This document shows positions 1 through 64,000 of a DNA stretch of 64,000 nt, one piece after another. The translations under genes and the position numbers were made by a program. The notes beneath the pieces were generated by a model that saw only the letters and a list, made by a program, of their open reading frames with translations, was not told the origin of the DNA and did no database searches. Location: positions 62,001-126,000 of the forward strand of contig PCAK01000033.1 of the NCBI GenBank assembly GCA_002730525.1. Direction: 5' to 3'. Positions within the stretch are counted from its first letter, which is position 1; every line of letters begins with the position of its first letter. The stretch is from Acidobacteriota bacterium (GTDB lineage: Bacteria; Acidobacteriota; Vicinamibacteria; Vicinamibacterales; UBA823).

Positions 1-1
1 C

Positions 2-163
2 GCGGCCGTGCTCATCGCGACCGTCGTCGCGGGGCAGATGGTCGGATCGCTCTTCGTCGATCACTACGGCGCCGTCGGCTACCCGCAGCATGCGGTGAGC
101 GTTTCACGCGTGGTCGGCGTGGCCCTGATCGTTGCGGGCGTCGCCCTCATTCAGTACCGATGA
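2..163 (+). CDS. DMT-superfamily (YdcZ-like) transporter, C-terminal end only
   Basis: Only the last 53 codons are present; the gene begins before the window. The translation has two hydrophobic stretches separated by a short polar loop (VDHYGAVGYPQHAVS) and ends in ALIVAGVALIQYR. This resembles the last two membrane helices of YdcZ/DUF606-type small drug/metabolite transporters, which often carry a similar DHFG-xxGxP loop. It would sit in the inner membrane; the substrate cannot be told. Its stop overlaps the ATG of the next gene (ATGA), so the two are probably co-translated with the downstream lactate/deoxysugar genes. The family call rests on a short fragment. Confidence 0.5.
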   Translation, partial: AAVLIATVVAGQMVGSLFVDHYGAVGYPQHAVSVSRVVGVALIVAGVALIQYR

Positions 164-900
164 CGACCTCAGGCCCCACGCGAGTCCGTCGTCCGCGGGC
201 GCGTTGGCTCGCCGTTGGCGTGCTGGCCACCGCGGCCGTGGCCGGTGCCTGCAGCCGGGAGCGGACGAACGTGCTGGTGCCCGATGGCGCCGGGACGGTG
301 ACGGTGATGGACTTCCAAGAGCCATTCCCGCTCGATCCGCTGCCCGAGGGCTGGCGGCATCGAACGTTCTGGCGCCACCGACCGATGGAGATGTCATTCG
401 TCACCAAGGCGGGGGTGGCCGCCATGCGCTTCGCCACGCGTGACACGGCGTCGATGCTGTTCCGCCATGTACAGGTCGACCTCGGCACCTACCCCCATCT
501 TAGCTGGCGCTGGTTCATCGAGACCGAGATCGACGGAACTGTCGATGAGCGTACCCGTGAGGGCGACGATCACCCGGCCAGGTTCTTCCTCAGCTTCGTG
601 ACGACCAACGGCGTGGCCCGACAGATGGAGATCATCTGGGCCAACCGGCGGTTCGCGGCCGGTGAGTACAAGATGCTCGGGAGGTTCCCCCACTACGTGG
701 CGAACGGGGGTGCCGCGAACGTCGGGCGCTGGCACGACGAGACGGTCGATCTGGCAGCCGTCTACCAAGAGTTGTGGGGTGGTGATCCTCTCGGCGTGAC
801 ACTGGTTGACCTCGGGGTGTTCTGCGACTCCGATGACACCGGCGCCGAGAGCGTCGCCTACATCGCCGACGTGCGCGTGTCACAGACGCCGCCGAGTTGA
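160..900 (+). CDS. DUF3047 family putative lipoprotein
   Basis: 246 residues. The N-terminus is basic, then hydrophobic (WLAVGVLATAAVAGAC) and ends in a cysteine that fits a lipobox (VAGAC), so the protein is probably lipid-anchored and periplasmic. The body shows features of DUF3047: a PHLSWRWFIE strand, a GDDHPARFFLSF strand, a GRWHDETVDLAAVYQELWG segment and a C-terminal CDSDDTGAESVAYIADV motif. The function of this family is not established; the fold looks like a beta-sandwich. It starts inside the upstream transporter stop (ATGA) and is followed two bases later by lutA, so it belongs to the same transcription unit. No catalytic residues are recognised. Confidence 0.7.
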   Translation: MTTSGPTRVRRPRARWLAVGVLATAAVAGACSRERTNVLVPDGAGTVTVMDFQEPFPLDPLPEGWRHRTFWRHRPMEMSFVTKAGVAAMRFATRDTASMLFRHVQVDLGTYPHLSWRWFIETEIDGTVDERTREGDDHPARFFLSFVTTNGVARQMEIIWANRRFAAGEYKMLGRFPHYVANGGAANVGRWHDETVDLAAVYQELWGGDPLGVTLVDLGVFCDSDDTGAESVAYIADVRVSQTPPS

Positions 901-902
901 CC

Positions 903-1640
903 ATGCCCGAGCGCGCTACGGTCCAGCTGTTCGCCACGTGCCTGGTCGACACGATCCGACCCAGCGCAGGAATGGCCACGCTCCGCCTGCTCGAGCGGCT
1001 CGGCGTGACCGTCATCGTTCCAGACGGCCAGACCTGCTGCGGGCAGCCGGCGTTCAACAGCGGGTGCCTGGACGACGCGCGCGCCATGGCGCGCTACACG
1101 ATCGACCTGCTCGAGCGCTCGCCGGCGCCCGTAGTCGTCCCTTCGGGATCGTGCGGCGACATGATCGCCCACCAGTATCGCGAGCTGTTCAGCGGCGACC
1201 CGATCTACGGACCGAAAGCCGAACGCGTGGCGGCGCGCACGTACGAACTCGGCCAGTACCTGGTCGACGTCCTGGGCGTGGAGGACGTCGGAGCGAAGGC
1301 CCGGCGGACGATGGCGTACCACCCGTCGTGTCACCTGCTGCGGGGGCTGGGTGTCCGGGAGGCCGCGCCGCGCCTGCTCGAAGCGGTTGCCGGAGCGCAG
1401 TCGGTGGAGTTGGCGGGCGGCGAGGAGTGCTGCGGGTTCGGCGGCACGTTCGCGGTGAAGATGAGCGAGCTGTCGAGCGCGATGCTCGACCGCAAGCTCG
1501 ACGCCATCATCGGCTCGGGCGCCGATACCGTCGTGGCTTGTGACGCCGGATGCCTCTTGCACATCGAGGGCGGGCTGCGTCGCCGAGGCGCGCGCGTGGC
1601 GGTGTGCCACCTCGCGGAGATTCTGGCGGAGGCTGAATGA
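903..1640 (+). CDS. lutA: LutA-like (Fe-S)-binding subunit of L-lactate oxidation complex
   Basis: About 245 residues with two cysteine-rich CCG-type motifs: TCCGQPAFNSGC near residue 40 and EECCGFGGTF near residue 178, plus YHPSCHLLRGLG near residue 140. This is the arrangement of LutA/YkgE and related heterodisulfide-reductase-like subunits, which with LutB and LutC oxidise L-lactate to pyruvate in the cytoplasm or at the membrane face. I chose ATG at 903 rather than the in-frame TTG at 897, since the Met-Pro-Glu start is ordinary and begins two bases after the previous stop. The stop overlaps the lutB start as ATGA, so translation is coupled. Confidence 0.88.
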   Translation: MPERATVQLFATCLVDTIRPSAGMATLRLLERLGVTVIVPDGQTCCGQPAFNSGCLDDARAMARYTIDLLERSPAPVVVPSGSCGDMIAHQYRELFSGDPIYGPKAERVAARTYELGQYLVDVLGVEDVGAKARRTMAYHPSCHLLRGLGVREAAPRLLEAVAGAQSVELAGGEECCGFGGTFAVKMSELSSAMLDRKLDAIIGSGADTVVACDAGCLLHIEGGLRRRGARVAVCHLAEILAEAE

Positions 1641-3046
1641 ACTCGCAGCCAGTCTCGTTTCATCGGCGAATCTCGAAGGCCCTGGCCGATAGCCAGCTTC
1701 GCCTGGCACTCGGACGCACGACGGAGCGGTTCACGGCGAAGCGAGCCGCGGGGTTGGCATCGCTGCCAGACGTGGACGCGGTGCGTGACCGTGCGCGCGC
1801 GATCCGCCTGCACACCTTGTCCAGGCTCGACACCTATCTCGAGCAGTTCGAGGCCGCGGTGACGGCCGCCGGCGGCCAGGTGCATTGGGCCGCCGATGCG
1901 AAGGAGGCGAGCGCGATCGTACTCGACCTGGCGCGCGCGCAGTCGGTCGAACGCGTGGTGAAGTCGAAGTCGATGGTGAGCGAGGAGGTCGCGCTCAACG
2001 AGACGTTGATCGGCGCCGGGCTCGATGTCGTCGAGTCGGACCTTGGGGAGTACATCATCCAACTCGCCGGTGAGACCCCATCGCACATCATTGCGCCGGC
2101 CGTCCACAAGACGCGCGAGCAGGTCGGCCAGTTGCTCGCGGAGAAGCTCGGCGTTCCGGTGACTGACGACGTCGGCGAGATGACGGCCACCGCCCGTTCC
2201 GTCCTGCGCGACGTCTTTCTCCGCGCGGATATGGGCGTGAGCGGCGTCAACTTCGGGGTGGCGGCGACGGGATCGCTGGCCATCGTGACGAACGAGGGCA
2301 ACGCCTCACTGGCCGTGACCGCACCGCGCATCCACGTGGCGATGATGGGCATCGAACGCCTCGTGCCGAACCTCGACGACCTGGCCGTGATGCTGCAGAT
2401 TCTCGCGCGCTCGGCGACCGGCCAGAAGTTGACCGTCTACACCGACCTGCTGACCGGGCCGCGCCGCGGAGATCCTGACGGCCCCGAGGAGTTGCACGTC
2501 GTGCTGGTCGACAACGGGCGGAGCCGCCTCGTCGGTACGGAGGTCGGCGAGATTCTGGCGTGTATCCGGTGCGGGGCCTGCCTGAACGCGTGCCCGGTCT
2601 ATCAGCAGATCGGCGGACACGCCTACGGGAGCGTCTATTCCGGTCCGGTTGGCGCCGTGTTGACGCCGAGCCTCGACACCGAAGGTCCGTGGGGCACGCT
2701 GCCCGATGCCAGCTCGCTGTGCGGCGCCTGCCGCGAGGCGTGCCCGGTGCGGATCGACATTCCGCGAATGCTGCTGGCCCTGCGCGCCCGGTCCGTACGC
2801 GCCGGCACCGCCGATCGCGCGGTCCGCGTCGGTTTCCGCCTGTATCGATGGGCCGCCACTCGCCCGTGGCTGTTCAGGCGCGCGGTGGCGGCCGCGCGGT
2901 GGCTGACCGAGCTGCTCTCGGCCGACGGCTGGTTACATCGGCTGCCGCCGCCGCTTTCGGGCTGGACGCGCTCGCGCGACTTTCCGGTCATTGCGAGCCG
3001 CACCTTCAGCGAGCGGATGCGAGACCGAGCAGAAGGGGCCAAATGA
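1637..3046 (+). CDS. lutB: LutB-like iron-sulfur protein of L-lactate oxidation complex
   Basis: 469 residues. An N-terminal LUD-type domain (about 40-290) precedes two ferredoxin-like 4Fe-4S clusters, CIRCGACLNACPVYQ (about 311-325) and CGACREACPVRIDIP (about 362-376), followed by a helical C-terminal tail. This matches LutB/YkgF in order and length. It should pass electrons from lactate oxidation together with LutA and LutC. A GGAGG ribosome-binding site lies 5-6 bases ahead of the ATG inside the lutA end, and both gene junctions are 4-base overlaps, so lutABC is one co-translated unit. Confidence 0.9.
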   Translation: MNSQPVSFHRRISKALADSQLRLALGRTTERFTAKRAAGLASLPDVDAVRDRARAIRLHTLSRLDTYLEQFEAAVTAAGGQVHWAADAKEASAIVLDLARAQSVERVVKSKSMVSEEVALNETLIGAGLDVVESDLGEYIIQLAGETPSHIIAPAVHKTREQVGQLLAEKLGVPVTDDVGEMTATARSVLRDVFLRADMGVSGVNFGVAATGSLAIVTNEGNASLAVTAPRIHVAMMGIERLVPNLDDLAVMLQILARSATGQKLTVYTDLLTGPRRGDPDGPEELHVVLVDNGRSRLVGTEVGEILACIRCGACLNACPVYQQIGGHAYGSVYSGPVGAVLTPSLDTEGPWGTLPDASSLCGACREACPVRIDIPRMLLALRARSVRAGTADRAVRVGFRLYRWAATRPWLFRRAVAAARWLTELLSADGWLHRLPPPLSGWTRSRDFPVIASRTFSERMRDRAEGAK

Positions 3047-3768
3047 GCGACAGCCGCGCGGCGATCCTTTCGCGCATCCGATCGGGCCGGGCCGGTCAGC
3101 CTGAGTCTCCGGCCGCGCCACCCGTCGCACCGGTACCTGCCGGCGTACCGAAGACGACCGCGCTGGTCGACCGGTTCGTGCAGGAGGCTGAATGCGTCGG
3201 TGCCGTCGTGCACCGCGCCACGCGCGACGGGGCCATCGATCTCGTCGGACGCCTCCTCGTCGACGCCGGCGTCCGCCGGCTCGTCTCGTGGGAACCCGAC
3301 GATCTGCCGATTCCCGAGGCGCTCGATGCCGCTGTCGACCGTGGGATTCAGCTCGTGGAGCCGTCGTTGCCCGACGGTGTGGAGCCGCTCGACCGGGACT
3401 GGACGACGATGGCTGCCGCCGATGCGGGCCTGACCGGCGCCGCCGGTGGGCTGGCGGACACCGGGACGGTCATTCTCCGCAGCGGACTGGGGCGGGCTCG
3501 TCTGACCTGGCTCCTGCCCCCGCTGCATCTGGTGCTGCTCCACGCACCATTCATCTATCCCACGCTGCCGGCCTTCATCAGCGCGCGTGGCGAACTGGTC
3601 GGGCGCAGCAGTCACGTCGCCTTCGTGACCGGTCCGAGCCGCACGGCCGACATCGAGCAGACGCTCACCATCGGCGTGCACGGGCCGAAGGTCGTGCAGA
3701 TCGTGCTGGTCGAGCGCGACCGGGAACCGGCGCCGGAGTCCGTGGCCGGAGATCGGATCGATGGCTAG
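3043..3768 (+). CDS. lutC: LutC-like LUD-domain protein
   Basis: 241 residues. The N-terminus (MSDSRAAILSRIRSG) and the C-terminal LUD domain with LTGAAGGLADTGTVILRSG, a HLVLLHAPFIYPTLPAF segment and a SRTADIEQTLTIGVHGPK ending are hallmarks of LutC/YkgG. It is the third member of the L-lactate utilisation complex. The ATG at 3043 overlaps the lutB stop (ATGA). Its own stop overlaps the following oxidoreductase gene by eight bases. The product lacks cysteine clusters, as is usual for LutC. Confidence 0.9.
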   Translation: MSDSRAAILSRIRSGRAGQPESPAAPPVAPVPAGVPKTTALVDRFVQEAECVGAVVHRATRDGAIDLVGRLLVDAGVRRLVSWEPDDLPIPEALDAAVDRGIQLVEPSLPDGVEPLDRDWTTMAAADAGLTGAAGGLADTGTVILRSGLGRARLTWLLPPLHLVLLHAPFIYPTLPAFISARGELVGRSSHVAFVTGPSRTADIEQTLTIGVHGPKVVQIVLVERDREPAPESVAGDRIDG

Positions 3769-4873
3769 GATCGAGGGCACGCTCGGGGTCGGACTCGTCG
3801 GGACGGGGTGGGTGGCGGCGTCGCACCTGCGGGCAATCGAGGCGAACCCCCACACCCGGTTGCGTCACATCTGCGGCCGGCAGGAGGCGCGCGCGCGTGA
3901 CAAGCTGACCCGCTTCGGCGCCGATGTGTCCGGGGTGGCGTTCACCCGGCGCTACGAGGATCTGCTCGAGGCGCCCGACGTCGACATCATCGTCATCGCC
4001 ACGCCGAATCACCTGCATGCCGAGCAGGCTGTGGCCGCTGCCGCGGCGAAGAAACATATTCTGCTCGAGAAGCCCACCGGGATCGATGTGCGCGAGCTCG
4101 TGCGGATCCGCGATGCGGTCCGGCGGGCGCGGGTCCGGACGATCGTTTCCTTCGTGCTGCACTACAACCCGTTCGTCCGATTTGCGCACTGGCTACGCGA
4201 ATCGGGGTGGCTCGGGACAATTCGATACGCGCGGTTCCAGTACCTGTCCCGCGTCCTCGACGGGTATCCAGGGTGGTCGTGGGTCAAGCGCGCCGACAGC
4301 GGCCGGAGCCACTTGCTCGCGGCGGGCTGCCACGCGGTCGACGCGTTGCGCTGGTGCAGCGGACTGGAGCCCACCGAGGTCAGCGCGTTTCACACTCGGT
4401 TCACGAAGGGCTATCAGTGGCCGACCTCGATCGTCCTCAACGTCAAGCTGGGCCGCAAGGCCATCGGCCAGGTCGTCAGCTCGACCGATTTCATGATGCC
4501 CTATACCTTCGGTGTCGAGTTGATGGGCGACAAGGCGTCGATGGTCGACGGGCTCCTGTTCTGGAAGGACACGCCGCTTTCGCTGGTGGCGCTCCGGCGC
4601 GCCAATCCGTTCCCTGACGTGGCACTGCACGAAGCGACCGCGCTCGATGGGAGCCCCGCCATCCGCATCGAGTGCGACATGCCGGCTTCGGCCGACGCGC
4701 GTCACCATCCGTTCCAGGGTGAGATCGATGAACTCGTGGACTGTATCCGCGAGGGCCGTGAGTCGCATCTGAACGTCTTCGACGCCCAGAAGACGATGGA
4801 AGTCTGCCTGGCCGCGGATCGATCGGCGGCGCGCGACGGCCGGCCGGTGCGCCTGCCGCTCATTCGTTCCTGA
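3761..4873 (+). CDS. Gfo/Idh/MocA family NAD(P)-dependent oxidoreductase
   Basis: 370 residues. A Rossmann domain starts at once (LGVGLVGTGWVAASHLRAI), with the TPNHLHAEQAVAAAAAKKHI and LLEKPTGI segments typical of Gfo/Idh/MocA enzymes; the EKP lysine is the usual catalytic/binding residue. The C-terminal domain carries RSHLLAAGCHAVDALRW, resembling the family G-x-H-x-x-D substrate motif. Such enzymes oxidise or reduce a hydroxyl on sugars or inositols. Its place between lutABC and a rhamnulokinase-like gene suggests a sugar or deoxysugar substrate, but the exact one is unknown. The start overlaps lutC. Confidence 0.85.
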   Translation: MARIEGTLGVGLVGTGWVAASHLRAIEANPHTRLRHICGRQEARARDKLTRFGADVSGVAFTRRYEDLLEAPDVDIIVIATPNHLHAEQAVAAAAAKKHILLEKPTGIDVRELVRIRDAVRRARVRTIVSFVLHYNPFVRFAHWLRESGWLGTIRYARFQYLSRVLDGYPGWSWVKRADSGRSHLLAAGCHAVDALRWCSGLEPTEVSAFHTRFTKGYQWPTSIVLNVKLGRKAIGQVVSSTDFMMPYTFGVELMGDKASMVDGLLFWKDTPLSLVALRRANPFPDVALHEATALDGSPAIRIECDMPASADARHHPFQGEIDELVDCIREGRESHLNVFDAQKTMEVCLAADRSAARDGRPVRLPLIRS

Positions 4874-4887
4874 GCACCCCCCCAAGC

Positions 4888-6357
4888 ATGCCAGCGTACG
4901 TCGCTGTCGATCTCGGAGCCAGTGGCGGCCGGGTCATGCTGGGACGGGTGGCGGACGGGCGGGTGTCGCTCGAGGTCGCGCACCGGTTCGCCAACATCCC
5001 CTATCGAGCGACCGGTCATGAGCGATGGCCGCTCGCGACGCTGCTGGCCGAAGTGCGGAACGGGCTGACTCGCGTCGGCCACGCCGCCGATGACCTCGTG
5101 AGTGTCGGCGTCGCCACGTGGGGTGTCGACTTCGGGCTGCTTGATGCCAGCGGCCGAGTGCTCGACGATCCAGTCTGCTACCGCGACCGACGCACCGCCG
5201 GCGTCGTTGACCGGGTCCTCGACATCGTGCCGGCGCCGGAGCTGTTCCGGCGCACCGGCTCGCAGGTGCTGGCGCTGAACACCGTGTACCAGATGGTGGC
5301 GCAGCGCGACGCCGGAGAGTGGCCGGTCGACGCCGCGCGCCTCCTGATGATGCCCGATCTGGTTCATCAGGATCTCTGCGGCAGCGTCGTCGGAGAAGTG
5401 ACGATGGCCAGCACGACGCAACTGGCCGACGCATCGACGCGCCGCTGGTCGCCGGAGTTGTTCGAGCGCTTGGGCCTGCCGATGGCCGTGATGCCCGACC
5501 TGGTGCAGCCCGGGACCCGGCTCGGGCACCTCCACCACGACGTGCGTGAGGCGGCAGGGCTTCCGGAGATGACGGTCGTGGCGCCGGCGACCCACGATAC
5601 GGCCAGCGCGGTGGTCGGGACTCCGGTCGACGAGGGCTGGGCTTATCTCAGTTCGGGCACCTGGTCGCTGCTGGGTGTCGAGACGGCGGCGCCCGTGCTG
5701 ACCGAAGCGGTCCGTGCGGTGAACCTGACGAACGAAGGCGGCGCCGAAGGCACGAACCGATTGCTGAAGAACATCGCCGGGATGTGGATCCTCGAGTCGT
5801 GCCGACGTGCCTGGGCGGCGGCGGGCACGCCCGTCGCGCTCGACGCGCTCGATCTGGCGATCGCGTCGGCGCCGGCGCGCCAGGCCTTCATCCCACCGGA
5901 TGCGAGCCCGTTCTTCAACCCGCCCGACATGCCGGCGGCGGTCACGGCCTTCCTGGGCGAGTCAGGTCAACGTCTGCCGGACGATCTCGGTGGATTCGCA
6001 CGGGTGATCCTGGAGTCGCTCGCGCTCCGCTACGCCACGGTCATCTCGGAGATCGAGCAGGCGACCGGCCAATCGATTCGCGGGATCCGGATCATCGGCG
6101 GGGGGTCGCAGAACCGCTTCCTCAACCAGGCCACGGCGGACGCGACCGGGCGGGAGGTACGCGCGGGGCCGGTCGAAGCGACCGCGCTCGGCAACGTGAT
6201 CGTGCAGGCGATCGCGGACGGCCGTTTCGGGAGCGTGGCCGAGGCTCGGCGCGCCGTGGCGCGTGACGAAGCCGGCGAAGCCTACGAACCCCGCGACCCT
6301 GATGCCTGGGCCGAGGCCCGCGCCCGCTACGCCCAGTTGGAAGCGGACCTGGCGTAG
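4888..6357 (+). CDS. FGGY carbohydrate kinase, rhamnulokinase-like
   Basis: 489 residues, the usual length of rhamnulokinase. The start YVAVDLGASGGRVMLGRV matches the RhaB ATP-binding start, GVATWGVDFGLLD and DPVCYRDRRT follow in the expected places, and the C-terminal domain has THDTASAVVGTP, YLSSGTWSLLGVE and RIIGGGSQNRFLNQATAD. RhaB phosphorylates L-rhamnulose; the 1-phosphate is split to dihydroxyacetone phosphate and L-lactaldehyde. Lactaldehyde oxidised to L-lactate could feed the upstream lutABC. No aldolase or isomerase is visible here, so rhamnose versus another ketose is inference. It lies 14 bases after the oxidoreductase. Confidence 0.82.
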   Translation: MPAYVAVDLGASGGRVMLGRVADGRVSLEVAHRFANIPYRATGHERWPLATLLAEVRNGLTRVGHAADDLVSVGVATWGVDFGLLDASGRVLDDPVCYRDRRTAGVVDRVLDIVPAPELFRRTGSQVLALNTVYQMVAQRDAGEWPVDAARLLMMPDLVHQDLCGSVVGEVTMASTTQLADASTRRWSPELFERLGLPMAVMPDLVQPGTRLGHLHHDVREAAGLPEMTVVAPATHDTASAVVGTPVDEGWAYLSSGTWSLLGVETAAPVLTEAVRAVNLTNEGGAEGTNRLLKNIAGMWILESCRRAWAAAGTPVALDALDLAIASAPARQAFIPPDASPFFNPPDMPAAVTAFLGESGQRLPDDLGGFARVILESLALRYATVISEIEQATGQSIRGIRIIGGGSQNRFLNQATADATGREVRAGPVEATALGNVIVQAIADGRFGSVAEARRAVARDEAGEAYEPRDPDAWAEARARYAQLEADLA

Positions 6358-6555
6358 CTGAGGCGCCTGGCTCCAACTCGTGCTGGCGTCGAGCGCCGCC
6401 AGCGCGTCCGCTGGGGCCGCCGTCGGCGGTGATGGCGCCGGCTCGGGCAGCGCGGTGCGCTGGAACCCACAGCGGCACGACTGCACCTTGTGGGGCACCT
6501 GGCGGCCGCAGCCGGGACAGGTCCAGACGTACGACCCGTCGACTTGATCAGGCAT
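6358..6555 (-). pseudogene. Zinc-ribbon N-terminal fragment, probable gene remnant
   Basis: On the minus strand a reading frame begins MPDQVDGSYVWTCPGCGRQV and continues with VQSCRCGFQRT, a four-cysteine zinc ribbon, then a Pro/Ala-rich linker. After about 66 codons it runs into the antisense of the kinase gene, where the translation (to 5962) looks like non-coding shadow. A TAGAAT -10-like box lies at 6608-6613. The likely reading is a truncated gene whose body was lost when the kinase end was placed here. It could also be a small zinc-ribbon protein with an unrelated tail. It fills most of the 340-base gap. Confidence 0.35.
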
Positions 6556-6607
6556 CAGTCAGTCACGCCGTCGCCAGTCTCGTGCTGGGGATCCGAGATT
6601 ACTCTTG

Positions 6608-6613
6608 ATTCTA
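6608..6613 (-). promoter_or_regulatory. -10-like box ahead of zinc-ribbon fragment
   Basis: The minus strand reads TAGAAT here, about 52 bases before the fragment's ATG. No convincing -35 box is seen 16-18 bases upstream. It supports past or present transcription of the remnant only weakly. Confidence 0.25.
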
Positions 6614-6685
6614 CTGCAAGTTACCGGCTTGCGGCGATCGGCCTGGCGCATCGGGCCGGTGACCGGGCGTCGCCGCGTTCTGCGA

Positions 6686-6691
6686 TAGGCT
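6686..6691 (+). promoter_or_regulatory. -10-like box directly ahead of aminotransferase start
   Basis: TAGGCT ends six bases before the ATG at 6698. A transcript starting at the usual distance would begin at or next to the start codon, giving a leaderless mRNA. There is no Shine-Dalgarno sequence in these bases. The hexamer matches the consensus only in part (TAnnnT). Confidence 0.3.
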
Positions 6692-6697
6692 CAGCCG

Positions 6698-7855
6698 ATG
6701 TTCTCGAGCCGGCTGCCGCACGACCCACGGCCGAATCCGCTGACGCGCGCACTTCGGGCACTGCGCGCGGACGATGTCCCGATCTTCGACCTCACCGAAT
6801 CGAACCCGACTCGAGTCGGCCTGGACTACCCGGAGCGGCTCTTCGACGAGCTGGTGCCGTCGAGCCGAGGCTACGCGCCGGCGCCGCTGGGTGTGTGGAG
6901 CGCCCGGGCGGCGGTTGCGGCGCATCTCGAGACCGAGGCGATCGACGTGGCGCCGGACCGGATTGCCCTGACCGCGAGCACGAGTGAGGCGTACTCGATC
7001 CTCTTCAAGCTCCTGTGCGACCCGGGTCACGAGATCCTGGTGCCGCAGCCGAGCTATCCACTCTTCGCGCATCTCACACGACTTGACGGCGTCGTCGGGG
7101 TGCCGTACGACCTCGAGTATCACGGCCGGTGGTCGATCGATCCAGGCCGGATGGCCCGGGCCGTCTCGCCTCGGACCCGGGCGATTCTCGTCGTGACGCC
7201 GAACAATCCGACCGGGTCGTATCTGAGTCAGCTCGAATTGGAGCAGGTGAGCGAGTTAGCCGCCGCCCACGACTTGGCGTTGATCGGCGACGAGGTGTTC
7301 CGGTCGTATCCCGCGTCGGACGCCGCTCCACCGTGGCCCAGCGTGCTCTCCGGAGGCGCGCCGATGGCCTTCAGTCTCGGTGGATTGTCCAAGTCGGTGG
7401 GATTGCCCCAGATGAAACTGGCGTGGATCGCGGTCGGTGGGCACGACGCGGAGGTGTCGTCGGCCATGGCGCGGCTTGAGCTTGCCTGCGACACCTACCT
7501 GTCGGTCGCCACGAGCGTGCAGGGTGCGGTCGGCGCATTGTTCGCCGGAGGCCAGGACGTGCACGAGCAGATCGCCATGCGAGTCCGCCGGAACCTGGAC
7601 GCGCTCCAGCGCGCGGCGACCGACGCGCGCTGGGCGCGCGTGCTGCCGGTCGAAGGCGGCTGGTCGGCCGTGGTGGAGGTGCCGGCCACCGTCTCCGAGG
7701 AGGAGCGAGTGCTGGATCTCCTGACCCGGCGTCACGTCCTGGTGCATCCGGGCTTCTTCTACGATTTTCCGCGCGAGGCGTTCCTCGTGTGCAGCCTGCT
7801 GCCCGAACCGCGTGTCTTCGACGCCGCGCTGCCCCATCTGCTCGCGCGCGACTGA
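6698..7855 (+). CDS. Class I/II PLP-dependent aminotransferase
   Basis: 385 residues with the class I/II aminotransferase layout: FDLTESNPTRVGLDYP at the N-terminus (substrate-binding arm), TASTSEAYSILFKLL, VVTPNNPTGSYLS, a LIGDEVFRSYP strand with the PLP-contacting Asp, and SLGGLSKSVGLPQMKLAWI where the lysine forms the Schiff base. It probably transfers an amino group between an amino acid and 2-oxoglutarate or pyruvate; the specificity cannot be read from sequence. It is flanked by spacers on both sides and appears to be transcribed alone, from a -10 element placed for a leaderless start. Confidence 0.85.
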   Translation: MFSSRLPHDPRPNPLTRALRALRADDVPIFDLTESNPTRVGLDYPERLFDELVPSSRGYAPAPLGVWSARAAVAAHLETEAIDVAPDRIALTASTSEAYSILFKLLCDPGHEILVPQPSYPLFAHLTRLDGVVGVPYDLEYHGRWSIDPGRMARAVSPRTRAILVVTPNNPTGSYLSQLELEQVSELAAAHDLALIGDEVFRSYPASDAAPPWPSVLSGGAPMAFSLGGLSKSVGLPQMKLAWIAVGGHDAEVSSAMARLELACDTYLSVATSVQGAVGALFAGGQDVHEQIAMRVRRNLDALQRAATDARWARVLPVEGGWSAVVEVPATVSEEERVLDLLTRRHVLVHPGFFYDFPREAFLVCSLLPEPRVFDAALPHLLARD

Positions 7856-7897
7856 CGGTTCCGCCTCCGTTCGCCACCCTCGGCCGGCGGACTCTTG

Positions 7898-7906
7898 TGT
7901 TAGAAT
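7898..7906 (+). promoter_or_regulatory. Extended -10 promoter of M23 peptidase gene
   Basis: The sequence reads TG-T-TAGAAT, an extended -10 element, with nine bases to the ATG at 7916. Predicted transcription would start only a few bases before the start codon. No TTGACA-like -35 box is visible at the usual spacing, as is common for extended -10 promoters. Confidence 0.5.
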
Positions 7907-7915
7907 GCCCGGAAC

Positions 7916-9214
7916 ATGAGTCTCCTCAGCAACTTAGTCCCCATTACGATCATTGCGGTGTCCGGCTTGCTGCTCGCCGGGTGCTCCGCACCGGCGCCAG
8001 AGGCCGAGCCGTCGCCGACCCGCGCGGTCGACATCGAGCTGCCCTCGGAGTCGACGGTGGTCGAGGGAACGGTCCCTCGCAACGCGACGTTCGCGGGGCT
8101 GCTCGAGTCGCACGCCCTGCCCGGTGCGCTCATCGTCGCGATCGTGGAGGAGACGCGTGACGTCTTCGACCCGCGGCGGTTGCGAGCCGGCAACGAGTAC
8201 CGGCTGGTAACGGCGGACGACGGTCGACTGCGCCAGCTCGACTATCACATCGACTCGGACAGCTTCTTGCGGGTTGCGGCGCTCGGCAGCGGCGGCGATA
8301 GCGCTGTCGAAGCGGCCATCGTGCCCTACGTCAAGCAGCGCGCGGTCATCGCGATGAGCGGCGGCATCGATCGTTCGCGCTCGTCGCTGGTCGCGGCGAT
8401 CGACGATGCGGGTGAGCAGGTGCAACTTGCGATTGCGATGGCCGATGTGCTGGGCGGCGAGATCGATTTCAACAACGACCTCCGTCTCGGCGATTCGTTC
8501 CAAGTGCTCTTCGAGCGCTACTTGCGCGAGGATCAGTACGACGACTACGGCAACGTGCTCGCGACCGAGTTCAACAACGACGGGCGGCGCGTCAGGGCCA
8601 TCAGGTTCACACCGCCCGGCGGCGACCCTGGCTACTACGACGAAGAGGGACGATCGCTCAAACGGATGTTTCTGAGGTCACCCTTGCGCTTTGAGCCGCG
8701 GATCACGTCGCGCTTCTCGCGCAGCCGGATGCATCCGATTCTGGGTGAGCGCCGGGCGCACCTCGGCGTGGATTACGGCGCGGCCACCGGCACGCCGGTC
8801 ATTTCCGTTGCGAACGGCACGGTCATCTCTGCGGCCTCGAGCGGCGGGTCGGGTCGCATGGTGCGACTCCGTCACAGCGGGGGCTACGAGACCTACTACC
8901 TGCACCTCTCGTCGTTCGCCAACGGCATGCGACCGGGCGCGCGTGTCCAGCAGGGCCAACTGATCGGCCGGGTCGGCTCGACTGGCCTGGCCAACGGGCC
9001 GCACCTCGACTACCGCGTGAAGAAGAACGGCGTGTTCGTGAATCCGCTGGTGGAGCATCGCAAGATGCCGCCGGGAGAGCCGATTCCCGCAGAGCACCTC
9101 GACGTGTTCCACGCCGAGCGCCGACGCGTGTTCGGAATGCTCGTCGACTCGACACCAACCCCGACCATTCTGTCGGCTGACGACGCCGACGCCGATGCGG
9201 CCGGCGCGCCCTGA
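7916..9214 (+). CDS. M23 family peptidoglycan endopeptidase, putative lipoprotein
   Basis: 432 residues. The N-terminus is a lipoprotein signal (hydrophobic run ending LLLAGCSAP; Cys about residue 23). The middle resembles the OapA/LysM-like domain found in cell-wall endopeptidases (AFAGLL-like and NEYRLVTADDGRLRQLDYHID). The C-terminal M23 domain has HPILGERRAHLGVDYGAATG, where H-LGV-D supplies two zinc ligands, and STGLANGPHLDYRV. In most M23 enzymes the last motif is HxH; here it is HLD, so the third ligand position holds Asp. The product probably cuts peptide crosslinks in the periplasm; the Asp variant may be active or altered. The tail has an acidic Asp-Ala repeat. Confidence 0.85.
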   Translation: MSLLSNLVPITIIAVSGLLLAGCSAPAPEAEPSPTRAVDIELPSESTVVEGTVPRNATFAGLLESHALPGALIVAIVEETRDVFDPRRLRAGNEYRLVTADDGRLRQLDYHIDSDSFLRVAALGSGGDSAVEAAIVPYVKQRAVIAMSGGIDRSRSSLVAAIDDAGEQVQLAIAMADVLGGEIDFNNDLRLGDSFQVLFERYLREDQYDDYGNVLATEFNNDGRRVRAIRFTPPGGDPGYYDEEGRSLKRMFLRSPLRFEPRITSRFSRSRMHPILGERRAHLGVDYGAATGTPVISVANGTVISAASSGGSGRMVRLRHSGGYETYYLHLSSFANGMRPGARVQQGQLIGRVGSTGLANGPHLDYRVKKNGVFVNPLVEHRKMPPGEPIPAEHLDVFHAERRRVFGMLVDSTPTPTILSADDADADAAGAP

Positions 9215-9282
9215 CCGCGAGACGCGCACCCTCCCGTTCGATTCGTCCGGACCGCGCGGCGAAGCGCGTGTCACGCGTGGGC

Positions 9283-9288
9283 TAAGAT
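9283..9288 (+). promoter_or_regulatory. -10 box placed for a leaderless DUF1015 transcript
   Basis: TAAGAT ends six bases before the ATG at 9295, so a transcript would begin at about the A of the ATG. No ribosome-binding site precedes the gene, which fits leaderless initiation. Confidence 0.4.
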
Positions 9289-9294
9289 AGCTGC

Positions 9295-10518
9295 ATGGCC
9301 GCGATCCGCCCGTTTCGAGCGCTCCGACCGATGCCCGACGCCGCCCGGCGTGTCGCGGCCGTTCCGTACGACGTCGTGACGACCGATGAGGCTCGCGAGT
9401 TGGCCGCCGGCGAACCACTGAGCTTCCTGCGCGTGTCACGCGCTGAGATCGACCTGCCGCCCGGGACCGATCCATATGCCGAGGCGGTGTATACGCGCGC
9501 GGCGGACAACCTGCGGTCGCTGCGGCAGGCCGCGCCGCTTGTCACCGAGGCTGACGCGTTGCTGTACTGTTACCGGCTGCAAGCCGACGGTCACGAGCAG
9601 GTGGGAGTCGCGGCATGTTATTCACTCGATGAGTACGACGGCGGAGCGATCAAGAAGCACGAACATACCCGGCCGAAGAAAGAAGATGACCGGACGCGCC
9701 ACATGCTCGCACTGCGGGCGCAGACCGGGCTGGTGTTCCTGACCTACCGCGCGACGTCGACCATTGATGAAGCGGTCGATCGCGCGTGCGCGGGCGACGC
9801 GTTGTTCGACTTCGAGGCATCCGACGGTGTCCGGCACACGGTGTGGGCGGTGCCGCCGGGCGACGTGCGCGCGCTCGCCACCGCGTTCGAGGTCGTGCCC
9901 GCGCTCTACATCGCCGACGGGCACCATCGCGCGGCCAGCGCAGCTCGGGCGCGGACCACGATCACCCGCGGGTCGGAGGCGATCCAGGCGGAGGACACCT
10001 TCGTCGCCGTGGCGTTTTCGCACCGACAGGTGCGGATTCTGCCGTACCATCGCGTCGTGCGGGACCTGCAAGGGCAGACGGCGGAGGCGTTTCTCGATCG
10101 GGTCCGGGCGGTGTTCCCGGTGCAGGCCGGCGGTCCCGCGCCGACGCGGGCGGGCGAGGTGTCGATGTATCTCGGCGGTGCCTGGCACCGCGTGGCGCTG
10201 GCCGAGCCGGAAGGTGCATCGGGCGGGCGCGCGGCCGGCCTCGACGTGTCACGACTCCACAGTGCCATTCTCGAGCCGCTGCTCGGCATCGGTGATGTGC
10301 GTCAGGACCCGCGCATCGACTTCGTTGGCGGCGCGCGTGGAGCCGCCGCGCTCGCCGATCGCGTCGATCGCGGCGAGGCGGCGGTGGCGTTCTCGATGTT
10401 CCCGGTGACCGTCGACGACCTCATGGGGATCGCTGATGAGGGCGGGATCATGCCGCCCAAGTCCACCTGGTTCGAGCCGAAGCTGCGCGATGGGCTGCTG
10501 ATCCATCCGATCGGCTGA
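9295..10518 (+). CDS. DUF1015 family protein
   Basis: 407 residues starting AAIRPFRALRPMPDAARRVAAV, followed by PYDVVTTDEARELA, EHTRPKKEDDRTRHMLALRA, a conserved ALYIADGHHRAASA motif and a C-terminal GGIMPPKSTWFEPKLRDGLL. These are the signature blocks of DUF1015 (a domain of unknown function often encoded beside serA or serC). The GHHR block and the KxxDR block suggest a phosphate- or nucleotide-handling enzyme, possibly a serine-related kinase, but that is inference from family context. It lies 17 bases before serC and is very likely co-transcribed with it. Confidence 0.85.
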   Translation: MAAIRPFRALRPMPDAARRVAAVPYDVVTTDEARELAAGEPLSFLRVSRAEIDLPPGTDPYAEAVYTRAADNLRSLRQAAPLVTEADALLYCYRLQADGHEQVGVAACYSLDEYDGGAIKKHEHTRPKKEDDRTRHMLALRAQTGLVFLTYRATSTIDEAVDRACAGDALFDFEASDGVRHTVWAVPPGDVRALATAFEVVPALYIADGHHRAASAARARTTITRGSEAIQAEDTFVAVAFSHRQVRILPYHRVVRDLQGQTAEAFLDRVRAVFPVQAGGPAPTRAGEVSMYLGGAWHRVALAEPEGASGGRAAGLDVSRLHSAILEPLLGIGDVRQDPRIDFVGGARGAAALADRVDRGEAAVAFSMFPVTVDDLMGIADEGGIMPPKSTWFEPKLRDGLLIHPIG

Positions 10519-10535
10519 GCGCCCGGCAAGACGCG

Positions 10536-11621
10536 ATGAGCGAACGCATCTACAACTTCAGTGCCGGCCCGGCCGTGCTGCCGGAGCCCGTGCTCGAGGA
10601 GGCGAGGCGTGACCTGCTGGCGCTGCCGGCTGCGGGCATGTCGGTCCTGGAGATCAGTCATCGCTCCCGCCACTTCGACGCCATTCTCGATGAAGCCGAG
10701 CAGGCGCTTCGCGACCTGGCCGGCGTCCCGGCGAGCCACCGAGTGCTGTTCCTGCAAGGCGGCGCCAGCCTGCAGTTTGCGATGGTGCCGTTGAACCTGC
10801 TTTCCGCCTCCGGCACCGCGGACTACCTCGTCACGGGTGTCTGGTCGAGGAAGGCGGTCGCGGAGGCTGAGAAGATCGGCCGCGTGCATCCGGCCGCGTC
10901 GACCGAGTCCGAGGGTTTTGTTCGGGTGCCGCGGGCCGACGAGATCGCGGTGTCGCCGGACGCGGCCTACGTGCACATGACGTCGAACAACACGATCTAC
11001 GGGACGCGGTGGGCGACCCTACCCGAGACGGGGTCGATCCCGCTCGTGAGCGACATGTGTTCCGATCTCTTCAGCCGCCCGGTGCCGGTCGAGAGGTTCG
11101 GTCTCATCTACGCCGGCGCCCAGAAGAACCTCGGCCCGGCCGGATTGACGGTCGTGATCGTGGACGAGGCGTTGCTGGCACGGTCGCCGGGCGCGCTGCC
11201 GTCGATGCTGAGCTACCGCGTGCTGGCCGACGGCGGCTCTCGCTACAACACCCCGCCGGTCTTCGCGATCTATCTGCTGGGACTTGTGCTCAAGTGGCTG
11301 ACCGCGCAAGGCGGGCTCGAGGCGATGGCGGCACACAACGATCGCCAGGCCGCGCGGCTCTACGCCGAGATCGATCGCACCGGGTTCTACCGTGGCGTGG
11401 CCGAGCGCGAGAGCCGATCGCGGATGAACGTCACGTTTCGGTTGCCGACCACCGACCTCGATGGCCGATTCGCCCGCGAGACGGCCGAGTTCGGGTTGGA
11501 TGGGCTCGCCGGTCATCGCTCGGTCGGAGGTCTGCGGGCGTCGATCTACAACGCGATGCCCGATGCAGGCGTGGCGGCCCTGGTCGAGTTCATGCGAGAA
11601 TTCGAGCGGACGCACGGGTGA
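10536..11621 (+). CDS. serC: Phosphoserine aminotransferase
   Basis: 361 residues, the normal length of SerC. It begins RIYNFSAGPAVLPEPVLEEA and has SVLEISHRS, LFLQGGASLQFAMVPLN, YVHMTSNNTIYGT, a YAGAQKNLGPAGLTVVIVD block whose lysine binds PLP, and the C-terminal GHRSVGGLRASIYNAMPDAGV. The enzyme converts 3-phosphohydroxypyruvate and glutamate to phosphoserine in serine biosynthesis. It follows the DUF1015 gene in what looks like a two-gene operon; serA and serB are not in the window. Confidence 0.95.
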   Translation: MSERIYNFSAGPAVLPEPVLEEARRDLLALPAAGMSVLEISHRSRHFDAILDEAEQALRDLAGVPASHRVLFLQGGASLQFAMVPLNLLSASGTADYLVTGVWSRKAVAEAEKIGRVHPAASTESEGFVRVPRADEIAVSPDAAYVHMTSNNTIYGTRWATLPETGSIPLVSDMCSDLFSRPVPVERFGLIYAGAQKNLGPAGLTVVIVDEALLARSPGALPSMLSYRVLADGGSRYNTPPVFAIYLLGLVLKWLTAQGGLEAMAAHNDRQAARLYAEIDRTGFYRGVAERESRSRMNVTFRLPTTDLDGRFARETAEFGLDGLAGHRSVGGLRASIYNAMPDAGVAALVEFMREFERTHG

Positions 11622-11756
11622 TTGGAGGGGGCACGTCGCGCATCCGTCGCGCGGGACTATGGCACGCTCGGGGGTCGGTCATGCTGCGGGTGCGGTCGAT
11701 GATTGCGCCGGATCGTAGGGATGACCGACGGTTCGCACAGCCGACAATTCAGCAGT

Positions 11757-11765
11757 GGGGGGGGG
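11757..11765 (+). repeat. Nine-G homopolymer at the 5' end of a TonB receptor gene
   Basis: Nine consecutive G residues lie 6-14 bases ahead of the ATG at 11772. If translation begins further up (ATG at 11703 or 11721, both in frame), the tract is inside the coding region. If it begins at 11772, the tract overlaps the ribosome-binding region. Either way a slip in length could alter expression. Confidence 0.6.
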
Positions 11766-11771
11766 TATTCG

Positions 11772-14087
11772 ATGGTTGCTCTGTTGACATTGGTGGTGCT
11801 CTTCGTCGGCGCCGTCGTGCCGACCGTCGACGCTCAGACTGGACTCGGTGCGATTGAGGGTGCGGTTCGAGACGAGAGCGGTGCCGTCGTGCCTGGCGTG
11901 ACGGTGACGGCGACCCACGCCGCCAGCGGCGCGTCCGCCAGTGCGGTGAGCGACGGGGCCGGACGCTTCGAGGTGGGCCAGTTGCCGCCCGGCGACTACG
12001 AACTCAGCGCGTCGATGCCGGGGTTTGGCCCGGCGACGAGTCGCGTATCGGTCGTCGCGGGTGCCGCCGAGACGGTCGAGTTCACGCTGGCGATCTCGCC
12101 GCTGGCTGAATCGGTCACCGTCACCCGAACGCTGCAGGAGAGAAGCGTCGTGCCGACGGCGGTGGCGGTCATCGACGGCGATGAAGTCCAGTTCGCACAG
12201 CGGCAGGAAGCGTTGGCCGAGACGATGCGCGGCGTCCCAGGCGTCTTCGCGGAGAACCGGCGCAACTTCAGCCTCGCGAGCGGAACGCAGGTCACGATCA
12301 GGGCGCCGATGGTCGGATTCGGGATGCGCGGAATCCAGATGTTCCAGGATGGTATCCCGCTCACGACCGCCGACGGCACGACCCAGCCGACCAACCTCGA
12401 CCTCGGCTCCGCCGAGCGTCTGGAGATCATCCGCGGACCGAACTCCGTGCTTTACGGCAACGCGGCGGGCGGCGTGATCAGCGTCTGGACGGCGTTCCCC
12501 ACAGCGCGCCGGCTGGAGGTTCAGCCCGATATCCAGTTCGGCAGCTACGGCTACAACCGCCAGCAGGTCAAGGTGCACGGGACCTCCGGCCAGACGAGCT
12601 ATCTGTTCAACGCCAACCGGATCGAGACCGACGGGTTCCGCGAGCACAGTGCGGCCGAGGTGCGCCGCGCCAACCTGGTCGTGCGCCGGGCCCTCTCGTC
12701 GAAGACCGAGATCCGCGGAATGTTCAACTTCTTCGACATGCCGTTTGGCGAGAGCGCCAGCACGTTGAACGAGGATGATGCCCGTAACAACCCCCAGAGC
12801 GTTCGAGCGCTGGCGTTACCGCAGGGCTGGGGCGAGGCGGCGACGCAGGGCCAGGGCGGCGTGACGCTCGAGCATCAGTTCGAGAACGGCATGGCATTCC
12901 GCGGGACCGGCTGGGGCGCGTGGCGCGACGTCTCCAGTTCGATTCCGTTTCGGACCATCGATCTGGGGCGGAACTCCGGTGGATTCCGCACCGAACTGTC
13001 GGGAGCGAACAACTCGGGCGCCGTGCCGGTGCGGTGGACGACCGGTGTCGACCTGTCGGTGCAGAGCGACGACCGGGCTGAGTTCGGCAACGCCGGCGGC
13101 GCGACCGGCGGCGGGCTGCCAGAATACGGCGACATGCAGCTCGAGCAGAAGGAAGAGGTCTTCTCGGTCGCACCGTTCGCCCAGGTGACGCTGACGCTGC
13201 ATCCGCGATGGTTTGCGACGGCCGGAGTTCGGTACGACTACTACGATTTCACCGCAACCGACCGGTTCCTGAGCGATGGCGATCAGTCGGGTGGCCGGAC
13301 GCTTGATGCCGTCAGCCCGATGGCCGGCGTGACCTTCGCGGCGTCGGACGAGGTGAACATCTACTCGAACTTCTCGACGGCCTACCAGACGCCCACGACC
13401 GTCGAGTTGTCGAACCAGCCGACCGGCGAGGGCGAAGGTGGCTTCAACGAGAATCTCAACCCCGAAGATCTGCGAAGCTTCGAGGTCGGGGCCCGCGGCA
13501 CCGCCAACGAGGGACGCGTGAGCTACGTGCTGGCGGCCTACTTCGCGACCCTGGACAACGCGTTCGTCGAGTTCCAGCGGCCCGACGAGCAGACGTTCTT
13601 CCTCAATGCGGGAAAGTCGTCCCGGAACGGTCTCGAGGCGCGCGTCGACTGGGCGCCGACGCCCCAGGTGAGCACATACGTTTCGTACACTTACCAGAAC
13701 TTCGAGTTCGTCGAGTTCGAGACGGGCGGCGACGACTTCTCGGGCAACGCCGAACCCGGCGCGCCGCCGCATCAGCTGTACGTCGGCGGCGCCTACGAGA
13801 CGCCCTTCGGCCTCCGTTCGATCGCGCAGTTCCGGTGGGTGGATGCCTATGCGGTGAACAACGCCAACACCGCCGAGAACTGGTCGTACGCGGTCATGGA
13901 TCTGCGCTTCGGCTGGGACGGCGAGGTGAACGGCGTCACGATCCAGCCGTTCTTCGGCGTCGACAATCTGTTCGACGAGCGGTACAACGGCTCGTCGATC
14001 CCGAACTCGTTCGGGCGCCGGTACTACGAGCCCTCACCAGGGCGCGAGGTGTACGTCGGCTTCCGGATCGGTGGAGGGATCCAGTAG
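11772..14087 (+). CDS. TonB-dependent outer-membrane receptor with carboxypeptidase-regulatory-like N-domain
   Basis: About 771 residues from the chosen ATG, which places a clean signal peptide (MVALLTLVVLFVGAVVPTVDA) at the very start. Next come a carboxypeptidase-regulatory-like beta-sandwich (about 30-115), a plug domain (about 130-250, with a RNFSLASGTQVTIRAPMVGF stretch and LGSAERLEIIRGPNSVLYGN), and a 22-strand-type barrel ending in a YVGFRIGGGIQ strand. This is a siderophore/vitamin-type receptor in style (FxxYQTPTTVEL, NPEDLRSFEVG); the ligand is unknown. In-frame ATGs at 11703 and 11721 would add a tail containing the G9 tract. No transport partners lie beside it. Confidence 0.88.
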   Translation: MVALLTLVVLFVGAVVPTVDAQTGLGAIEGAVRDESGAVVPGVTVTATHAASGASASAVSDGAGRFEVGQLPPGDYELSASMPGFGPATSRVSVVAGAAETVEFTLAISPLAESVTVTRTLQERSVVPTAVAVIDGDEVQFAQRQEALAETMRGVPGVFAENRRNFSLASGTQVTIRAPMVGFGMRGIQMFQDGIPLTTADGTTQPTNLDLGSAERLEIIRGPNSVLYGNAAGGVISVWTAFPTARRLEVQPDIQFGSYGYNRQQVKVHGTSGQTSYLFNANRIETDGFREHSAAEVRRANLVVRRALSSKTEIRGMFNFFDMPFGESASTLNEDDARNNPQSVRALALPQGWGEAATQGQGGVTLEHQFENGMAFRGTGWGAWRDVSSSIPFRTIDLGRNSGGFRTELSGANNSGAVPVRWTTGVDLSVQSDDRAEFGNAGGATGGGLPEYGDMQLEQKEEVFSVAPFAQVTLTLHPRWFATAGVRYDYYDFTATDRFLSDGDQSGGRTLDAVSPMAGVTFAASDEVNIYSNFSTAYQTPTTVELSNQPTGEGEGGFNENLNPEDLRSFEVGARGTANEGRVSYVLAAYFATLDNAFVEFQRPDEQTFFLNAGKSSRNGLEARVDWAPTPQVSTYVSYTYQNFEFVEFETGGDDFSGNAEPGAPPHQLYVGGAYETPFGLRSIAQFRWVDAYAVNNANTAENWSYAVMDLRFGWDGEVNGVTIQPFFGVDNLFDERYNGSSIPNSFGRRYYEPSPGREVYVGFRIGGGIQ

Positions 14088-14134
14088 CCCCCGTGGGCAG
14101 GCGCTCGCGGCCGGCCGTCGGCTGAGTCACACCC

Positions 14135-14965
14135 ATGCGCCAGACTCAAGGCTCCCTGGTCTGCCCGCAGTGCGGAAACCTCGTCGGCATCAACGAGCCG
14201 ACCTGCCCGTTTTGCGGCGCCTGGCGTCCCGGACTCTACGGGTGGGCGCCGGTCCTGCAACGCGTCGTCGGGAACCACCTCGATCTGATCTCCCTCATCG
14301 TCGCGACCTGCGTCACGCTCTACGTGATCGCCCTGTTGCTCCAGCCCGAGGCGATCACCCAGCGGGGCGGCATGCTGTCGTTCCTCTCGCCGGACCCCCG
14401 CGCGCTCTACCTGCTCGGCATGACGGGGGGGCTCGCCTGGCAGTTGGGCTGGTGGTGGACGCTGTTCACCGCGATCTACCTGCACGGCAGCATCCTGCAC
14501 ATCCTGTTCAACGTGATGTGGATCCGGAACCTCGGGCCCCCGGTCTCGGAGATGTTCGGCCCGGGCCGGGCGTTCGTCATCTTCAATGTGGCGGGCGCGT
14601 TCGGATTCCTGGTGTCGAACGTGATGGACAACGCGCCGACGATCGGCGCATCCGGTAGCATCTTCGGGTTGCTGGCCGCGCTGATCGTTTACGGACGACG
14701 GCGGGGCAGTTCGATGGTGTCGCAGCAGATGTGGCAGTACGCGATCGTGCTGTTCATCTTCGGCTTCCTAATGCCGGGCATCAACAACTGGGCGCACGGC
14801 GGCGGGTTCGTCGGCGGCTGGGTCGCCGCCTACCTGATGGGCTTCATCGACGAGCAGCGCGAGAGCTCCTGGATGCTGCTGCTCGCCCTCGGCTTCATCG
14901 TCGTCACGCTGGTCGGTATCGGCCTGTCGTTCACGAAGTTCACCGGCATCTTCCTCGCCGGCTAG
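14135..14965 (+). CDS. Rhomboid family intramembrane serine protease with N-terminal zinc ribbon
   Basis: 276 residues. A zinc ribbon comes first (LVCPQCGNLV ... TCPFCGAWRPG), then about six membrane helices. The catalytic serine is in GASGSIFGLLAAL (about residue 175) and the catalytic histidine in NNWAHGGGFVGGW (about residue 220), the Ser-His pair of rhomboids. The HGSILHILFNVMWI segment matches the family HxxxHxxxN-type helix. It should cleave membrane-spanning substrates within the inner membrane. The zinc ribbon probably faces the cytoplasm. It starts 47 bases after the receptor gene and has no visible partner. Confidence 0.9.
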   Translation: MRQTQGSLVCPQCGNLVGINEPTCPFCGAWRPGLYGWAPVLQRVVGNHLDLISLIVATCVTLYVIALLLQPEAITQRGGMLSFLSPDPRALYLLGMTGGLAWQLGWWWTLFTAIYLHGSILHILFNVMWIRNLGPPVSEMFGPGRAFVIFNVAGAFGFLVSNVMDNAPTIGASGSIFGLLAALIVYGRRRGSSMVSQQMWQYAIVLFIFGFLMPGINNWAHGGGFVGGWVAAYLMGFIDEQRESSWMLLLALGFIVVTLVGIGLSFTKFTGIFLAG

Positions 14966-15010
14966 AAGCCTCGCGCCGAGGTATGGCCGCTCGAACCGCC
15001 CAGCGTCAGC

Positions 15011-16264
15011 TCAGGATTCTTCAGTAGTTCGGGGCTTGCGTCTGCGGCGTCGGCGGGGTCGGCGGGGTCGGCGGTCCGTGGGGGCGGGGCGCTCGCCCAT
15101 ATGCGCGACGAAATCTCGCCAGCGCTCGTGCGCCACGGGTGCTCCACCGTGGATTTCCAGCCAGGTCAACGCTTCGTCGAAGACGCTACGGTGCGTCAAG
15201 CCCCGTTTCGCCCGTTCGGGGAGTTCGGGATCGAGCAGGCGGTCCTGCATGCTGATGATCTGGCGTAGGCTCTCGACCTGGCCCCGCGCGACTGGCAGCG
15301 CACCGAGCGTCAACGGGTCCGCGTGGCGCCCCGGCAGCAGGCCGATCGGAGCCACGAGTGACCCAAGCAGGATCGGATTCGTCAGGGTCGCCGGCGCGGA
15401 GTCGAAGCGGGCCCGGTAGGCATCCAGCGCGTGCAGCGACCGCCACATCGCGTCGGAGCGATGCCGGTGGAGTTCCGGACTGATCTGCGCCAGGAGCCGC
15501 GCCTCCCCGAGGTCGCGCAGGGTCCGTTCCGCCGAACCGCCGCGCAGAATCTTGTAGAGCTCCTCCAGCATCCGCGGCGGCGCGGCCTGCCGGATCTCCG
15601 CGCGGTGCTTGGCGATCGCGTCCATGATCGGCCGCTCGATCTTGAAGTCGAGCCGAGCCGCCAGCGCGACCGCGCGCAGCATCCGGACCGGATCTTCCAG
15701 AAAGCGTTCGCCAGGATCCCCGATGCAGCGGATGAGCCCAGCTTCGAGGTCCTTCAGCCCACCGACGTAGTCGATGATCGAGAAGGTCGCAATGTCGTAG
15801 AACAGCGCGTTCACGGTGAAGTCGCGGCGGAAGGCGTCCTCTTCGGGCGTGCCGAACGTATTGTCGCGCTGGATGACCCGGCTGCCGGGCTGAGGCTGAG
15901 TCTTGCTCTCTGATTCCGCGGGCGGGGCCGGATCGGGGTCGCCCTCCGAGCCCGGTGTCACCAGCTTTCGGAAGGTCGCCACCTCGATTGTCTTCGGACC
16001 GAACTTGACGTGCGCCAGTCGGAACCGCCGGCCGATGATCCAGCAGTTCCGGAACAGGCGCTTGATCTGGTTCGGATGCGCCGAGGTGCCGATATCGAAG
16101 TCCTTCGGTCGGCGCCCGATCAGCAGGTCGCGCACGCTCCCGCCGACCATGTAGGCGATGTGATCGAACTTGTGCAGCCGATACAGTACCTTGAGCGCGT
16201 CCGGGTCGATGTGGCTTCTGGAGAGCGAGTGTTCCGAGCGCGGAACGACGATCGGGTCGGCCAT
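15011..16264 (-). CDS. pcnB: PcnB/CCA-family polynucleotide adenylyltransferase
   Basis: About 417 residues from the ATG at 16264. The nucleotidyltransferase core shows YMVGGSVRDLLIGRRPKDFD with the metal-binding DFD, then GRRFRLAHVKFG, a RRDFTVNALFYD block, DPVRMLRAVALAARLDF and a C-terminal basic tail ([15 protein letters not shown]) typical of PcnB-type poly(A) polymerases rather than CCA enzymes. It adds 3' adenylate tails that promote RNA decay. An in-frame ATG at 16285 gives MLSSLHHMADP, but it overlaps a TGCTATCAT promoter, so the second Met is preferred. An acidic insert (about 125-145) interrupts the core. Confidence 0.87.
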   Translation of the reverse strand: MADPIVVPRSEHSLSRSHIDPDALKVLYRLHKFDHIAYMVGGSVRDLLIGRRPKDFDIGTSAHPNQIKRLFRNCWIIGRRFRLAHVKFGPKTIEVATFRKLVTPGSEGDPDPAPPAESESKTQPQPGSRVIQRDNTFGTPEEDAFRRDFTVNALFYDIATFSIIDYVGGLKDLEAGLIRCIGDPGERFLEDPVRMLRAVALAARLDFKIERPIMDAIAKHRAEIRQAAPPRMLEELYKILRGGSAERTLRDLGEARLLAQISPELHRHRSDAMWRSLHALDAYRARFDSAPATLTNPILLGSLVAPIGLLPGRHADPLTLGALPVARGQVESLRQIISMQDRLLDPELPERAKRGLTHRSVFDEALTWLEIHGGAPVAHERWRDFVAHMGERPAPTDRRPRRPRRRRRRKPRTTEES

Positions 16265-16275
16265 GTGATGTAGCG

Positions 16276-16284
16276 ATGATAGCA
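16276..16284 (-). promoter_or_regulatory. Extended -10 promoter of pcnB
   Basis: The minus strand reads TG-C-TATCAT, an extended -10 element, ending 11 bases before the ATG at 16264. It overlaps the alternative upstream ATG at 16285, so it decides the start choice. The predicted leader is about five bases. Confidence 0.5.
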
Positions 16285-16316
16285 CCCGGCCCTGAGCGCC
16301 CTGTTCAGGCCCGGGA

Positions 16317-19004
16317 TCAGCTCTTCGCGTCCTTCCAGTTCGGGCCGACGCCGACGTCCACCGTCAGCGGCACCTTCAACGTCGCGGCGTGCTCCATCCG
16401 CTCCTTGACGAGCGCCGCGAGTGCCTCGGCCGCCGATTCGCGGACCTCGAACAGGAGCTCGTCGTGGACGGTCAAGATCATCCGAGCGTCATCGCGATCC
16501 ATCAGATCGGCGTGCAGGGCGATCATGGCCCGCTTGAGGATGTCGGCCGCCGTGCCCTGGATCGGCATGTTCACGGTGACACGTTCGGCCGCCGACCGGA
16601 TCTGCCGATTGCGGCTGTTCAGTTCGGGGACGAGGCGGCGGCGCCCATACAGTGTCGTGACGATGCCGGAGGCTCTTGCGGTGTCGAGCGTCCGCTCGAT
16701 GAACGCCCGGACGTCGGGGAAGCCGTCGAAGTACGCATCGATGAACTCCTGCGCGGCGGTCTGCGCGACGCCGATGTCCTTGGCCAAGGTGAACGCCGTC
16801 TTGCCGTAGAGCAGGGCGTAGTTGACGATCTTCGCGCGTCGCCGAAGTTCGTGCGGGTCGAGGTCGCTGTCGGCTCCGAAGATCTTCTCCGCGGTCTGGT
16901 CGTGAATGTCGTCGCCGCGCTGAAACGCCGCGATCAGGCTGGCGTCGCCAGACAGATGCGCCAGGACCCGCAACTCGATCTGCGAATAATCGGCGGAGAT
17001 GAGGAGATGCCCGGGCTCTGCCACGAACGCACGACGGATCCGGCGCCCGACCTCGGTACGAATCGGGATGTTCTGCAGATTGGGATCGCTGCTGCTGAGC
17101 CGTCCGGTCGCGGCGACCGCCTGGTTGAACGATGTGTGAACCCGGCCGGTGTCGGGGTGCACTAGAAGTGGCAGCGCATCGACGTAGGTCCCCTTCAGCT
17201 TCTGGAGCGAGCGCCACTCCAGGACGAGGCGCGGGAGTTCGTGCGTCTGGGCCAGCTCCTCCAGGACCGCCACGGCCGTCGAGGCGGCGCGCGTCTTGCT
17301 CGTCCGCTTCGAGGCGGGCAGGTCGAGCTTCTCGAACAGTACCTGGGCCAGCTGCTTCGGCGAGTTGATGTTGAACTCCGCATCGGCCAGTTCGAAGATA
17401 CGCGTCTGATATCCCGCCAGCTCTTTGTCGAGTTGCGCCGACTGCTCGGCGAGTGCGGCGGTGTCAATGTGGACCCCGGCCTCTTCGACGTCGACAAGGC
17501 ACGGCACGAGCGGCAGCTCCAGCTCGCGGTACACAGAGTCGACACCCTCGCGTGCCAGTGCCGGCCGGAAGCGGTCGCTCAACTGCAGCGCCAGGTCGGC
17601 GCGCTCGCCCGCGAATCCGGCCGCGACGTCGATCGGCAGTTCGCCGAACGGCGTCGCCTTCGTGCCCTTACCCCGGATCGATTCCTCGGTCATGGCGCGG
17701 TAGCCGGTTTGATCCAGCGCCGCCTCTTCGAGGCCGTGCGCCGACTTCGTGGCGTCCAGCGCATAGCTGGCCAGCATCGAGTCGTCCGCGAGGCCCCCGA
17801 GGCGGATGCCGTGGCGCCGGAGAACGATGGCCGCGAACTTCAGGTCGTGGGCGACCGTGCCGGCAGCCGGGTCCTCGAGCACTGGCGTCAGTCTCGCCAG
17901 CGCATCGGCTGGGCTGAACTCGGCAGGTGCGTCGAGCGCTGTGTGTCCGATCGGGACGTAGCGCGCCGAGCGCGGTGCGGTCGCAAAGGCCAGGCCGACG
18001 ATCGCGGCGCGCATCGCCACCGGGGTGTCGGTGAGCATGTGCAGCGCATGCCGGTCGCTGCCGGCCAGTGCGTCGACCAGCGTCTCCAGGTCGGCGGTGG
18101 TGGAGACCGCGCGATAGTCGGTGTCGGTCGTCTCCGCCGTCGGGGCGTAGTCGGCGAGGAGGGTCCGGAACCCGAGCGACGAGAACAACTCGAAGCAGCG
18201 CGCCGGGTCCGGGCCATCGAACCGGACGCGCTCGAGGTCGAGGTCGATCGGTGCGGCGACGTGGATCTGCACGAGATCACGGCTCAGACGCGCTGCCGCA
18301 GCGTGCTCGGTGAGTGCCGTCCGATACTTTCGCTGTGTCACCCGGTCGGCCCCGGCGAGCAGTGCGTCGAGCGTCCCGTGCTCACCGATCAGGGCCCGGG
18401 CGCCCTTCTCGCCGATCCCGGGCACACCTTTCACGTTGTCGACCGCGTCGCCCATCAGGGCCAGGACGTCGACGACCTGATCGGGCCGCACACCGAACTT
18501 CTTCTCCACGCCCGCCGGGTCGAACCACGTACCGTCGTCCTTCGGGTTGAAGACGGCGACACCGTCGCCGACGAGTTGAAAGAAGTCCTTGTCGCCCGTG
18601 ACGATGACGACGTCGAGCCCGCCGTCGGCGGCCTTGCGGGTCAAGGTGCCGATCACATCGTCGGCCTCGTAGCCCGGCAGCGTGAGCACGGGGACCCCGA
18701 GCGCCTCGCACGCCGCGTGCACCCACGGAACCTGCTCGACCAGATCGTCAGGCATCGGCGCGCGGTTGGCCTTGTACTCGGCATCGAGCTCCTCGCGAAA
18801 CGTGGGGCCCTTCACGTCGAATGCGGCGGCGATGTAGTCGGGCTGCTGATCATCCAGGAGCTTGCGCAGCATCGCCACGAAGCCGTAGACCGCGTTGGTC
18901 GACCGGCCGTCTGGACCGGTCAGCCCGCGAATCGCATGGTAGGCCCGGTACATCTGCGAGCTGCCGTCGACGAGCAGCAGGCGTCGCCGTGTGGACTGGT
19001 TCAT
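16317..19004 (-). CDS. polA: DNA polymerase I, 3'-5' exonuclease site degenerate
   Basis: 895 residues. The 5'-3' exonuclease domain (about 1-300) has LLLVDGSSQMYRAYHAI, GYEADDVIGTL, TGDKDFFQLV and GVPGIGEKGA. The polymerase domain (about 500-895) has SADYSQIELRVLAHLSGD (motif A), RRRAKIVNYALLYG (motif B) and TVHDELLFEV (motif C). In the middle domain the proofreading residues are gone: the D-x-E motif reads LHMLTDTP, the motif II Asp is replaced in HDLKFAAIV, while one Asp remains in AGERADLALQL. It therefore resembles Taq-type enzymes that lack proofreading. It serves Okazaki-fragment processing and repair. Confidence 0.96.
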   Translation of the reverse strand: MNQSTRRRLLLVDGSSQMYRAYHAIRGLTGPDGRSTNAVYGFVAMLRKLLDDQQPDYIAAAFDVKGPTFREELDAEYKANRAPMPDDLVEQVPWVHAACEALGVPVLTLPGYEADDVIGTLTRKAADGGLDVVIVTGDKDFFQLVGDGVAVFNPKDDGTWFDPAGVEKKFGVRPDQVVDVLALMGDAVDNVKGVPGIGEKGARALIGEHGTLDALLAGADRVTQRKYRTALTEHAAAARLSRDLVQIHVAAPIDLDLERVRFDGPDPARCFELFSSLGFRTLLADYAPTAETTDTDYRAVSTTADLETLVDALAGSDRHALHMLTDTPVAMRAAIVGLAFATAPRSARYVPIGHTALDAPAEFSPADALARLTPVLEDPAAGTVAHDLKFAAIVLRRHGIRLGGLADDSMLASYALDATKSAHGLEEAALDQTGYRAMTEESIRGKGTKATPFGELPIDVAAGFAGERADLALQLSDRFRPALAREGVDSVYRELELPLVPCLVDVEEAGVHIDTAALAEQSAQLDKELAGYQTRIFELADAEFNINSPKQLAQVLFEKLDLPASKRTSKTRAASTAVAVLEELAQTHELPRLVLEWRSLQKLKGTYVDALPLLVHPDTGRVHTSFNQAVAATGRLSSSDPNLQNIPIRTEVGRRIRRAFVAEPGHLLISADYSQIELRVLAHLSGDASLIAAFQRGDDIHDQTAEKIFGADSDLDPHELRRRAKIVNYALLYGKTAFTLAKDIGVAQTAAQEFIDAYFDGFPDVRAFIERTLDTARASGIVTTLYGRRRLVPELNSRNRQIRSAAERVTVNMPIQGTAADILKRAMIALHADLMDRDDARMILTVHDELLFEVRESAAEALAALVKERMEHAATLKVPLTVDVGVGPNWKDAKS

Positions 19005-19058
19005 CGGGGATCCGGCTCGGCAGCGTGGATCGTGAAAGTCGCGCGAACCGCGGGCGAG

Positions 19059-19067
19059 AGTATACCA
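19059..19067 (-). promoter_or_regulatory. Extended -10 promoter of polA
   Basis: The minus strand reads TG-G-TATACT, close to the full consensus, about 54 bases ahead of the polA ATG. No -35 box is evident. Predicted transcription begins near 19052. Confidence 0.55.
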
Positions 19068-19106
19068 GCCTGGGGTTGGAGGCAGGAGGCCGTCGCCGCG
19101 CCCGCG

Positions 19107-20666
19107 TCAGCTCGGAAGATCGACTCGCAGGTCGTGTGTGAGGATCTCGCCTTCGCGGATCCTGAGCCGGTCGGCGTTTCGGTTCAGCCGCCCGAGCACC
19201 GCCGGGTCGAACCAGGAGCCCTGTTCGATTCCGTCGACGCCGACGACGTAGTACTCGCCCGCCGGCAGGCCGCGCACCTGGTAGTGTCCGTTCTGATCGG
19301 GACGGCCCACCGCGACCTGCCGCGATTGCGATCGCCACAGTTCGGGGTCGGTCGAGAACACGAGCACGGTCAGTTCGGACACCGGCCGTCCGGTGCCGTC
19401 CGACACGAGACCCGAGAGCTCCGAGACCTGATCGGTCAGCACGACACTGACGTTCTCGATTTCGACTCTCGGCGTGAGTTCGAGTGGCGCGTCGGTCATG
19501 TCGCGGCCGTCGACATAGATCGTCTTCAGGAGCCAGGGGTCCGGCGCGTCGACCTGGAACAGATGTGCCCCCATCGGCACGGTGGTCAGTCGGAAGATCC
19601 CATTGGCGCCGACGCCGATCGAGCCGTTCGTCCCGAACGGCAACGTTTGCAGCGGGCGGGTGGAGATGCGCACGCGTGACAGGGCGTCATCCGGTGGGAG
19701 CGTGTTCGATTCGAACACGACCGAGCCGCTGATGGTCGCGCCAGCGGACAGCATCATGGTCAGGCCGCTCAGTTCGCTTCCGGCGACCGTGATCGACTGC
19801 ACCGCGAACAGCGGATTCTCGCGGCGTCGCCCGCCCGACCGGGCGACGGCCAGATAGCGACCCGGCGGCACGTTGCGTACCGTGAACGTCCCGTCCGACT
19901 GCGTCTGGGCGTCGAGTCCGCCGCCGAAGCCTCGCGCACCGCCGTCTGGGACGAACGAGACGGCCGATCGTGTCGCCGGCGCGCCCTCCGGCGACAGCAC
20001 GAGCCCCGCGACGCGCACCGTCGGCACCAGTTGCACGCCGAAGCTCACGCCGGTCATTTCCTGCGCCAGGCCGACGGTGAGCGGCATCGCCTGGGCGGCG
20101 CTCGTGATACCGGGGTAGTAGGAGGGAGCGTAGCCCATGTCCTGCTCGACCTGGCTGGCCCGCCCGAAGCGGCCGCGGGCCTGGCCGCCGCCGTCGATGA
20201 AGCGTGCAACCGCGCTGACATAGTAGGTGCCCGGGGCCAGGCCGTACACGCGGTACTGACCGCGATCGTCGCTGGTATTGGCGCCGACGGCCGCCAGCCG
20301 ACGTTCACCCTGGCGGTACTCGTGGCGCATGGCCCGCACCCCCACGCCCGCCAACGGCTCGCCGACCTCGTCCACGACCTGGCCGGTGATGACGGAGCCG
20401 CGGGGGAGCGCGAGGTCGATCTCGTCCAGGGTCTCGCCCTCGCCGACCTCCAATGGTGTGCCGGGTTCGAGGACGCGGCGCTGGCCGAAGGTGACCGACA
20501 CGAATCCAGTCTTCGATGCCGTCACCGTGTACCGGCCCGGCGGCAGTTCCTCGAGTCGGTACCGTCCGTTGGCCTCGGTGACCGCCGCGCGCCAGCCGCG
20601 CAGCTCGCCCGACGTCACGCGGAGATAGGCGTATCTGACCGGCTGGCCGGTGTCTGCGGCCACCAC
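19107..20666 (-). CDS. Secreted carboxypeptidase-regulatory-like repeat protein, 5' end out of frame
   Basis: 519 residues from a GTG that falls inside the first domain, so the true start is lost in this frame. The protein is a chain of beta-sandwich carboxypeptidase-regulatory-like/SpaA-like repeats: GWRAAVTEANGRYRLEELPP near the start, GQYRVYGLAPGTYYVSAVAR, FTVRNVPPGRYLAVARSGG, FRLTTVPMGAHLFQVDAP and GHYQVRGLPAGEYYVVGVDG. Such proteins in Acidobacteriota are usually exported and of unknown function. The open frame continues upstream past 20833 to a stop without any Met, while a perfect signal peptide lies in another frame at 20750-20833. A one-base frameshift around 20700-20750 would join them. 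Confidence 0.7.
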   Translation of the reverse strand: MVAADTGQPVRYAYLRVTSGELRGWRAAVTEANGRYRLEELPPGRYTVTASKTGFVSVTFGQRRVLEPGTPLEVGEGETLDEIDLALPRGSVITGQVVDEVGEPLAGVGVRAMRHEYRQGERRLAAVGANTSDDRGQYRVYGLAPGTYYVSAVARFIDGGGQARGRFGRASQVEQDMGYAPSYYPGITSAAQAMPLTVGLAQEMTGVSFGVQLVPTVRVAGLVLSPEGAPATRSAVSFVPDGGARGFGGGLDAQTQSDGTFTVRNVPPGRYLAVARSGGRRRENPLFAVQSITVAGSELSGLTMMLSAGATISGSVVFESNTLPPDDALSRVRISTRPLQTLPFGTNGSIGVGANGIFRLTTVPMGAHLFQVDAPDPWLLKTIYVDGRDMTDAPLELTPRVEIENVSVVLTDQVSELSGLVSDGTGRPVSELTVLVFSTDPELWRSQSRQVAVGRPDQNGHYQVRGLPAGEYYVVGVDGIEQGSWFDPAVLGRLNRNADRLRIREGEILTHDLRVDLPS

Positions 20667-20833
20667 GACGCCGGTGATCGTCCCCGTGCCGGTCGCCGAC
20701 TCATCGGCCGTGCCGCTGCCGTCGCGGGGCGCACCCCACCCCGCCGCACCGGCTGGGCGTGGGCCATCGCTGCCAGGGCCGGGCAGAATAGGCTCAGGAC
20801 GACGAGGCGTAGGGGCGGGTGAGGGCGTGGCAT
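20667..20833 (-). other. Signal-peptide segment separated from the downstream gene by an apparent frameshift
   Basis: From ATG at 20833 the minus strand encodes MPRPHPPLRLVVLSLF followed by CPALAAMAHAQP, a textbook signal peptide with an AHA cleavage site. The frame then becomes Arg-rich and stops at 20615. The frame that continues the downstream repeat protein is offset here and reads PAGAAGWGAPRDGSGTADES before GTITGVVVAADTGQPV. The junction is rich in runs of four C or G (20722-20745), where a lost or gained base is likely. It may be an assembly error or real decay. Confidence 0.6.
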
Positions 20834-20907
20834 CGGGCTCTGTCAGACTATGACTCTTCCGACGGGGCAGCTATTTCATCCGCCCTCGGCCCTGCACCCG
20901 ATCTGGG

Positions 20908-21642
20908 CTACAGCGCCAGGATGGTCCCGACTCCGGCGACGATCAGCACGACCTGGCGGACGGCGCTGCTGCCGATCGTTTCGCCCCGGTGCAGGTGCGG
21001 GATCAGATCGGCCATGGCCACGTAAAGGAAGCTGCCGGCCGCCAAGGCCAGCAGATACGGCAGCGCATCGGGGACGACCTCGGCGGCGGCGTAGACGACG
21101 ATGGCGCCCACGACGGCGCTCGACGCCGACAGGGCGTTCAGTAACAGCGCGCGGCGCCGCGAGAAGCCGGCGTTCAACAGAATCGCGAAGTCGCCGACCT
21201 CCTGCGGGATCTGGTGCGCGGCGACCGCCAGCGCCGTGCTGATCCCGAGTGGGACCGAGACGAACACCGAGGCCGCGATGACCGCACCGTCGGCGAGGTT
21301 GTGGACGGCGCCGCCGATCAAGATGAGAGTCGCGCTCGCGTCGTGGACGTCGCAGTCCTCGGTGTGGCAGTGACGCCAGAGGACGAGCTTTTCGACGACG
21401 AACAGCGCGAGGATTCCGGCGAGCAGCGCGGTGAATACCGGCACCGGTGCGAGCTGTCTGAGCGCCTCGGGTACGAGGGCCAGCAGCGCCACGCCGAGCA
21501 GCGTGCCGACCGCGTAGCTCAGGAGCGACGGCACAATCCGGTGGCGAAGGGCCGCCGGGAGGGGGAGCAGGGCGGAGGCGACGAAGAGGCCGCCGAGGCT
21601 GCCCACCAAGCTGAGGCCGGCCGCCGTTGCGAGCAGTTGCAC
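20908..21642 (-). CDS. ZIP family divalent metal transporter
   Basis: About 244 residues from the GTG at 21642 with some eight hydrophobic segments. The metal-binding helices carry GGAVHNLADGAVIAASVF (helix IV, H-N-x-x-D-G) and AAHQIPQEVGDFAILLNAGF (helix V, H-Q-x-P-Q-E), the core motifs of ZIP transporters. A His/Cys-rich loop (LWRHCHTEDCDVHD) lies between helices III and IV and may bind zinc. It probably imports Zn or Fe across the inner membrane. The frame stays open upstream to 22242, but that part is Arg/Ser/Pro-rich shadow of two gene fragments and is excluded. GTG choice is based on where hydrophobic family-like sequence begins. Confidence 0.82.
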   Translation of the reverse strand: MQLLATAAGLSLVGSLGGLFVASALLPLPAALRHRIVPSLLSYAVGTLLGVALLALVPEALRQLAPVPVFTALLAGILALFVVEKLVLWRHCHTEDCDVHDASATLILIGGAVHNLADGAVIAASVFVSVPLGISTALAVAAHQIPQEVGDFAILLNAGFSRRRALLLNALSASSAVVGAIVVYAAAEVVPDALPYLLALAAGSFLYVAMADLIPHLHRGETIGSSAVRQVVLIVAGVGTILAL

Positions 21643-21677
21643 GCCGGGGATGATATCAAGGTGGCGGAGGGAATCGC

Positions 21678-21785
21678 CTAGCGTGTGGCGACGTAGCCGC
21701 GCCGAGCGCGGACGCGATAGCCGGAACCCGGCACCTCCACCTCGATGGAATGCCACCGTCCGTCGCGGTGGCTCTCCGCTACACG
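21678..21785 (-). pseudogene. C-terminal remnant of a VWA-domain-type secreted protein
   Basis: This minus-strand stretch reads ESHRDGRWHSIEVEV and ends RARRGYVATR-stop. That ending resembles the last strand of the VWFA-related secreted proteins common in Acidobacteriota (pattern DGRWHxIxVxV ... VRARxGYVA). Upstream of it the frame loses sense, exactly where another gene's N-terminus ends in a different frame. The piece is probably what remains after a deletion. Family identity is from pattern memory on about 35 residues. Confidence 0.45.
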
Positions 21786-22162
21786 AGCCGGAGCGGGTCT
21801 GGCGGAATCCGCTCCTCGGTGGCCAGCCTGCCGGCGCCGACCGTCGTGAGCACGAGGAGGCCGACGACGAACAGGGCGTGGACCGTCGTCGACGCGACGG
21901 CGGGCAACCCGAAGGGGCGGGTGTCGTGAATCGGACACTGAAAGAGGGCGGCGGCACCACCGGGCGTTGCGGGCGTCGCACTCTGCCCGCTCGCGAGGGC
22001 GCGCATGACCCGCATCGCTTCGGCCTGCGCGATGAAGCCGTCGGCCACCGTGCGAACTGACCCGCCGGCGACCCACTGTGCGACGAGTCGGTCTGGCACC
22101 TCGGCGGCAATTGCCAGTTCTCGCGGTGAGAACACCTCCGCCTGGGCGAGGGAAGAATCCAT
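21779..22162 (-). pseudogene. N-terminal remnant of a TonB-like energy-transducer protein
   Basis: 127 codons. The start MDSSLAQAEVFSPRELAIAA and the following EVPDRLVAQWVAGG look like a small helix-turn-helix-like module, and residues about 90-115 form a membrane helix (VASTTVHALFVVGLLVLTTVG). It then reads TEERIPPDPLRLV and stops. In Acidobacteriota I recall TonB-family proteins with this head and a DPMRLVFL stretch leading into a Gly/Pro-rich periplasmic arm; here everything after that point is missing and a VWA-type C-terminus follows in another frame. A truncated, probably non-functional gene is the best reading. As a standalone membrane protein it cannot be ruled out. Confidence 0.5.
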
Positions 22163-22364
22163 CGATTGTCTGGCTCGTGTCGCCGCCGCCGCGCCTCCTG
22201 GTGGCCGACGGTTGCGCCGGACTCCTGGCTCGAGAGAGGCAAAACTCTTGCCGGGGCCTGTCTCGAGCCCCGTAACGGTTTTCGGCCGTTTTCGTCGAGT
22301 TCTGTCCGGTGGGTTGGCCGGCGGGCCGGGCGCTGTGCTCGGTCCGCGACAGGAGATGCCCTGT
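22163..22364 (-). other. Spacer with a weak hairpin, no gene seen
   Basis: About 200 bases between the methyltransferase and the TonB-like remnant. It holds a short inverted repeat at 22274-22290 (AACGG / CCGTT with a seven-base loop) that could be a weak terminator for the methyltransferase, though no clear U-run follows on the minus strand. I find no convincing coding frame. Confidence 0.3.
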
Positions 22365-22937
22365 TTAGACGACAGATTTCGTGGCTTCGAAGAAGGCGAG
22401 GCCGGCCCGCTCGGCGAGCCGGCGCGTGGCCTTGAAGCCCTCGGCGCCGAGCGCTGGTTGGGCGCCGCCCGACGCCGCGTAGGTCGGGTCGATGGTCGGC
22501 CTGCTCAGCAGGGCGCCCAGGCCGCCACGCGGCACCCGCTCGATGACGAGGACCCGTCCCCCCGGTCGGAGGACCCGCAGCGTCTGCTGGAGGCAGGCCA
22601 CGCGCCGCTCGGGCGCGAGTCGGCCGACCAGGTCCCAGAGCACGGCGACGTCGAACGCGTCGTCAGGGTAGGGTAACGCGCCGTACTGCCCGTGTTCGAT
22701 CTCGACGAGCACCCCCTCCTTGGACGCGGCCTTCCGGCCACGCTCGCAGCCCTCGGGGTCGTCATCGATCGCGTTGGCCTGGCCGGTCAGCCCGACCTTG
22801 GCGGCGATGGCCGCCATCATCTTGCCGTTCCCGCACCTCAGCTGCAGCAACCGGTCGCCCGGCTTCACGCCGGCCATCGACACTTCGAGTGCGTGCGGGC
22901 CGGCGCCTTCGCGAAACAGCCTCATCGATCGCCTCAT
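22365..22937 (-). CDS. Class I SAM-dependent methyltransferase
   Basis: 190 residues from the ATG at 22937 (the next Met at 22925 is also possible). The Rossmann core is visible: GDRLLQLRCGNGKMMAAIA is motif I, with Arg where most enzymes have Gly, followed by ANAIDDDPEGCERGRKAA and the strand FDVAVLWDLVGRLAPERR, then LRVLRPGGRVLVIERVPRGG. These fit a UbiE/methyltransferase-11 type enzyme. The substrate is unknown. It diverges from inositol-3-phosphate synthase with 16 bases between starts, so both genes appear to share one promoter region. That pairing could hint at a lipid or inositol-linked role but proves nothing. Confidence 0.8.
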   Translation of the reverse strand: MRRSMRLFREGAGPHALEVSMAGVKPGDRLLQLRCGNGKMMAAIAAKVGLTGQANAIDDDPEGCERGRKAASKEGVLVEIEHGQYGALPYPDDAFDVAVLWDLVGRLAPERRVACLQQTLRVLRPGGRVLVIERVPRGGLGALLSRPTIDPTYAASGGAQPALGAEGFKATRRLAERAGLAFFEATKSVV

Positions 22938-22953
22938 GATATAGTCTTGCGCC
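22938..22953. promoter_or_regulatory. Sixteen-base divergent promoter for methyltransferase and inositol-phosphate synthase
   Basis: On the plus strand TG-A-TATAGT (22937-22945) is an extended -10 with eight bases to the GTG at 22954. The minus strand over the same bases reads ACTATATC running into the methyltransferase ATG. One short AT-rich core could therefore serve both directions. The plus-strand transcript would be nearly leaderless. Upstream promoter bases of each lie inside the other gene. Confidence 0.45.
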
Positions 22954-24267
22954 GTGAAAAACTCTAATGAAATAGCGCCTGCAACGGGCAAACTGGGCAT
23001 CCTGCTGGTCGGGCTGGGCGCCGTGAGCACCACGTTCATCGCGGGCGTCCACGCCGTCCGTCGCGGCCTAGCCGCCCCTATCGGGTCGCTGACCCAGATG
23101 GGGACGATCCGCCTCGGCAAGCGGACCGACGGCCGGTCGCCACTTATCAAGGACTTCCTTCCGCTGGCCGCGCTCGACGACATGGTCTTCGGCGCGTGGG
23201 ACATCTTCGAGGACAACTGCTACGAGGCGGCGAGGACGGCAGGCGTGATCGAACCAGACCTGCTGAGTCAGATGAAGGATGAACTCTCGAGCATCAAACC
23301 GTGGCCGGCGGTGTTCGATCGTCGCTACGTGAAGCGGTTGGACGGGCCGAACGTCAAGAAGGGCGCCAGCAAGCGGGACCTGGCCGACCAGGTGCGCGCG
23401 GACATTCAGCAGTTCAAGACGGCGAACGGGGTCGATCGGCTGGTGATGGTCTGGTGTGGCAGCACCGAGGTGTTCATGACCGAGGGCGAGGCCCACGCGT
23501 CGCTGGAGGCGTTCGAGCGGGCGCTGGACGAGAGCGACGAGGCCGTGCCGTCGAGCATGGTCTACGCTTACGCGGCGCTCAAGGAAGGCATTCCATTCGC
23601 GAACGCCGCGCCCAACCTGACGGTCGATACGCCCGCGATGCTCGAGTTGGCGGCCCAGACGGGGTCGCCGCTCTGCGGGAAGGACTTGAAAACTGGACAG
23701 ACGTTGATCAAGACGATCATCGCGCCGGGCTTGAAGGCGCGGTTGCTCGGTATCGCCGGGTGGTACTCGACGAATATTCTCGGCAACCGTGACGGCGAGG
23801 TACTTGACGACCCCGAGTCATTCAAGACGAAGGAAGAGAGCAAGAAGTCGGTGCTCGACTACATCCTCCAGCCCGATCTGTACCCGTCGCTCTACGCTCA
23901 ACTCTGTCACGTCGTCCGGATCAACTACTATCCGCCGCGCGGCGACAACAAAGAGGGCTGGGACAACATCGATCTGGTCGGCTGGCTCGGGTATCCGATG
24001 CAGCTCAAGATCAACTTCCTGTGCCGTGACAGCGTGCTTGCGGCGCCGATCGTCCTCGACGTTGCGCTATTTCTCGATCTCGCGCAGCGGGCCGGCATGA
24101 GCGGCATCCAGGAATGGCTGTCGTTCTATTTCAAGAGCCCGATGCATGCGGCCGAGCTGTACCCCGAGCACGACCTGTTCATTCAGCTGATGAAGCTGAA
24201 GAACACCCTTCGGCATCTCAAGGGCGAAGAACTGATCACGCACCTCGGCCTCGAGTACTACGACTGA
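22954..24267 (+). CDS. ino1: Inositol-3-phosphate synthase
   Basis: 437 residues with a GTG start. The NAD-binding start KLGILLVGLGAVSTTFIAG, the RLGKRTDGRSPLIKDFLPLA stretch, WDIFEDNCYEAA, VDRLVMVWCGSTEV, SPLCGKDLKTGQTLIKTI, WYSTNILGNRDGEVL and the INYYPPRGDNKEGWD block all match the long bacterial/eukaryote-like myo-inositol-1-phosphate synthase family. It converts glucose 6-phosphate to inositol 3-phosphate in the cytoplasm, the first step to inositol lipids, mycothiol-like thiols or inositol osmolytes. Which of these applies here is not visible. Acetyl-CoA synthetase follows 24 bases on and may be co-transcribed. Confidence 0.93.
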   Translation: MKNSNEIAPATGKLGILLVGLGAVSTTFIAGVHAVRRGLAAPIGSLTQMGTIRLGKRTDGRSPLIKDFLPLAALDDMVFGAWDIFEDNCYEAARTAGVIEPDLLSQMKDELSSIKPWPAVFDRRYVKRLDGPNVKKGASKRDLADQVRADIQQFKTANGVDRLVMVWCGSTEVFMTEGEAHASLEAFERALDESDEAVPSSMVYAYAALKEGIPFANAAPNLTVDTPAMLELAAQTGSPLCGKDLKTGQTLIKTIIAPGLKARLLGIAGWYSTNILGNRDGEVLDDPESFKTKEESKKSVLDYILQPDLYPSLYAQLCHVVRINYYPPRGDNKEGWDNIDLVGWLGYPMQLKINFLCRDSVLAAPIVLDVALFLDLAQRAGMSGIQEWLSFYFKSPMHAAELYPEHDLFIQLMKLKNTLRHLKGEELITHLGLEYYD

Positions 24268-24291
24268 CCACTGACGGTCGAACGCGGCGGT

Positions 24292-26261
<1,970 letters not shown>

Positions 26262-26265
<4 letters not shown>

Positions 26266-26278
26266 ACACCGGTTCTAG
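26262..26278. repeat. Inverted repeat spanning two convergent stop codons
   Basis: CTAGACACCGGTTCTAG is a near-palindrome whose two CTAG ends supply the TAG stops of acs (plus) and the OppF-like gene (minus). It is the only non-coding DNA between the genes. Its stem is short, so it may be chance or a minimal two-way terminator. Confidence 0.35.
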
Positions 26279-27153
26279 ATCGCCGCCAGGTGCCCCGGCG
26301 CCACCTCGCGCAGCGGCGTACTCCGATCGAACTGCGTGTCATCCACGGCGATCCGCGTTCGTTCGGCGTCCGGATCGAGCACTGGGATCGCCGAGAGCAG
26401 CGCTTGCGTGTACGGGTGCTGCGGACGGTCGAAGAGCGCGGCCGTCGGCGCCTGCTCCACGATCTTCCCCAGGTACATGACCGCGACCCGGTCGCAGATG
26501 TGCTGGACCAAACGCAGATCGTGCGCGACGAACAGATAGGTCAGCTTCAGCCGTTCCTGCAGGTCCATCAAGAGGTTGATTACCTGCGCCTGGATCGAGA
26601 CGTCCAGGGCGGAGACAGGTTCGTCCGCGATGACGAGTGAGGGGTTCAGGGCCAGCGCACGTGCCACGCCGATCCGCTGACGCTGACCGCCGCTGAACTC
26701 GTGAGGGTAGCGCTTGAGATGGGCGGGGTCGAGGCCGACCAACTGGAACAACTCCGCGACCCGATCGCGCCGCTGCTCCCGGCCGCCCATCTTGTGAATG
26801 ACGAGCGGCTCCTCGACGATGTCGCCCGCCCGCATCCGTGGGTTGAGCGATGAGTATGGATCCTGAAACACCATCTGCATCTGTCGCCGAGCCCGCCGCA
26901 TCTGTTCGGCCGAGTACGCCAGGACGTCCTCACCCCTAAAGCGCACCTCACCCGAGGTCGACTCGATCAACCGGAGGATGCAGCGTCCAGTTGTCGTCTT
27001 GCCGCTGCCCGACTCGCCGACCAGGCCGAATGTCTCACCCTCGGCGATGGTGAAGCTGATGTCATCGACAGCCTTGACGACGGTGGGCTCGGCGAACAGG
27101 CCGCGGCGCCGGACGAACCGCTTCACGAGCGACCGAACCTCGACGAGCGGCAT
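26275..27153 (-). CDS. Oligopeptide/dipeptide-type ABC transporter ATP-binding protein (OppF/DppF-like)
   Basis: 292 residues. Walker [21 protein letters not shown] (about 40-59), the Q-loop [14 protein letters not shown], the ABC signature [20 protein letters not shown], Walker [14 protein letters not shown] and the switch His in [14 protein letters not shown] are all present. The product powers a peptide/nickel-type importer. It is shorter than many OppF proteins and lacks the Cys-rich tail kept by its partner. It starts within the stop of the OppD-like gene (TGATG). No permease or binding protein gene is adjacent. Confidence 0.9.
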
Positions 27154-28163
27154 CAGCCGAATCCCTCAGCGTCGTGCAGGTAGCACCGCACGTCGTGTCC
27201 CGGCTCGATTGGCGCGACGGAGGGCGGCGCGTCGTCGCATCGGTTCATCCGATCCGGGCATCTGGGCGCGAACGCGCAGCCCGGCGGTAGCTGGCCGAGC
27301 GGGGGCACGGTGCCTTCGATCGCCTTCAACCTGGCGCCGGGAGTGCCGCCGGGCAACGACGCCAGCAGCCCTCGTGTGTAGGGATGCTTCGGGCGACGGA
27401 AGATGTCCCGCACGGCTCCCTGTTCGACGATGCGTCCGGCGTACATGATGGCGATCCGGTCGGCCGTTTCGGCCATGACGCCCAGGTCGTGGGTGATGAG
27501 CAGCACGGAGAGCTCGAACCGCGCCTTGAGGTCGCGGAGCAGATCCAGGATCTGAGCCTGGAGCGTGGCGTCGAGCGCGGTGGTCGGCTCGTCGGCGATC
27601 AACAGCGCCGGCCGGCACGCCAGCCCCAGCGCGATCATCACGCGCTGGCGCAGGCCGCCTGAGAGCTGATGCGGGTAGTCGTCGTACCGCAGGTTCGGGT
27701 CGGGGATACGCACCGACTCGAGCAGTTCGACGACCGCGTCGCGCGCGCCACGACGGTCGACGCACTTGTGCGCTAGCAGCGCCTCGGCGACCTGGCTGCC
27801 GATCGAGAACACCGGGTTGAGCGCGGTCATCGGCTCCTGGAAGATCAGGGCGATCTCGCCGCCGCGCACCTCTCGCATCTCGCGCTCAGAGATCGCAAGG
27901 AGGTTGCGCCCGCGGAGGCGGATGGCGCCCGCGGCGATCCGGCCCGGCGATTCCACGAGCCGCATGATGGAGAGCGCCGTGACGGACTTTCCGCTGCCCG
28001 ATTCCCCGACGAGTCCAAGCGTCTCGCCGGCGTGGACGGCAAAGCTGACGTCGTCGACGGCGGTCAGCTCGCCCTTGGCGCCGAAGACCGTTGTCAGCCC
28101 GTCGACCTCCAGCAGCGCCGACGCCCCGCGCGTCGGAGGGTCCGCCGCTGCCGCCAGCGTCAT
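27153..28163 (-). CDS. Oligopeptide/dipeptide-type ABC transporter ATP-binding protein (OppD/DppD-like)
   Basis: 336 residues. Walker [21 protein letters not shown], the Q-loop [17 protein letters not shown], signature [18 protein letters not shown], Walker [21 protein letters not shown] and the H-loop [15 protein letters not shown] are intact. The C-terminal oligopeptide-transporter extension [15 protein letters not shown] is present; in some relatives these cysteines hold an Fe-S cluster. It pairs with the OppF-like protein. Its ATG overlaps the mutase stop as ATGA, an unusual coupling between a B12-dependent mutase and an importer. Confidence 0.9.
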
Positions 28164-29767
28164 TCGAACCCGCCTTCACGGTGCTCGCCGAAGACCGCGC
28201 GAAGCGCGTCGGCGACCTCGCCGACCGTGGCGCCGACCTCGACCGCCGCGACGATCGACGGCATCAGGTTGGCGGTCCCGCGTGCCGCCAGGGACACCGC
28301 CTCCAACGTGGCGTGGCACGCCCGCTCATCGCGGCGGGCGCGATGGCGGCGCACGCGTTCGACCTGGGCGCGTTCGATCGCCGGGTCGATCTCCAGGCCG
28401 GCGATGGTGGTCGCGTGGGCATCGGCGAATCGATTCACGCCGACCACGACTTGCTCGCCGCGTTCGATCGCCTGCTGTTCGCGATATGCCGATTCGTGGA
28501 TCTCACGCTGCACCGTGCCGGCCTCGATCGCGGCCAGAGTGCCACCCTGCTCGTCGATCGCGTCCAGCATCTTGCCGACGTCAGTTTCGAGCGCGGAGGT
28601 CTGCTGCTCGACGGCGTAGGCGCCGGCCAGAGGATCTACGGTGCTCGCCACGCCCGTCTCCTCGGCCAGAATCTGCTGGGTCCTGAGCGCCAGGCGCGCT
28701 GACTCCTCGGTCGGCAACCCCAGCGCTTCGTCGCGGCCGTTGCAGTGAAGGGACTGGGTGCCGCCCAGGACCGCGGCCAGCGCCTGCAGCGCCACTCTCA
28801 CGGTGTTGTTGTCGGGTTGCTGCGCGGTCAATGTGCTCCCGGCCGTCTGGGTGTGGAACCGGAGCTGCTGGGCGGCCGGGTTCGTGGCGCCGAAGCGGTC
28901 CCGCATCAGGCGGGCCCAGAGCCGCCGGGCTGCGCGGAACTTGGCGACTTCCTCCAGCACGTCGTTTTGCGAGGCGAAGAAGAACGAGAGTCGCTGGCCG
29001 AATCGGTTGACGTCGAGGCCCGCGGCGATCGCCGATTCGACGTAGGCCACGGCATTGGCGAGTGTGAAGGCCACCTCCTGGGCCGCCGTCGAGCCGGCCT
29101 CGCGAATGTGGTACCCGCTGATGGAGATGGCGTGCCAGCGGGGCAGTTCCTCCGCGCAATAGGCGAAGACGTCGGTGACAAGCCGCAGCGAGGCTCGTGG
29201 CGGAAAGATGTAGGTGCCGCGCGCGACGTATTCCTTGAGGATGTCGTTCTGTACCGTCCCGCCCAGTTGGTCGGGTGACACGCCCCGCCGGCGGGCCAGC
29301 GCCACGTAGAGCGCGAGCAGGATGCACGCGGTCGCGTTGATCGTCATCGACGTCGTGATCCGATCGAGCGGAATACCGTCGAAGAGATCCTGCATGTCGC
29401 CGAGCGAGTCGATCGCGACGCCGACCCGTCCCACCTCGCCGGCAGCCAGGGCGTGGTCCGAGTCATAGCCGATCTGGGTCGGGAGATCGAAGGCGACCGA
29501 GAGGCCCGTGACGCCCTGTTCGAGTAGATATCGATAGCGCGTGTTGGACTCGAGCGCGGTGCCGTAGCCGGCATACTGGCGCATCGTCCAGAGGCGCCGT
29601 CGATACATCTCGGGGTGGATCCCGCGCGTGTACGGGAACTCACCGGGGACGCCGAGATCGCGGTCGGGAACCCAGTCCGCGAGATCCTGCGGGCGGGCCG
29701 CCGTGGGGACCGACGCCGCCGCTCGAGCCGGTCGCGTCGACTGAGTTCGCCGAGTCGACTGAGCCAT
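28160..29767 (-). CDS. Methylmalonyl-CoA mutase-family large subunit, no B12-binding domain
   Basis: About 535 residues from the ATG at 29767. It is the catalytic TIM-barrel part of acyl-CoA mutases: [80 protein letters not shown] and [17 protein letters not shown]. The cobalamin domain with DxHxxG is absent, so a separate small subunit is needed; none is in the window. RQYAG and the Arg in ASLRLVTD fit methylmalonyl-type rather than isobutyryl-type (RQFAG) enzymes, by recall of the family. A TACAAT box at 29778-29783 overlaps the earlier ATG at 29779, favouring the second Met. It heads the mutase-oppDF operon. Confidence 0.87.
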
Positions 29768-29777
29768 GACGCGATGC

Positions 29778-29783
29778 ATTGTA
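29778..29783 (-). promoter_or_regulatory. -10 box of the mutase operon
   Basis: The minus strand reads TACAAT, ending 10 bases before the ATG at 29767, so the leader would be only about four bases. It overlaps the alternative ATG at 29779, which would then not be transcribed. Confidence 0.45.
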
Positions 29784-29809
29784 GTGCAGGCCCGCCGCCG
29801 GTGCTCGCC

Positions 29810-29838
29810 TTGACACCCCCGGATCGCCCGTTTAGAAT
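29810..29838 (+). promoter_or_regulatory. Consensus sigma70 promoter with long leader
   Basis: TTGACA at 29810-29815, a 17-base spacer, and TAGAAT at 29833-29838. It is the best full -35/-10 pair I found here. Predicted transcription begins near 29845, about 138 bases before the small conserved gene at 29983. Confidence 0.75.
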
Positions 29839-29880
29839 GTGGCTAGTTCATCAAGATCTCTTTCGACAGATGAGCGAACC

Positions 29881-29970
29881 ATGGCGGCGATCCTCCTCTC
29901 GCGTTGCAAGCGCAGAAGCGGATGGCGAGGAGTCCCTGTGTACGATCTGTACGGCGGGGCGATCCGGTAA
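29881..29970 (+). CDS. Possible 29-residue leader peptide
   Basis: Within the leader of the next gene an ATG at 29881 opens a 29-codon frame that begins MAAILLSRCKRR and ends VYDLYGGAIR, with its TAA at 29968-29970 merging into the AAGGAGGG ribosome-binding site of the gene at 29983. It is basic at the start. A second overlapping frame from ATG at 29870 (42 codons, ends 29998) also exists, so either or neither may be translated. I know no homologue; this is a prediction from position alone. Confidence 0.25.
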   Translation: MAAILLSRCKRRSGWRGVPVYDLYGGAIR

Positions 29971-29982
29971 GGAGGGTCGAGG

Positions 29983-30315
29983 ATGGACGACGTCGTGAAT
30001 CGGTTGGCGCGTGAGCTGGCCGATGCCATCGCCGCAGCCGTTGCGGAAGACCCAAAAGTCGAAGCCTGCCGGGAGAAATCCCGGGCGGCCGGTTACGAGA
30101 TGCGGGTGTCGCTCGAGGCGGTCATCGGCTTCGTGAATCGGTCCAATCCGACGGCGCTCGCCAAGGTTGGGACGACCCGAGAGGTCACGGCGGGCCAAGG
30201 GATGGAAATCAGCGCCAACGACCGCCGTTTCCTGCGCTCACTCAGGATTGCGGTTGAAGAAAAGCCAGAGAAGCCCGAGACCCCCGAGAAACCGGAGAAC
30301 ACCGGCGTCGAGTAG
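29983..30315 (+). CDS. Small conserved hypothetical protein
   Basis: 110 residues. A strong ribosome-binding site (AAGGAGGG, seven bases before the ATG) and a consensus promoter upstream show it is a real, probably well-expressed gene. The sequence is helical and charged: VVNRLARELADAIAAAVAED, then KVEACREKSRAAGYEMRVSL, and ends in a Glu/Pro/Lys repeat (EKPEKPETPEKPEN) that looks disordered. There is one cysteine and no signal peptide or membrane segment. I recognise no family. It stands alone, convergent with gpmI 11 bases away. Confidence 0.7.
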   Translation: MDDVVNRLARELADAIAAAVAEDPKVEACREKSRAAGYEMRVSLEAVIGFVNRSNPTALAKVGTTREVTAGQGMEISANDRRFLRSLRIAVEEKPEKPETPEKPENTGVE

Positions 30316-30326
30316 CCCCGACGCCG

Positions 30327-31868
30327 TCAACCGGCGACACGTAGGTCGCGCCCCGTCATCGCCGGCGCCGGCTCGATCCCCAGCAACGCGAGCAAGGTGG
30401 GCGCGACGTCGCGCAACGTCCCGTCGCGCAGTTCGCCACTCTCCTGACCTCCTATCAGCAGTACAGGCACGGTGTTCATCGTGTGCGCCGTGTGCGGGCA
30501 TTGCCGCTCAGCGTCCCACAGCAATTCGGCGTTGCCGTGGTCAGCGGTCACGACGACCGTGCCGCCCGCGGCGCGGACCGCCTCGACGATCCGCCCGAGG
30601 CAGCCGTCCAGTGTCGTGACGGCGCCGACCGTCGCGTCGAGCTTGCCGGTGTGCCCGACCATGTCGGCGTTCGCGAAGTTACAGATGATCATCCGGTGCC
30701 GGCCGGCCTGGACATCCTCGACCAGATGGTCGGTGATGCCGCGCGCGCTCATCTCGGGCTGCAAGTCGTAGGTCGGGACCTGGGGTGACGGGACCAGAAT
30801 CCGGTTCTCTCCGGCGTAGGGCCGTTCTTCTCCGGAGTTGAAGAAGTAGGTCACGTGCGCGTACTTCTCGGTCTCGGCCAGCCGCAGATTCGTCACGCCG
30901 TGTGTGGCCAGCACCTCCGCCAGGTTGCTCGAGAACTCCTGCGGCGGAAAGAGGACGTCCAGTCCGTAGGTCGCGTCGTACTCGGTCAGCGTCGTGCAGT
31001 GGAGCCGCGGGTGCCGGCGTCGCGCGAAACCGTCGAAGTCCGAAAACGCCACAGCGCGGGTCAACTGCCGGGCTCGGTCCGCTCGGAAGTTGAAGAAGAT
31101 CACGGAGTCGTCGTCGTCCATCCGGCCGATGGGACGGCCGTCGGCATCCACGATGACCGCCGGTTCGACGAATTCGTCGGTGACGCCCTCGGCGTAGGAC
31201 GCCGTGAGCAGATCGGCGGCCCGCACCGCCGGCCGTGCCTCGCCGGAGACGATCGCATCGTAGGAGCGCTTGGTCCGGGGCCACCGTCGGTCGCGGTCCA
31301 TGGCAAAGTAGCGGCCACAGACCGAGGCGATCCGACCCACACCGAGGCGGTCCATCGTCTGTTCGACGGCGGTGACGTATTCGACGCCGGCGTTCGGCGG
31401 CGTATCCCGACCGTCGGTCAGCGCGTGTACGAACAGGCGCGACACTCCGAGATCGGCCGCCCGTGCGAGCAGCGCCTCCAGATGGCGGCGGTGGCTGTGC
31501 ACGCCGCCGTCAGACACGAGCCCGACCAGGTGGAGCGCGCGGCGGTCCGCGCAGCGGCGCATGGTGTCGGTCAGGACGACGTTGTCGGCCAGCGCACCAT
31601 CCGCGATCGCCGCGTCGATCCGGGTGATGTCCTGGTAGACCACGCGGCCGGCGCCCAGGTTCATATGGCCGACTTCCGAGTTGCCCATCTGATCGGCGGG
31701 CAACCCGACGGCCTCGCCGCTCGCAACCAGAGACGCATGCGGGAAGCGGTCGACCAGTTCGTCGTACACCGGGGTGTCGGCGAGGGCGATCGCGTTGTGC
31801 TCTCGTGTTTGCCGCAGACCCCACCCATCCAGCACGACGAGAACGAGCGGCGGCGAGTGGGTCAGCAT
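30327..31868 (-). CDS. gpmI: 2,3-bisphosphoglycerate-independent phosphoglycerate mutase
   Basis: 513 residues, the typical length. VLVVLDGWGLRQTREHNAIA at the start gives the first metal-binding Asp, MGNSEVGHMNLGAGRVVYQD holds the catalytic Ser of the phosphoserine intermediate, HALTDGRDTPP and FNFRADRARQLTRA are intact, and MIICNFANADMVGHTGKLDA with VVTADHGNAELLWD gives the remaining Mn ligands. It interconverts 3- and 2-phosphoglycerate in glycolysis. It follows enolase by 16 bases on the same strand, an operon of consecutive glycolytic steps. Confidence 0.97.
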   Translation of the reverse strand: MLTHSPPLVLVVLDGWGLRQTREHNAIALADTPVYDELVDRFPHASLVASGEAVGLPADQMGNSEVGHMNLGAGRVVYQDITRIDAAIADGALADNVVLTDTMRRCADRRALHLVGLVSDGGVHSHRRHLEALLARAADLGVSRLFVHALTDGRDTPPNAGVEYVTAVEQTMDRLGVGRIASVCGRYFAMDRDRRWPRTKRSYDAIVSGEARPAVRAADLLTASYAEGVTDEFVEPAVIVDADGRPIGRMDDDDSVIFFNFRADRARQLTRAVAFSDFDGFARRRHPRLHCTTLTEYDATYGLDVLFPPQEFSSNLAEVLATHGVTNLRLAETEKYAHVTYFFNSGEERPYAGENRILVPSPQVPTYDLQPEMSARGITDHLVEDVQAGRHRMIICNFANADMVGHTGKLDATVGAVTTLDGCLGRIVEAVRAAGGTVVVTADHGNAELLWDAERQCPHTAHTMNTVPVLLIGGQESGELRDGTLRDVAPTLLALLGIEPAPAMTGRDLRVAG

Positions 31869-31884
31869 GGGGCGCGAGGCGCGG

Positions 31885-33269
<1,385 letters not shown>

Positions 33270-33346
33270 TGTGCTTCGGGGTCGCCACCGGGCCGCTGGC
33301 GGGCTAAATGCACACGGAATCAGGGGTTCGACTTACTTCGGCGGGG

Positions 33347-33376
33347 TTGCCTAACATGCCCGAGGGCCTGTACACT
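33347..33376 (+). promoter_or_regulatory. Possible promoter of the secreted-protein/barrel pair
   Basis: TTGCCT at 33347-33352, an 18-base spacer and TACACT at 33371-33376 on the plus strand, about 50 bases before the ATG at 33426. Each box matches the consensus in part. It faces away from the eno promoter. Confidence 0.35.
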
Positions 33377-33425
33377 TACCTGAGACTTGCCGCGACGAAT
33401 CCCCAGTTCTCGGAGCAACTATTCA

Positions 33426-34484
33426 ATGTTCGCCAACCACCAGCGAGCGGCCTTGAGGGTCCTCACGCTGGGTGTGAGCCTGCTGGCCACGGCCGGTGTG
33501 GCGGCGGCGCAGATCGCGGTCGCCGAATCCGACGCGCTGTTGACCGAGGCTGAACGCGCCGAGGCAGCCAGGCTGCTGCCGCTGATGGACGCGGCGCTGT
33601 CGGGGGAAGGCGCGACCGACCTGGTGGCCAGCCTGCGGTGGGACTTCCTCAAGGCGCAGGAAGGGCAGGTGTACGTGCCCTTCACGCTCAGCCTTAATCC
33701 CGAAACGACCAGCCAGTCCGTGACGGTGTACGTCCGGCTGGCACCGGCCGGCATGGTCTTGACGCCGCCGCCGGCGCCCGTGCCGGGCGAGCCGGTCCCG
33801 CCCGTGGAGCCCCCGTCGTATCCGTTCGAGGATGTGCACTTCATCGACATGCGGCTGTCGGCGAGCGGAGACTATCTCGTGCGGCGCGCGTTCGCGGTGC
33901 CGCCGGGGTCCTATGATCTGTATATCGGGATCAAGGACTCGGAATTGGTGGAGACCGACTCGGTGGAAGTCCGGAGCGGTGTGCTCAAGCGCACGGTGGA
34001 CGTGCCCGACTTGTGGGGCGGCCAGTTCACGACGAGTTCGATTTTCGTCACCGAGCGGGTGGAGCCGATTCCGGCGCCGCTGTCGCCGGAGCAGCAGCGG
34101 TCCGACCCGTACGCCATCGGCTCCGCGCGGATCGTGCCGCGCGATGTCATGCAGTACGAGAAGACCGACACGCTGTCGTTCCTGTTGTTCATCTACAACC
34201 CGCAGCTCGCCGAGCAGAAGCCGAACGTGACGGTCGAGTACAACTTTCACCGGCGGACCGCGTCGAGCGAGGAGTTCTTCAACGCCACGACACCGCAGAC
34301 GCTGAGCGCCGAGACCTTGCCGCCAGCGTTCGACATGGCGGCGGGTCACCAGCTCTCGGCCGGTCAGAACGTGCCGCTGAGCGCGTTTCCCGAAGGCGTC
34401 TACCGGCTGGAAATCAACGTGATCGACAACGAAGCCGAGGCCTCGATCTCACGCAACGTGAACTTCACCATCGTCGGATCCTGA
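33426..34484 (+). CDS. Secreted protein of unknown function paired with an outer-membrane barrel
   Basis: 352 residues from the ATG at 33426, which places a signal peptide (RVLTLGVSLLATAGVAAAQ) at the start; an earlier in-frame ATG at 33387 is less likely. The mature part is beta-rich with YVPFTLSLNPETTSQSVTVY, a Pro-rich linker (TPPPAPVPGEPVPPVEPPS) and repeated strands such as DYLVRRAFAVPPGSYDLYIG and TLSFLLFIYNPQLAEQKPNV. It looks like tandem immunoglobulin-like or GWxTD-associated beta-sandwiches, but I do not recognise a named family. It is followed 18 bases later by a TonB-receptor-like barrel gene with a GGAGGG site, so the two probably act together at the outer membrane. Confidence 0.75.
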   Translation: MFANHQRAALRVLTLGVSLLATAGVAAAQIAVAESDALLTEAERAEAARLLPLMDAALSGEGATDLVASLRWDFLKAQEGQVYVPFTLSLNPETTSQSVTVYVRLAPAGMVLTPPPAPVPGEPVPPVEPPSYPFEDVHFIDMRLSASGDYLVRRAFAVPPGSYDLYIGIKDSELVETDSVEVRSGVLKRTVDVPDLWGGQFTTSSIFVTERVEPIPAPLSPEQQRSDPYAIGSARIVPRDVMQYEKTDTLSFLLFIYNPQLAEQKPNVTVEYNFHRRTASSEEFFNATTPQTLSAETLPPAFDMAAGHQLSAGQNVPLSAFPEGVYRLEINVIDNEAEASISRNVNFTIVGS

Positions 34485-34502
34485 GGAGACACCGGAGGGA
34501 CG

Positions 34503-36449
34503 ATGAGTCAGCACTACCCCGTCGTTGCCGTCGTCGTTGCCAGCGTCGTTGTCGGCGTGTGCGATCCGGTTGCGGCCCAGCGCCCGGAGAGCCCGGCACG
34601 TTCGGTGGCCCAGGTGGCCGTCGCCGGAGACGCGGTGGTCTACGGTGTCGTGACCGATGCAGCAGGCCGTCCGCTCGATGGCGCGATGGTGTCGATGCTC
34701 GGCACGTCAGCCACGACCCTGGCCGTGACCGATCGCGACGGCCGCTACGAACTGAGTGGTCTGCTTCCGGGGCCGTACCTTCTGCGAGCCCACCTCCAGG
34801 GATACGCCGCGCACGGCCGGGATTTCGTCGAGCTGTCGCCCGCCGGCAGGTTGGAATACGCGCTCACGCTGCGCGCGACGCCGGCTGGCGACGCGATTGA
34901 GCCTGAAGTCATTGCCGCTGGTTTCGTTGCGCCGGCGCAGGGCGCGTCAGCCGATGGCCAGGGCGCCGACACAGCCAACACCGAAGACGAAGACGCGCTG
35001 ACGACAGAGGCCACACCAGGGCACGACCACAGCGAACTGGCCTGGCGGCTGCGGCACGCGCGCCGTAGCGTGCTGAAGGAAGCCACCCAGATGGCGGCTG
35101 TGGATGTGAGCCAGGACGACACGCCGTTCATGCCTGGGACGATGTCGTTCTTCGGCCAGGCCATGGCTTCGTCCGCGCACGTCGCGTCGTCGTTCTTCAG
35201 CGGGGCGCCGTTCACCGGCGAGGTCAACCTGCTGACGACGGGTGCGATCGACAGCCCCGGCGATCTGCTTTCGACGGACTTCGGCCCGCGGGGCGTGGCC
35301 TATCTCGAGCTGGGCACGCCCGTGGGCACGGTCGGTGCCTGGTTGGCACAGGGTGCGATGACGCGAGGCGACGTGTCGTCGTGGATCGTGGCCGGCTCGT
35401 ATATCGACGAGTTGGCCAACGAGCACACGGTCGACCTCGGCGTCTCCTACGCCGCCCAGCGCTACAACGGCGGAGATCCCGCGGCGATTACCGCGCTCCG
35501 TACCGACAGTCGCACCGTGAGTTCGATGTACGGCTTCGACAGCTGGCGGGCTTCCCGCGCGCTGACGGTGGACTACGGGCTGCGCGTCTCGAATTACGAC
35601 TACCTGCCCTCGGCGTCGCTGTTGAGTCCGCGGCTCGGCGTGACGGTGTCGCCGGCTGAGCGGACGCGCGTCAAGGCCTCGTTCGCCCAGGCGATGCGCG
35701 CGCCCGGGGCTGAGGAGTTCCTGCCGCCGTCCGACATGGGATTGTGGCTGCCGCCAGAGCGGACGTTCTCGCCGTTGACGCCGGGTGCGGAGTTTCGGGC
35801 CGAGCGGTCGCGACACCTGGCGGTTGCACTCGAGCGCGACCTCGGGACGGCCTACGTGGTTGGCGTGCGCCGATTCACCGAGCGGGTCGACGACCAGTTG
35901 GTCACGCTGTTTGGCGTGCGCGGTGCCTCGGGACTCCAGTCGAGTTTGAACCACTACTTCGTGGCCAATGGCGGCAACGTCGACGCCGATGGCTGGGGCG
36001 TCACCCTCAGCCGCGACGTCGCCGGGCGACTGACCGGGTCGGTCGACTATTCGTACACCCGGGCGCTCTGGGACGCGAGTACCGAGCCGTCGATGTTCTC
36101 GGCGCGCGTGCCGAGCGCGATCCGCACCGGGACTGAACGCTTCCACGACGTGACCACGGCGGTGCAGACCCACATCCCCGAAACCGATACACGCGTCTTC
36201 GTCCTGTACAAGATCAACACCGCGTACGCCGCGGCGGCTCCGGACGTCGGCGTGCCGGGACTCGACGCCCGATTCGACGTCCAGGTGAAGCAGCGGCTGT
36301 CGTTCCTGCCCTTCGATGGGAGCGACTGGGAAGTGCTCGTGGCGGTGCGGAACCTGTTCCGTGAAGATCTGGGCGACGGCGTCTACGACGAGTTGCTCGT
36401 CGTCAAGCCACCGAAGCGGATCGTCGGTGGCTTGCTCGTCAGGTTTTAG
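34503..36449 (+). CDS. TonB-receptor-like outer-membrane barrel with regulatory-like N-domain and no obvious plug
   Basis: 648 residues. Signal peptide (about 1-26), then a carboxypeptidase-regulatory-like domain (about 45-125; VVYGVVTDAAGRPLDGAMVS, TDRDGRYELSGLLPGPYLLR), an acidic linker with Thr/Asp/Glu, and a barrel that ends in a strand closing on Phe (KRIVGGLLVRF). FAQAMRAPGAEEFLPPS and the NLFREDLGDGVYDELLVVK end are typical of TonB-dependent barrels, but the usual plug with its RGPxSxLYG-like motif is missing. It may be a plug-less or degenerate receptor. It is co-transcribed with the secreted protein just upstream. Confidence 0.72.
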   Translation: MSQHYPVVAVVVASVVVGVCDPVAAQRPESPARSVAQVAVAGDAVVYGVVTDAAGRPLDGAMVSMLGTSATTLAVTDRDGRYELSGLLPGPYLLRAHLQGYAAHGRDFVELSPAGRLEYALTLRATPAGDAIEPEVIAAGFVAPAQGASADGQGADTANTEDEDALTTEATPGHDHSELAWRLRHARRSVLKEATQMAAVDVSQDDTPFMPGTMSFFGQAMASSAHVASSFFSGAPFTGEVNLLTTGAIDSPGDLLSTDFGPRGVAYLELGTPVGTVGAWLAQGAMTRGDVSSWIVAGSYIDELANEHTVDLGVSYAAQRYNGGDPAAITALRTDSRTVSSMYGFDSWRASRALTVDYGLRVSNYDYLPSASLLSPRLGVTVSPAERTRVKASFAQAMRAPGAEEFLPPSDMGLWLPPERTFSPLTPGAEFRAERSRHLAVALERDLGTAYVVGVRRFTERVDDQLVTLFGVRGASGLQSSLNHYFVANGGNVDADGWGVTLSRDVAGRLTGSVDYSYTRALWDASTEPSMFSARVPSAIRTGTERFHDVTTAVQTHIPETDTRVFVLYKINTAYAAAAPDVGVPGLDARFDVQVKQRLSFLPFDGSDWEVLVAVRNLFREDLGDGVYDELLVVKPPKRIVGGLLVRF

Positions 36450-36521
36450 TACTCGGTCGGCAGTCCATTGAGACGACGGGGATCAATGAGGGTGCCGACC
36501 ATTTTCTTGAGTCGTCGCGAA

Positions 36522-36535
36522 TTCAAATTGTTGAA
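36522..36535. promoter_or_regulatory. AT-rich palindrome upstream of histidine kinase
   Basis: TTCAA-ATTG-TTGAA is a perfect 5-base inverted repeat in an AT-rich patch (36519-36555) that stands out from the GC-rich surroundings, about 40 bases before the kinase ATG. It may be an operator or part of the promoter; no clear -35/-10 pair is resolved. Confidence 0.35.
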
Positions 36536-36571
36536 CTATTGATTCGATTATTTGGATGGTGACACGCTGAG

Positions 36572-39481
36572 ATGCAAGGCTTTGCGAAGAGCGGCGTAAC
36601 GTCCTGGGCACGAGCTGCCGGGCTGGGGCGTGGCATGCTCGCGGTGTCGGTCGTCGTGGGCCTCCTCGCCCTGGCGATCGCGAACATCGCGGTTCGGTCG
36701 AGCTGGAGCGAGGTCGAGGACGGCGTCCTCTGGGTGTCGCGGGCGGAGGGTGTCGTTGCCGCGGAGATCGGCGCTCGCTCGACTGCGGCCGCCGCAGGCA
36801 TCCGCCGCGGCGACGTACTGCTGGCGATCGACGGGCAACCCGTCGAATCACCGGACGAGGTCGTCGTCCAGCTCCATTCCGGCGCGTCAGGTGACCGGCT
36901 CGACTACGTCGTCCTCAGGTTGGGGACGCAGGAATTGCTCGAGCTGACACTGCAGCCGATTCCCGCCGGTAACCGCGCGCTGTACTTCGTGCTTGCAGCC
37001 GTCGGCGTCTTCACGCTTCTCGTGGGCGCGTCCGTACGCCTTCGCCGCCCGACGGCGCAGTCGACCCTGCACTTCTTCTGGTTGACCGTCGCCTTCTTCG
37101 GCGTGCTCACGCTCTCGTTCAGTGGCCGGCTCGACCGCCTCGACTGGGTCTTCTACTGGGGCGACGTCGTGGCGATGCTGATGCTGGCGCCGCTGTTCAT
37201 GCACTTTGCCTTGATCTTTCCCGAACGCGAGCCGGGCTGGATGCACAACCAGTTGCTCCCGTTTCTGTTCCCGGCGCTCTACATGCCGGCGTTGCTGCTG
37301 GGCACGATGCGCGCCGTGGCGATTTCCCGGGTGGGCATCGACGGCGCCCGGATGATCGGCACGATCGAGGCGGTCGAACGCCTCGAGTTGGTCTACCTCG
37401 CCATTTGTGTCGTCGGCGGCGCGGCGATCATGATCCGCGCGCTGCGGCGTGTCAGGTCGGTGACCGCGCGTCGGCAGCTGCGCTGGATCTTGTGGGGCAC
37501 GGTCATGGGCGGGGCGCCATTCCTGGCGGCGTATCTGGTGCCGTTTGCGTTCGGATTCGACCCACCGCCGCAGTTCGAGCTAACGGCGATCCCGCTCGGC
37601 CTCATCCCGCTCGCCTTCGCCTCGGCGGTGATCCGCTACCGCTTGATGGACGTCGAGGTCATCATCAAGCGCGCAGTGGCCTACACGACTGCCATCCTGG
37701 CCATGGTCGTGGTCTATGCCGTGCTGCTTCGGGTCGCCAGCCAGGTGCCGCTCGGCGGGTCCGAGCAAGGCAACACGATCATCGCGCTGCTGGCCACGCT
37801 CGTCGTCGTGTTGCTGGCCAGCCCGATGAAGGACGCCATTCAGTCGGCGCTCGATCGCGTCTACTACCGCGACCGGTACGACTATCGTCGTGCGCTGGTC
37901 GGGTTCGCGCGCGACCTGAACCGCGATCTGGATCTATCGAGCTTGAGTGAACGGCTCGTCACGCGGGTCATGGAGACCTTCGTCGTCGATCGGATGGCAC
38001 TCATGCTTGCGCCGGGCGACGGCGACCGCGACGCCGAGTTGCAGACGGTCCACGCCGTCGGCCTGGACGACGACCTGCCGGCACTCTCGCGGCGCTCGTC
38101 AGTCGGTGAGCGGTTGTGGGCGTCACAGGCGGTTGCGCTCGATGATGCGGAACGGCTCCTGGACGATGCGGAGATCGATCCGTGGTTGGCGATAGGGGTC
38201 CACTATCTCGTGCCGAGCGTGTCGAAAGACGGCACGACGGCGGTGCTGGCGGTCGGGCGCAAGGACAGCGGCGAGCCGCTCAGCAGTGATGACCTCGCGC
38301 TGTTGACTGCCGTGGCGGCCCAGGTCGCAACCGCGATCGAGAACGGCCGACTCTACGGACAGCTGCATGCCAAGGCCGCCGAGCTCGATCGGCTGCACGA
38401 GTTCAACCAGAACGTGATCGAGTCGCTCAACGACGGGTTGGCTGTGGTCGGCGTCGACGGGCGCGTCATGAGCTGGAACCGCGGCTTGGAGCAGCTGTAC
38501 GGCGTGCCGCGCGACGCGGCGCTCGGCAGGACGCTCGGGGAGCTCTTCGACGCGCCGTTCGTGCAGTTGCTCCACGCGGCACGCGACGAGGGCGCGGGCG
38601 GCGTGCGCTACCGGGTGCCGCTGCAGTCGCGGCATGACACCGGGTCGGAGCGCCTGCTGGTCAATGCGGCGACGGCCCCGCTGCGCACGCCGCAGGGCGA
38701 CAGCGGGGGCACCATCGTGGTCCTGGAGAACATCTCCGAGCGTGTCCAGCTCGAGGAGCAGCTGCAAATCTCGGAGAAGATGGCCTCAATCGGCCTGCTC
38801 GCCGCCGGTGTGGCGCACGAGGTCAACACACCGTTGACCGGGATTTCGAGCTTTACGCAGATGCTGCTGGAAGGCGCCGAGGCCGAGGATCCGAAGACGC
38901 GGCTGCTCGAGAAGATCGAGCGGCAGACGTTCCGCGCCGCCAAGATCGTGAACGGGCTGCTCAATCTGGCGCGCCCGGCGCGATCGGAGACGGCCCCGGT
39001 CGACATCAATGCGGTCATCAACGACATGCTGGCGCTGCTGGAACACCAGCTGAAGGCGTCGCACATCAGCGTGCGAAAAGAACTGGGCACGCCCGCGCCG
39101 ATCGCGCTCGGCCTGGACTACAAGCTGCAGCAGGTCTTCCTGAATCTCTTCTTGAATGCGCGCGACGCCATGCCCAAAGGGGGGTGGCTCCAGATCGCCA
39201 CGCGGCGCGACGGTGAGCGCGCCGTGATCGAAGTCGCTGATACCGGAGCGGGGATCTCGGGAGAGCACCTGTCCCGAATCTACGATCCGTTCTTCACGAC
39301 TAAGTCGCTCGGTCGGGGGACCGGTCTCGGGTTGTCGATCACGTACGGCATTGTGCAGGAGCACGGCGGTTCGATCGAGTGCGACAGCGTCGAGGAGCAG
39401 GGTACGCGGTTCGTGCTGGAACTGCCGCTGGCCACCGCAGTCTTGGCTCGAGGGGACGAAGCCGTGCAGAAAGCGACGTGA
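36572..39481 (+). CDS. Membrane sensor histidine kinase with PDZ, GAF and PAS domains
   Basis: 969 residues. Order: one membrane helix (about 20-40), a PDZ domain (about 55-130; AGIRRGDVLLAIDGQPVESP), some seven membrane helices (about 135-390), a GAF domain (about 450-590), a PAS domain (about 618-720; SLNDGLAVVGVDGRVMSWNR), HisKA with the phosphorylated His in LLAAGVAHEVNTPLTGISSF (about 749) and HATPase_c with LFLNARDAMPKGG, DTGAGIS and GRGTGLGLSITYGIVQEHGG. A PDZ ahead of the membrane block is unusual and suggests sensing of peptide ends in the periplasm. It should phosphorylate the sigma54 regulator encoded seven bases downstream. Confidence 0.92.
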   Translation: MQGFAKSGVTSWARAAGLGRGMLAVSVVVGLLALAIANIAVRSSWSEVEDGVLWVSRAEGVVAAEIGARSTAAAAGIRRGDVLLAIDGQPVESPDEVVVQLHSGASGDRLDYVVLRLGTQELLELTLQPIPAGNRALYFVLAAVGVFTLLVGASVRLRRPTAQSTLHFFWLTVAFFGVLTLSFSGRLDRLDWVFYWGDVVAMLMLAPLFMHFALIFPEREPGWMHNQLLPFLFPALYMPALLLGTMRAVAISRVGIDGARMIGTIEAVERLELVYLAICVVGGAAIMIRALRRVRSVTARRQLRWILWGTVMGGAPFLAAYLVPFAFGFDPPPQFELTAIPLGLIPLAFASAVIRYRLMDVEVIIKRAVAYTTAILAMVVVYAVLLRVASQVPLGGSEQGNTIIALLATLVVVLLASPMKDAIQSALDRVYYRDRYDYRRALVGFARDLNRDLDLSSLSERLVTRVMETFVVDRMALMLAPGDGDRDAELQTVHAVGLDDDLPALSRRSSVGERLWASQAVALDDAERLLDDAEIDPWLAIGVHYLVPSVSKDGTTAVLAVGRKDSGEPLSSDDLALLTAVAAQVATAIENGRLYGQLHAKAAELDRLHEFNQNVIESLNDGLAVVGVDGRVMSWNRGLEQLYGVPRDAALGRTLGELFDAPFVQLLHAARDEGAGGVRYRVPLQSRHDTGSERLLVNAATAPLRTPQGDSGGTIVVLENISERVQLEEQLQISEKMASIGLLAAGVAHEVNTPLTGISSFTQMLLEGAEAEDPKTRLLEKIERQTFRAAKIVNGLLNLARPARSETAPVDINAVINDMLALLEHQLKASHISVRKELGTPAPIALGLDYKLQQVFLNLFLNARDAMPKGGWLQIATRRDGERAVIEVADTGAGISGEHLSRIYDPFFTTKSLGRGTGLGLSITYGIVQEHGGSIECDSVEEQGTRFVLELPLATAVLARGDEAVQKAT

Positions 39482-39488
39482 GAAAGTC

Positions 39489-40976
39489 ATGACCGACGAG
39501 CGAACGATTCTGATCGTCGACGACGATGAGGACATGCGGGATGTCCTGAGTGATCTGCTGGCTAAGAAGGGCTATGACCTGCGTATCGCAGGGACGGGTG
39601 AGGAGGGCCTCGAGATCGCGCGCGCCGAGGCGCTCGACGCTGCCATCGTCGACGTCAGAATGCCCGGCATCGGCGGCATGGCCACCCTGACGGAGTTGCA
39701 GAAGTACGACCGGGGCCTGCCCGTCGTCATGCTGACGGCCGGCGGGTCCGTCGAGGATGCGAAGGAGGCGATCAGGTCCGGCGCGTTCGACTACATCACG
39801 AAGCCGTTCAAGAACGACGAAGTGCTCAAGGTACTACGCAATGCGGTCGAGCGGCGCCGCCTGGCGCTGGAGAACCAGACGCTGCGCCAGAACCTGCAGG
39901 CGCGCAGTCACAATTTCGCAGACATCATCGGCCGTGGTCCTCGCATGCGCGAGGTGTTCGACCTGATCAGGCAGGCCGCCCCGAGCCGCACGACGATCCT
40001 GATCGAAGGCGAGAGCGGCACCGGCAAGGAGTTGGTGGCACGCGCGCTGCACACGCAGTCGGCCCGAACGGAATGTCCGTTCATCACGGTCAATTCGGGC
40101 AACTTGCCGCACGATCTGCTCGAATCGAACCTGTTCGGACACGTCAAAGGCGCGTTCACCGGCGCGCTGTATCCGAAGAAAGGGCTGTTCGAGCTGGCGG
40201 ACACGGGCAGTATCTTCTTCGATGAGATCGGGAATATGCCATTCGAGACGCAGGCCAAGCTGCTTGGCGTCATGCAGGAGCGGCAGTTCATGTGTCTGGG
40301 CGGCGTCGAGACGATCAAGGTCGACGTGCGGATCATTGCCGCCACGAACGTCGACTTGAAGAAGATGGTCGAGGACGGCCGGTTCCGCGAGGACCTCTAC
40401 TACCGGCTGCATGTCATCATGGTGCATTTGCCGGCGCTGCGCGAGCGCAAGGATGACATTCCGCTGCTCGTCCAGCATTTCCTCGGCAAGTACGGCAGCG
40501 AGAACGACCGGTCGGACCTGGAGATCACCCCCGATGCGCTCGACCTGCTGGTCGAGTACAACTGGCCCGGCAACGTCCGGGAGCTCGAGAATGTCATCGA
40601 GCGCGCGGTCGTACTATCGTCGAGTCCGCGGATCGACGCGGCCCTCATTCCCGACCATGTGCGCTCGACCCAGACCTTCCAGATGCCGCGGATCGCCGTG
40701 CCGCCCGAGGGCCTCTCGAGTGACTTTAAGACGGTCATCGCGGATCAGGAGCGCCAGTTGATCGAATCGGCGCTGCACGAGGCGGGCGGCGTGCAGAAGC
40801 GCGCCGCGGAGCTGCTTCGGATCAAGCCGACGACCTTGAACGAGATGATCAAGCGCTACGCCATCCAGCCGCGCCGGAAGCGGACGACGCCCGGGAGGAA
40901 GCGGGAGGTTGGACCGGCCCCGGACGCCGCCGGCGCTCGAGAGACCGTGCCACCCTCGCTCGTCGCCGACGACTAA
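39489..40976 (+). CDS. Sigma54-dependent response regulator, NtrC family
   Basis: 495 residues from the ATG at 39489; the frame is open earlier but that part overlaps the kinase. Receiver domain (about 1-115) with TILIVDDDEDMRD, the phosphorylated Asp in AAIVDVRMPG and Lys in YITKPFKN. The AAA+ domain (about 140-375) has Walker A GESGTGKELVARAL, the sigma54-contacting loop KGAFTGAL, Walker B SIFFDEIGNMP and the arginine-finger region FREDLYYRLHVIMVHLPALR. A Fis-type helix-turn-helix lies near the end (GGVQKRAAELLRIKPTTLNE) before a basic tail. It should open sigma54 promoters when phosphorylated. It converges on the glycosyltransferase operon, its most likely nearby target. Confidence 0.95.
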   Translation: MTDERTILIVDDDEDMRDVLSDLLAKKGYDLRIAGTGEEGLEIARAEALDAAIVDVRMPGIGGMATLTELQKYDRGLPVVMLTAGGSVEDAKEAIRSGAFDYITKPFKNDEVLKVLRNAVERRRLALENQTLRQNLQARSHNFADIIGRGPRMREVFDLIRQAAPSRTTILIEGESGTGKELVARALHTQSARTECPFITVNSGNLPHDLLESNLFGHVKGAFTGALYPKKGLFELADTGSIFFDEIGNMPFETQAKLLGVMQERQFMCLGGVETIKVDVRIIAATNVDLKKMVEDGRFREDLYYRLHVIMVHLPALRERKDDIPLLVQHFLGKYGSENDRSDLEITPDALDLLVEYNWPGNVRELENVIERAVVLSSSPRIDAALIPDHVRSTQTFQMPRIAVPPEGLSSDFKTVIADQERQLIESALHEAGGVQKRAAELLRIKPTTLNEMIKRYAIQPRRKRTTPGRKREVGPAPDAAGARETVPPSLVADD

Positions 40977-40985
40977 CTTCACGTC

Positions 40986-40998
40986 GGGGCTTCGCCCC
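40986..40998. terminator. Short hairpin between convergent genes
   Basis: GGGGCTTCGCCCC forms a five-base-pair stem with a three-base loop just after the regulator's stop and reaching the stop of the convergent glycosyltransferase. No U-run follows on either strand, so it may act as a weak two-way terminator. A very similar CGGGGCTTCGCC core recurs at 62967-62977. Confidence 0.4.
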
Positions 40999-42323
40999 TA
41001 GCTTCGCCGCCCGCGGCGCGGGCCGCCGCTGGCGCCTGGACCGCGGATCGTGGACATCAGCTGCTCGTACTTCTTGAGGATGACGTCCCAGTCATAGTGG
41101 CGCCGCACGTATTCCTGGCCGTTGCGGCCGAGCGCCGCTCTCAGCCGTCCGTCGAGTGTCAGAAGCTTGAGGCACTCGACGAACTCGTCCTGGTCCCCGT
41201 AGTAGAGGCCGGCGTTGCCGCGCCGGCAGTGCTCCACCACGACCTCGCTCCGGCCGTTGGCCAGAATCGGCGTGCCGACGGCGAAGGCTTCGAGGGCCAG
41301 CAGCGACAGACTCTCGAAGGGCGACGGCACCATGACCACGGTCGCGGCCTCCAAGGCGTCGACCCGCTCCGACTCGGACAGTCTGCCGGCGAAGCGGATG
41401 AACGGTTCCTCGGGTAGCGGCATCAGCTTGACGCCCATCAGCACCAATGTGGCGTCGCCACCGCCAGACGCGTAGGCGCTGAAGTATTCGATCAGTTCCT
41501 CACAGCCCTTGCCCGGATCGATACGGCCCCCATACAGCGCCACCGGACCGTGGAGGCGATGGCGACGGCGAAACGCGGCACCCGGCTCGTGAAGATGGTT
41601 GTCGCGTTCGCGGTCGTTGCCCGCGCGGTCGCTGGTGTCCGATGGCGGTCGTCGATCGCTTCCGCGCCGGCGAGATCGGCCGCTCCGTTTAGGGGGCTCC
41701 TCAGCGGCTCGCGGGGAAAGCTCGACGCCGCAGCCAATCGTCTCCTCGGCGACGGTGCGGATGTCGAACGTCGACGTCAGAAACGCACGCTCGGCAGCGG
41801 TGTTGAACGCCATCCCGGCAGGCAGACTGAAGACGTCGCGGTAGATGTCGAGATGGATCGCCGGCTCATCGTGTGCGGTCGGTACGAGAATGCTCCGGCT
41901 CGGCGCGACGGCCACACCCAGCACTGTCGGCGCGTAGAGATACGTGAAGAAGATGAGGATGTCGTAGCCCGTCGCATTCCGTTCGAGGTGCTCGAGCAGC
42001 GCCGGGCACCAGGGGCCTTGGCGGCGGAGCCACTCCAGTTCGTCATCCCGCGTATGGGGGTTATTGAAGATCCAGTCGGAGTACTGGTTGAACGAGTCGA
42101 TGTGCCTCGTTTCGGCATTGGCGAACCGCCGGACGGTGACACCGCGCACCCGGTCGGGGCCCTCCGGATACTCGTTCTTCCAGGTGATGTAGTCCTGGGC
42201 GCAGGTTGTGAGCACCTCGACGCTGTGTCGGGTGGCCATCCGCTCGGCGATGAGCCGACAGTGGTACTCGGACCCTCCGAGAATCTCGGTACCGTAGCGT
42301 TGGACGATGAATGCGATCTTCAC
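40998..42323 (-). CDS. GT4-type glycosyltransferase, type A, with Arg-rich linker
   Basis: 441 residues from GTG at 42323, four-base-scale spacing after the preceding gene; sequence before it is shadow. The start KIAFIVQRYGTEILGGSEYH, the EVLTTCAQDYITWKNEYPEG block and the C-terminal YGGRIDPGKGCEELIEYFSA and VVMVPSPFESLSLLALEAFA (GT4 nucleotide-sugar E-x7-E) show a GT-B retaining enzyme. It is closely similar to the product of 44661-45971. Between the two lobes it carries an extra Arg/Asp-rich linker (residues about 218-255; [20 protein letters not shown]) that its paralogue lacks. It should add a sugar from a nucleotide donor to a surface glycan. Confidence 0.87.
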   Translation of the reverse strand: MKIAFIVQRYGTEILGGSEYHCRLIAERMATRHSVEVLTTCAQDYITWKNEYPEGPDRVRGVTVRRFANAETRHIDSFNQYSDWIFNNPHTRDDELEWLRRQGPWCPALLEHLERNATGYDILIFFTYLYAPTVLGVAVAPSRSILVPTAHDEPAIHLDIYRDVFSLPAGMAFNTAAERAFLTSTFDIRTVAEETIGCGVELSPRAAEEPPKRSGRSRRRGSDRRPPSDTSDRAGNDRERDNHLHEPGAAFRRRHRLHGPVALYGGRIDPGKGCEELIEYFSAYASGGGDATLVLMGVKLMPLPEEPFIRFAGRLSESERVDALEAATVVMVPSPFESLSLLALEAFAVGTPILANGRSEVVVEHCRRGNAGLYYGDQDEFVECLKLLTLDGRLRAALGRNGQEYVRRHYDWDVILKKYEQLMSTIRGPGASGGPRRGRRS

Positions 42324-42327
42324 GATG

Positions 42328-43392
42328 TCACGAAAAGCGCGCGATGAGCCGAGCGAGGCGCGCGCGCATCGCCGCATCGCTGAAGTCCGCCAAGCGCGCG
42401 CGCTGGCCGGCCAGCACTGACGCCCGAAGATCGTCATCGTACACCAGGAGGCCGAGAAGCTCGGCCGCGTATTCGAGATTCTTCGGCGCAAACTGCACGC
42501 CAGCCTCCCCCAGGGTCTCGGGAACGGCCGTCGCGGCATACGCCAGCACGGGCACGTCGGCTGCCATGGCTTCGAGGAGCGGCACGCAGAACCCTTCATG
42601 TTCGCTCAGCGAGACGTAGGCGCTTGCGGTGCGGTAGAACGTCGCCAGGTCCGCTTCCGGCACGCCGCCCGTGAACCAGAAACGGTCAGCCGGCATCTTC
42701 AACTCGGTCATCAGCGCCTGGACCATCGCGAAGTACCTGGGGACGGCGTCGTACCTGCCGACGAAGATGAAGCGATAGTCAGCATCGACGTAGCGCTTGT
42801 AATGCTCGGCGAGACGGATGTGATCTTCGATCTTCTTGTTGGGCACCATCCGGCCGACGAAGAGAATGTTGGCCAATCCGTCATCGAGCATCCGCTCGAG
42901 TGCCGGCTGCTTCGGCAGCCTGGCCATCCGGTCCGTGTCCACCGCGATCGGCAACACGCCGGTGTCGTTGAATCCGAGTTCCTCCAATTCGCGGCGGTTG
43001 TAGTCAGAGTCGCCGAGCGCGAGGTCGACCCGCCCCGCCAGGGTCGCGAGCTCGCGCCGGCCGAGGACGGCCAGCCGAAAGAGCGCAGGGTCGTGGGCGG
43101 CGAAGAAGTGGGCCGGCGTGACGTTGTGGTACTGGAGGATGCGCCGGCCAGAGACCGACGCGAACGCCTCGGTCATCGGCGAGGGCAGGGCGTAGTGAAA
43201 GATGGTCAGGTCGCCGCGTGTCGCGCCTTCGTCGTCGAACGGCCGAATCTCGTGGCGTAGCGGTTCGTCGATCGTGAGGGCGAAGATGTCGGCGTCGTGC
43301 CCCAGTGCACGCAGCATGTCGCGGACTCGCCGGGCGCTGTCGCCGATGGCGTCGCCACGGTGCGCGGCCGGAACCCATTGGTTGACGATCAC
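42328..43392 (-). CDS. GT4-type glycosyltransferase, type B
   Basis: 354 residues from GTG at 43392, preceded by AAGGGA eight bases upstream; the frame is open further but that part is Ser/Arg-rich and out of character. It starts VIVNQWVPAAHRGDAIGDSA and has ILQYHNVTPAHFF, DLALGDSDYNRRELEELGF, NILFVGRMVPNKKIEDHIRL and YVSLSEHEGFCVPLLEAMAA with the EGFCVPLLE nucleotide-sugar motif of GT4 enzymes. It is a paralogue of the protein of 43424-44650 (GDAIG, YHNITP, EHEGFCVPL shared). The acceptor and donor are unknown. It lies between two other glycosyltransferase genes of the operon. Confidence 0.86.
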   Translation of the reverse strand: MIVNQWVPAAHRGDAIGDSARRVRDMLRALGHDADIFALTIDEPLRHEIRPFDDEGATRGDLTIFHYALPSPMTEAFASVSGRRILQYHNVTPAHFFAAHDPALFRLAVLGRRELATLAGRVDLALGDSDYNRRELEELGFNDTGVLPIAVDTDRMARLPKQPALERMLDDGLANILFVGRMVPNKKIEDHIRLAEHYKRYVDADYRFIFVGRYDAVPRYFAMVQALMTELKMPADRFWFTGGVPEADLATFYRTASAYVSLSEHEGFCVPLLEAMAADVPVLAYAATAVPETLGEAGVQFAPKNLEYAAELLGLLVYDDDLRASVLAGQRARLADFSDAAMRARLARLIARFS

Positions 43393-43423
43393 GAGGCTCG
43401 TCCCTTCGGTTCGACGGTCCGTC

Positions 43424-44650
43424 TCACGGCGCCGCCGAGGGATCCTTGGTGAGCGCCTGATAGATGGACGGACGGTCGACCCTGAGGTGCTCGAGACGCT
43501 CGGCCATGTCGAACTGCTGCCAGAAGTCCCAGATGACATCCCACGCCGGAAGGCGAGGTCCCTGACGCACCTGGTCGACGTAGCCGAGTAGCGTCCCGGC
43601 GAAGTCGCGTGCTAGTAACCGGTCGAGCGCGGCGTCCTGCGTGTCGAGGATCGAGTCGCGGAGCGCCCGATCCGACACGACCGCGTCGATCAGCCCTGCG
43701 ACGAGGGCCGGGTCCTTGTCGTCGTAGAGAATCCCGCCGCCATCCATGGTGGCGGGCACGGCCGTCGCGCCGTAGGCCACCACGGGCAGGCGCTCGTGAA
43801 AGGCCTCGATGAGCGGCACGCAGAACCCTTCGTGCTCGCTGGCGCACAGAAACAGATCGGCGACGTCGTAGAACCCCGCGAGCTCAGCGTCGGTCACTTG
43901 ACCGACGAGATGGACGTCCGGCGTGTGCAGCTTGGCGATGAGGTCGTAGAGCGTCGTCAGGTAGCCTTCGAACCCACCGAACGAGCCCACGATGAGCAGC
44001 CGCGACCGCGGGTTGTGGGCCACGCGATAGGCATGGAAGAAACGGATCAGATCCTCGATCCGCTTGTTCGGAATGACCCGCCCCACGAACAGGATGTTGG
44101 TCCACCCGTCATCGAACGGACGGGACAGTCCGTCGTCGGGGTCGACGTCCAGATGCGCGAAACTGGGCACCACCGGCAGCACACCCGTTCTCGGGAAGCC
44201 GAGCGATTCCAGTTCCTGGCGGTTGAACTCGGAATCGCCGAGCGCCAAGTCGCAGCGGGGCACGTAGGCGCCCAACTCACGCCGGCCCTCCCAGCACCGG
44301 AGCGCCAGAAACGGGTGCACGTCGATCAGATACTCCGGCGGCGTGATGTTGTGGTACACGAGCGCCATCCGACTCGGGAGGGCATACGCCGTCCGTGACG
44401 CCTTCGAGGCCAGCGAGAAATGATGGATGAGGACGTCGTCTGCGGTCGCGTTCGCCGGGAGGTCCCGGAAATCCCTGGTCAGGGGCTCGAGTCTGGGGTC
44501 GGCCGTTTCGACGAAGATGTCCGAAACGAAGCCGGCGTCACGCAGCACGCGCTGAATGCCGAGGACCTCATGGCCGATGGCGTCCCCGTAGCCGAGCGTG
44601 GCGAGCACCTGATGAACGACGGGGCGGTCGGCCGAGTCGGGGTTCGCCAC
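43424..44650 (-). CDS. GT4-type glycosyltransferase, type B paralogue
   Basis: 408 residues. The GT-B fold is shown by VVHQVLATLGYGDAIGHEVL at the start, MALVYHNITPPEYL, DLALGDSEFNRQELESLGFP, NILFVGRVIPNKRIEDLIRF and LFLCASEHEGFCVPLIEAFH. The C-terminal 50 residues (DVIWDFWQQFDMAERLEHLR) extend past its paralogue. Both type B enzymes share the same motif order, so the pair probably arose by duplication within the locus and may add related sugars. The ATG is 10 bases after the stop of the upstream type A gene. Confidence 0.87.
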   Translation of the reverse strand: MANPDSADRPVVHQVLATLGYGDAIGHEVLGIQRVLRDAGFVSDIFVETADPRLEPLTRDFRDLPANATADDVLIHHFSLASKASRTAYALPSRMALVYHNITPPEYLIDVHPFLALRCWEGRRELGAYVPRCDLALGDSEFNRQELESLGFPRTGVLPVVPSFAHLDVDPDDGLSRPFDDGWTNILFVGRVIPNKRIEDLIRFFHAYRVAHNPRSRLLIVGSFGGFEGYLTTLYDLIAKLHTPDVHLVGQVTDAELAGFYDVADLFLCASEHEGFCVPLIEAFHERLPVVAYGATAVPATMDGGGILYDDKDPALVAGLIDAVVSDRALRDSILDTQDAALDRLLARDFAGTLLGYVDQVRQGPRLPAWDVIWDFWQQFDMAERLEHLRVDRPSIYQALTKDPSAAP

Positions 44651-44660
44651 GGCGTATCCT

Positions 44661-45971
44661 CTACGCCCGCCGCCCGCTGCGGGGACGGCCGGACTTCAGG
44701 GCCGGCCCCGTCCGTAGCGCGTCGACGACCTCCTGGGTCGGCGCGACGTTGCGTCGCCGCCGTCCGAACCAGCCGGGTAGCCGCTCCATCGGCTTCGCCT
44801 CTCCGCCCTTCAACCGTTCGAGAACGTCCAGATACTTCCGCTCGATCACCGGCCATGCGTAGTGGCGCTTGAAGAACGTTCGGCCGTTGTGGCTGAGACC
44901 CGCGTGGAGCGGCCGGTTCGTCTCGAGTGCGTGCAACGTCTCGGCGAATTCCTCGTAGTTCGTGTAGTCGAGCCCCGCGTTGCTCCGGAGGCATTGTCCT
45001 TGAAGCACGTCACAGCGCCCGTTGGCCAGCACCGGGCGGCTCATGGCCCAGGCTTCGAGCGCGACCATCGACAGACTCTCGAACTGGGATGGCATCACGA
45101 GCGCGTGTGCGGCCGCGAGGGCATCGAACTTGTCCTGATCCGGAACGAAGCCGAGGTGTCGGATCCGTGGATGCGCCGGAATGTCGAGGATCGACCGGCC
45201 GATCATGACCAATTGCAGGGATCGCGAGACGCGGGAGGCGTAGTTCTTGAAGAATCGGAAGAGTTCCGGGCATCCCTTGTTTTCGTCGATCCGACCCACA
45301 TACAAGATGAAGGGACCCGTGATGTCGAACTTCTGGCGGAACCGCTCGGCATCACTCCCGCGAGGGATCTCCGAGCCCACGCCGACGACGGTGTGCTCCA
45401 CGTCGGAGTTGTTGGACACGGCCTGGATCATCGCGCGCTCTTCGAACGAGTTGTACATGATGGCGCGCACGCCCCGGAAGATTGGTCCGAAGATCGAGAG
45501 GCCGATCGCCGGATCGCGCTCCGCGGTCGGTACGAGTACCGCGCGTGGCGCGACCGCCCGGCACCCATGGTAGGCGTGGTAATAGCGGTAGCTGAAGAAG
45601 ATGCAGAAATCATAGTCGGCGCCCCGCCGGTGCAGATGGCGAATCAGCGCCGGGCTGGTGGGGCCTTCACTGTCGAGCCACCGGAGTTCGTGATGAATCG
45701 AGTGCGGCTGCTCGAAGACCCGTGTCGAGAGCCGGCCGAACTTTGCCGGATCCCGCGGTCGGGTGACGGGGAATCGCCGAACGACGATGTCGCCGACGCG
45801 GTCTTCCCCAGGGTCGAAGGCGTTGGCCCAGGTCACGTAGTCCTGGGCGCACGTCGTCAGCACCTCCACCTCGGCATGCTTGGCGAGATGCTCGGCGACG
45901 TACCGGGCGTGGAGTTCGGCGCCGCCGTTGATCTCGGCGCCGTATCGTTGAACGACGACGGCCAGTTTCAC
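44661..45971 (-). CDS. GT4-type glycosyltransferase, type A paralogue
   Basis: 436 residues, GTG start overlapping the previous stop (GTGA). The start KLAVVVQRYGAEINGGAELH, EVLTTCAQDYVTWANAFDPG, LYVGRIDENKGCPELFRFFK and ALVMPSQFESLSMVALEAWA mark a GT4 enzyme very like the one at 40998-42323. The inter-lobe linker is short and ordinary here (GSDAERFRQKFDITGPFILY). Its C-terminus has a basic tail (GRRRRNVAPTQ, SGRPRSGRRA). It is the first glycosyltransferase in transcription order. Confidence 0.88.
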   Translation of the reverse strand: MKLAVVVQRYGAEINGGAELHARYVAEHLAKHAEVEVLTTCAQDYVTWANAFDPGEDRVGDIVVRRFPVTRPRDPAKFGRLSTRVFEQPHSIHHELRWLDSEGPTSPALIRHLHRRGADYDFCIFFSYRYYHAYHGCRAVAPRAVLVPTAERDPAIGLSIFGPIFRGVRAIMYNSFEERAMIQAVSNNSDVEHTVVGVGSEIPRGSDAERFRQKFDITGPFILYVGRIDENKGCPELFRFFKNYASRVSRSLQLVMIGRSILDIPAHPRIRHLGFVPDQDKFDALAAAHALVMPSQFESLSMVALEAWAMSRPVLANGRCDVLQGQCLRSNAGLDYTNYEEFAETLHALETNRPLHAGLSHNGRTFFKRHYAWPVIERKYLDVLERLKGGEAKPMERLPGWFGRRRRNVAPTQEVVDALRTGPALKSGRPRSGRRA

Positions 45972-46993
45972 TGTTCGGAGGAGTCGGCGGCCCCGTCGTC
46001 GGGTGCACGCGGTGTGGTCGGTTCTGGGGCCGTTGGTTCCGACGTCGGCGTCTCGATGGCCTCGGCCGGAGCGCGGTCGGCAGTGTCCGTCGTGGCCGTC
46101 ACGGTCGGCGGTGGCCTGTCGGCGGCGGCGTTGTCCGGGTCGGCGTTGCCAGCGTCTGGTGGAGCCGCATCAACCACGTCCTGAGTTGGCGTGGCGCCGG
46201 TGTCGGGCTGTGATGTCGTCGCGGTCTGGTCAGCCGACCGTGCCGCGTCGCCGTCAGCGCCCGTTCGGCGCCGTCCACCGCGCCGGCGGCGTCGCCGCTT
46301 TCGCGGGCCGCCCGGGGCGGGCTCGCTCGAGTCCCCCGCGTCGGGGCTGGCGGCGGGCGTCGGCGGGGCGGTGTCCGCGGTGGGCTTGACGAGGCCTTCA
46401 AGAGCCCGAGCGCGGCGTTCATCGAAGTCGAGACGGCTGTTGACCGATTGCACCTGCATCTTCAGGTTCTTCACCTCGATGCCCAGCCGGGTGATCTCGA
46501 CGACCAGGTTGTTGAGCACTTCGAAGTTCAGGGTGTCTACCTCGTCTCGCGAAGTGAATTGCTCGGCCAGCTTGTCGATCTGCTGTTCCGTGTGCGCATT
46601 GAGGGCACTCTGCTTGTGGAGCACGCTGATCAGCACGTTCGGATTGAACAGCAGTTTGAGGACCGGACGGAGCAAGCGGCGCAGGAACGCGATGAGCCCG
46701 CGCGATGATGCAAAGAGCATGTGGTCTTCGAACGCGTAGTTCCCAGGGCCCACGTCCGAAGTGAATTGCTCGGCGCCCGCGAGCGGCTTCGTCTTCGGTC
46801 GCTGGCGAAAATGCTCCAGCAGGTCCGACCGGATCCCATCGGGGTCGAGGATTCGCTCGAGCTTCACATTGGCGAGTTCGCGGATTTCCTGCTCGGTGTA
46901 GTCGACGCCGCGTTTGTCGCGGATGCGCGTGCGGATGTGCCGCATGACTTCCTCGACGTCGATGGATCCGGCTCGGATGGAAAAATCAGCCAT
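45968..46993 (-). CDS. Unknown glycan-locus protein with coiled N-domain and disordered basic/acidic tail
   Basis: 341 residues. The first 200 are helical (SIRAGSIDVEEVMRHIRTRI, KRGVDYTEQEIRELANVKLE, then a coiled-coil-like EVLNNLVVEITRLGIEVKNL). I recall similar N-terminal segments on proteins linked to glycosyltransferase or methyltransferase genes in Acidobacteriota, but the enzyme domain is missing here. The last 140 residues are disordered, Pro/Ala/Thr/Asp-rich, with a basic patch KRRRRRRGGRRR. It may scaffold the glycan machinery or bind nucleic acid; neither is shown. Its stop overlaps the next glycosyltransferase (GTGA). Confidence 0.72.
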   Translation of the reverse strand: MADFSIRAGSIDVEEVMRHIRTRIRDKRGVDYTEQEIRELANVKLERILDPDGIRSDLLEHFRQRPKTKPLAGAEQFTSDVGPGNYAFEDHMLFASSRGLIAFLRRLLRPVLKLLFNPNVLISVLHKQSALNAHTEQQIDKLAEQFTSRDEVDTLNFEVLNNLVVEITRLGIEVKNLKMQVQSVNSRLDFDERRARALEGLVKPTADTAPPTPAASPDAGDSSEPAPGGPRKRRRRRRGGRRRTGADGDAARSADQTATTSQPDTGATPTQDVVDAAPPDAGNADPDNAAADRPPPTVTATTDTADRAPAEAIETPTSEPTAPEPTTPRAPDDGAADSSEQ

Positions 46994-47041
46994 GGTCTCT
47001 CGAATTCTGGCCTGACGGTGTTCGACCGCCGGCGGGCAACG

Positions 47042-47986
47042 TCACCAGGGGCGATAGACGATGATCACGACCGCCACGACCCACAGGGCGACGCAAGCGA
47101 GCAAAGGCCTGTCGGTCAAGAGCAACTCGGCCGGGCTGCCCCCGCTCGCCTTCTGGTGTACGAGGTACAAATACCGAAAAATGCCGTACAACGGCAACGG
47201 AATCGTCAAACTCATCCACGGCGTGCCGAAACGGGCAGCCACTTCCGGACTCATCGTATAGAAGGTGTAAGCAATCAGTGTCGACGCCGTGACGACCGCG
47301 ATCATCTGATCCAGCAAATAGGGGCTGTATTCCCCGAGACTCGGACGGTGGGCGGCCGCGTGATCGCCGAGCACCACGATTTCGTGGCGGCGCTTGCTGA
47401 GAGCGAGGAAGAGCGCCAACAGACTGGTGCAGATCAGGAGCCATGCGCTGATCGGCACGTCGATGACGACGGCGCCCGCGACGGCCCGCAGCACGAAGCC
47501 GGCCGCGATGGTCATGACATCCACGATGACGATGTGCTTGAGCACCATCGTGTACAGTAGCAGCGTCACGGCGTACGTTGTCGACACGCTGGCCAACCCA
47601 GGCGAAAGCAGGAACGCGGCGAGGATGCAGCTGACCCCCAGGGCTCCTGCAAGGCCGAGTGCGGCCGGTGTCGAGATCCGGCCCGATGCGATCGGGCGCT
47701 CGGCCTTGTGCCGGTGCTGCCGGTCGGCCTCGCGGTCTGCGACGTCGTTGACCAGATAGATCGCCCCCGACAGCCCGCAGAACACGAGGAACGCCGCGAG
47801 GGCGCGCAGACCGGCTTCGGGATCCGTCAGCCGCTGCCCGAACACGAGGGCGGCGAAGACGAACAGATTCTTGGTCCATTGATGCGGCCGGAGGGATCTG
47901 AGCAGGTCCATGGCGACCGAGCTGCCGGACGGACGAGCCATGTCGTCGTCCGGCGGTGCCTGAGACTGCAGGGAGTGGCGCGCCAT
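47042..47986 (-). CDS. UbiA-family decaprenyl-phosphate phosphoribosyltransferase-like protein
   Basis: 314 residues with about nine membrane helices. The first Asp motif is NDVADREADRQHRHKAERP and the second lies in the cytoplasmic LSKRRHEIVVLGDHA and YSPYLLDQMIAVVTASTLIA region. RPHQWTKNLFVFAALVFGQR near the start and KRRHE are typical of the DPPR synthase branch (as in Rv3806c), which transfers phosphoribose to a polyprenyl phosphate and starts the arabinofuranose donor pathway. The epimerase genes dprE1/E2 are not nearby. It sits between STAS and glycan genes in one operon. The first 25 residues are polar, so a later Met (MARPSG or MDLLRS) is also possible. Confidence 0.87.
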   Translation of the reverse strand: MARHSLQSQAPPDDDMARPSGSSVAMDLLRSLRPHQWTKNLFVFAALVFGQRLTDPEAGLRALAAFLVFCGLSGAIYLVNDVADREADRQHRHKAERPIASGRISTPAALGLAGALGVSCILAAFLLSPGLASVSTTYAVTLLLYTMVLKHIVIVDVMTIAAGFVLRAVAGAVVIDVPISAWLLICTSLLALFLALSKRRHEIVVLGDHAAAHRPSLGEYSPYLLDQMIAVVTASTLIAYTFYTMSPEVAARFGTPWMSLTIPLPLYGIFRYLYLVHQKASGGSPAELLLTDRPLLACVALWVVAVVIIVYRPW

Positions 47987-48012
47987 GAAGCGCGGCGAGA
48001 GGCCGGTACCCG

Positions 48013-48354
48013 CTAGGAGGCGAAGCTATCGACGGCTTCCTGCTCAGACTCGTAGGTTTCGAACACCGTCAACAACTTGGTGATCGCCATCAGCTCCTCG
48101 ATCCGCTTCGTCAGGTGCACGAGCTTCAACTGTCCGCCCTGCCGGCTGACAGTCGTGTAGGTCCTGACGATCTCACCGAGGCCCGCGCTGTCCACATACG
48201 GCACGCCTTCGAGGTTCAAGATGAGCTTGCGCTTACCTTGCTGAATCAGGCTGTTGATCTTGTCCTTGATGAGCTCGTCGCCTTCACCGATCGTCAACTT
48301 TCCGCTCAGGTCGAGAACCAACACCTCACCGACCGTTCGTTCCTCGATCTGCAT
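48013..48354 (-). CDS. STAS-domain anti-sigma factor antagonist
   Basis: 113 residues, a single STAS domain: IEERTVGEVLVLDLSGKLTI, RKLILNLEGVPYVDSAGLGE with the phosphorylatable Ser in VDSAGLGEIV, and a helical end. It has a strong GGGAGGAGA ribosome-binding site. STAS proteins of this type act in partner-switching with a serine kinase (RsbW/SpoIIAB type), none of which is in the window. It is the first gene of the run to the UbiA and glycosyltransferase genes with 26 bases between, so it may regulate that pathway or share its transcript. Confidence 0.9.
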   Translation of the reverse strand: MQIEERTVGEVLVLDLSGKLTIGEGDELIKDKINSLIQQGKRKLILNLEGVPYVDSAGLGEIVRTYTTVSRQGGQLKLVHLTKRIEELMAITKLLTVFETYESEQEAVDSFAS

Positions 48355-48424
48355 CGCCGCTCTCCTCCCGACAAGCGAGAATTCCGTGGCGCCTTGCCCA
48401 CGCCACGTTCGAAATTAGTGCTAT

Positions 48425-48440
48425 TGCAAGGGCCGCACCG
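48425..48440 (-). promoter_or_regulatory. Sigma54-like -24/-12 element upstream of the STAS-glycan operon
   Basis: The minus strand reads CGGTGC, five bases, then TTGCA, giving the GG-N10-GC spacing required by sigma54 polymerase (consensus TGGCAC-N5-TTGCA). Predicted start near 48412, some 58 bases before the STAS gene. In GC-rich DNA such matches arise by chance, so this is a candidate that gains interest only from the sigma54 activator at the far end of the operon. Confidence 0.35.
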
Positions 48441-48524
48441 TACCATGCACAAGCGCGATTGGCAAGCATCTACGGGGGTGATCGCCCCTGCCGACGCCGG
48501 CCACTTGCGTTCCGCGCCGTCGGC

Positions 48525-48722
48525 CTACGTAGCCTCGCGACGCTGCTTCTTCCGGGTACGCTTTTGCGCGAGCGCCCGTTTTGCGCGACGCTTGTCGCCC
48601 GGCTTCAAATAGAACGAGTGCTTCTTGATGTCCTTGATAATGTCTTCTTGCTGGACTTTTCGCTTGAAGCGACGGAGGGCGCTTTCGATCGATTCGCCAT
48701 CCTGGACCTTCACTTCAGCCAA
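48525..48722 (-). CDS. rpsU: 30S ribosomal protein S21
   Basis: 65 residues with a TTG start (MAEVKVQDGESIESALRRFK) preceded by GGGGGTGGAG. The motifs ESALRRFKRKVQQ and KPGDKRRAKRALAQKRTRKK are those of S21, a small basic protein of the 30S subunit that helps messenger binding. It lies alone on the minus strand, divergent from purD about 200 bases away. The last residues are Arg/Lys-rich. Confidence 0.95.
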   Translation of the reverse strand: MAEVKVQDGESIESALRRFKRKVQQEDIIKDIKKHSFYLKPGDKRRAKRALAQKRTRKKQRREAT

Positions 48723-48924
48723 CTGAACTCCACCCCCTCACCGCCGAAACTGATGCCTGTGACCCCCAAGGGCACCGGCCGAATATGCTAGGCTATCACA
48801 GGTACGCGCTGATTCCAGGCCCAAAGCCCATCGGGCCTCGACGGTCCTTCCAGGGCGTTCCAGCTCATCCGAAATATTGGACTTGTCGTGACAAAGTCCG
48901 TGTTTTCAATCAGATAGCAGCTTC
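48723..48924. promoter_or_regulatory. Divergent spacer between rpsU and purD with an inverted repeat
   Basis: About 200 bases with no gene. At 48879-48899 an inverted repeat has arms GGACTTGTC and GACAAAGTCC (one extra A in the second arm), 26 bases ahead of purD. It could be an operator for the purine genes. I see no purine riboswitch core and no clear consensus promoter for either gene. Confidence 0.35.
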
Positions 48925-50226
48925 ATGAAGATCCTGATTGTTGGAAGCGGCGCTCGCGAACACGCGCTGGCCTGGAAGCTCGCGACCGAGCACCCGGGTC
49001 GGGTGATCTGCACCCCGGGGAACCCCGGTATCGCCGAGATCGCCACCTGCGTGTCGGCCGATCCGACGAATCCGGAGGCGTTGTTCCAGCTGGCCGAGCA
49101 TGAGTCGGTGGACCTCACCGTCGTGGGGCCGGAGGCGCCGCTGGCCAATGGCGTGGCCGACCGGTTTGCAGAGGGCGGACGGCGGTTGTTCGGTCCGACC
49201 CAGGCCGCGGCGCGCCTGGAGTCGAGCAAGGCGTTTGCCAAGTCCTTCATGGCTCGACACCGCATCCCAACGGCCGCCTACGAGATCCATGAAGAGGTGG
49301 ATGGCGCGCTGGCGTCGCTGCGGTCCGGCCGATTCGGCTATCCGGCGGTACTGAAGGCCGACGGCCTGGCCGCTGGGAAGGGCGTGATCATCGCGTCCGA
49401 CCAGGCCGCCGCTGAACAGGGCGTCCGGGAGATGCTGGTGGATCGGCGCTTCGGTGCCGCGGGTGCCACCGTTGTGATCGAGGAGCACCTCGTCGGCGAC
49501 GAAGCGTCGTTCTTCGCCGTGTGCGACGGGCACACGGCGGTGTCGCTGCCGTCGGCGCAGGACCACAAGCGCGCGCTCGACGACGATCAGGGCCCAAATA
49601 CCGGCGGCATGGGCGCCTTTGCGCCGACGCCGCGGATGACCGATGCGATTCGGTCGGAGGTGCTCGACTCGATCGTGAAGCCGGTGCTGGCCGGCATGGC
49701 CGCGGAAGGCGCGCCCTATGTCGGCGTACTCTATGTTGGCCTGATGCTGACCGCCCACGGACCGAAGGTCATCGAATTCAACGTCAGGTTCGGCGATCCC
49801 GAGGCGCAGGTCGTGTTGCCGCTGGTCGACGACGAGCTGGCGCTGCTCCTCGACGCCGCTGCCGCGGGCGCGCTGCGGGGCCACACCTGCGCGCTGCGAA
49901 GCGAGCCACACGTGGGAGTCGTGGCGGCGTCGGGGGGGTACCCCGGCAGTCACCACACAGGTTTGCCCATCACGGGGCTCGCGGCCGCCGCCGCGAGCGA
50001 GGGTATCCTGATCTTCCAGGCCGGCACGAAGCGGACCGATGCCGGCCTGGTCACGGCCGGTGGGCGCGTGCTGACCGTCGTCGGCCGGGGTGGGACCTTC
50101 ACCGAGGCGATCGGCCGAGCCTACGGCGCCATGAGCCTGATCGCCTTCGATGGGATGCATGTGAGGACCGACATCGGACGAAAGGCCGAAGCCCCGTCAT
50201 CGGGCGGCCGCCAATCGGCCGGGTGA
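48925..50226 (+). CDS. purD: Phosphoribosylamine-glycine ligase
   Basis: 433 residues. The start KILIVGSGAREHALAWKLA, VVGPEAPLANGVADRFAEGG, the ATP-grasp block KADGLAAGKGVIIASDQAAA, EEHLVGDEASFFAVCDGHTA and DDDQGPNTGGMGAFAPTPRM with VIEFNVRFGDPEAQVVLPLV are all family signatures. PurD joins glycine to 5-phosphoribosylamine with ATP, step two of purine synthesis. It opens the purine gene cluster and is followed 44 bases later by purE. Confidence 0.97.
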   Translation: MKILIVGSGAREHALAWKLATEHPGRVICTPGNPGIAEIATCVSADPTNPEALFQLAEHESVDLTVVGPEAPLANGVADRFAEGGRRLFGPTQAAARLESSKAFAKSFMARHRIPTAAYEIHEEVDGALASLRSGRFGYPAVLKADGLAAGKGVIIASDQAAAEQGVREMLVDRRFGAAGATVVIEEHLVGDEASFFAVCDGHTAVSLPSAQDHKRALDDDQGPNTGGMGAFAPTPRMTDAIRSEVLDSIVKPVLAGMAAEGAPYVGVLYVGLMLTAHGPKVIEFNVRFGDPEAQVVLPLVDDELALLLDAAAAGALRGHTCALRSEPHVGVVAASGGYPGSHHTGLPITGLAAAAASEGILIFQAGTKRTDAGLVTAGGRVLTVVGRGGTFTEAIGRAYGAMSLIAFDGMHVRTDIGRKAEAPSSGGRQSAG

Positions 50227-50270
50227 GACGACGACGCCGGTGTGGTGAAGCCGGCCGACCGAGGTAAACC

Positions 50271-50765
50271 ATGAGTGATTCGCGAGTCCTTATCTTGATG
50301 GGGTCGGATTCTGATGCGCCGGTGATGCAGGCCGCCGGGGACGTTCTGGAGAAGTTCGGCATCGCCTACACGATGACGGTCGCGTCGGCGCACCGCTCAC
50401 CGGATCGGGTCCGGGGGTTGATCGACGAGGCACACGCCGCGGGTGTCGGCGCCTTCATCGTCGGGGCAGGCGCCGCCGCCCACCTGGCCGGCGTGGTTGC
50501 GGCGCACTCGTCGCGTCCGGTGATCGGCGTGCCGATCGACTCGACGGCCTTGAAGGGGATGGACGCCTTGCTGGCCACGGTCCAGATGCCTCCGGGGGTG
50601 CCGGTGGCCACCATGGCGATCGGGAAAGCCGGCGCCACCAACGCCGCCGTGCTGGCCGCCCAGATTCTGGCCACGGCGGATTCCGCGCTGGTCGACGCGC
50701 TGGTCGAGTACAAGGCGTCGCTGGTGGCCAAGGTCGAGGCTGCTGCCGCCCGGGTCGAACGTTAG
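50271..50765 (+). CDS. purE: 5-(carboxyamino)imidazole ribonucleotide mutase
   Basis: 164 residues. VLILMGSDSDAPVMQAAGDV, VASAHRSPDRVRGLIDEA, IVGAGAAAHLAGVVAAHSSR and PVIGVPIDSTALKGMDALLA are class I PurE motifs (the SAHRSP and GxAAHLxG segments line the active site). It moves the carboxylate of N5-CAIR to give CAIR. That reaction implies a PurK partner, which is not in the window. The start has GAGG about seven bases upstream. Confidence 0.96.
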   Translation: MSDSRVLILMGSDSDAPVMQAAGDVLEKFGIAYTMTVASAHRSPDRVRGLIDEAHAAGVGAFIVGAGAAAHLAGVVAAHSSRPVIGVPIDSTALKGMDALLATVQMPPGVPVATMAIGKAGATNAAVLAAQILATADSALVDALVEYKASLVAKVEAAAARVER

Positions 50766-50789
50766 AGCTGAGGGAGTCGGCCCACGCCG

Positions 50790-52058
50790 ATGAAGTACGC
50801 GCTCGTCACCTTCGGCTGCCGCGTCAATCAGGCAGATTCGGCGGGCCTGGACGGTGACTTGCGCGCCGCCGGCGGGCGGCCGACGACGGTCTCCGACGCC
50901 GATCTCGTCGTCGTGAACACCTGCTCGGTGACGTCGTCGGCGGATCAGTCGGCGCGCCAGACGATCCGCCGGATTCGCCGCGGGAATCCCGATGCGCGCA
51001 TCGTCGTCACGGGGTGCTACGCCACGCGGGCGGCCGAGGAACTGTCGCGGTTGCCAGGGGTCGAGGCGGTCGTGCCCAACGCCCGCAAGGAGCAGTTCAC
51101 GGCCGACCTCCGGCCGTTGATCGCGTCACTGCCCCGCGGGACGGGCGACGGGCCGTGTGGAGCGACACTCGAGACCCAGCCGTCGAGCCGGACGGTGCAG
51201 ATGCTCGCGGTGCAGACCGGCTGCGACGAGGCTTGCACCTACTGCATCATTCCACGCACGCGCGGGCATGGCCGCAGCCGCTCGTTCGACGACGTCCTCG
51301 GACGCGTCCGTTCGGCGGTGGCAGACGGCGTCAAGGAGGTTGTGCTCGCGGGTGTACATCTCGGGTCGTACGGTCGCGATCTCACGCCCGGCACGTCGTT
51401 GCAGTCGCTCGCGCAGGCGCTCGACGCCTTGCCGGTGGACTGCCGGTTTCGCATCAGTTCGCTCGAGCCGATGGATTGCGAGCCGGGGCTGATCGACCTG
51501 GTCGCGCGCCGCGGGAGGTTCGTTCCGCACTTTCATCTTCCGCTCCAGCATGCGAGCGACGCGGTGCTTCGCGCGATGGGCCGCCCCTACACCCGCGACG
51601 ACTATCGCCGCGTGGTCGATGCGCTGCGGGATGCGCTGCCCGACGCCGCGATCGGGTCCGACATCATCGCCGGGTTTCCAGGTGAGACGGCGGCGGACCA
51701 TGCGGCGTCCCTCGACTATCTCGCCGGTTCGCCGCTCACCTCCGTGCACGTCTTTCCCTATGCCGACCGCCCCGGCACTCAGGCCAGCCGGATGTCCTCG
51801 AATGTCGACGTCGCGGTCACGCGACGACGCGCGCGCGAGCTGCGCGAGGTGGCCGGCCAGCTGCAGCAGCGCTTTCGGCACCGTGCGGTCGGTACCGTGC
51901 GGTCGGCGTTGACCCTCGGTGGCGGCGCCGCAGCGTTGACCGACAACTACCTGAAGGTAGAGCTGGCCCCGCTGCTCCCGGGTAATCGCCTGGTCGACGT
52001 GCGGATCGTCTCGACCACGGCCGGGCGGATGCTCGGGGAGCCGCTGGGCGCTGTCTAA
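50790..52058 (+). CDS. mtaB: tRNA t6A37 methylthiotransferase (MtaB-like)
   Basis: 422 residues. The UPF0004 domain carries FGCRVNQADSAGL, VNTCSVTSSADQSARQTIRR and VVTGCYATRAAEEL, whose cysteines hold one Fe-S cluster. The radical SAM motif is QTGCDEACTYCIIPRTRGHG (C-x3-C-x2-C). HFHLPLQHASDAVLRAMGRP follows. The C-terminal TRAM-like region is small. CRVNQAD and the sequence style fit MtaB (t6A to ms2t6A) rather than MiaB. GAGGGAG lies ahead of the ATG. It follows purE by 24 bases and is probably in the same transcript. Confidence 0.9.
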   Translation: MKYALVTFGCRVNQADSAGLDGDLRAAGGRPTTVSDADLVVVNTCSVTSSADQSARQTIRRIRRGNPDARIVVTGCYATRAAEELSRLPGVEAVVPNARKEQFTADLRPLIASLPRGTGDGPCGATLETQPSSRTVQMLAVQTGCDEACTYCIIPRTRGHGRSRSFDDVLGRVRSAVADGVKEVVLAGVHLGSYGRDLTPGTSLQSLAQALDALPVDCRFRISSLEPMDCEPGLIDLVARRGRFVPHFHLPLQHASDAVLRAMGRPYTRDDYRRVVDALRDALPDAAIGSDIIAGFPGETAADHAASLDYLAGSPLTSVHVFPYADRPGTQASRMSSNVDVAVTRRRARELREVAGQLQQRFRHRAVGTVRSALTLGGGAAALTDNYLKVELAPLLPGNRLVDVRIVSTTAGRMLGEPLGAV

Positions 52059-52068
52059 TGATTAGATG

Positions 52069-52085
52069 GGGCGCCTTGCGCCCCA
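52069..52085. terminator. GC-rich hairpin between convergent mtaB and rlmN
   Basis: GGGGCGCCTTGCGCCCC makes a perfect seven-base-pair stem with a three-base loop, 11 bases after the mtaB stop and before the rlmN end. There is no U-run on the plus strand. Placement between convergent genes suggests a two-way terminator. Confidence 0.5.
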
Positions 52086-52160
52086 AGCCCCACGCGACGC
52101 CTAGCGGGGTCCCGGTGCCCCGCGCCGGCGTCGCGGCGCCGCGCGGTGCGCGGCGTGGTC

Positions 52161-53264
52161 TCACCCGTCGGTCGCGCCGAGCATGCCCGCCAATCGCTGG
52201 CCCGGCGACTGCTGGCCGGTCTCGACCAGGAGTTGCCCACACGCCGCGCGGATATCCCTGCCACGGCTCTTCCGGATGGACACGGTGACATGGCAGTCGG
52301 CCAGAGCCTTGCCGAACCGGTCGATCTGCGCGGCGGTGGGCCGCTCGTGGGGGATGCCAGGCGCCGCGTTGAGCGGAATCACGTTTACCTTGGCCCGCAG
52401 TCCGGTGAGCAGGCCGGCGAGGCGGCGGGCGTCGGCCACCGAGTCGTTGACGCCCCGGATCAGCACGTACTCGAACGTGATCCGATTCCGCCGCTTCAAG
52501 GGGAAGGCGCGACACGCTGCGAGGAGCTCGGCGAGTGGGTAGCGCCGATTCACGGGAACGAGCGACGTCCGCTGCTCGTCGGTCGTGCCGTGCAGCGAGA
52601 TCGCCAGGTTCGGCATGACCGGTTCATCCGCCAGCCGGGCGAGCGCGGGGACGATGCCAACCGTCGACAGCGTGACCCGGCGCGGCGAGACAGCGGCGCC
52701 GTCAGGACAGGTGAGGATCCGCAGCGCGCGCATCGTCGCATCATAGTTGTGCAGTGGCTCGCCCATGCCCATCAGGACGATGTTGATCGGCTGTTCAAGC
52801 AGGCCCAGCTCCGATCGCAGCAGGCGTACCTGCCCGACGATTTCGCCGGCCGTCAGATTTCGCTCGAGCCCCATCTTGGCGGTTAGGCAGAACGAGCACT
52901 GCATCGCGCAGCCCACCTGGGTGGAGACGCAGAACGTGTCGGCGGGGGACTTGGGGATGTAGACTGCTTCGATGCGCCGGCCGTCGGCCAGCTCGAACAG
53001 GAACTTTTCGGTACCGTCGCTCGATCGATCCCGGGCGGCAATATTCGGTGTCGAGAGATGGAACGCCTCGGCCAGCGCTGTGCGGTGTCGCTTGGCCAGG
53101 TCGGTCATCTGGGCCCAGTCGAGCACCGCGCGTCGATGGATCCAACGATAGATCTGTTTCGCCCGGTAGGGTTCGATGCCCGACGGCGTCAGTGCACCCT
53201 CGAGTTCGGACAATTCGAGTTCCGCCAGATCCCGGGTTGCGCCTGCCACGTCATCCCACCTCAT
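52161..53264 (-). CDS. rlmN: Dual-specificity 23S rRNA/tRNA adenine-C2 methyltransferase
   Basis: About 367 residues from the ATG at 53264. It has EPYRAKQIYRWIHRR, the radical SAM motif QVGCAMQCSFCLTAKMGLER (C-x3-C-x2-C), NIVLMGMGEPLHNYD, LAISLHGTTDEQRTSLVPVN, and SRGRDIRAACGQL near the end, where the Cys forms the methyl-transfer intermediate. RlmN methylates A2503 of 23S rRNA and A37 of some tRNAs. An upstream in-frame ATG (53291) overlaps a TGTTACGAT promoter, so the later Met is chosen. It is convergent with mtaB and divergent from the M16 peptidase. Confidence 0.93.
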   Translation of the reverse strand: MRWDDVAGATRDLAELELSELEGALTPSGIEPYRAKQIYRWIHRRAVLDWAQMTDLAKRHRTALAEAFHLSTPNIAARDRSSDGTEKFLFELADGRRIEAVYIPKSPADTFCVSTQVGCAMQCSFCLTAKMGLERNLTAGEIVGQVRLLRSELGLLEQPINIVLMGMGEPLHNYDATMRALRILTCPDGAAVSPRRVTLSTVGIVPALARLADEPVMPNLAISLHGTTDEQRTSLVPVNRRYPLAELLAACRAFPLKRRNRITFEYVLIRGVNDSVADARRLAGLLTGLRAKVNVIPLNAAPGIPHERPTAAQIDRFGKALADCHVTVSIRKSRGRDIRAACGQLLVETGQQSPGQRLAGMLGATDG

Positions 53265-53281
53265 CGAGCACGGAACCCCCG

Positions 53282-53290
53282 ATCGTAACA
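53282..53290 (-). promoter_or_regulatory. Extended -10 promoter of rlmN
   Basis: The minus strand reads TG-T-TACGAT. Predicted start near 53275, about 11 bases before the ATG at 53264, which would exclude the ATG at 53291. Confidence 0.45.
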
Positions 53291-53367
53291 TGCGAGCACG
53301 ACGGCCCGTCGAGGCCGGCGTGCGTCAGAGATCGTTGAACGGCGGCGCGCGCCACGGCGGTTCGTGG

Positions 53368-53396
53368 TTGATGGCGCGCGCCGCGCGTGTTATGAT
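53368..53396 (+). promoter_or_regulatory. Promoter of the M16 peptidase gene
   Basis: TTGATG at 53368-53373, a 17-base spacer and TATGAT at 53391-53396, with TG at 53388-53389 as an extended -10. It is one of the strongest promoters in the window. The leader to the M16 ATG is about 88 bases and holds a short reading frame. Confidence 0.65.
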
Positions 53397-53434
53397 CAAG
53401 CGTTCGTGTCGCGGACGTAATCCCTTTTCGAGCA

Positions 53435-53494
53435 ATGACTTGCGTAGATGCGCCCCCTGTGCGACACGCGCCTAGTTTCTTCCGCCGCCGATGA
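53435..53494 (+). CDS. Possible 19-residue leader peptide coupled to the M16 peptidase
   Basis: ATG at 53435 opens a frame of 19 codons (MTCVDAPPVRHAPSFFRRR) that stops at TGA 53492-53494, overlapping the ATG of the peptidase gene (ATGA). Neither start has a good ribosome-binding site, so the peptidase may depend on translation of this leader. It is a prediction from arrangement only. Confidence 0.3.
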   Translation: MTCVDAPPVRHAPSFFRRR

Positions 53495-54768
53495 TCGTTC
53501 GCGAAACGTTTGACAACGGCCTCCGCCTGCTCACCGAGGCGATGCCGCATGTCCGCTCGATCAGTCTCGGCGTCTGGCTCGCTCGCGGATCCCGCCACGA
53601 AGACCCCGCGCAGTCGGGCATCTCCCACTTCATCGAGCACATGTTGTTCAAGGGCTCGACGTCACGTTCGGCCCAGGAGATCGCGCAGGCGATCGACTCG
53701 ATCGGAGGACAGGTCGACGCGTTCACCGCGAAGGAGTACGCCGGCTACTACGTCAAGGTGCTCGATGCGCACCTCGGAGCCGCGCTCGACATCCTGTCCG
53801 ACCTCGTGCTGCATCCGGCATTCCGTGAGGAGGAGATCGAGCGGGAGAAGAAGGTCGTTCTCGAAGAGATCAAGATGGTCGAGGACACGCCCGACGACCT
53901 GGTGCACGAACTGTTCACGCAGCAGTTCTGGACCGACCACGCCCTGGGCCGGCCGATTCTGGGGGTGCCCGACACCGTGTCGGCGTTCACGTCCAGCGCC
54001 CTGCAGACGTTCTTCGAGGAGGCGTATGTCGCCCCGAACGTGATCATCTCGGCGGCCGGAAATCTCGACCACGCGAGGCTGCGTGGCCTGGTCGCCGAGT
54101 CGTTCGCCGAACTGCCCGCGCACGGGGCGCCCGTGTCGTGGGTCCAGCCCGACGCGGCACCTCAGCTCCAGATCAGGGACAAGGAGCTGGAGCAGAGCCA
54201 CCTCTGCCTCGGCTCGGCCGCCTACCCTCAAGATCACCCGGATCGCTTCATCAGCTATCTCATGAACACGATGCTGGGGGACTCGATGAGTTCCCGCTTG
54301 TTTCAGCATATCCGCGAGGAACGCGGGCTGGCCTATGCCGTGTTCAGTGGGCTGACGGCGTATCGCGATACGGGGGCGCTGACGGTGTATGCAGGGTGTG
54401 CGAGCGACTCAGTCGAGCAGGTACTCGAGCTGGTCGTGGCCGAGATGCGGAACCTGGCTGGCACCGCGGTGCCGACGGAGGAGTTGCAGCGAGCGAAGGA
54501 TCACTTGAAAGGCAGCCTGATGCTGTCGCTGGAGAACACGGCCTCGCGGATGTCACACCTGGCTCGCCAGGAGCTCTACTTCGGCGAGCAGTCCGATCTG
54601 GACGAGATTCTCGAGAGCATCGATCGCGTGACGGTCGAGGACGTGCAGCGGGTGGGTCGGGATCTGCTGGCGGACGGCCCCCGGGCCGTCACCGTGCTGG
54701 GACCGTCGGCCGGGCTCGACTTGTCGGCCGAGCAGCTTGGGGTGGCCGTGGCGTCTACCGTCGAGTAA
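53491..54768 (+). CDS. M16 family zinc peptidase (processing-peptidase-like)
   Basis: 425 residues. The inverted zinc motif GISHFIEHMLFKGSTSRSAQ (H-x-x-E-H, about residues 50-54) and the downstream glutamate in EIEREKKVVLEEIKMVEDTP (about 126-130) complete the metal site. The C-terminal half is the inactive M16 repeat with HIREERGLAYAVFSGLTAY. Length fits the bacterial YmxG/mitochondrial processing peptidase-like group. The role is probably degradation of peptides or proteins. It lies at the head of a plus-strand run with a metallo-hydrolase and then purB. Confidence 0.93.
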   Translation: MIVRETFDNGLRLLTEAMPHVRSISLGVWLARGSRHEDPAQSGISHFIEHMLFKGSTSRSAQEIAQAIDSIGGQVDAFTAKEYAGYYVKVLDAHLGAALDILSDLVLHPAFREEEIEREKKVVLEEIKMVEDTPDDLVHELFTQQFWTDHALGRPILGVPDTVSAFTSSALQTFFEEAYVAPNVIISAAGNLDHARLRGLVAESFAELPAHGAPVSWVQPDAAPQLQIRDKELEQSHLCLGSAAYPQDHPDRFISYLMNTMLGDSMSSRLFQHIREERGLAYAVFSGLTAYRDTGALTVYAGCASDSVEQVLELVVAEMRNLAGTAVPTEELQRAKDHLKGSLMLSLENTASRMSHLARQELYFGEQSDLDEILESIDRVTVEDVQRVGRDLLADGPRAVTVLGPSAGLDLSAEQLGVAVASTVE

Positions 54769-54797
54769 GCGCCGGTTGGCCACTGGAGGATGAGGCA

Positions 54798-55661
54798 ATT
54801 TCGGTCGAACTGACAGTCCTCGGGAGCGGCAGCAGCGGGAATGCGACGCTCGTGGCGGCTGGCGACGATCGCGTGCTGATCGACGCCGGCCTCAGCTACC
54901 GCGCCCTGCGGCAGCGGCTGGACGGCGTCGGCGTCGATCCGGACACGCTGGGTGCGGTGCTCATCACCCACGCGCACGTCGACCACGTGCGCGGCGCGGC
55001 GATGCTGTCGAGAAAGCACGGGATTCCGATTCATGCGACCGGCGGAGCCCGCGAAGGTTGGGGGAGGGGAGCCGACAAGGTCGCTGGGTGGGAAGCGTTG
55101 CTGGCGGGGCGCCCGGTCGCCTTCGGTGCGTTGCGATTCATTCCGTTCGGCGTCAGTCATGACGCCGATGAGGCTCTGGGCTTTCGGATCGAAACGCCAG
55201 ACGGCGCGATCGGGTTCGCGACTGACGTGGGGCAGATCACCGACGATCTGGTGGCGCGGTTCTCCGACTGCCGGGTGCTGGTGGTGGAGTCGAATCACGC
55301 GGTCGAACTGCTCAGGGTCAGCCCGTATGCGCCAAGCGTCCGGATGCGCATCGGCGGCGATGGTGGGCATCTGTCGAACGAGGCGCTGGCCGGGTTCATT
55401 CGGGAGCATCTGGGCGCCCAGGTGCGGTGCATCGTCCTGGCGCACCTCAGCCGGACCAACAACGTGCCTGCGCTGGCCGAATTGATCTGCCGGGAGGCGT
55501 TGACCGCGGCGGGGCGCCCCGGTGTCAGGGTCGTAGTGGCGGGCCAGGACCAGCCCACGCCGACGATCGATCTGGCGGGGCTGGCGCCGGCGCCGGTGTC
55601 CCCCGTTCAGGCGGCGCAGCAGGTCTCACTGCCCTTCGGAGGCTCGTCAGCGCGAGCCTAG
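54798..55661 (+). CDS. MBL-fold metallo-hydrolase (WalJ/YycJ-like), apparent ATT start
   Basis: About 287 residues. The start SVELTVLGSGSSGNATLVAA and AVLITHAHVDHVRGAAMLSR (H-x-H-x-D-H) are the hallmarks of the WalJ branch of metallo-beta-lactamase-fold nucleases or phosphodiesterases. The reading frame has no ATG, GTG or TTG near its family-conserved beginning: residues line up with the usual Met at ATT 54798, with GGAGG at 54785-54789 eight bases upstream. A very rare ATT start, or an ATG-to-ATT error, is the best reading; CTG at 54783 is also possible. The start is 29 bases after the M16 stop. Confidence 0.82.
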   Translation: MSVELTVLGSGSSGNATLVAAGDDRVLIDAGLSYRALRQRLDGVGVDPDTLGAVLITHAHVDHVRGAAMLSRKHGIPIHATGGAREGWGRGADKVAGWEALLAGRPVAFGALRFIPFGVSHDADEALGFRIETPDGAIGFATDVGQITDDLVARFSDCRVLVVESNHAVELLRVSPYAPSVRMRIGGDGGHLSNEALAGFIREHLGAQVRCIVLAHLSRTNNVPALAELICREALTAAGRPGVRVVVAGQDQPTPTIDLAGLAPAPVSPVQAAQQVSLPFGGSSARA

Positions 55662-55708
55662 ACACGAGAGGAACGCGGCCGTGGGTCTCCTGCTTTGAGT
55701 TCTGCATC

Positions 55709-57028
55709 ATGATTTCGCGTTATACCCACCCCGACATGGGCCGCATCTGGACCGACCAGCGCCGGTACGAGACCTGGCTGCTCGTCGAGACGGCAGCCGC
55801 CGAGGCGATGGCGAAGGCCGGCCTGATCCCTGATGACGCGGCGCGCGACATTCGAGAACGCGGCGCCGTCGACGCGGCACGAGTCGACGAGATCGAAGCG
55901 ACGACTCAGCACGACGTGATTGCGTTCACGACCGCGGTCGCCGAACATGTCGGCGAGTCGGCGCGGTGGCTGCATTTCGGCCTGACGTCGTCGGACGTGA
56001 TCGATACCGCTCAGGCGCTCCAGATGCGCGAGGCGTGCGATCTGATCCTTCAGGGCCTCGACGCCGCGCTCGACGCCGTCCGGGCTCGCGCCGAAGAGCA
56101 TCGCGACACGCCGATGATCGGCAGGACCCACGGCGTGCACGCCGAGCCGATGACGTTCGGTCTGAAGCTGGCGCTCTGGCACGCCGAGCTGGTGCGCGAT
56201 CGGCTCCGCGTGAGCCGTGCGCGCGATGTGATCAGCGTCGGGAAGATCTCGGGCGCCGTCGGCACCTACGCACACCTCGATCCGGCGATCGAGGCTGACG
56301 TCTGCCAGCGGCTCGAACTCACCGCGGCGCCGGTCGCGTCGCAGGTGCTGCAGCGCGACCGCCACGCCGAGTTACTCACGGCGCTCGCGATCACCGCGGC
56401 GTCGATAGAGAAATTCGCGCTCGAGATTCGCGGCCTCCAGAAGACCGAGATCGGCGAGGTCCAGGAGCCGTTCGGCAAGGGGCAGAAGGGCTCATCGGCG
56501 ATGCCGCACAAGCGGAATCCGATCGGCTGCGAACAGTTGACCGGGCTGGCGCGACTGTTGCGCGCGAACGCCATGGCCGCGCTCGAGAACGTGGCGCTCT
56601 GGCACGAGCGCGACATCTCACACTCGTCCGTCGAGCGCGTGATCCTGCCGGACAGCTTCATTGCGCTCGACCATATGCTGCGGCGCTTCACGCGGATCGT
56701 GCGCGGGTTGGTCGTGAATCCCGAGCGGATGCGCGAGAATCTCGAGCGATCCCGCGGGGTCGTCTTCTCCGGCACCGTGCTGCTGGAACTCGCGCAGCGC
56801 GGCGTGTCGCGAGAGCAGGCCTACGAGTGGGTGCAACGCAACGCGATGCGGTCCTTCGACGAAGCAGCCGACTTCAAGGCCTTGTTGCTTGCCGATCGCG
56901 ACGTCGTGGCCGTGCTGCCGGCTGAGGTGATCGAGCAGGCGTTCGACTTGAAGATACAACTGCGGCACGTGGGCCGGATTTTCGAGCGAGTGTTCGGGGA
57001 CGGTGCCGGGCAGGGAGGAACGTCGTGA
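55709..57028 (+). CDS. purB: Adenylosuccinate lyase
   Basis: 439 residues from the ATG at 55709; the frame is open earlier but family sequence starts here ([20 protein letters not shown]). It has [60 protein letters not shown] and the signature [20 protein letters not shown], whose Ser is the catalytic acid/base. The enzyme splits succino-AICAR and adenylosuccinate with release of fumarate. The stop overlaps the purS start (GTGA). Confidence 0.97.
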
Positions 57029-57264
57029 AGGCACGGGTGTTCGTGACGCTTCGGCCGTCGGTATTCGATCCGCAGGGACAGACGATCGCCGACGCGCTCC
57101 ATTCGATGGGCTACGGCGGCGTACAGGACGTGCGGCAGGGCAAGTACTTCGAGCTCGATCTCGACGCGGCCACGCCCGACGCAGCGCGCGCGCTGGCGGG
57201 CGAGGTGGCCGACAAGTTGCTAGCGAATCCGGTCATCGAGAGCTACCGGGTCGAAGTGGACTGA
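57025..57264 (+). CDS. purS: Phosphoribosylformylglycinamidine synthase subunit PurS
   Basis: 79 residues, GTG start overlapping the purB stop. VFVTLRPSVFDPQGQTIADA and DVRQGKYFELDLDA, then the ending NPVIESYRVEVD, are PurS motifs. It forms the bridging subunit of the small-PurL/PurQ/PurS complex that turns FGAR into FGAM. It is followed by purQ three bases later. Confidence 0.95.
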   Translation: MKARVFVTLRPSVFDPQGQTIADALHSMGYGGVQDVRQGKYFELDLDAATPDAARALAGEVADKLLANPVIESYRVEVD

Positions 57265-57267
57265 GCC

Positions 57268-57981
57268 ATGAAATTCGCCGTTGTCGTCTTTCCCGGTTCG
57301 AACTGTGACCACGACGCGTACCACGCAGTGAAGCACGTGCTGGGTGCCGATGCCGAGTTCGTCTGGCACAAGGAGGCCGATCTCAAGGGTGCCGACGTCG
57401 TGATTCTCCCCGGCGGCTTCTCGTACGGGGACTATCTACGGACCGGCGCGATCGCACGCTTCTCACCGATCATGGCGCCGGTGGTGGCGTTCGCCGAGGC
57501 CGGTGGCCCCGTGCTCGGGGTGTGCAACGGCTTCCAGGTGCTCACCGAGGTCGGCCTGCTGCCGGGCGGCCTCCTGCGCAACCGGAGCGTCAAGTTCCTG
57601 TGCGAGCAGGTCCATGTTCGCGTCGAGGCGATCGATACGCCGTTCACGTGCGCAGCGACGGCGGGGCAGGTCTTGCGGATGCCGATCGCACACGGCGAAG
57701 GGAACTACTTCGCGCCGCCCGACGTACTGGACGCACTCGAAGCGAATCGTCAGGTGGTGTTCCGCTACTGCGATGCCGGAGGCGAGATCATCGACGCGGC
57801 GAATCCCAATGGATCGGCCCGCGGCATTGCCGGGCTGTGCAATGCGCGGCGGAACGTCGTGGCGCTGATGCCGCATCCCGAGCGCGCGTGCGAGTCGGCC
57901 GTGGGCAGTGCCGACGGTCTGGTGGTGCTCGAATCGGCCGTTGCCGCGCTCGGCAGCGACGGCATGCTACGGACCGGATGA
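57268..57981 (+). CDS. purQ: Phosphoribosylformylglycinamidine synthase subunit PurQ
   Basis: 237 residues, class I glutamine amidotransferase. [60 protein letters not shown] with the catalytic Cys (about residue 85), a [10 protein letters not shown] block and LMPHPERAC with the catalytic His are present. It hydrolyses glutamine and passes ammonia to PurL. The gene is three bases after purS. Confidence 0.97.
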
Positions 57982-58004
57982 TTTGATTGCGGGCGTGACA
58001 ACCG

Positions 58005-60257
58005 ATGGCCATCGATTCTGAGACGCTCGAGCGGCACGGGCTCATTCCCGCCGAGTACGACAAGATTCTCGACATCCTCGGCCGCGAGCCGTCGATCACG
58101 GAGCTCGGCATCTTCTCGGTGATGTGGTCCGAGCACTGCAGCTACAAGAGTTCGCGGATTCACCTCAAGACGCTGCCGACGACCGGCGCGCGGGTCGTGC
58201 AGGGGCCCGGTGAAAACGCCGGCGCGGTCGACGTGGGCGACGGACTCGTCGCCGTGTTCAAGATCGAATCGCACAATCATCCGTCGTTCATCGAGCCGTA
58301 TCAGGGTGCCGCGACCGGGGTCGGGGGGATCATCCGCGACATCTTCACCATGGGCGCCCGTCCGATCGCGCTGCTGAATTCACTCCGCTTCGGACCGCTC
58401 GAGGATGCGCGGACCCGCGGCATCCTCGAGGGTGTGGTGGCCGGCATTGGTGGCTACGGCAACAGCATCGGCATTCCGACGGTGGGCGGAGAGGTTGCGT
58501 TCGAGGAAGGCTACGCCGGGAATCCGCTCGTCAACGTCTTCTGCCTCGGGCTGGCGAAAGCGGGCAGCCTGGTGATGGGCCAGGCGTCTGGCGCGGGCAA
58601 TCCGGTCTACTACGTCGGGGCCAAGACCGGTCGCGACGGCATCCACGGCGCGACGATGGCCTCGGCCGAGTTCGATGAGCGGTCGTCGGAGAAGCGGCCG
58701 GCCGTCCAGGTGGGCGACCCGTTCATGGAGAAACTGCTGCTCGAGGCCTGCCTCGAGTTGATGCAGACCGACGCGCTCGTCGGGATACAGGACATGGGCG
58801 CGGCCGGCCTCACCTGCTCGACCTCGGAGATGGGCTCCCGCGGCGGAGCCGGCATCGACATCGACGTGAGTCGTGTGCCGCAGCGCGAATCAGGCATGAC
58901 GCCATACGAGATCATGCTGTCCGAATCGCAGGAGCGGATGCTCATGGTCGTCAAGCAGGGACGCGAAGCCGAGGTGGAGCGGATCTTCGAGAAGTGGGAT
59001 CTGCACGCCGTACCGATCGGCGAGGTGACCACTGACGGCCAGTTGCGGGTGCGGCAGGACGGCGCGATCGTTGCCGAGATTCCCAACGGTCCGCTCGCCG
59101 ATCAAGCGCCGCTCTATGACCGGCCCACCGAGCCCCCGGCGTATCTCGCCACGTCGAGTCGCCTGGATCTCGAAGCCCTGCCGGAACTGCCCGCTACGGA
59201 TGCGGCGCTGCGAACGCTGCTCGGATCGCCCGCTGTGGCGAGCAAGCGCTGGATTTACCGTCAATACGACCACATGGTGCGTACCAACACGATCTCGCCC
59301 GCGGGTATGGGCGCCGGCGTGGTGAGGCTGAAGGGCACGAATCGAGCCCTCGCGATGTCGGTTGACGGGAACGGGCGGCATAGCTACCTCGATCCGCATC
59401 TCGGCGCGATGCTGGCCGTGGCCGAAGCGTCGCGCAACGTGGCGTGCGCGGGCGCGCTGCCGATCGCCGCCACGAACTGCTTGAACTTCGGCAATCCCGA
59501 GCGGCCGGAGACCATGTGGCAGTTTGCACGCGCCGTGGCGGGAATCGGCGAAGCGTGCCGGGCACTCGATGTGCCGATCACCGGCGGCAACGTGAGTTTG
59601 TATAACGAGACTGACGGGCAGGCGATCTATCCGACGCCGGTGTTGGGTGTCGTCGGGGTGATCGAGGATGCGTCCCGAGTGCTTGGCCGAGTGTTCCCTG
59701 GCGCGGAATCGACCGTCCTGCTGCTGGGTGGAGGCGAGGGCGCGCTGGGCGGCAGCGAGTATCTCAAGCTGATCTGCGGTCAGGTGGCCGGTTCGCTCGC
59801 GAGCTTGTCGCTCGAGGCCGAGCGGGCGTTGCAGTTGCTGCTCGTCGAGTTGGCCGGCGAGGGCCTCATCCGCTCGGCGCATGACTGCTCCGACGGTGGC
59901 CTCGCGGTCGCCCTGGCCGAGTGCTGCTTCGACACCGGCGGCGTGGGCGCCGAATTGATGATGCCCGATGCTCCGGGCGACGCCCTGGGCGACGGACGAA
60001 TCGACGTTTCGGACGCGTCGATGCTATTCGGGGAGGCGCCGTCGCGCGTCCTCGTGTCGGTCGCCGATGACGACTTCGGGCTAGTGCGGATGCGCGCGGA
60101 AGCCGCGGGCGTGCCGATTGCCGGGCAGGGCCGGACCGGCGGCGACCGGATCCGGGTCTCACTCGCCGGGCGGCCCGTTCTCGACATCGCGGTCGCCGAG
60201 GCCGAGACTGCCTGGCGACAGGGATTGGAACGATACTTCGAGGATCGAGCCGCGTAG
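58005..60257 (+). CDS. purL: Phosphoribosylformylglycinamidine synthase subunit PurL (small type)
   Basis: 750 residues, the size of the small PurL that needs PurS and Pur[81 protein letters not shown] and the second-half [16 protein letters not shown] and [12 protein letters not shown]-like ([16 protein letters not shown]) motifs are intact. It makes FGAM from FGAR with ATP and ammonia. It lies 23 bases after purQ. Confidence 0.98.
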
Positions 60258-60298
60258 GCTTCAGTGGTCCCTCACCCAGTGGCGAACGAGCCGCCGAC

Positions 60299-61726
60299 AT
60301 GAGCCGAATGAACATGCACGATGAGTTCAGAGACGAATGCGGGGTCTTCGGGATCCTCGGGCATCCCGACGCGGCCAATCTCACCTACCTCGGGCTCTAT
60401 GCCCTGCAGCATCGCGGGCAGGAGAGTGCCGGCATAGCCTCGGCGGACGGGACACGGCTCCACCTCTCGCGCGCGATGGGCTACGTCGCCGACGCGTTCG
60501 ATGAGTCCACGCTGCTTTCGCTCAAGGGGAGCTCAGCGATAGGTCACGTGCGCTATTCCACGGCCGGCGACATCCGCCTGGTCAACGCCCAGCCGATTCT
60601 GATCGATTGCGCGCACGGCGAGATCTCGCTTTGCCACAATGGCAATCTCGTCAATGCAAACGAGCTCCGCGACGATCTGGTGCAGCGAGGGTCCATTTTC
60701 CAGACCAACAGCGACACCGAGGTCATCCTGCATCTCTACGCGCGCTCACAGGCGCCGACGGCCGAGGACGCGATCATCGAGTCGGTCTCGCAGGTGCGCG
60801 GCGCGTTCTCGATTGCGATGCTGACCAAGGACAAGGTGATCGTCGTCCGCGATCCGCACGGCTTCCGTCCGCTGGCGATCGGCACGCTCGACGGCGCGAC
60901 GATCGTGTGCTCCGAGACCTGCGCGCTGGACTTGATCGGCGCCACCTACGTGCGCGACGTCGAACCCGGGGAAGTGCTCGTCATCGATGCGGCCGGCACG
61001 CGGTCGTACAAGCCGTTCGCCGAAGCGCCCGCGGCGCATTGCATCTTCGAGCATGTGTATTTCGCGCGGCCCGACAGCAGCGTCTTCGGCCAGAGCGTCG
61101 ACGAGGTTCGGACCGATCTGGGCCGCCGCCTGGCGCGGGATGCGCCGGTAGACGCCGACGTGGTCGTGCCGATTCCGGACTCCGGTGTCTGCGCGGCGCT
61201 GGGCTTCGCGGAAGAATCAGCCGTGCCGCTGAAGATGGGGCTGATTCGTAACCACTATGTCGGTCGCACCTTCATTCACCCGCAGCAAGCGATCCGGGAC
61301 TTCAAGGTCAAGGTGAAGCTCAATCCCGTCAAGAGCATTCTCAAAGGCAAGCGCGTGGTGCTTGTCGACGACTCGATCGTGCGCGGCACGACCAGTCGGA
61401 AGATCGTCGGGATGGTCCGGGCGGCCGGCGCCCGCGAGGTGCACATGCGGATCAGTTGCCCGCCCACGGTGTCGCCGTGCTACTACGGCATCGACACGCC
61501 TCGCCGCGAGGAGTTGATCGGGGCGACGCACACCGTGCCGGAAATCCAGAACTACCTGGGTGCCGACAGCCTGTCCTACCTCGACTGGGAAGGGATGCTC
61601 GGCGCGGTGGGCGCACGCCGGGCCGACTATTGCACGTCGTGCTTTACCGGGGAGTATCCGGTCGAGTTCCCCAGGAACGAAGGCGCGTATCTGCAGCTGG
61701 CGCTCAAGCTGCCGAACCAATCGTGA
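60299..61726 (+). CDS. purF: Amidophosphoribosyltransferase
   Basis: 475 residues. A short propeptide (MSRMNMHDEFRDE) precedes the nucleophile in CGVFGILGHPDAANLTYLGL; cleavage would expose Cys14. GLYALQHRGQESAGIASADG, GHVRYSTAGDIRLVNAQPIL and the PRPP loop VVLVDDSIVRGTTSRKIVGM are present. Cysteines in AAHCIFEHVYFARPDS, SCPPTVSPCYYGID and ADYCTSCFTGEYP fit the Bacillus-type enzyme that carries an oxygen-sensitive 4Fe-4S cluster. It makes phosphoribosylamine, the first committed purine step. Its stop is overlapped by the next gene. Confidence 0.97.
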   Translation: MSRMNMHDEFRDECGVFGILGHPDAANLTYLGLYALQHRGQESAGIASADGTRLHLSRAMGYVADAFDESTLLSLKGSSAIGHVRYSTAGDIRLVNAQPILIDCAHGEISLCHNGNLVNANELRDDLVQRGSIFQTNSDTEVILHLYARSQAPTAEDAIIESVSQVRGAFSIAMLTKDKVIVVRDPHGFRPLAIGTLDGATIVCSETCALDLIGATYVRDVEPGEVLVIDAAGTRSYKPFAEAPAAHCIFEHVYFARPDSSVFGQSVDEVRTDLGRRLARDAPVDADVVVPIPDSGVCAALGFAEESAVPLKMGLIRNHYVGRTFIHPQQAIRDFKVKVKLNPVKSILKGKRVVLVDDSIVRGTTSRKIVGMVRAAGAREVHMRISCPPTVSPCYYGIDTPRREELIGATHTVPEIQNYLGADSLSYLDWEGMLGAVGARRADYCTSCFTGEYPVEFPRNEGAYLQLALKLPNQS

Positions 61727-62946
61727 GTAGGCCGGGAATCAGGACCTGCGCCGGCGTTCGGCCGCCGAGAGGGCACGTCCGAGTTGGGGGCTGGCGCGCC
61801 TGGTCGGCCGCCGTGGCCGTGTTCCTGCTCGGCGTGACAGCCGGTACTCAGCCGGCACCGGGCGAGTGGGCCGTGGCCGACGCGATCGGTCAACTGGGCG
61901 AGTTCGACTACAGCACCCGGATCGAAGCGGCCCGCACGATCCGGCGCGCGTCTCCGATTATCGCGGTGCCGACGCTGGCCGATGCCGTGGCGACGCACGA
62001 AGACGGCTACGTGCGCTATCGCGCGCTGGTCTTGTTGACCGGGTTCGAGGATTCCCGAACCGAGGCCGTGGCGAGGGCGCTGTTCGACGATCCGAACGAT
62101 CGGCTGCGCGCCGTGGCCTACGCCTACTTCGAGCGGCATCCGGATGCCGGGGTGACGGAGCCCCTGCTGGGTGCGCTCGCCAAGGAGGAGTCCGAATTCG
62201 TTCGCCCGGCCGTTGTGCGAGCGCTCGCGGCGCGCGGCCGCGAGCCCGAGGTGCGCGCAGTCCTTGCGCGTGAGGCCACTCGGGGTGAGGACTTCTTCCG
62301 TAGCACCGTGATCGAGGCACTCGGTGACTACGCGGCCGACTACGCCTTGCCGGTGCTCGTCCGGATCGCGTTCCAGCCCGGTCCACTGCAGGACGATGCG
62401 ATCCTCGCGCTTGGAAAGATTGGTGAGTCGAGTGCGCTGAACGCCGTCCTCGCCTCGCAGGACGACGCCCCTCGATCGCTGCAAGCGTCGATCGCGGCGG
62501 CCAGCTGTCTCCTCGGCGTGGCGTGCGACGTGCAGATGGATTATCTCGAGGACGCGCTGCAGTATGCCGCGGCTCAGGAGGATTACCAGGAGGAGCTCCG
62601 CAGCATCAGCGCGGCGCTCGGCGCGATGGCCGTGCGGGGGCGAGCCGAGGCGCTCGCGATGCTGTTTAGCGTGGGCCGCGACGCGCCCGAAAGGGCGCGC
62701 GCCCCGATTGCGCTGGCGATTGGCACCGTGGCCTTGCGCGATCCCGCGCTGCTCATGCAGGTCCTGGGCGACGAGGACGACCCGGCGATGGCGCTGAGCC
62801 TGCTGGTCGACGCCTTCGACATGTTCCAGGAAGATTTCGAGGAGGAGCAGTTCTACGTGGCCGTCCGCGGGACCTACTGGGCGACCGAGGCCGGCTCCTC
62901 CGAGCGCGTGCTGGCCGAGGAGACGATCGCCCGACTCGAGTTCTAG
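61723..62946 (+). CDS. Exported HEAT-repeat protein
   Basis: 407 residues from a GTG that overlaps the purF stop (GTGA), so it is translated together with purF. A signal-like hydrophobic stretch (AWSAAVAVFLLGVTAG) lies at about residues 23-40 after a basic start. The rest is a chain of helical HEAT-type repeats: FDYSTRIEAARTIRRASPII, VRYRALVLLTGFEDSRTEAV, DRLRAVAYAYFERHPDAGVT, EFVRPAVVRALAARGREPEV, FFRSTVIEALGDYAADYALP. These usually bind proteins; no enzyme site is seen. Its place inside the purine operon is unexplained. The final 60 residues are acidic. Confidence 0.8.
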   Translation: MSRPGIRTCAGVRPPRGHVRVGGWRAWSAAVAVFLLGVTAGTQPAPGEWAVADAIGQLGEFDYSTRIEAARTIRRASPIIAVPTLADAVATHEDGYVRYRALVLLTGFEDSRTEAVARALFDDPNDRLRAVAYAYFERHPDAGVTEPLLGALAKEESEFVRPAVVRALAARGREPEVRAVLAREATRGEDFFRSTVIEALGDYAADYALPVLVRIAFQPGPLQDDAILALGKIGESSALNAVLASQDDAPRSLQASIAAASCLLGVACDVQMDYLEDALQYAAAQEDYQEELRSISAALGAMAVRGRAEALAMLFSVGRDAPERARAPIALAIGTVALRDPALLMQVLGDEDDPAMALSLLVDAFDMFQEDFEEEQFYVAVRGTYWATEAGSSERVLAEETIARLEF

Positions 62947-62954
62947 CGGAGCGC

Positions 62955-62977
62955 GGGGGGGGCGTGGCGAAGCCCCG
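62955..62977 (+). other. Eight-G run and hairpin upstream of purM
   Basis: Eight G residues (62955-62962) and a GGGGC / GCCCC stem with an eight-base loop fill most of the 39-base gap ahead of purM. The CGGGGCTTCGCC core (minus strand) matches the hairpin at 40986. It could be a weak terminator or attenuator. No good ribosome-binding site for purM is seen. Confidence 0.3.
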
Positions 62978-62985
62978 ATCTAGAA

Positions 62986-64000
62986 ATGGCCGACTACAAA
63001 CAGGCGGGCGTCGATATCGACGCGGGCAACGAGGCGGTGCGGCGGATCCGCGATCTCGCGCGCAGTACCTTCACACCGGGTGTCCTCTCGGAGATCGGCT
63101 CGTTCGGTGGACTGTTCCGGCCGGACCTTGGCGGGATGGACGAGCCGGTGCTCGTGTCGAGCGCCGATGGGGTCGGGACCAAGCTGAAGGTGGCTTTCCT
63201 GGCCGGTCGGCATGACACGGTCGGTATCGACCTCGTCAATCACTGCGTCAACGACATTCTGGTGCAGGGCGCCGCACCGCTGTTCTTCCTCGACTACCTG
63301 GCGACGGGCCGGCTGGCACCCGACGTCGTGACGCTCGTGGTCGAGGGCATGACGATCGCGTGCCGTGACAACGGTTGCGCGCTCCTCGGTGGCGAAACGG
63401 CCGAGATGCCCGGATTCTATGGCGACGGTGAGTACGACCTGGCGGGTTTCATCGTTGGCGTTGTCGATCGGGCGCGGCTGCTCGACGGCCGCGCGATTGC
63501 GTCCGGCGACCGCGTGGTCGGCCTCTCGTCATCCGGGTTGCATACCAATGGCTACTCGCTGGCCCGTCGCATCGTCTTCGATGAACTCGGGCTAGGCGTC
63601 GACGCCCACATCAGCGAGGTCGGCCACACCGTGGCGGACGCGTTGCTCAGCCCGCATCGGTCCTATGCCCGCGTGGTCCGTCCGTTGCTCGACGGCGGGC
63701 TGGTGAAGGGATTGGCCCACGTGACGGGCGGAGGGGTGACCGAGAACTTGCCACGCGTGCTGCCTGAGGGCACCGGCGCCGTGGTCGACCGGGCCGCGTG
63801 GGCCGTGCCCCCGATCTTTTCCTGGCTGCAGCAGCACGGCGGGATCGCCGACGACGAGATGTACCGGACGTTCAACATGGGGCTCGGGCTCCTCGCGGTC
63901 GTCGCGCCCGCGCAGGTCGACGAGGTGCTCGCAATGCTGGCCGCGCACGGTGAACCGGCGGCTGCGGTCGTCGGCGAGATCGTGGCGGGTGACCAGCGGG
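62986..64000 (+). CDS. purM: Phosphoribosylformylglycinamidine cyclo-ligase, C-terminus beyond the window
   Basis: 338 codons are present and the frame is open at the window edge; the family is about 345 residues, so only the last few are missing. [91 protein letters not shown] and [20 protein letters not shown] are PurM motifs. It closes FGAM to aminoimidazole ribonucleotide with ATP. purN may follow outside the window. Confidence 0.96.

Follow-up and report, generated by a model that had tools for sequence, protein, structure and literature searches.

A conserved AUC/AUU start codon in a walJ-like metallo-hydrolase gene of Acidobacteriota, with probable control by IF3

Start site of the walJ-like gene

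At which codon does translation of the walJ-like gene in this genome begin, and why would a weak codon be kept there? The question arises from the window, the whole stretch of DNA analysed (64,000 nucleotides), which is part of a draft MAG whose closest named relative is Acidobacteria MAG UBA2161, at 85% protein identity. The initial annotation had proposed an AUU start at 54798, with GGAGG 8 nt upstream and no in-frame ATG, GTG or TTG nearby, and this is borne out by the relatives, in which AUC/AUU is conserved, in-frame stops lie just upstream and the Shine-Dalgarno (SD) sequence is strong. In the window sequence ATT is followed by TCG GTC GAA CTG (SVEL), the conserved N-terminus reading SVELTVLGSGSSGN, and in-frame ATG, GTG and TTG are absent from codons -133 to 18 around it. 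The nearest upstream in-frame NUG in the window is 134 codons ahead of ATT and the first downstream NUG common to the window and its closest relative is GTG at codon 19, inside the fold. The AF2 model (pLDDT 88.3) places the first strand at residues 3-9, and thus the frame from ATT yields the whole fold; initiation at codon 19 would remove this strand. Two further features did not figure in the initial annotation, namely an in-frame CTG at 54783, which shares bases with the SD and reads CCG in the closest relative, and the out-of-frame ATG at 54790. Features of the locus are collected in Table 1.

Table 1. Positions of the walJ-like gene, its initiation signals and its neighbours in the window
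Feature	Position	Strand	Remarks
walJ/yycJ-like metallo-hydrolase gene	54798..55661	+	AUU start to stop, 287 residues; MBL-fold Pfam matches; AF2 model
ATT start codon	54798..54800	+	ATC/ATT in 25/30 orthologues
SD GGAGG	54785..54789	+	8-nt spacer to ATT; leader duplex energy -9.3 kcal/mol
Out-of-frame 7-codon frame, ATG to TGA	54790..54813	+	Abuts SD, overlaps walJ start; probably incidental
Upstream gene	53491..54768	+	Stop 29 nt before ATT; homologue in 30/30 loci, gap 12-299 nt
Downstream gene, ATG start	55709..57028	+	Homologue in 29/30 loci

The walJ-like gene is present in 6/9 genomes of the window's own family (f1) and in 24/28 of a second family of the order (f9); a profile search detected it in 31 of 162 genomes of the order. 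These 30 orthologues form the start-codon set, the distant 31st, G132 of another family, being kept outside the counts. Comparison of the start codon in close relatives, the check that the initial annotation had named, returned ATC or ATT in 25 of the 30, the codon at the ATT position being ATC in 22, ATT in 3, ATG in 3, ACG in 1 and CGG in 1. Conservation starts past this codon and the preceding codons are not conserved. Between the window's genome and a close relative (G001), the 66 nt preceding the codon contain 6/5/3 substitutions at the three codon positions and the following 66 nt contain 2/1/8, a pattern indicating that coding constraint begins at ATT. Among the 25 AUC/AUU loci, 12 are devoid of any NUG between the upstream in-frame stop and the AUC/AUU codon. 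Taken from sequence comparison, AUU/AUC as the walJ start is well supported.

The true start could be elsewhere, at an upstream NUG, at the CTG at 54783 or at a later TTG or GTG, in which case the conserved isoleucine codon would be internal. Some genomes do have a NUG upstream or at codon +4, and the window has its in-frame CTG; we nevertheless judge a displaced start very improbable. In L008, L039 and L043 an in-frame stop is located 5-6 codons upstream, leaving a gap which holds little beyond the SD and spacer and no NUG, and the NUG places are not shared, upstream positions varying from genome to genome. Codon +4 is variously CTG, TTG, CTA, TTA, CTC, GTG or a CTG preceded by CGT, so that it provides no shared NUG start. 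The CTG at 54783 is CCG in the closest relative (L003) and the SD spacing suits the AUH codon. Other starts, a frameshift and an upstream extension were ruled out by the in-frame stops and the absent conservation.

Sequencing or assembly error at 54798, whether a misreading of ATG as ATT or the loss of a base that put the ATG at 54790 out of frame, would be an obvious concern for a window taken from a draft MAG with an out-of-frame ATG close by. However, independent assemblies of other species carry ATT or ATC at the same place and the out-of-frame ATG is missing in most relatives, making such an error scarcely conceivable; for the clade as a whole it is refuted by the relatives' codons. An ATG at this position in 3 of the 30 orthologues shows that the weak start is dispensable, a point against the IF3 control proposed below.

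In 7 of the 25 AUC/AUU loci (the window, L003, L007, L046, L047, L049 and L050) a NUG directly next to the SD, out of frame with walJ, begins a frame of 6-7 codons, which runs across the walJ start and ends 13 nt past the first base of walJ. This short frame may be a decoy or an accident. In L009 (G016) the walJ leader lacks the ATC codon, apparently through a short deletion relative to L047 (G075) of the same genus. Gene finders that allow ATG, GTG and TTG alone will mis-start the walJ-like gene.

SD strength and start codons of other genes

Duplex energy of the SD ranges from -6.9 to -12.0 kcal/mol in the 25 AUC/AUU walJ genes, with a mean of -9.9 kcal/mol. For 33 window genes whose start, chosen by eye, is shared with G001, the median is -2.6, with 4/33 at -9 or below, and the median of the 67 NUG-started relatives elsewhere in the phylum is -4.3. 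The three ATG orthologues have almost no SD (-2.5 to -3.5) and constitute one clade (support 100/99) inside the focal group, in a tree of 30 focal and 11 chosen outgroup rows in which the focal rows are one clade (100/100). Weak codon thus accompanies strong SD, and a single return to AUG accompanies SD loss, one event which is only suggestive. A pattern search of the window's draft genome did not find the 16S 3'-end (anti-SD) pattern; near matches with CACCTCCTT, candidate 16S 3' ends, are present in 3/12 related genomes.

infC, the gene for IF3, was found in 27 of the 32 genomes queried. Of its 28 loci 24 were counted, leaving out the divergent L207 and the broken L213-L215. Every counted locus (24/24, among L188-L212 and from both families) has a weak start, with ATT in 8, ATC in 12, ATA in 3 and ACG in 1, and an SD of -7.6 to -12.6; start position was set by sequence pattern and in L198 an adjacent ATT is also possible. 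The class of weak codon is kept in infC and the codon itself is variable. The window genome's own infC is located at G000:C5 near 133590.

In E. coli pcnB, a gene for a nucleic-acid enzyme and in this respect like the walJ-like gene, also starts with AUU. The initial annotation had drawn an analogy with infC and pcnB, and the two halves fared differently: infC has weak starts throughout the same genomes, whereas pcnB of the focal clade, in contrast to that of E. coli, starts with ATG or GTG in 16/18 loci (a sample of 20 loci minus L294 and L295), L282 being unreadable. L291 (G054) perhaps has a CTG start behind GGAGG, where the other pcnB loci have ATG or GTG.

A scan of stretches of G000, the window's genome, and G001 covered 121 conserved, non-overlapping frames common to both, wrong frames included. 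No shared NUG was found in the first 36 columns of 22 of the 121 frames, and within these 22, walJ and infC alone share a weak codon that is preceded in both genomes by a strong SD. The other 20, judged by eye, look like wrong frames, contig edges, alignments starting inside a gene or frames with a slightly later NUG. Clade-wide laxity of start codon choice is ruled out by the shared NUG starts of 33 window genes, the 121-frame scan and pcnB.

With a dedicated initiator tRNA reading AUC/AUU, the codon would not count as weak in this clade. No point supporting it was found, and among the CAU tRNAs typed only L334 carries what we take to be initiator marks (C1:A72, and an anticodon stem with three G:C pairs). 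An initiator-like GAU tRNA is absent from the typed tRNAs, an incomplete set in that 10 of the 45 hits, all of 84-91 nt, are untyped and no tRNA-Ile(GAU) appeared. We give such a tRNA next to no credence.

These data also bear on the alternative that AUU/AUC is a real start and a nearly neutral tuning of expression, a weak codon with a strong SD giving about the output of AUG with a weak SD and IF3 having no role. The ATG clade without an SD fits plain compensation without regulation, and PMC5622118 reports that weak starts tend to carry stronger SDs. Against this, AUC/AUU is kept over two families, in 22 + 3 genomes, infC, a known IF3 target, has the same pattern, and a switch from AUG to AUU is very rare (1 of 61,358; PMC5622118). 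We consider neutral tuning unlikely, although the most credible of the alternatives to control by IF3.

The protein, its neighbours and proposed control by IF3

The product contains THAHVDH, an HxHxDH metal motif, and its Pfam matches are Lactamase_B_2 and Lactamase_B. The model matches MBL structures at a TM of about 0.66; both the fold search and a PDB sequence search gave the general MBL fold only, and no NCBIfam model scored above its cut-off for the walJ-like protein. Identity to ten Bacilli or Erysipelotrichaceae loci is 29-34% over most of the length. Bacilli WalJ/YycJ resembles the walJ-like protein in being of MBL type and in the THAHVDH motif. The Bacilli genes differ in having an ATG start in the six loci read and in being followed, in six Bacilli-type loci, by what we take to be an RlmH-like gene, whereas the AUU-started window gene is flanked upstream by a gene whose family features presumably make it an M16-type peptidase and downstream by one we take to be purB-like. 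The walRKHIJ operon context, a trait of Bacilli, is thus absent and the gene is called walJ-like. Where the gap is short, walJ may be coupled to the upstream gene, but this gives no general explanation of the weak start.

WalJ of B. subtilis is listed as a 5'-3' exonuclease, and for its mutant the relative survival listed after replication arrest is 2.89 (PMC9836290). In the sources consulted (PMC9836290; a title cited in PMC4801191) this activity is known from Bacilli only. By analogy with these distant relatives, the Acidobacteria protein is a likely nuclease.

In the reading we hold most likely, translation of walJ starts with fMet at AUU/AUC and would be repressed by IF3, as are infC and Streptomyces sigR. 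We infer weak initiation, IF3 repression and a benefit of scarcity along the following lines. The ordinary initiator fMet-tRNA(CAU) would translate the walJ-like gene from AUU, or AUC in most relatives, aided by the strong SD. The third codon base would mispair with the anticodon, so that IF3 would destabilise the initiation complex. WalJ synthesis would consequently be low and, like expression of infC, would increase once free IF3 runs short. The benefit would be that a probable nuclease is kept scarce, and the reason may be its activity. The suggestion in the initial annotation of a gene held at low expression or sensitive to IF3 agrees with the sequence data and with the published behaviour of weak starts.

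Published work (PMC5472188) describes IF3 repression of non-NUG starts, gives the infC start as ATT for E. coli and as ATC for Streptomyces, covers the control of infC by IF3 in E. coli, and reports for Streptomyces sigR a conserved GTC start (GTT in 2/34 species), a strong SD and IF3 repression. Raising the IF3 level in vitro lowers the full-length share obtained with AUU when it is read by CAU (PMC10158994). The walJ-like gene resembles infC of the same genomes in its conserved AUU/AUC start and strong SD; infC differs in feeding back on itself, whereas walJ would be a plain target. It resembles sigR as a non-infC gene with a conserved non-NUG start, a strong SD and a third base that is C or T between species. 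It differs in codon (ATC/ATT rather than GTC/GTT), in gene and in phylum, and the IF3 effect was shown for sigR while for walJ it is presumed.

In the open-access literature searched, no paper was found on a non-NUG walJ start or on such starts in Acidobacteria. To our knowledge, non-NUG starts are retained in very few bacterial genes. The walJ-like gene is such a case besides infC; its start is conserved across two families, whose genomes also have the weak infC start, and it constitutes a natural test of the purpose of such codons, for which the ATG genus is a ready comparison to the AUC/AUU species.

walJ-like starts elsewhere in the phylum

Relatives of the walJ-like gene were found in 282 of 396 genomes drawn from the phylum. 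Outside f1 and f9, 82 loci were read, of which L182 (a match near a contig edge at the wrong offset) was removed, leaving 81. A NUG is present near the expected start in 67 of these, the codon chosen being ATG in 47, GTG in 12 and TTG in 8. The remaining 14/81 are without a near NUG (three with CTG in f57, one with CTG in f33, six in f56, two in f89, one with ATC in f73 and one with ATA in f75), a fraction which is not a rate, since the loci are a non-random draw from the 278 hits outside both families, consisting of the best-scoring hits and one per family followed by extras of odd-looking families.

L242 (f57) and L177 (f33) have no NUG between the upstream stop and the core. These data hint that weak walJ starts arose repeatedly in the phylum. 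A broader proposition, which we put forward tentatively and regard as possible rather than probable, is that in these Acidobacteriota IF3 governs a small set of genes, at least infC and walJ, so that the amount of a DNA-repair-type nuclease would be tied to the state of translation initiation, and that weak walJ starts evolved on more than one occasion in the phylum (AUC/AUU in f1 and f9, CUG in f57 and f33, AUC in f73 and AUA in f75).

L177, L186, L242, L244, L233 and L256 are walJ-like genes seemingly starting with CTG, ATC or ATA and having no near NUG. The six f56 and two f89 loci may have longer N-termini instead of weak starts. In L230 and L238-L241 of f56, the reading frame ahead of walJ stays open and is conserved, with RESKL-like residues. 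It contains a NUG at 40-41 codons from the core, as though the protein were longer at its N-terminus or joined to another gene.
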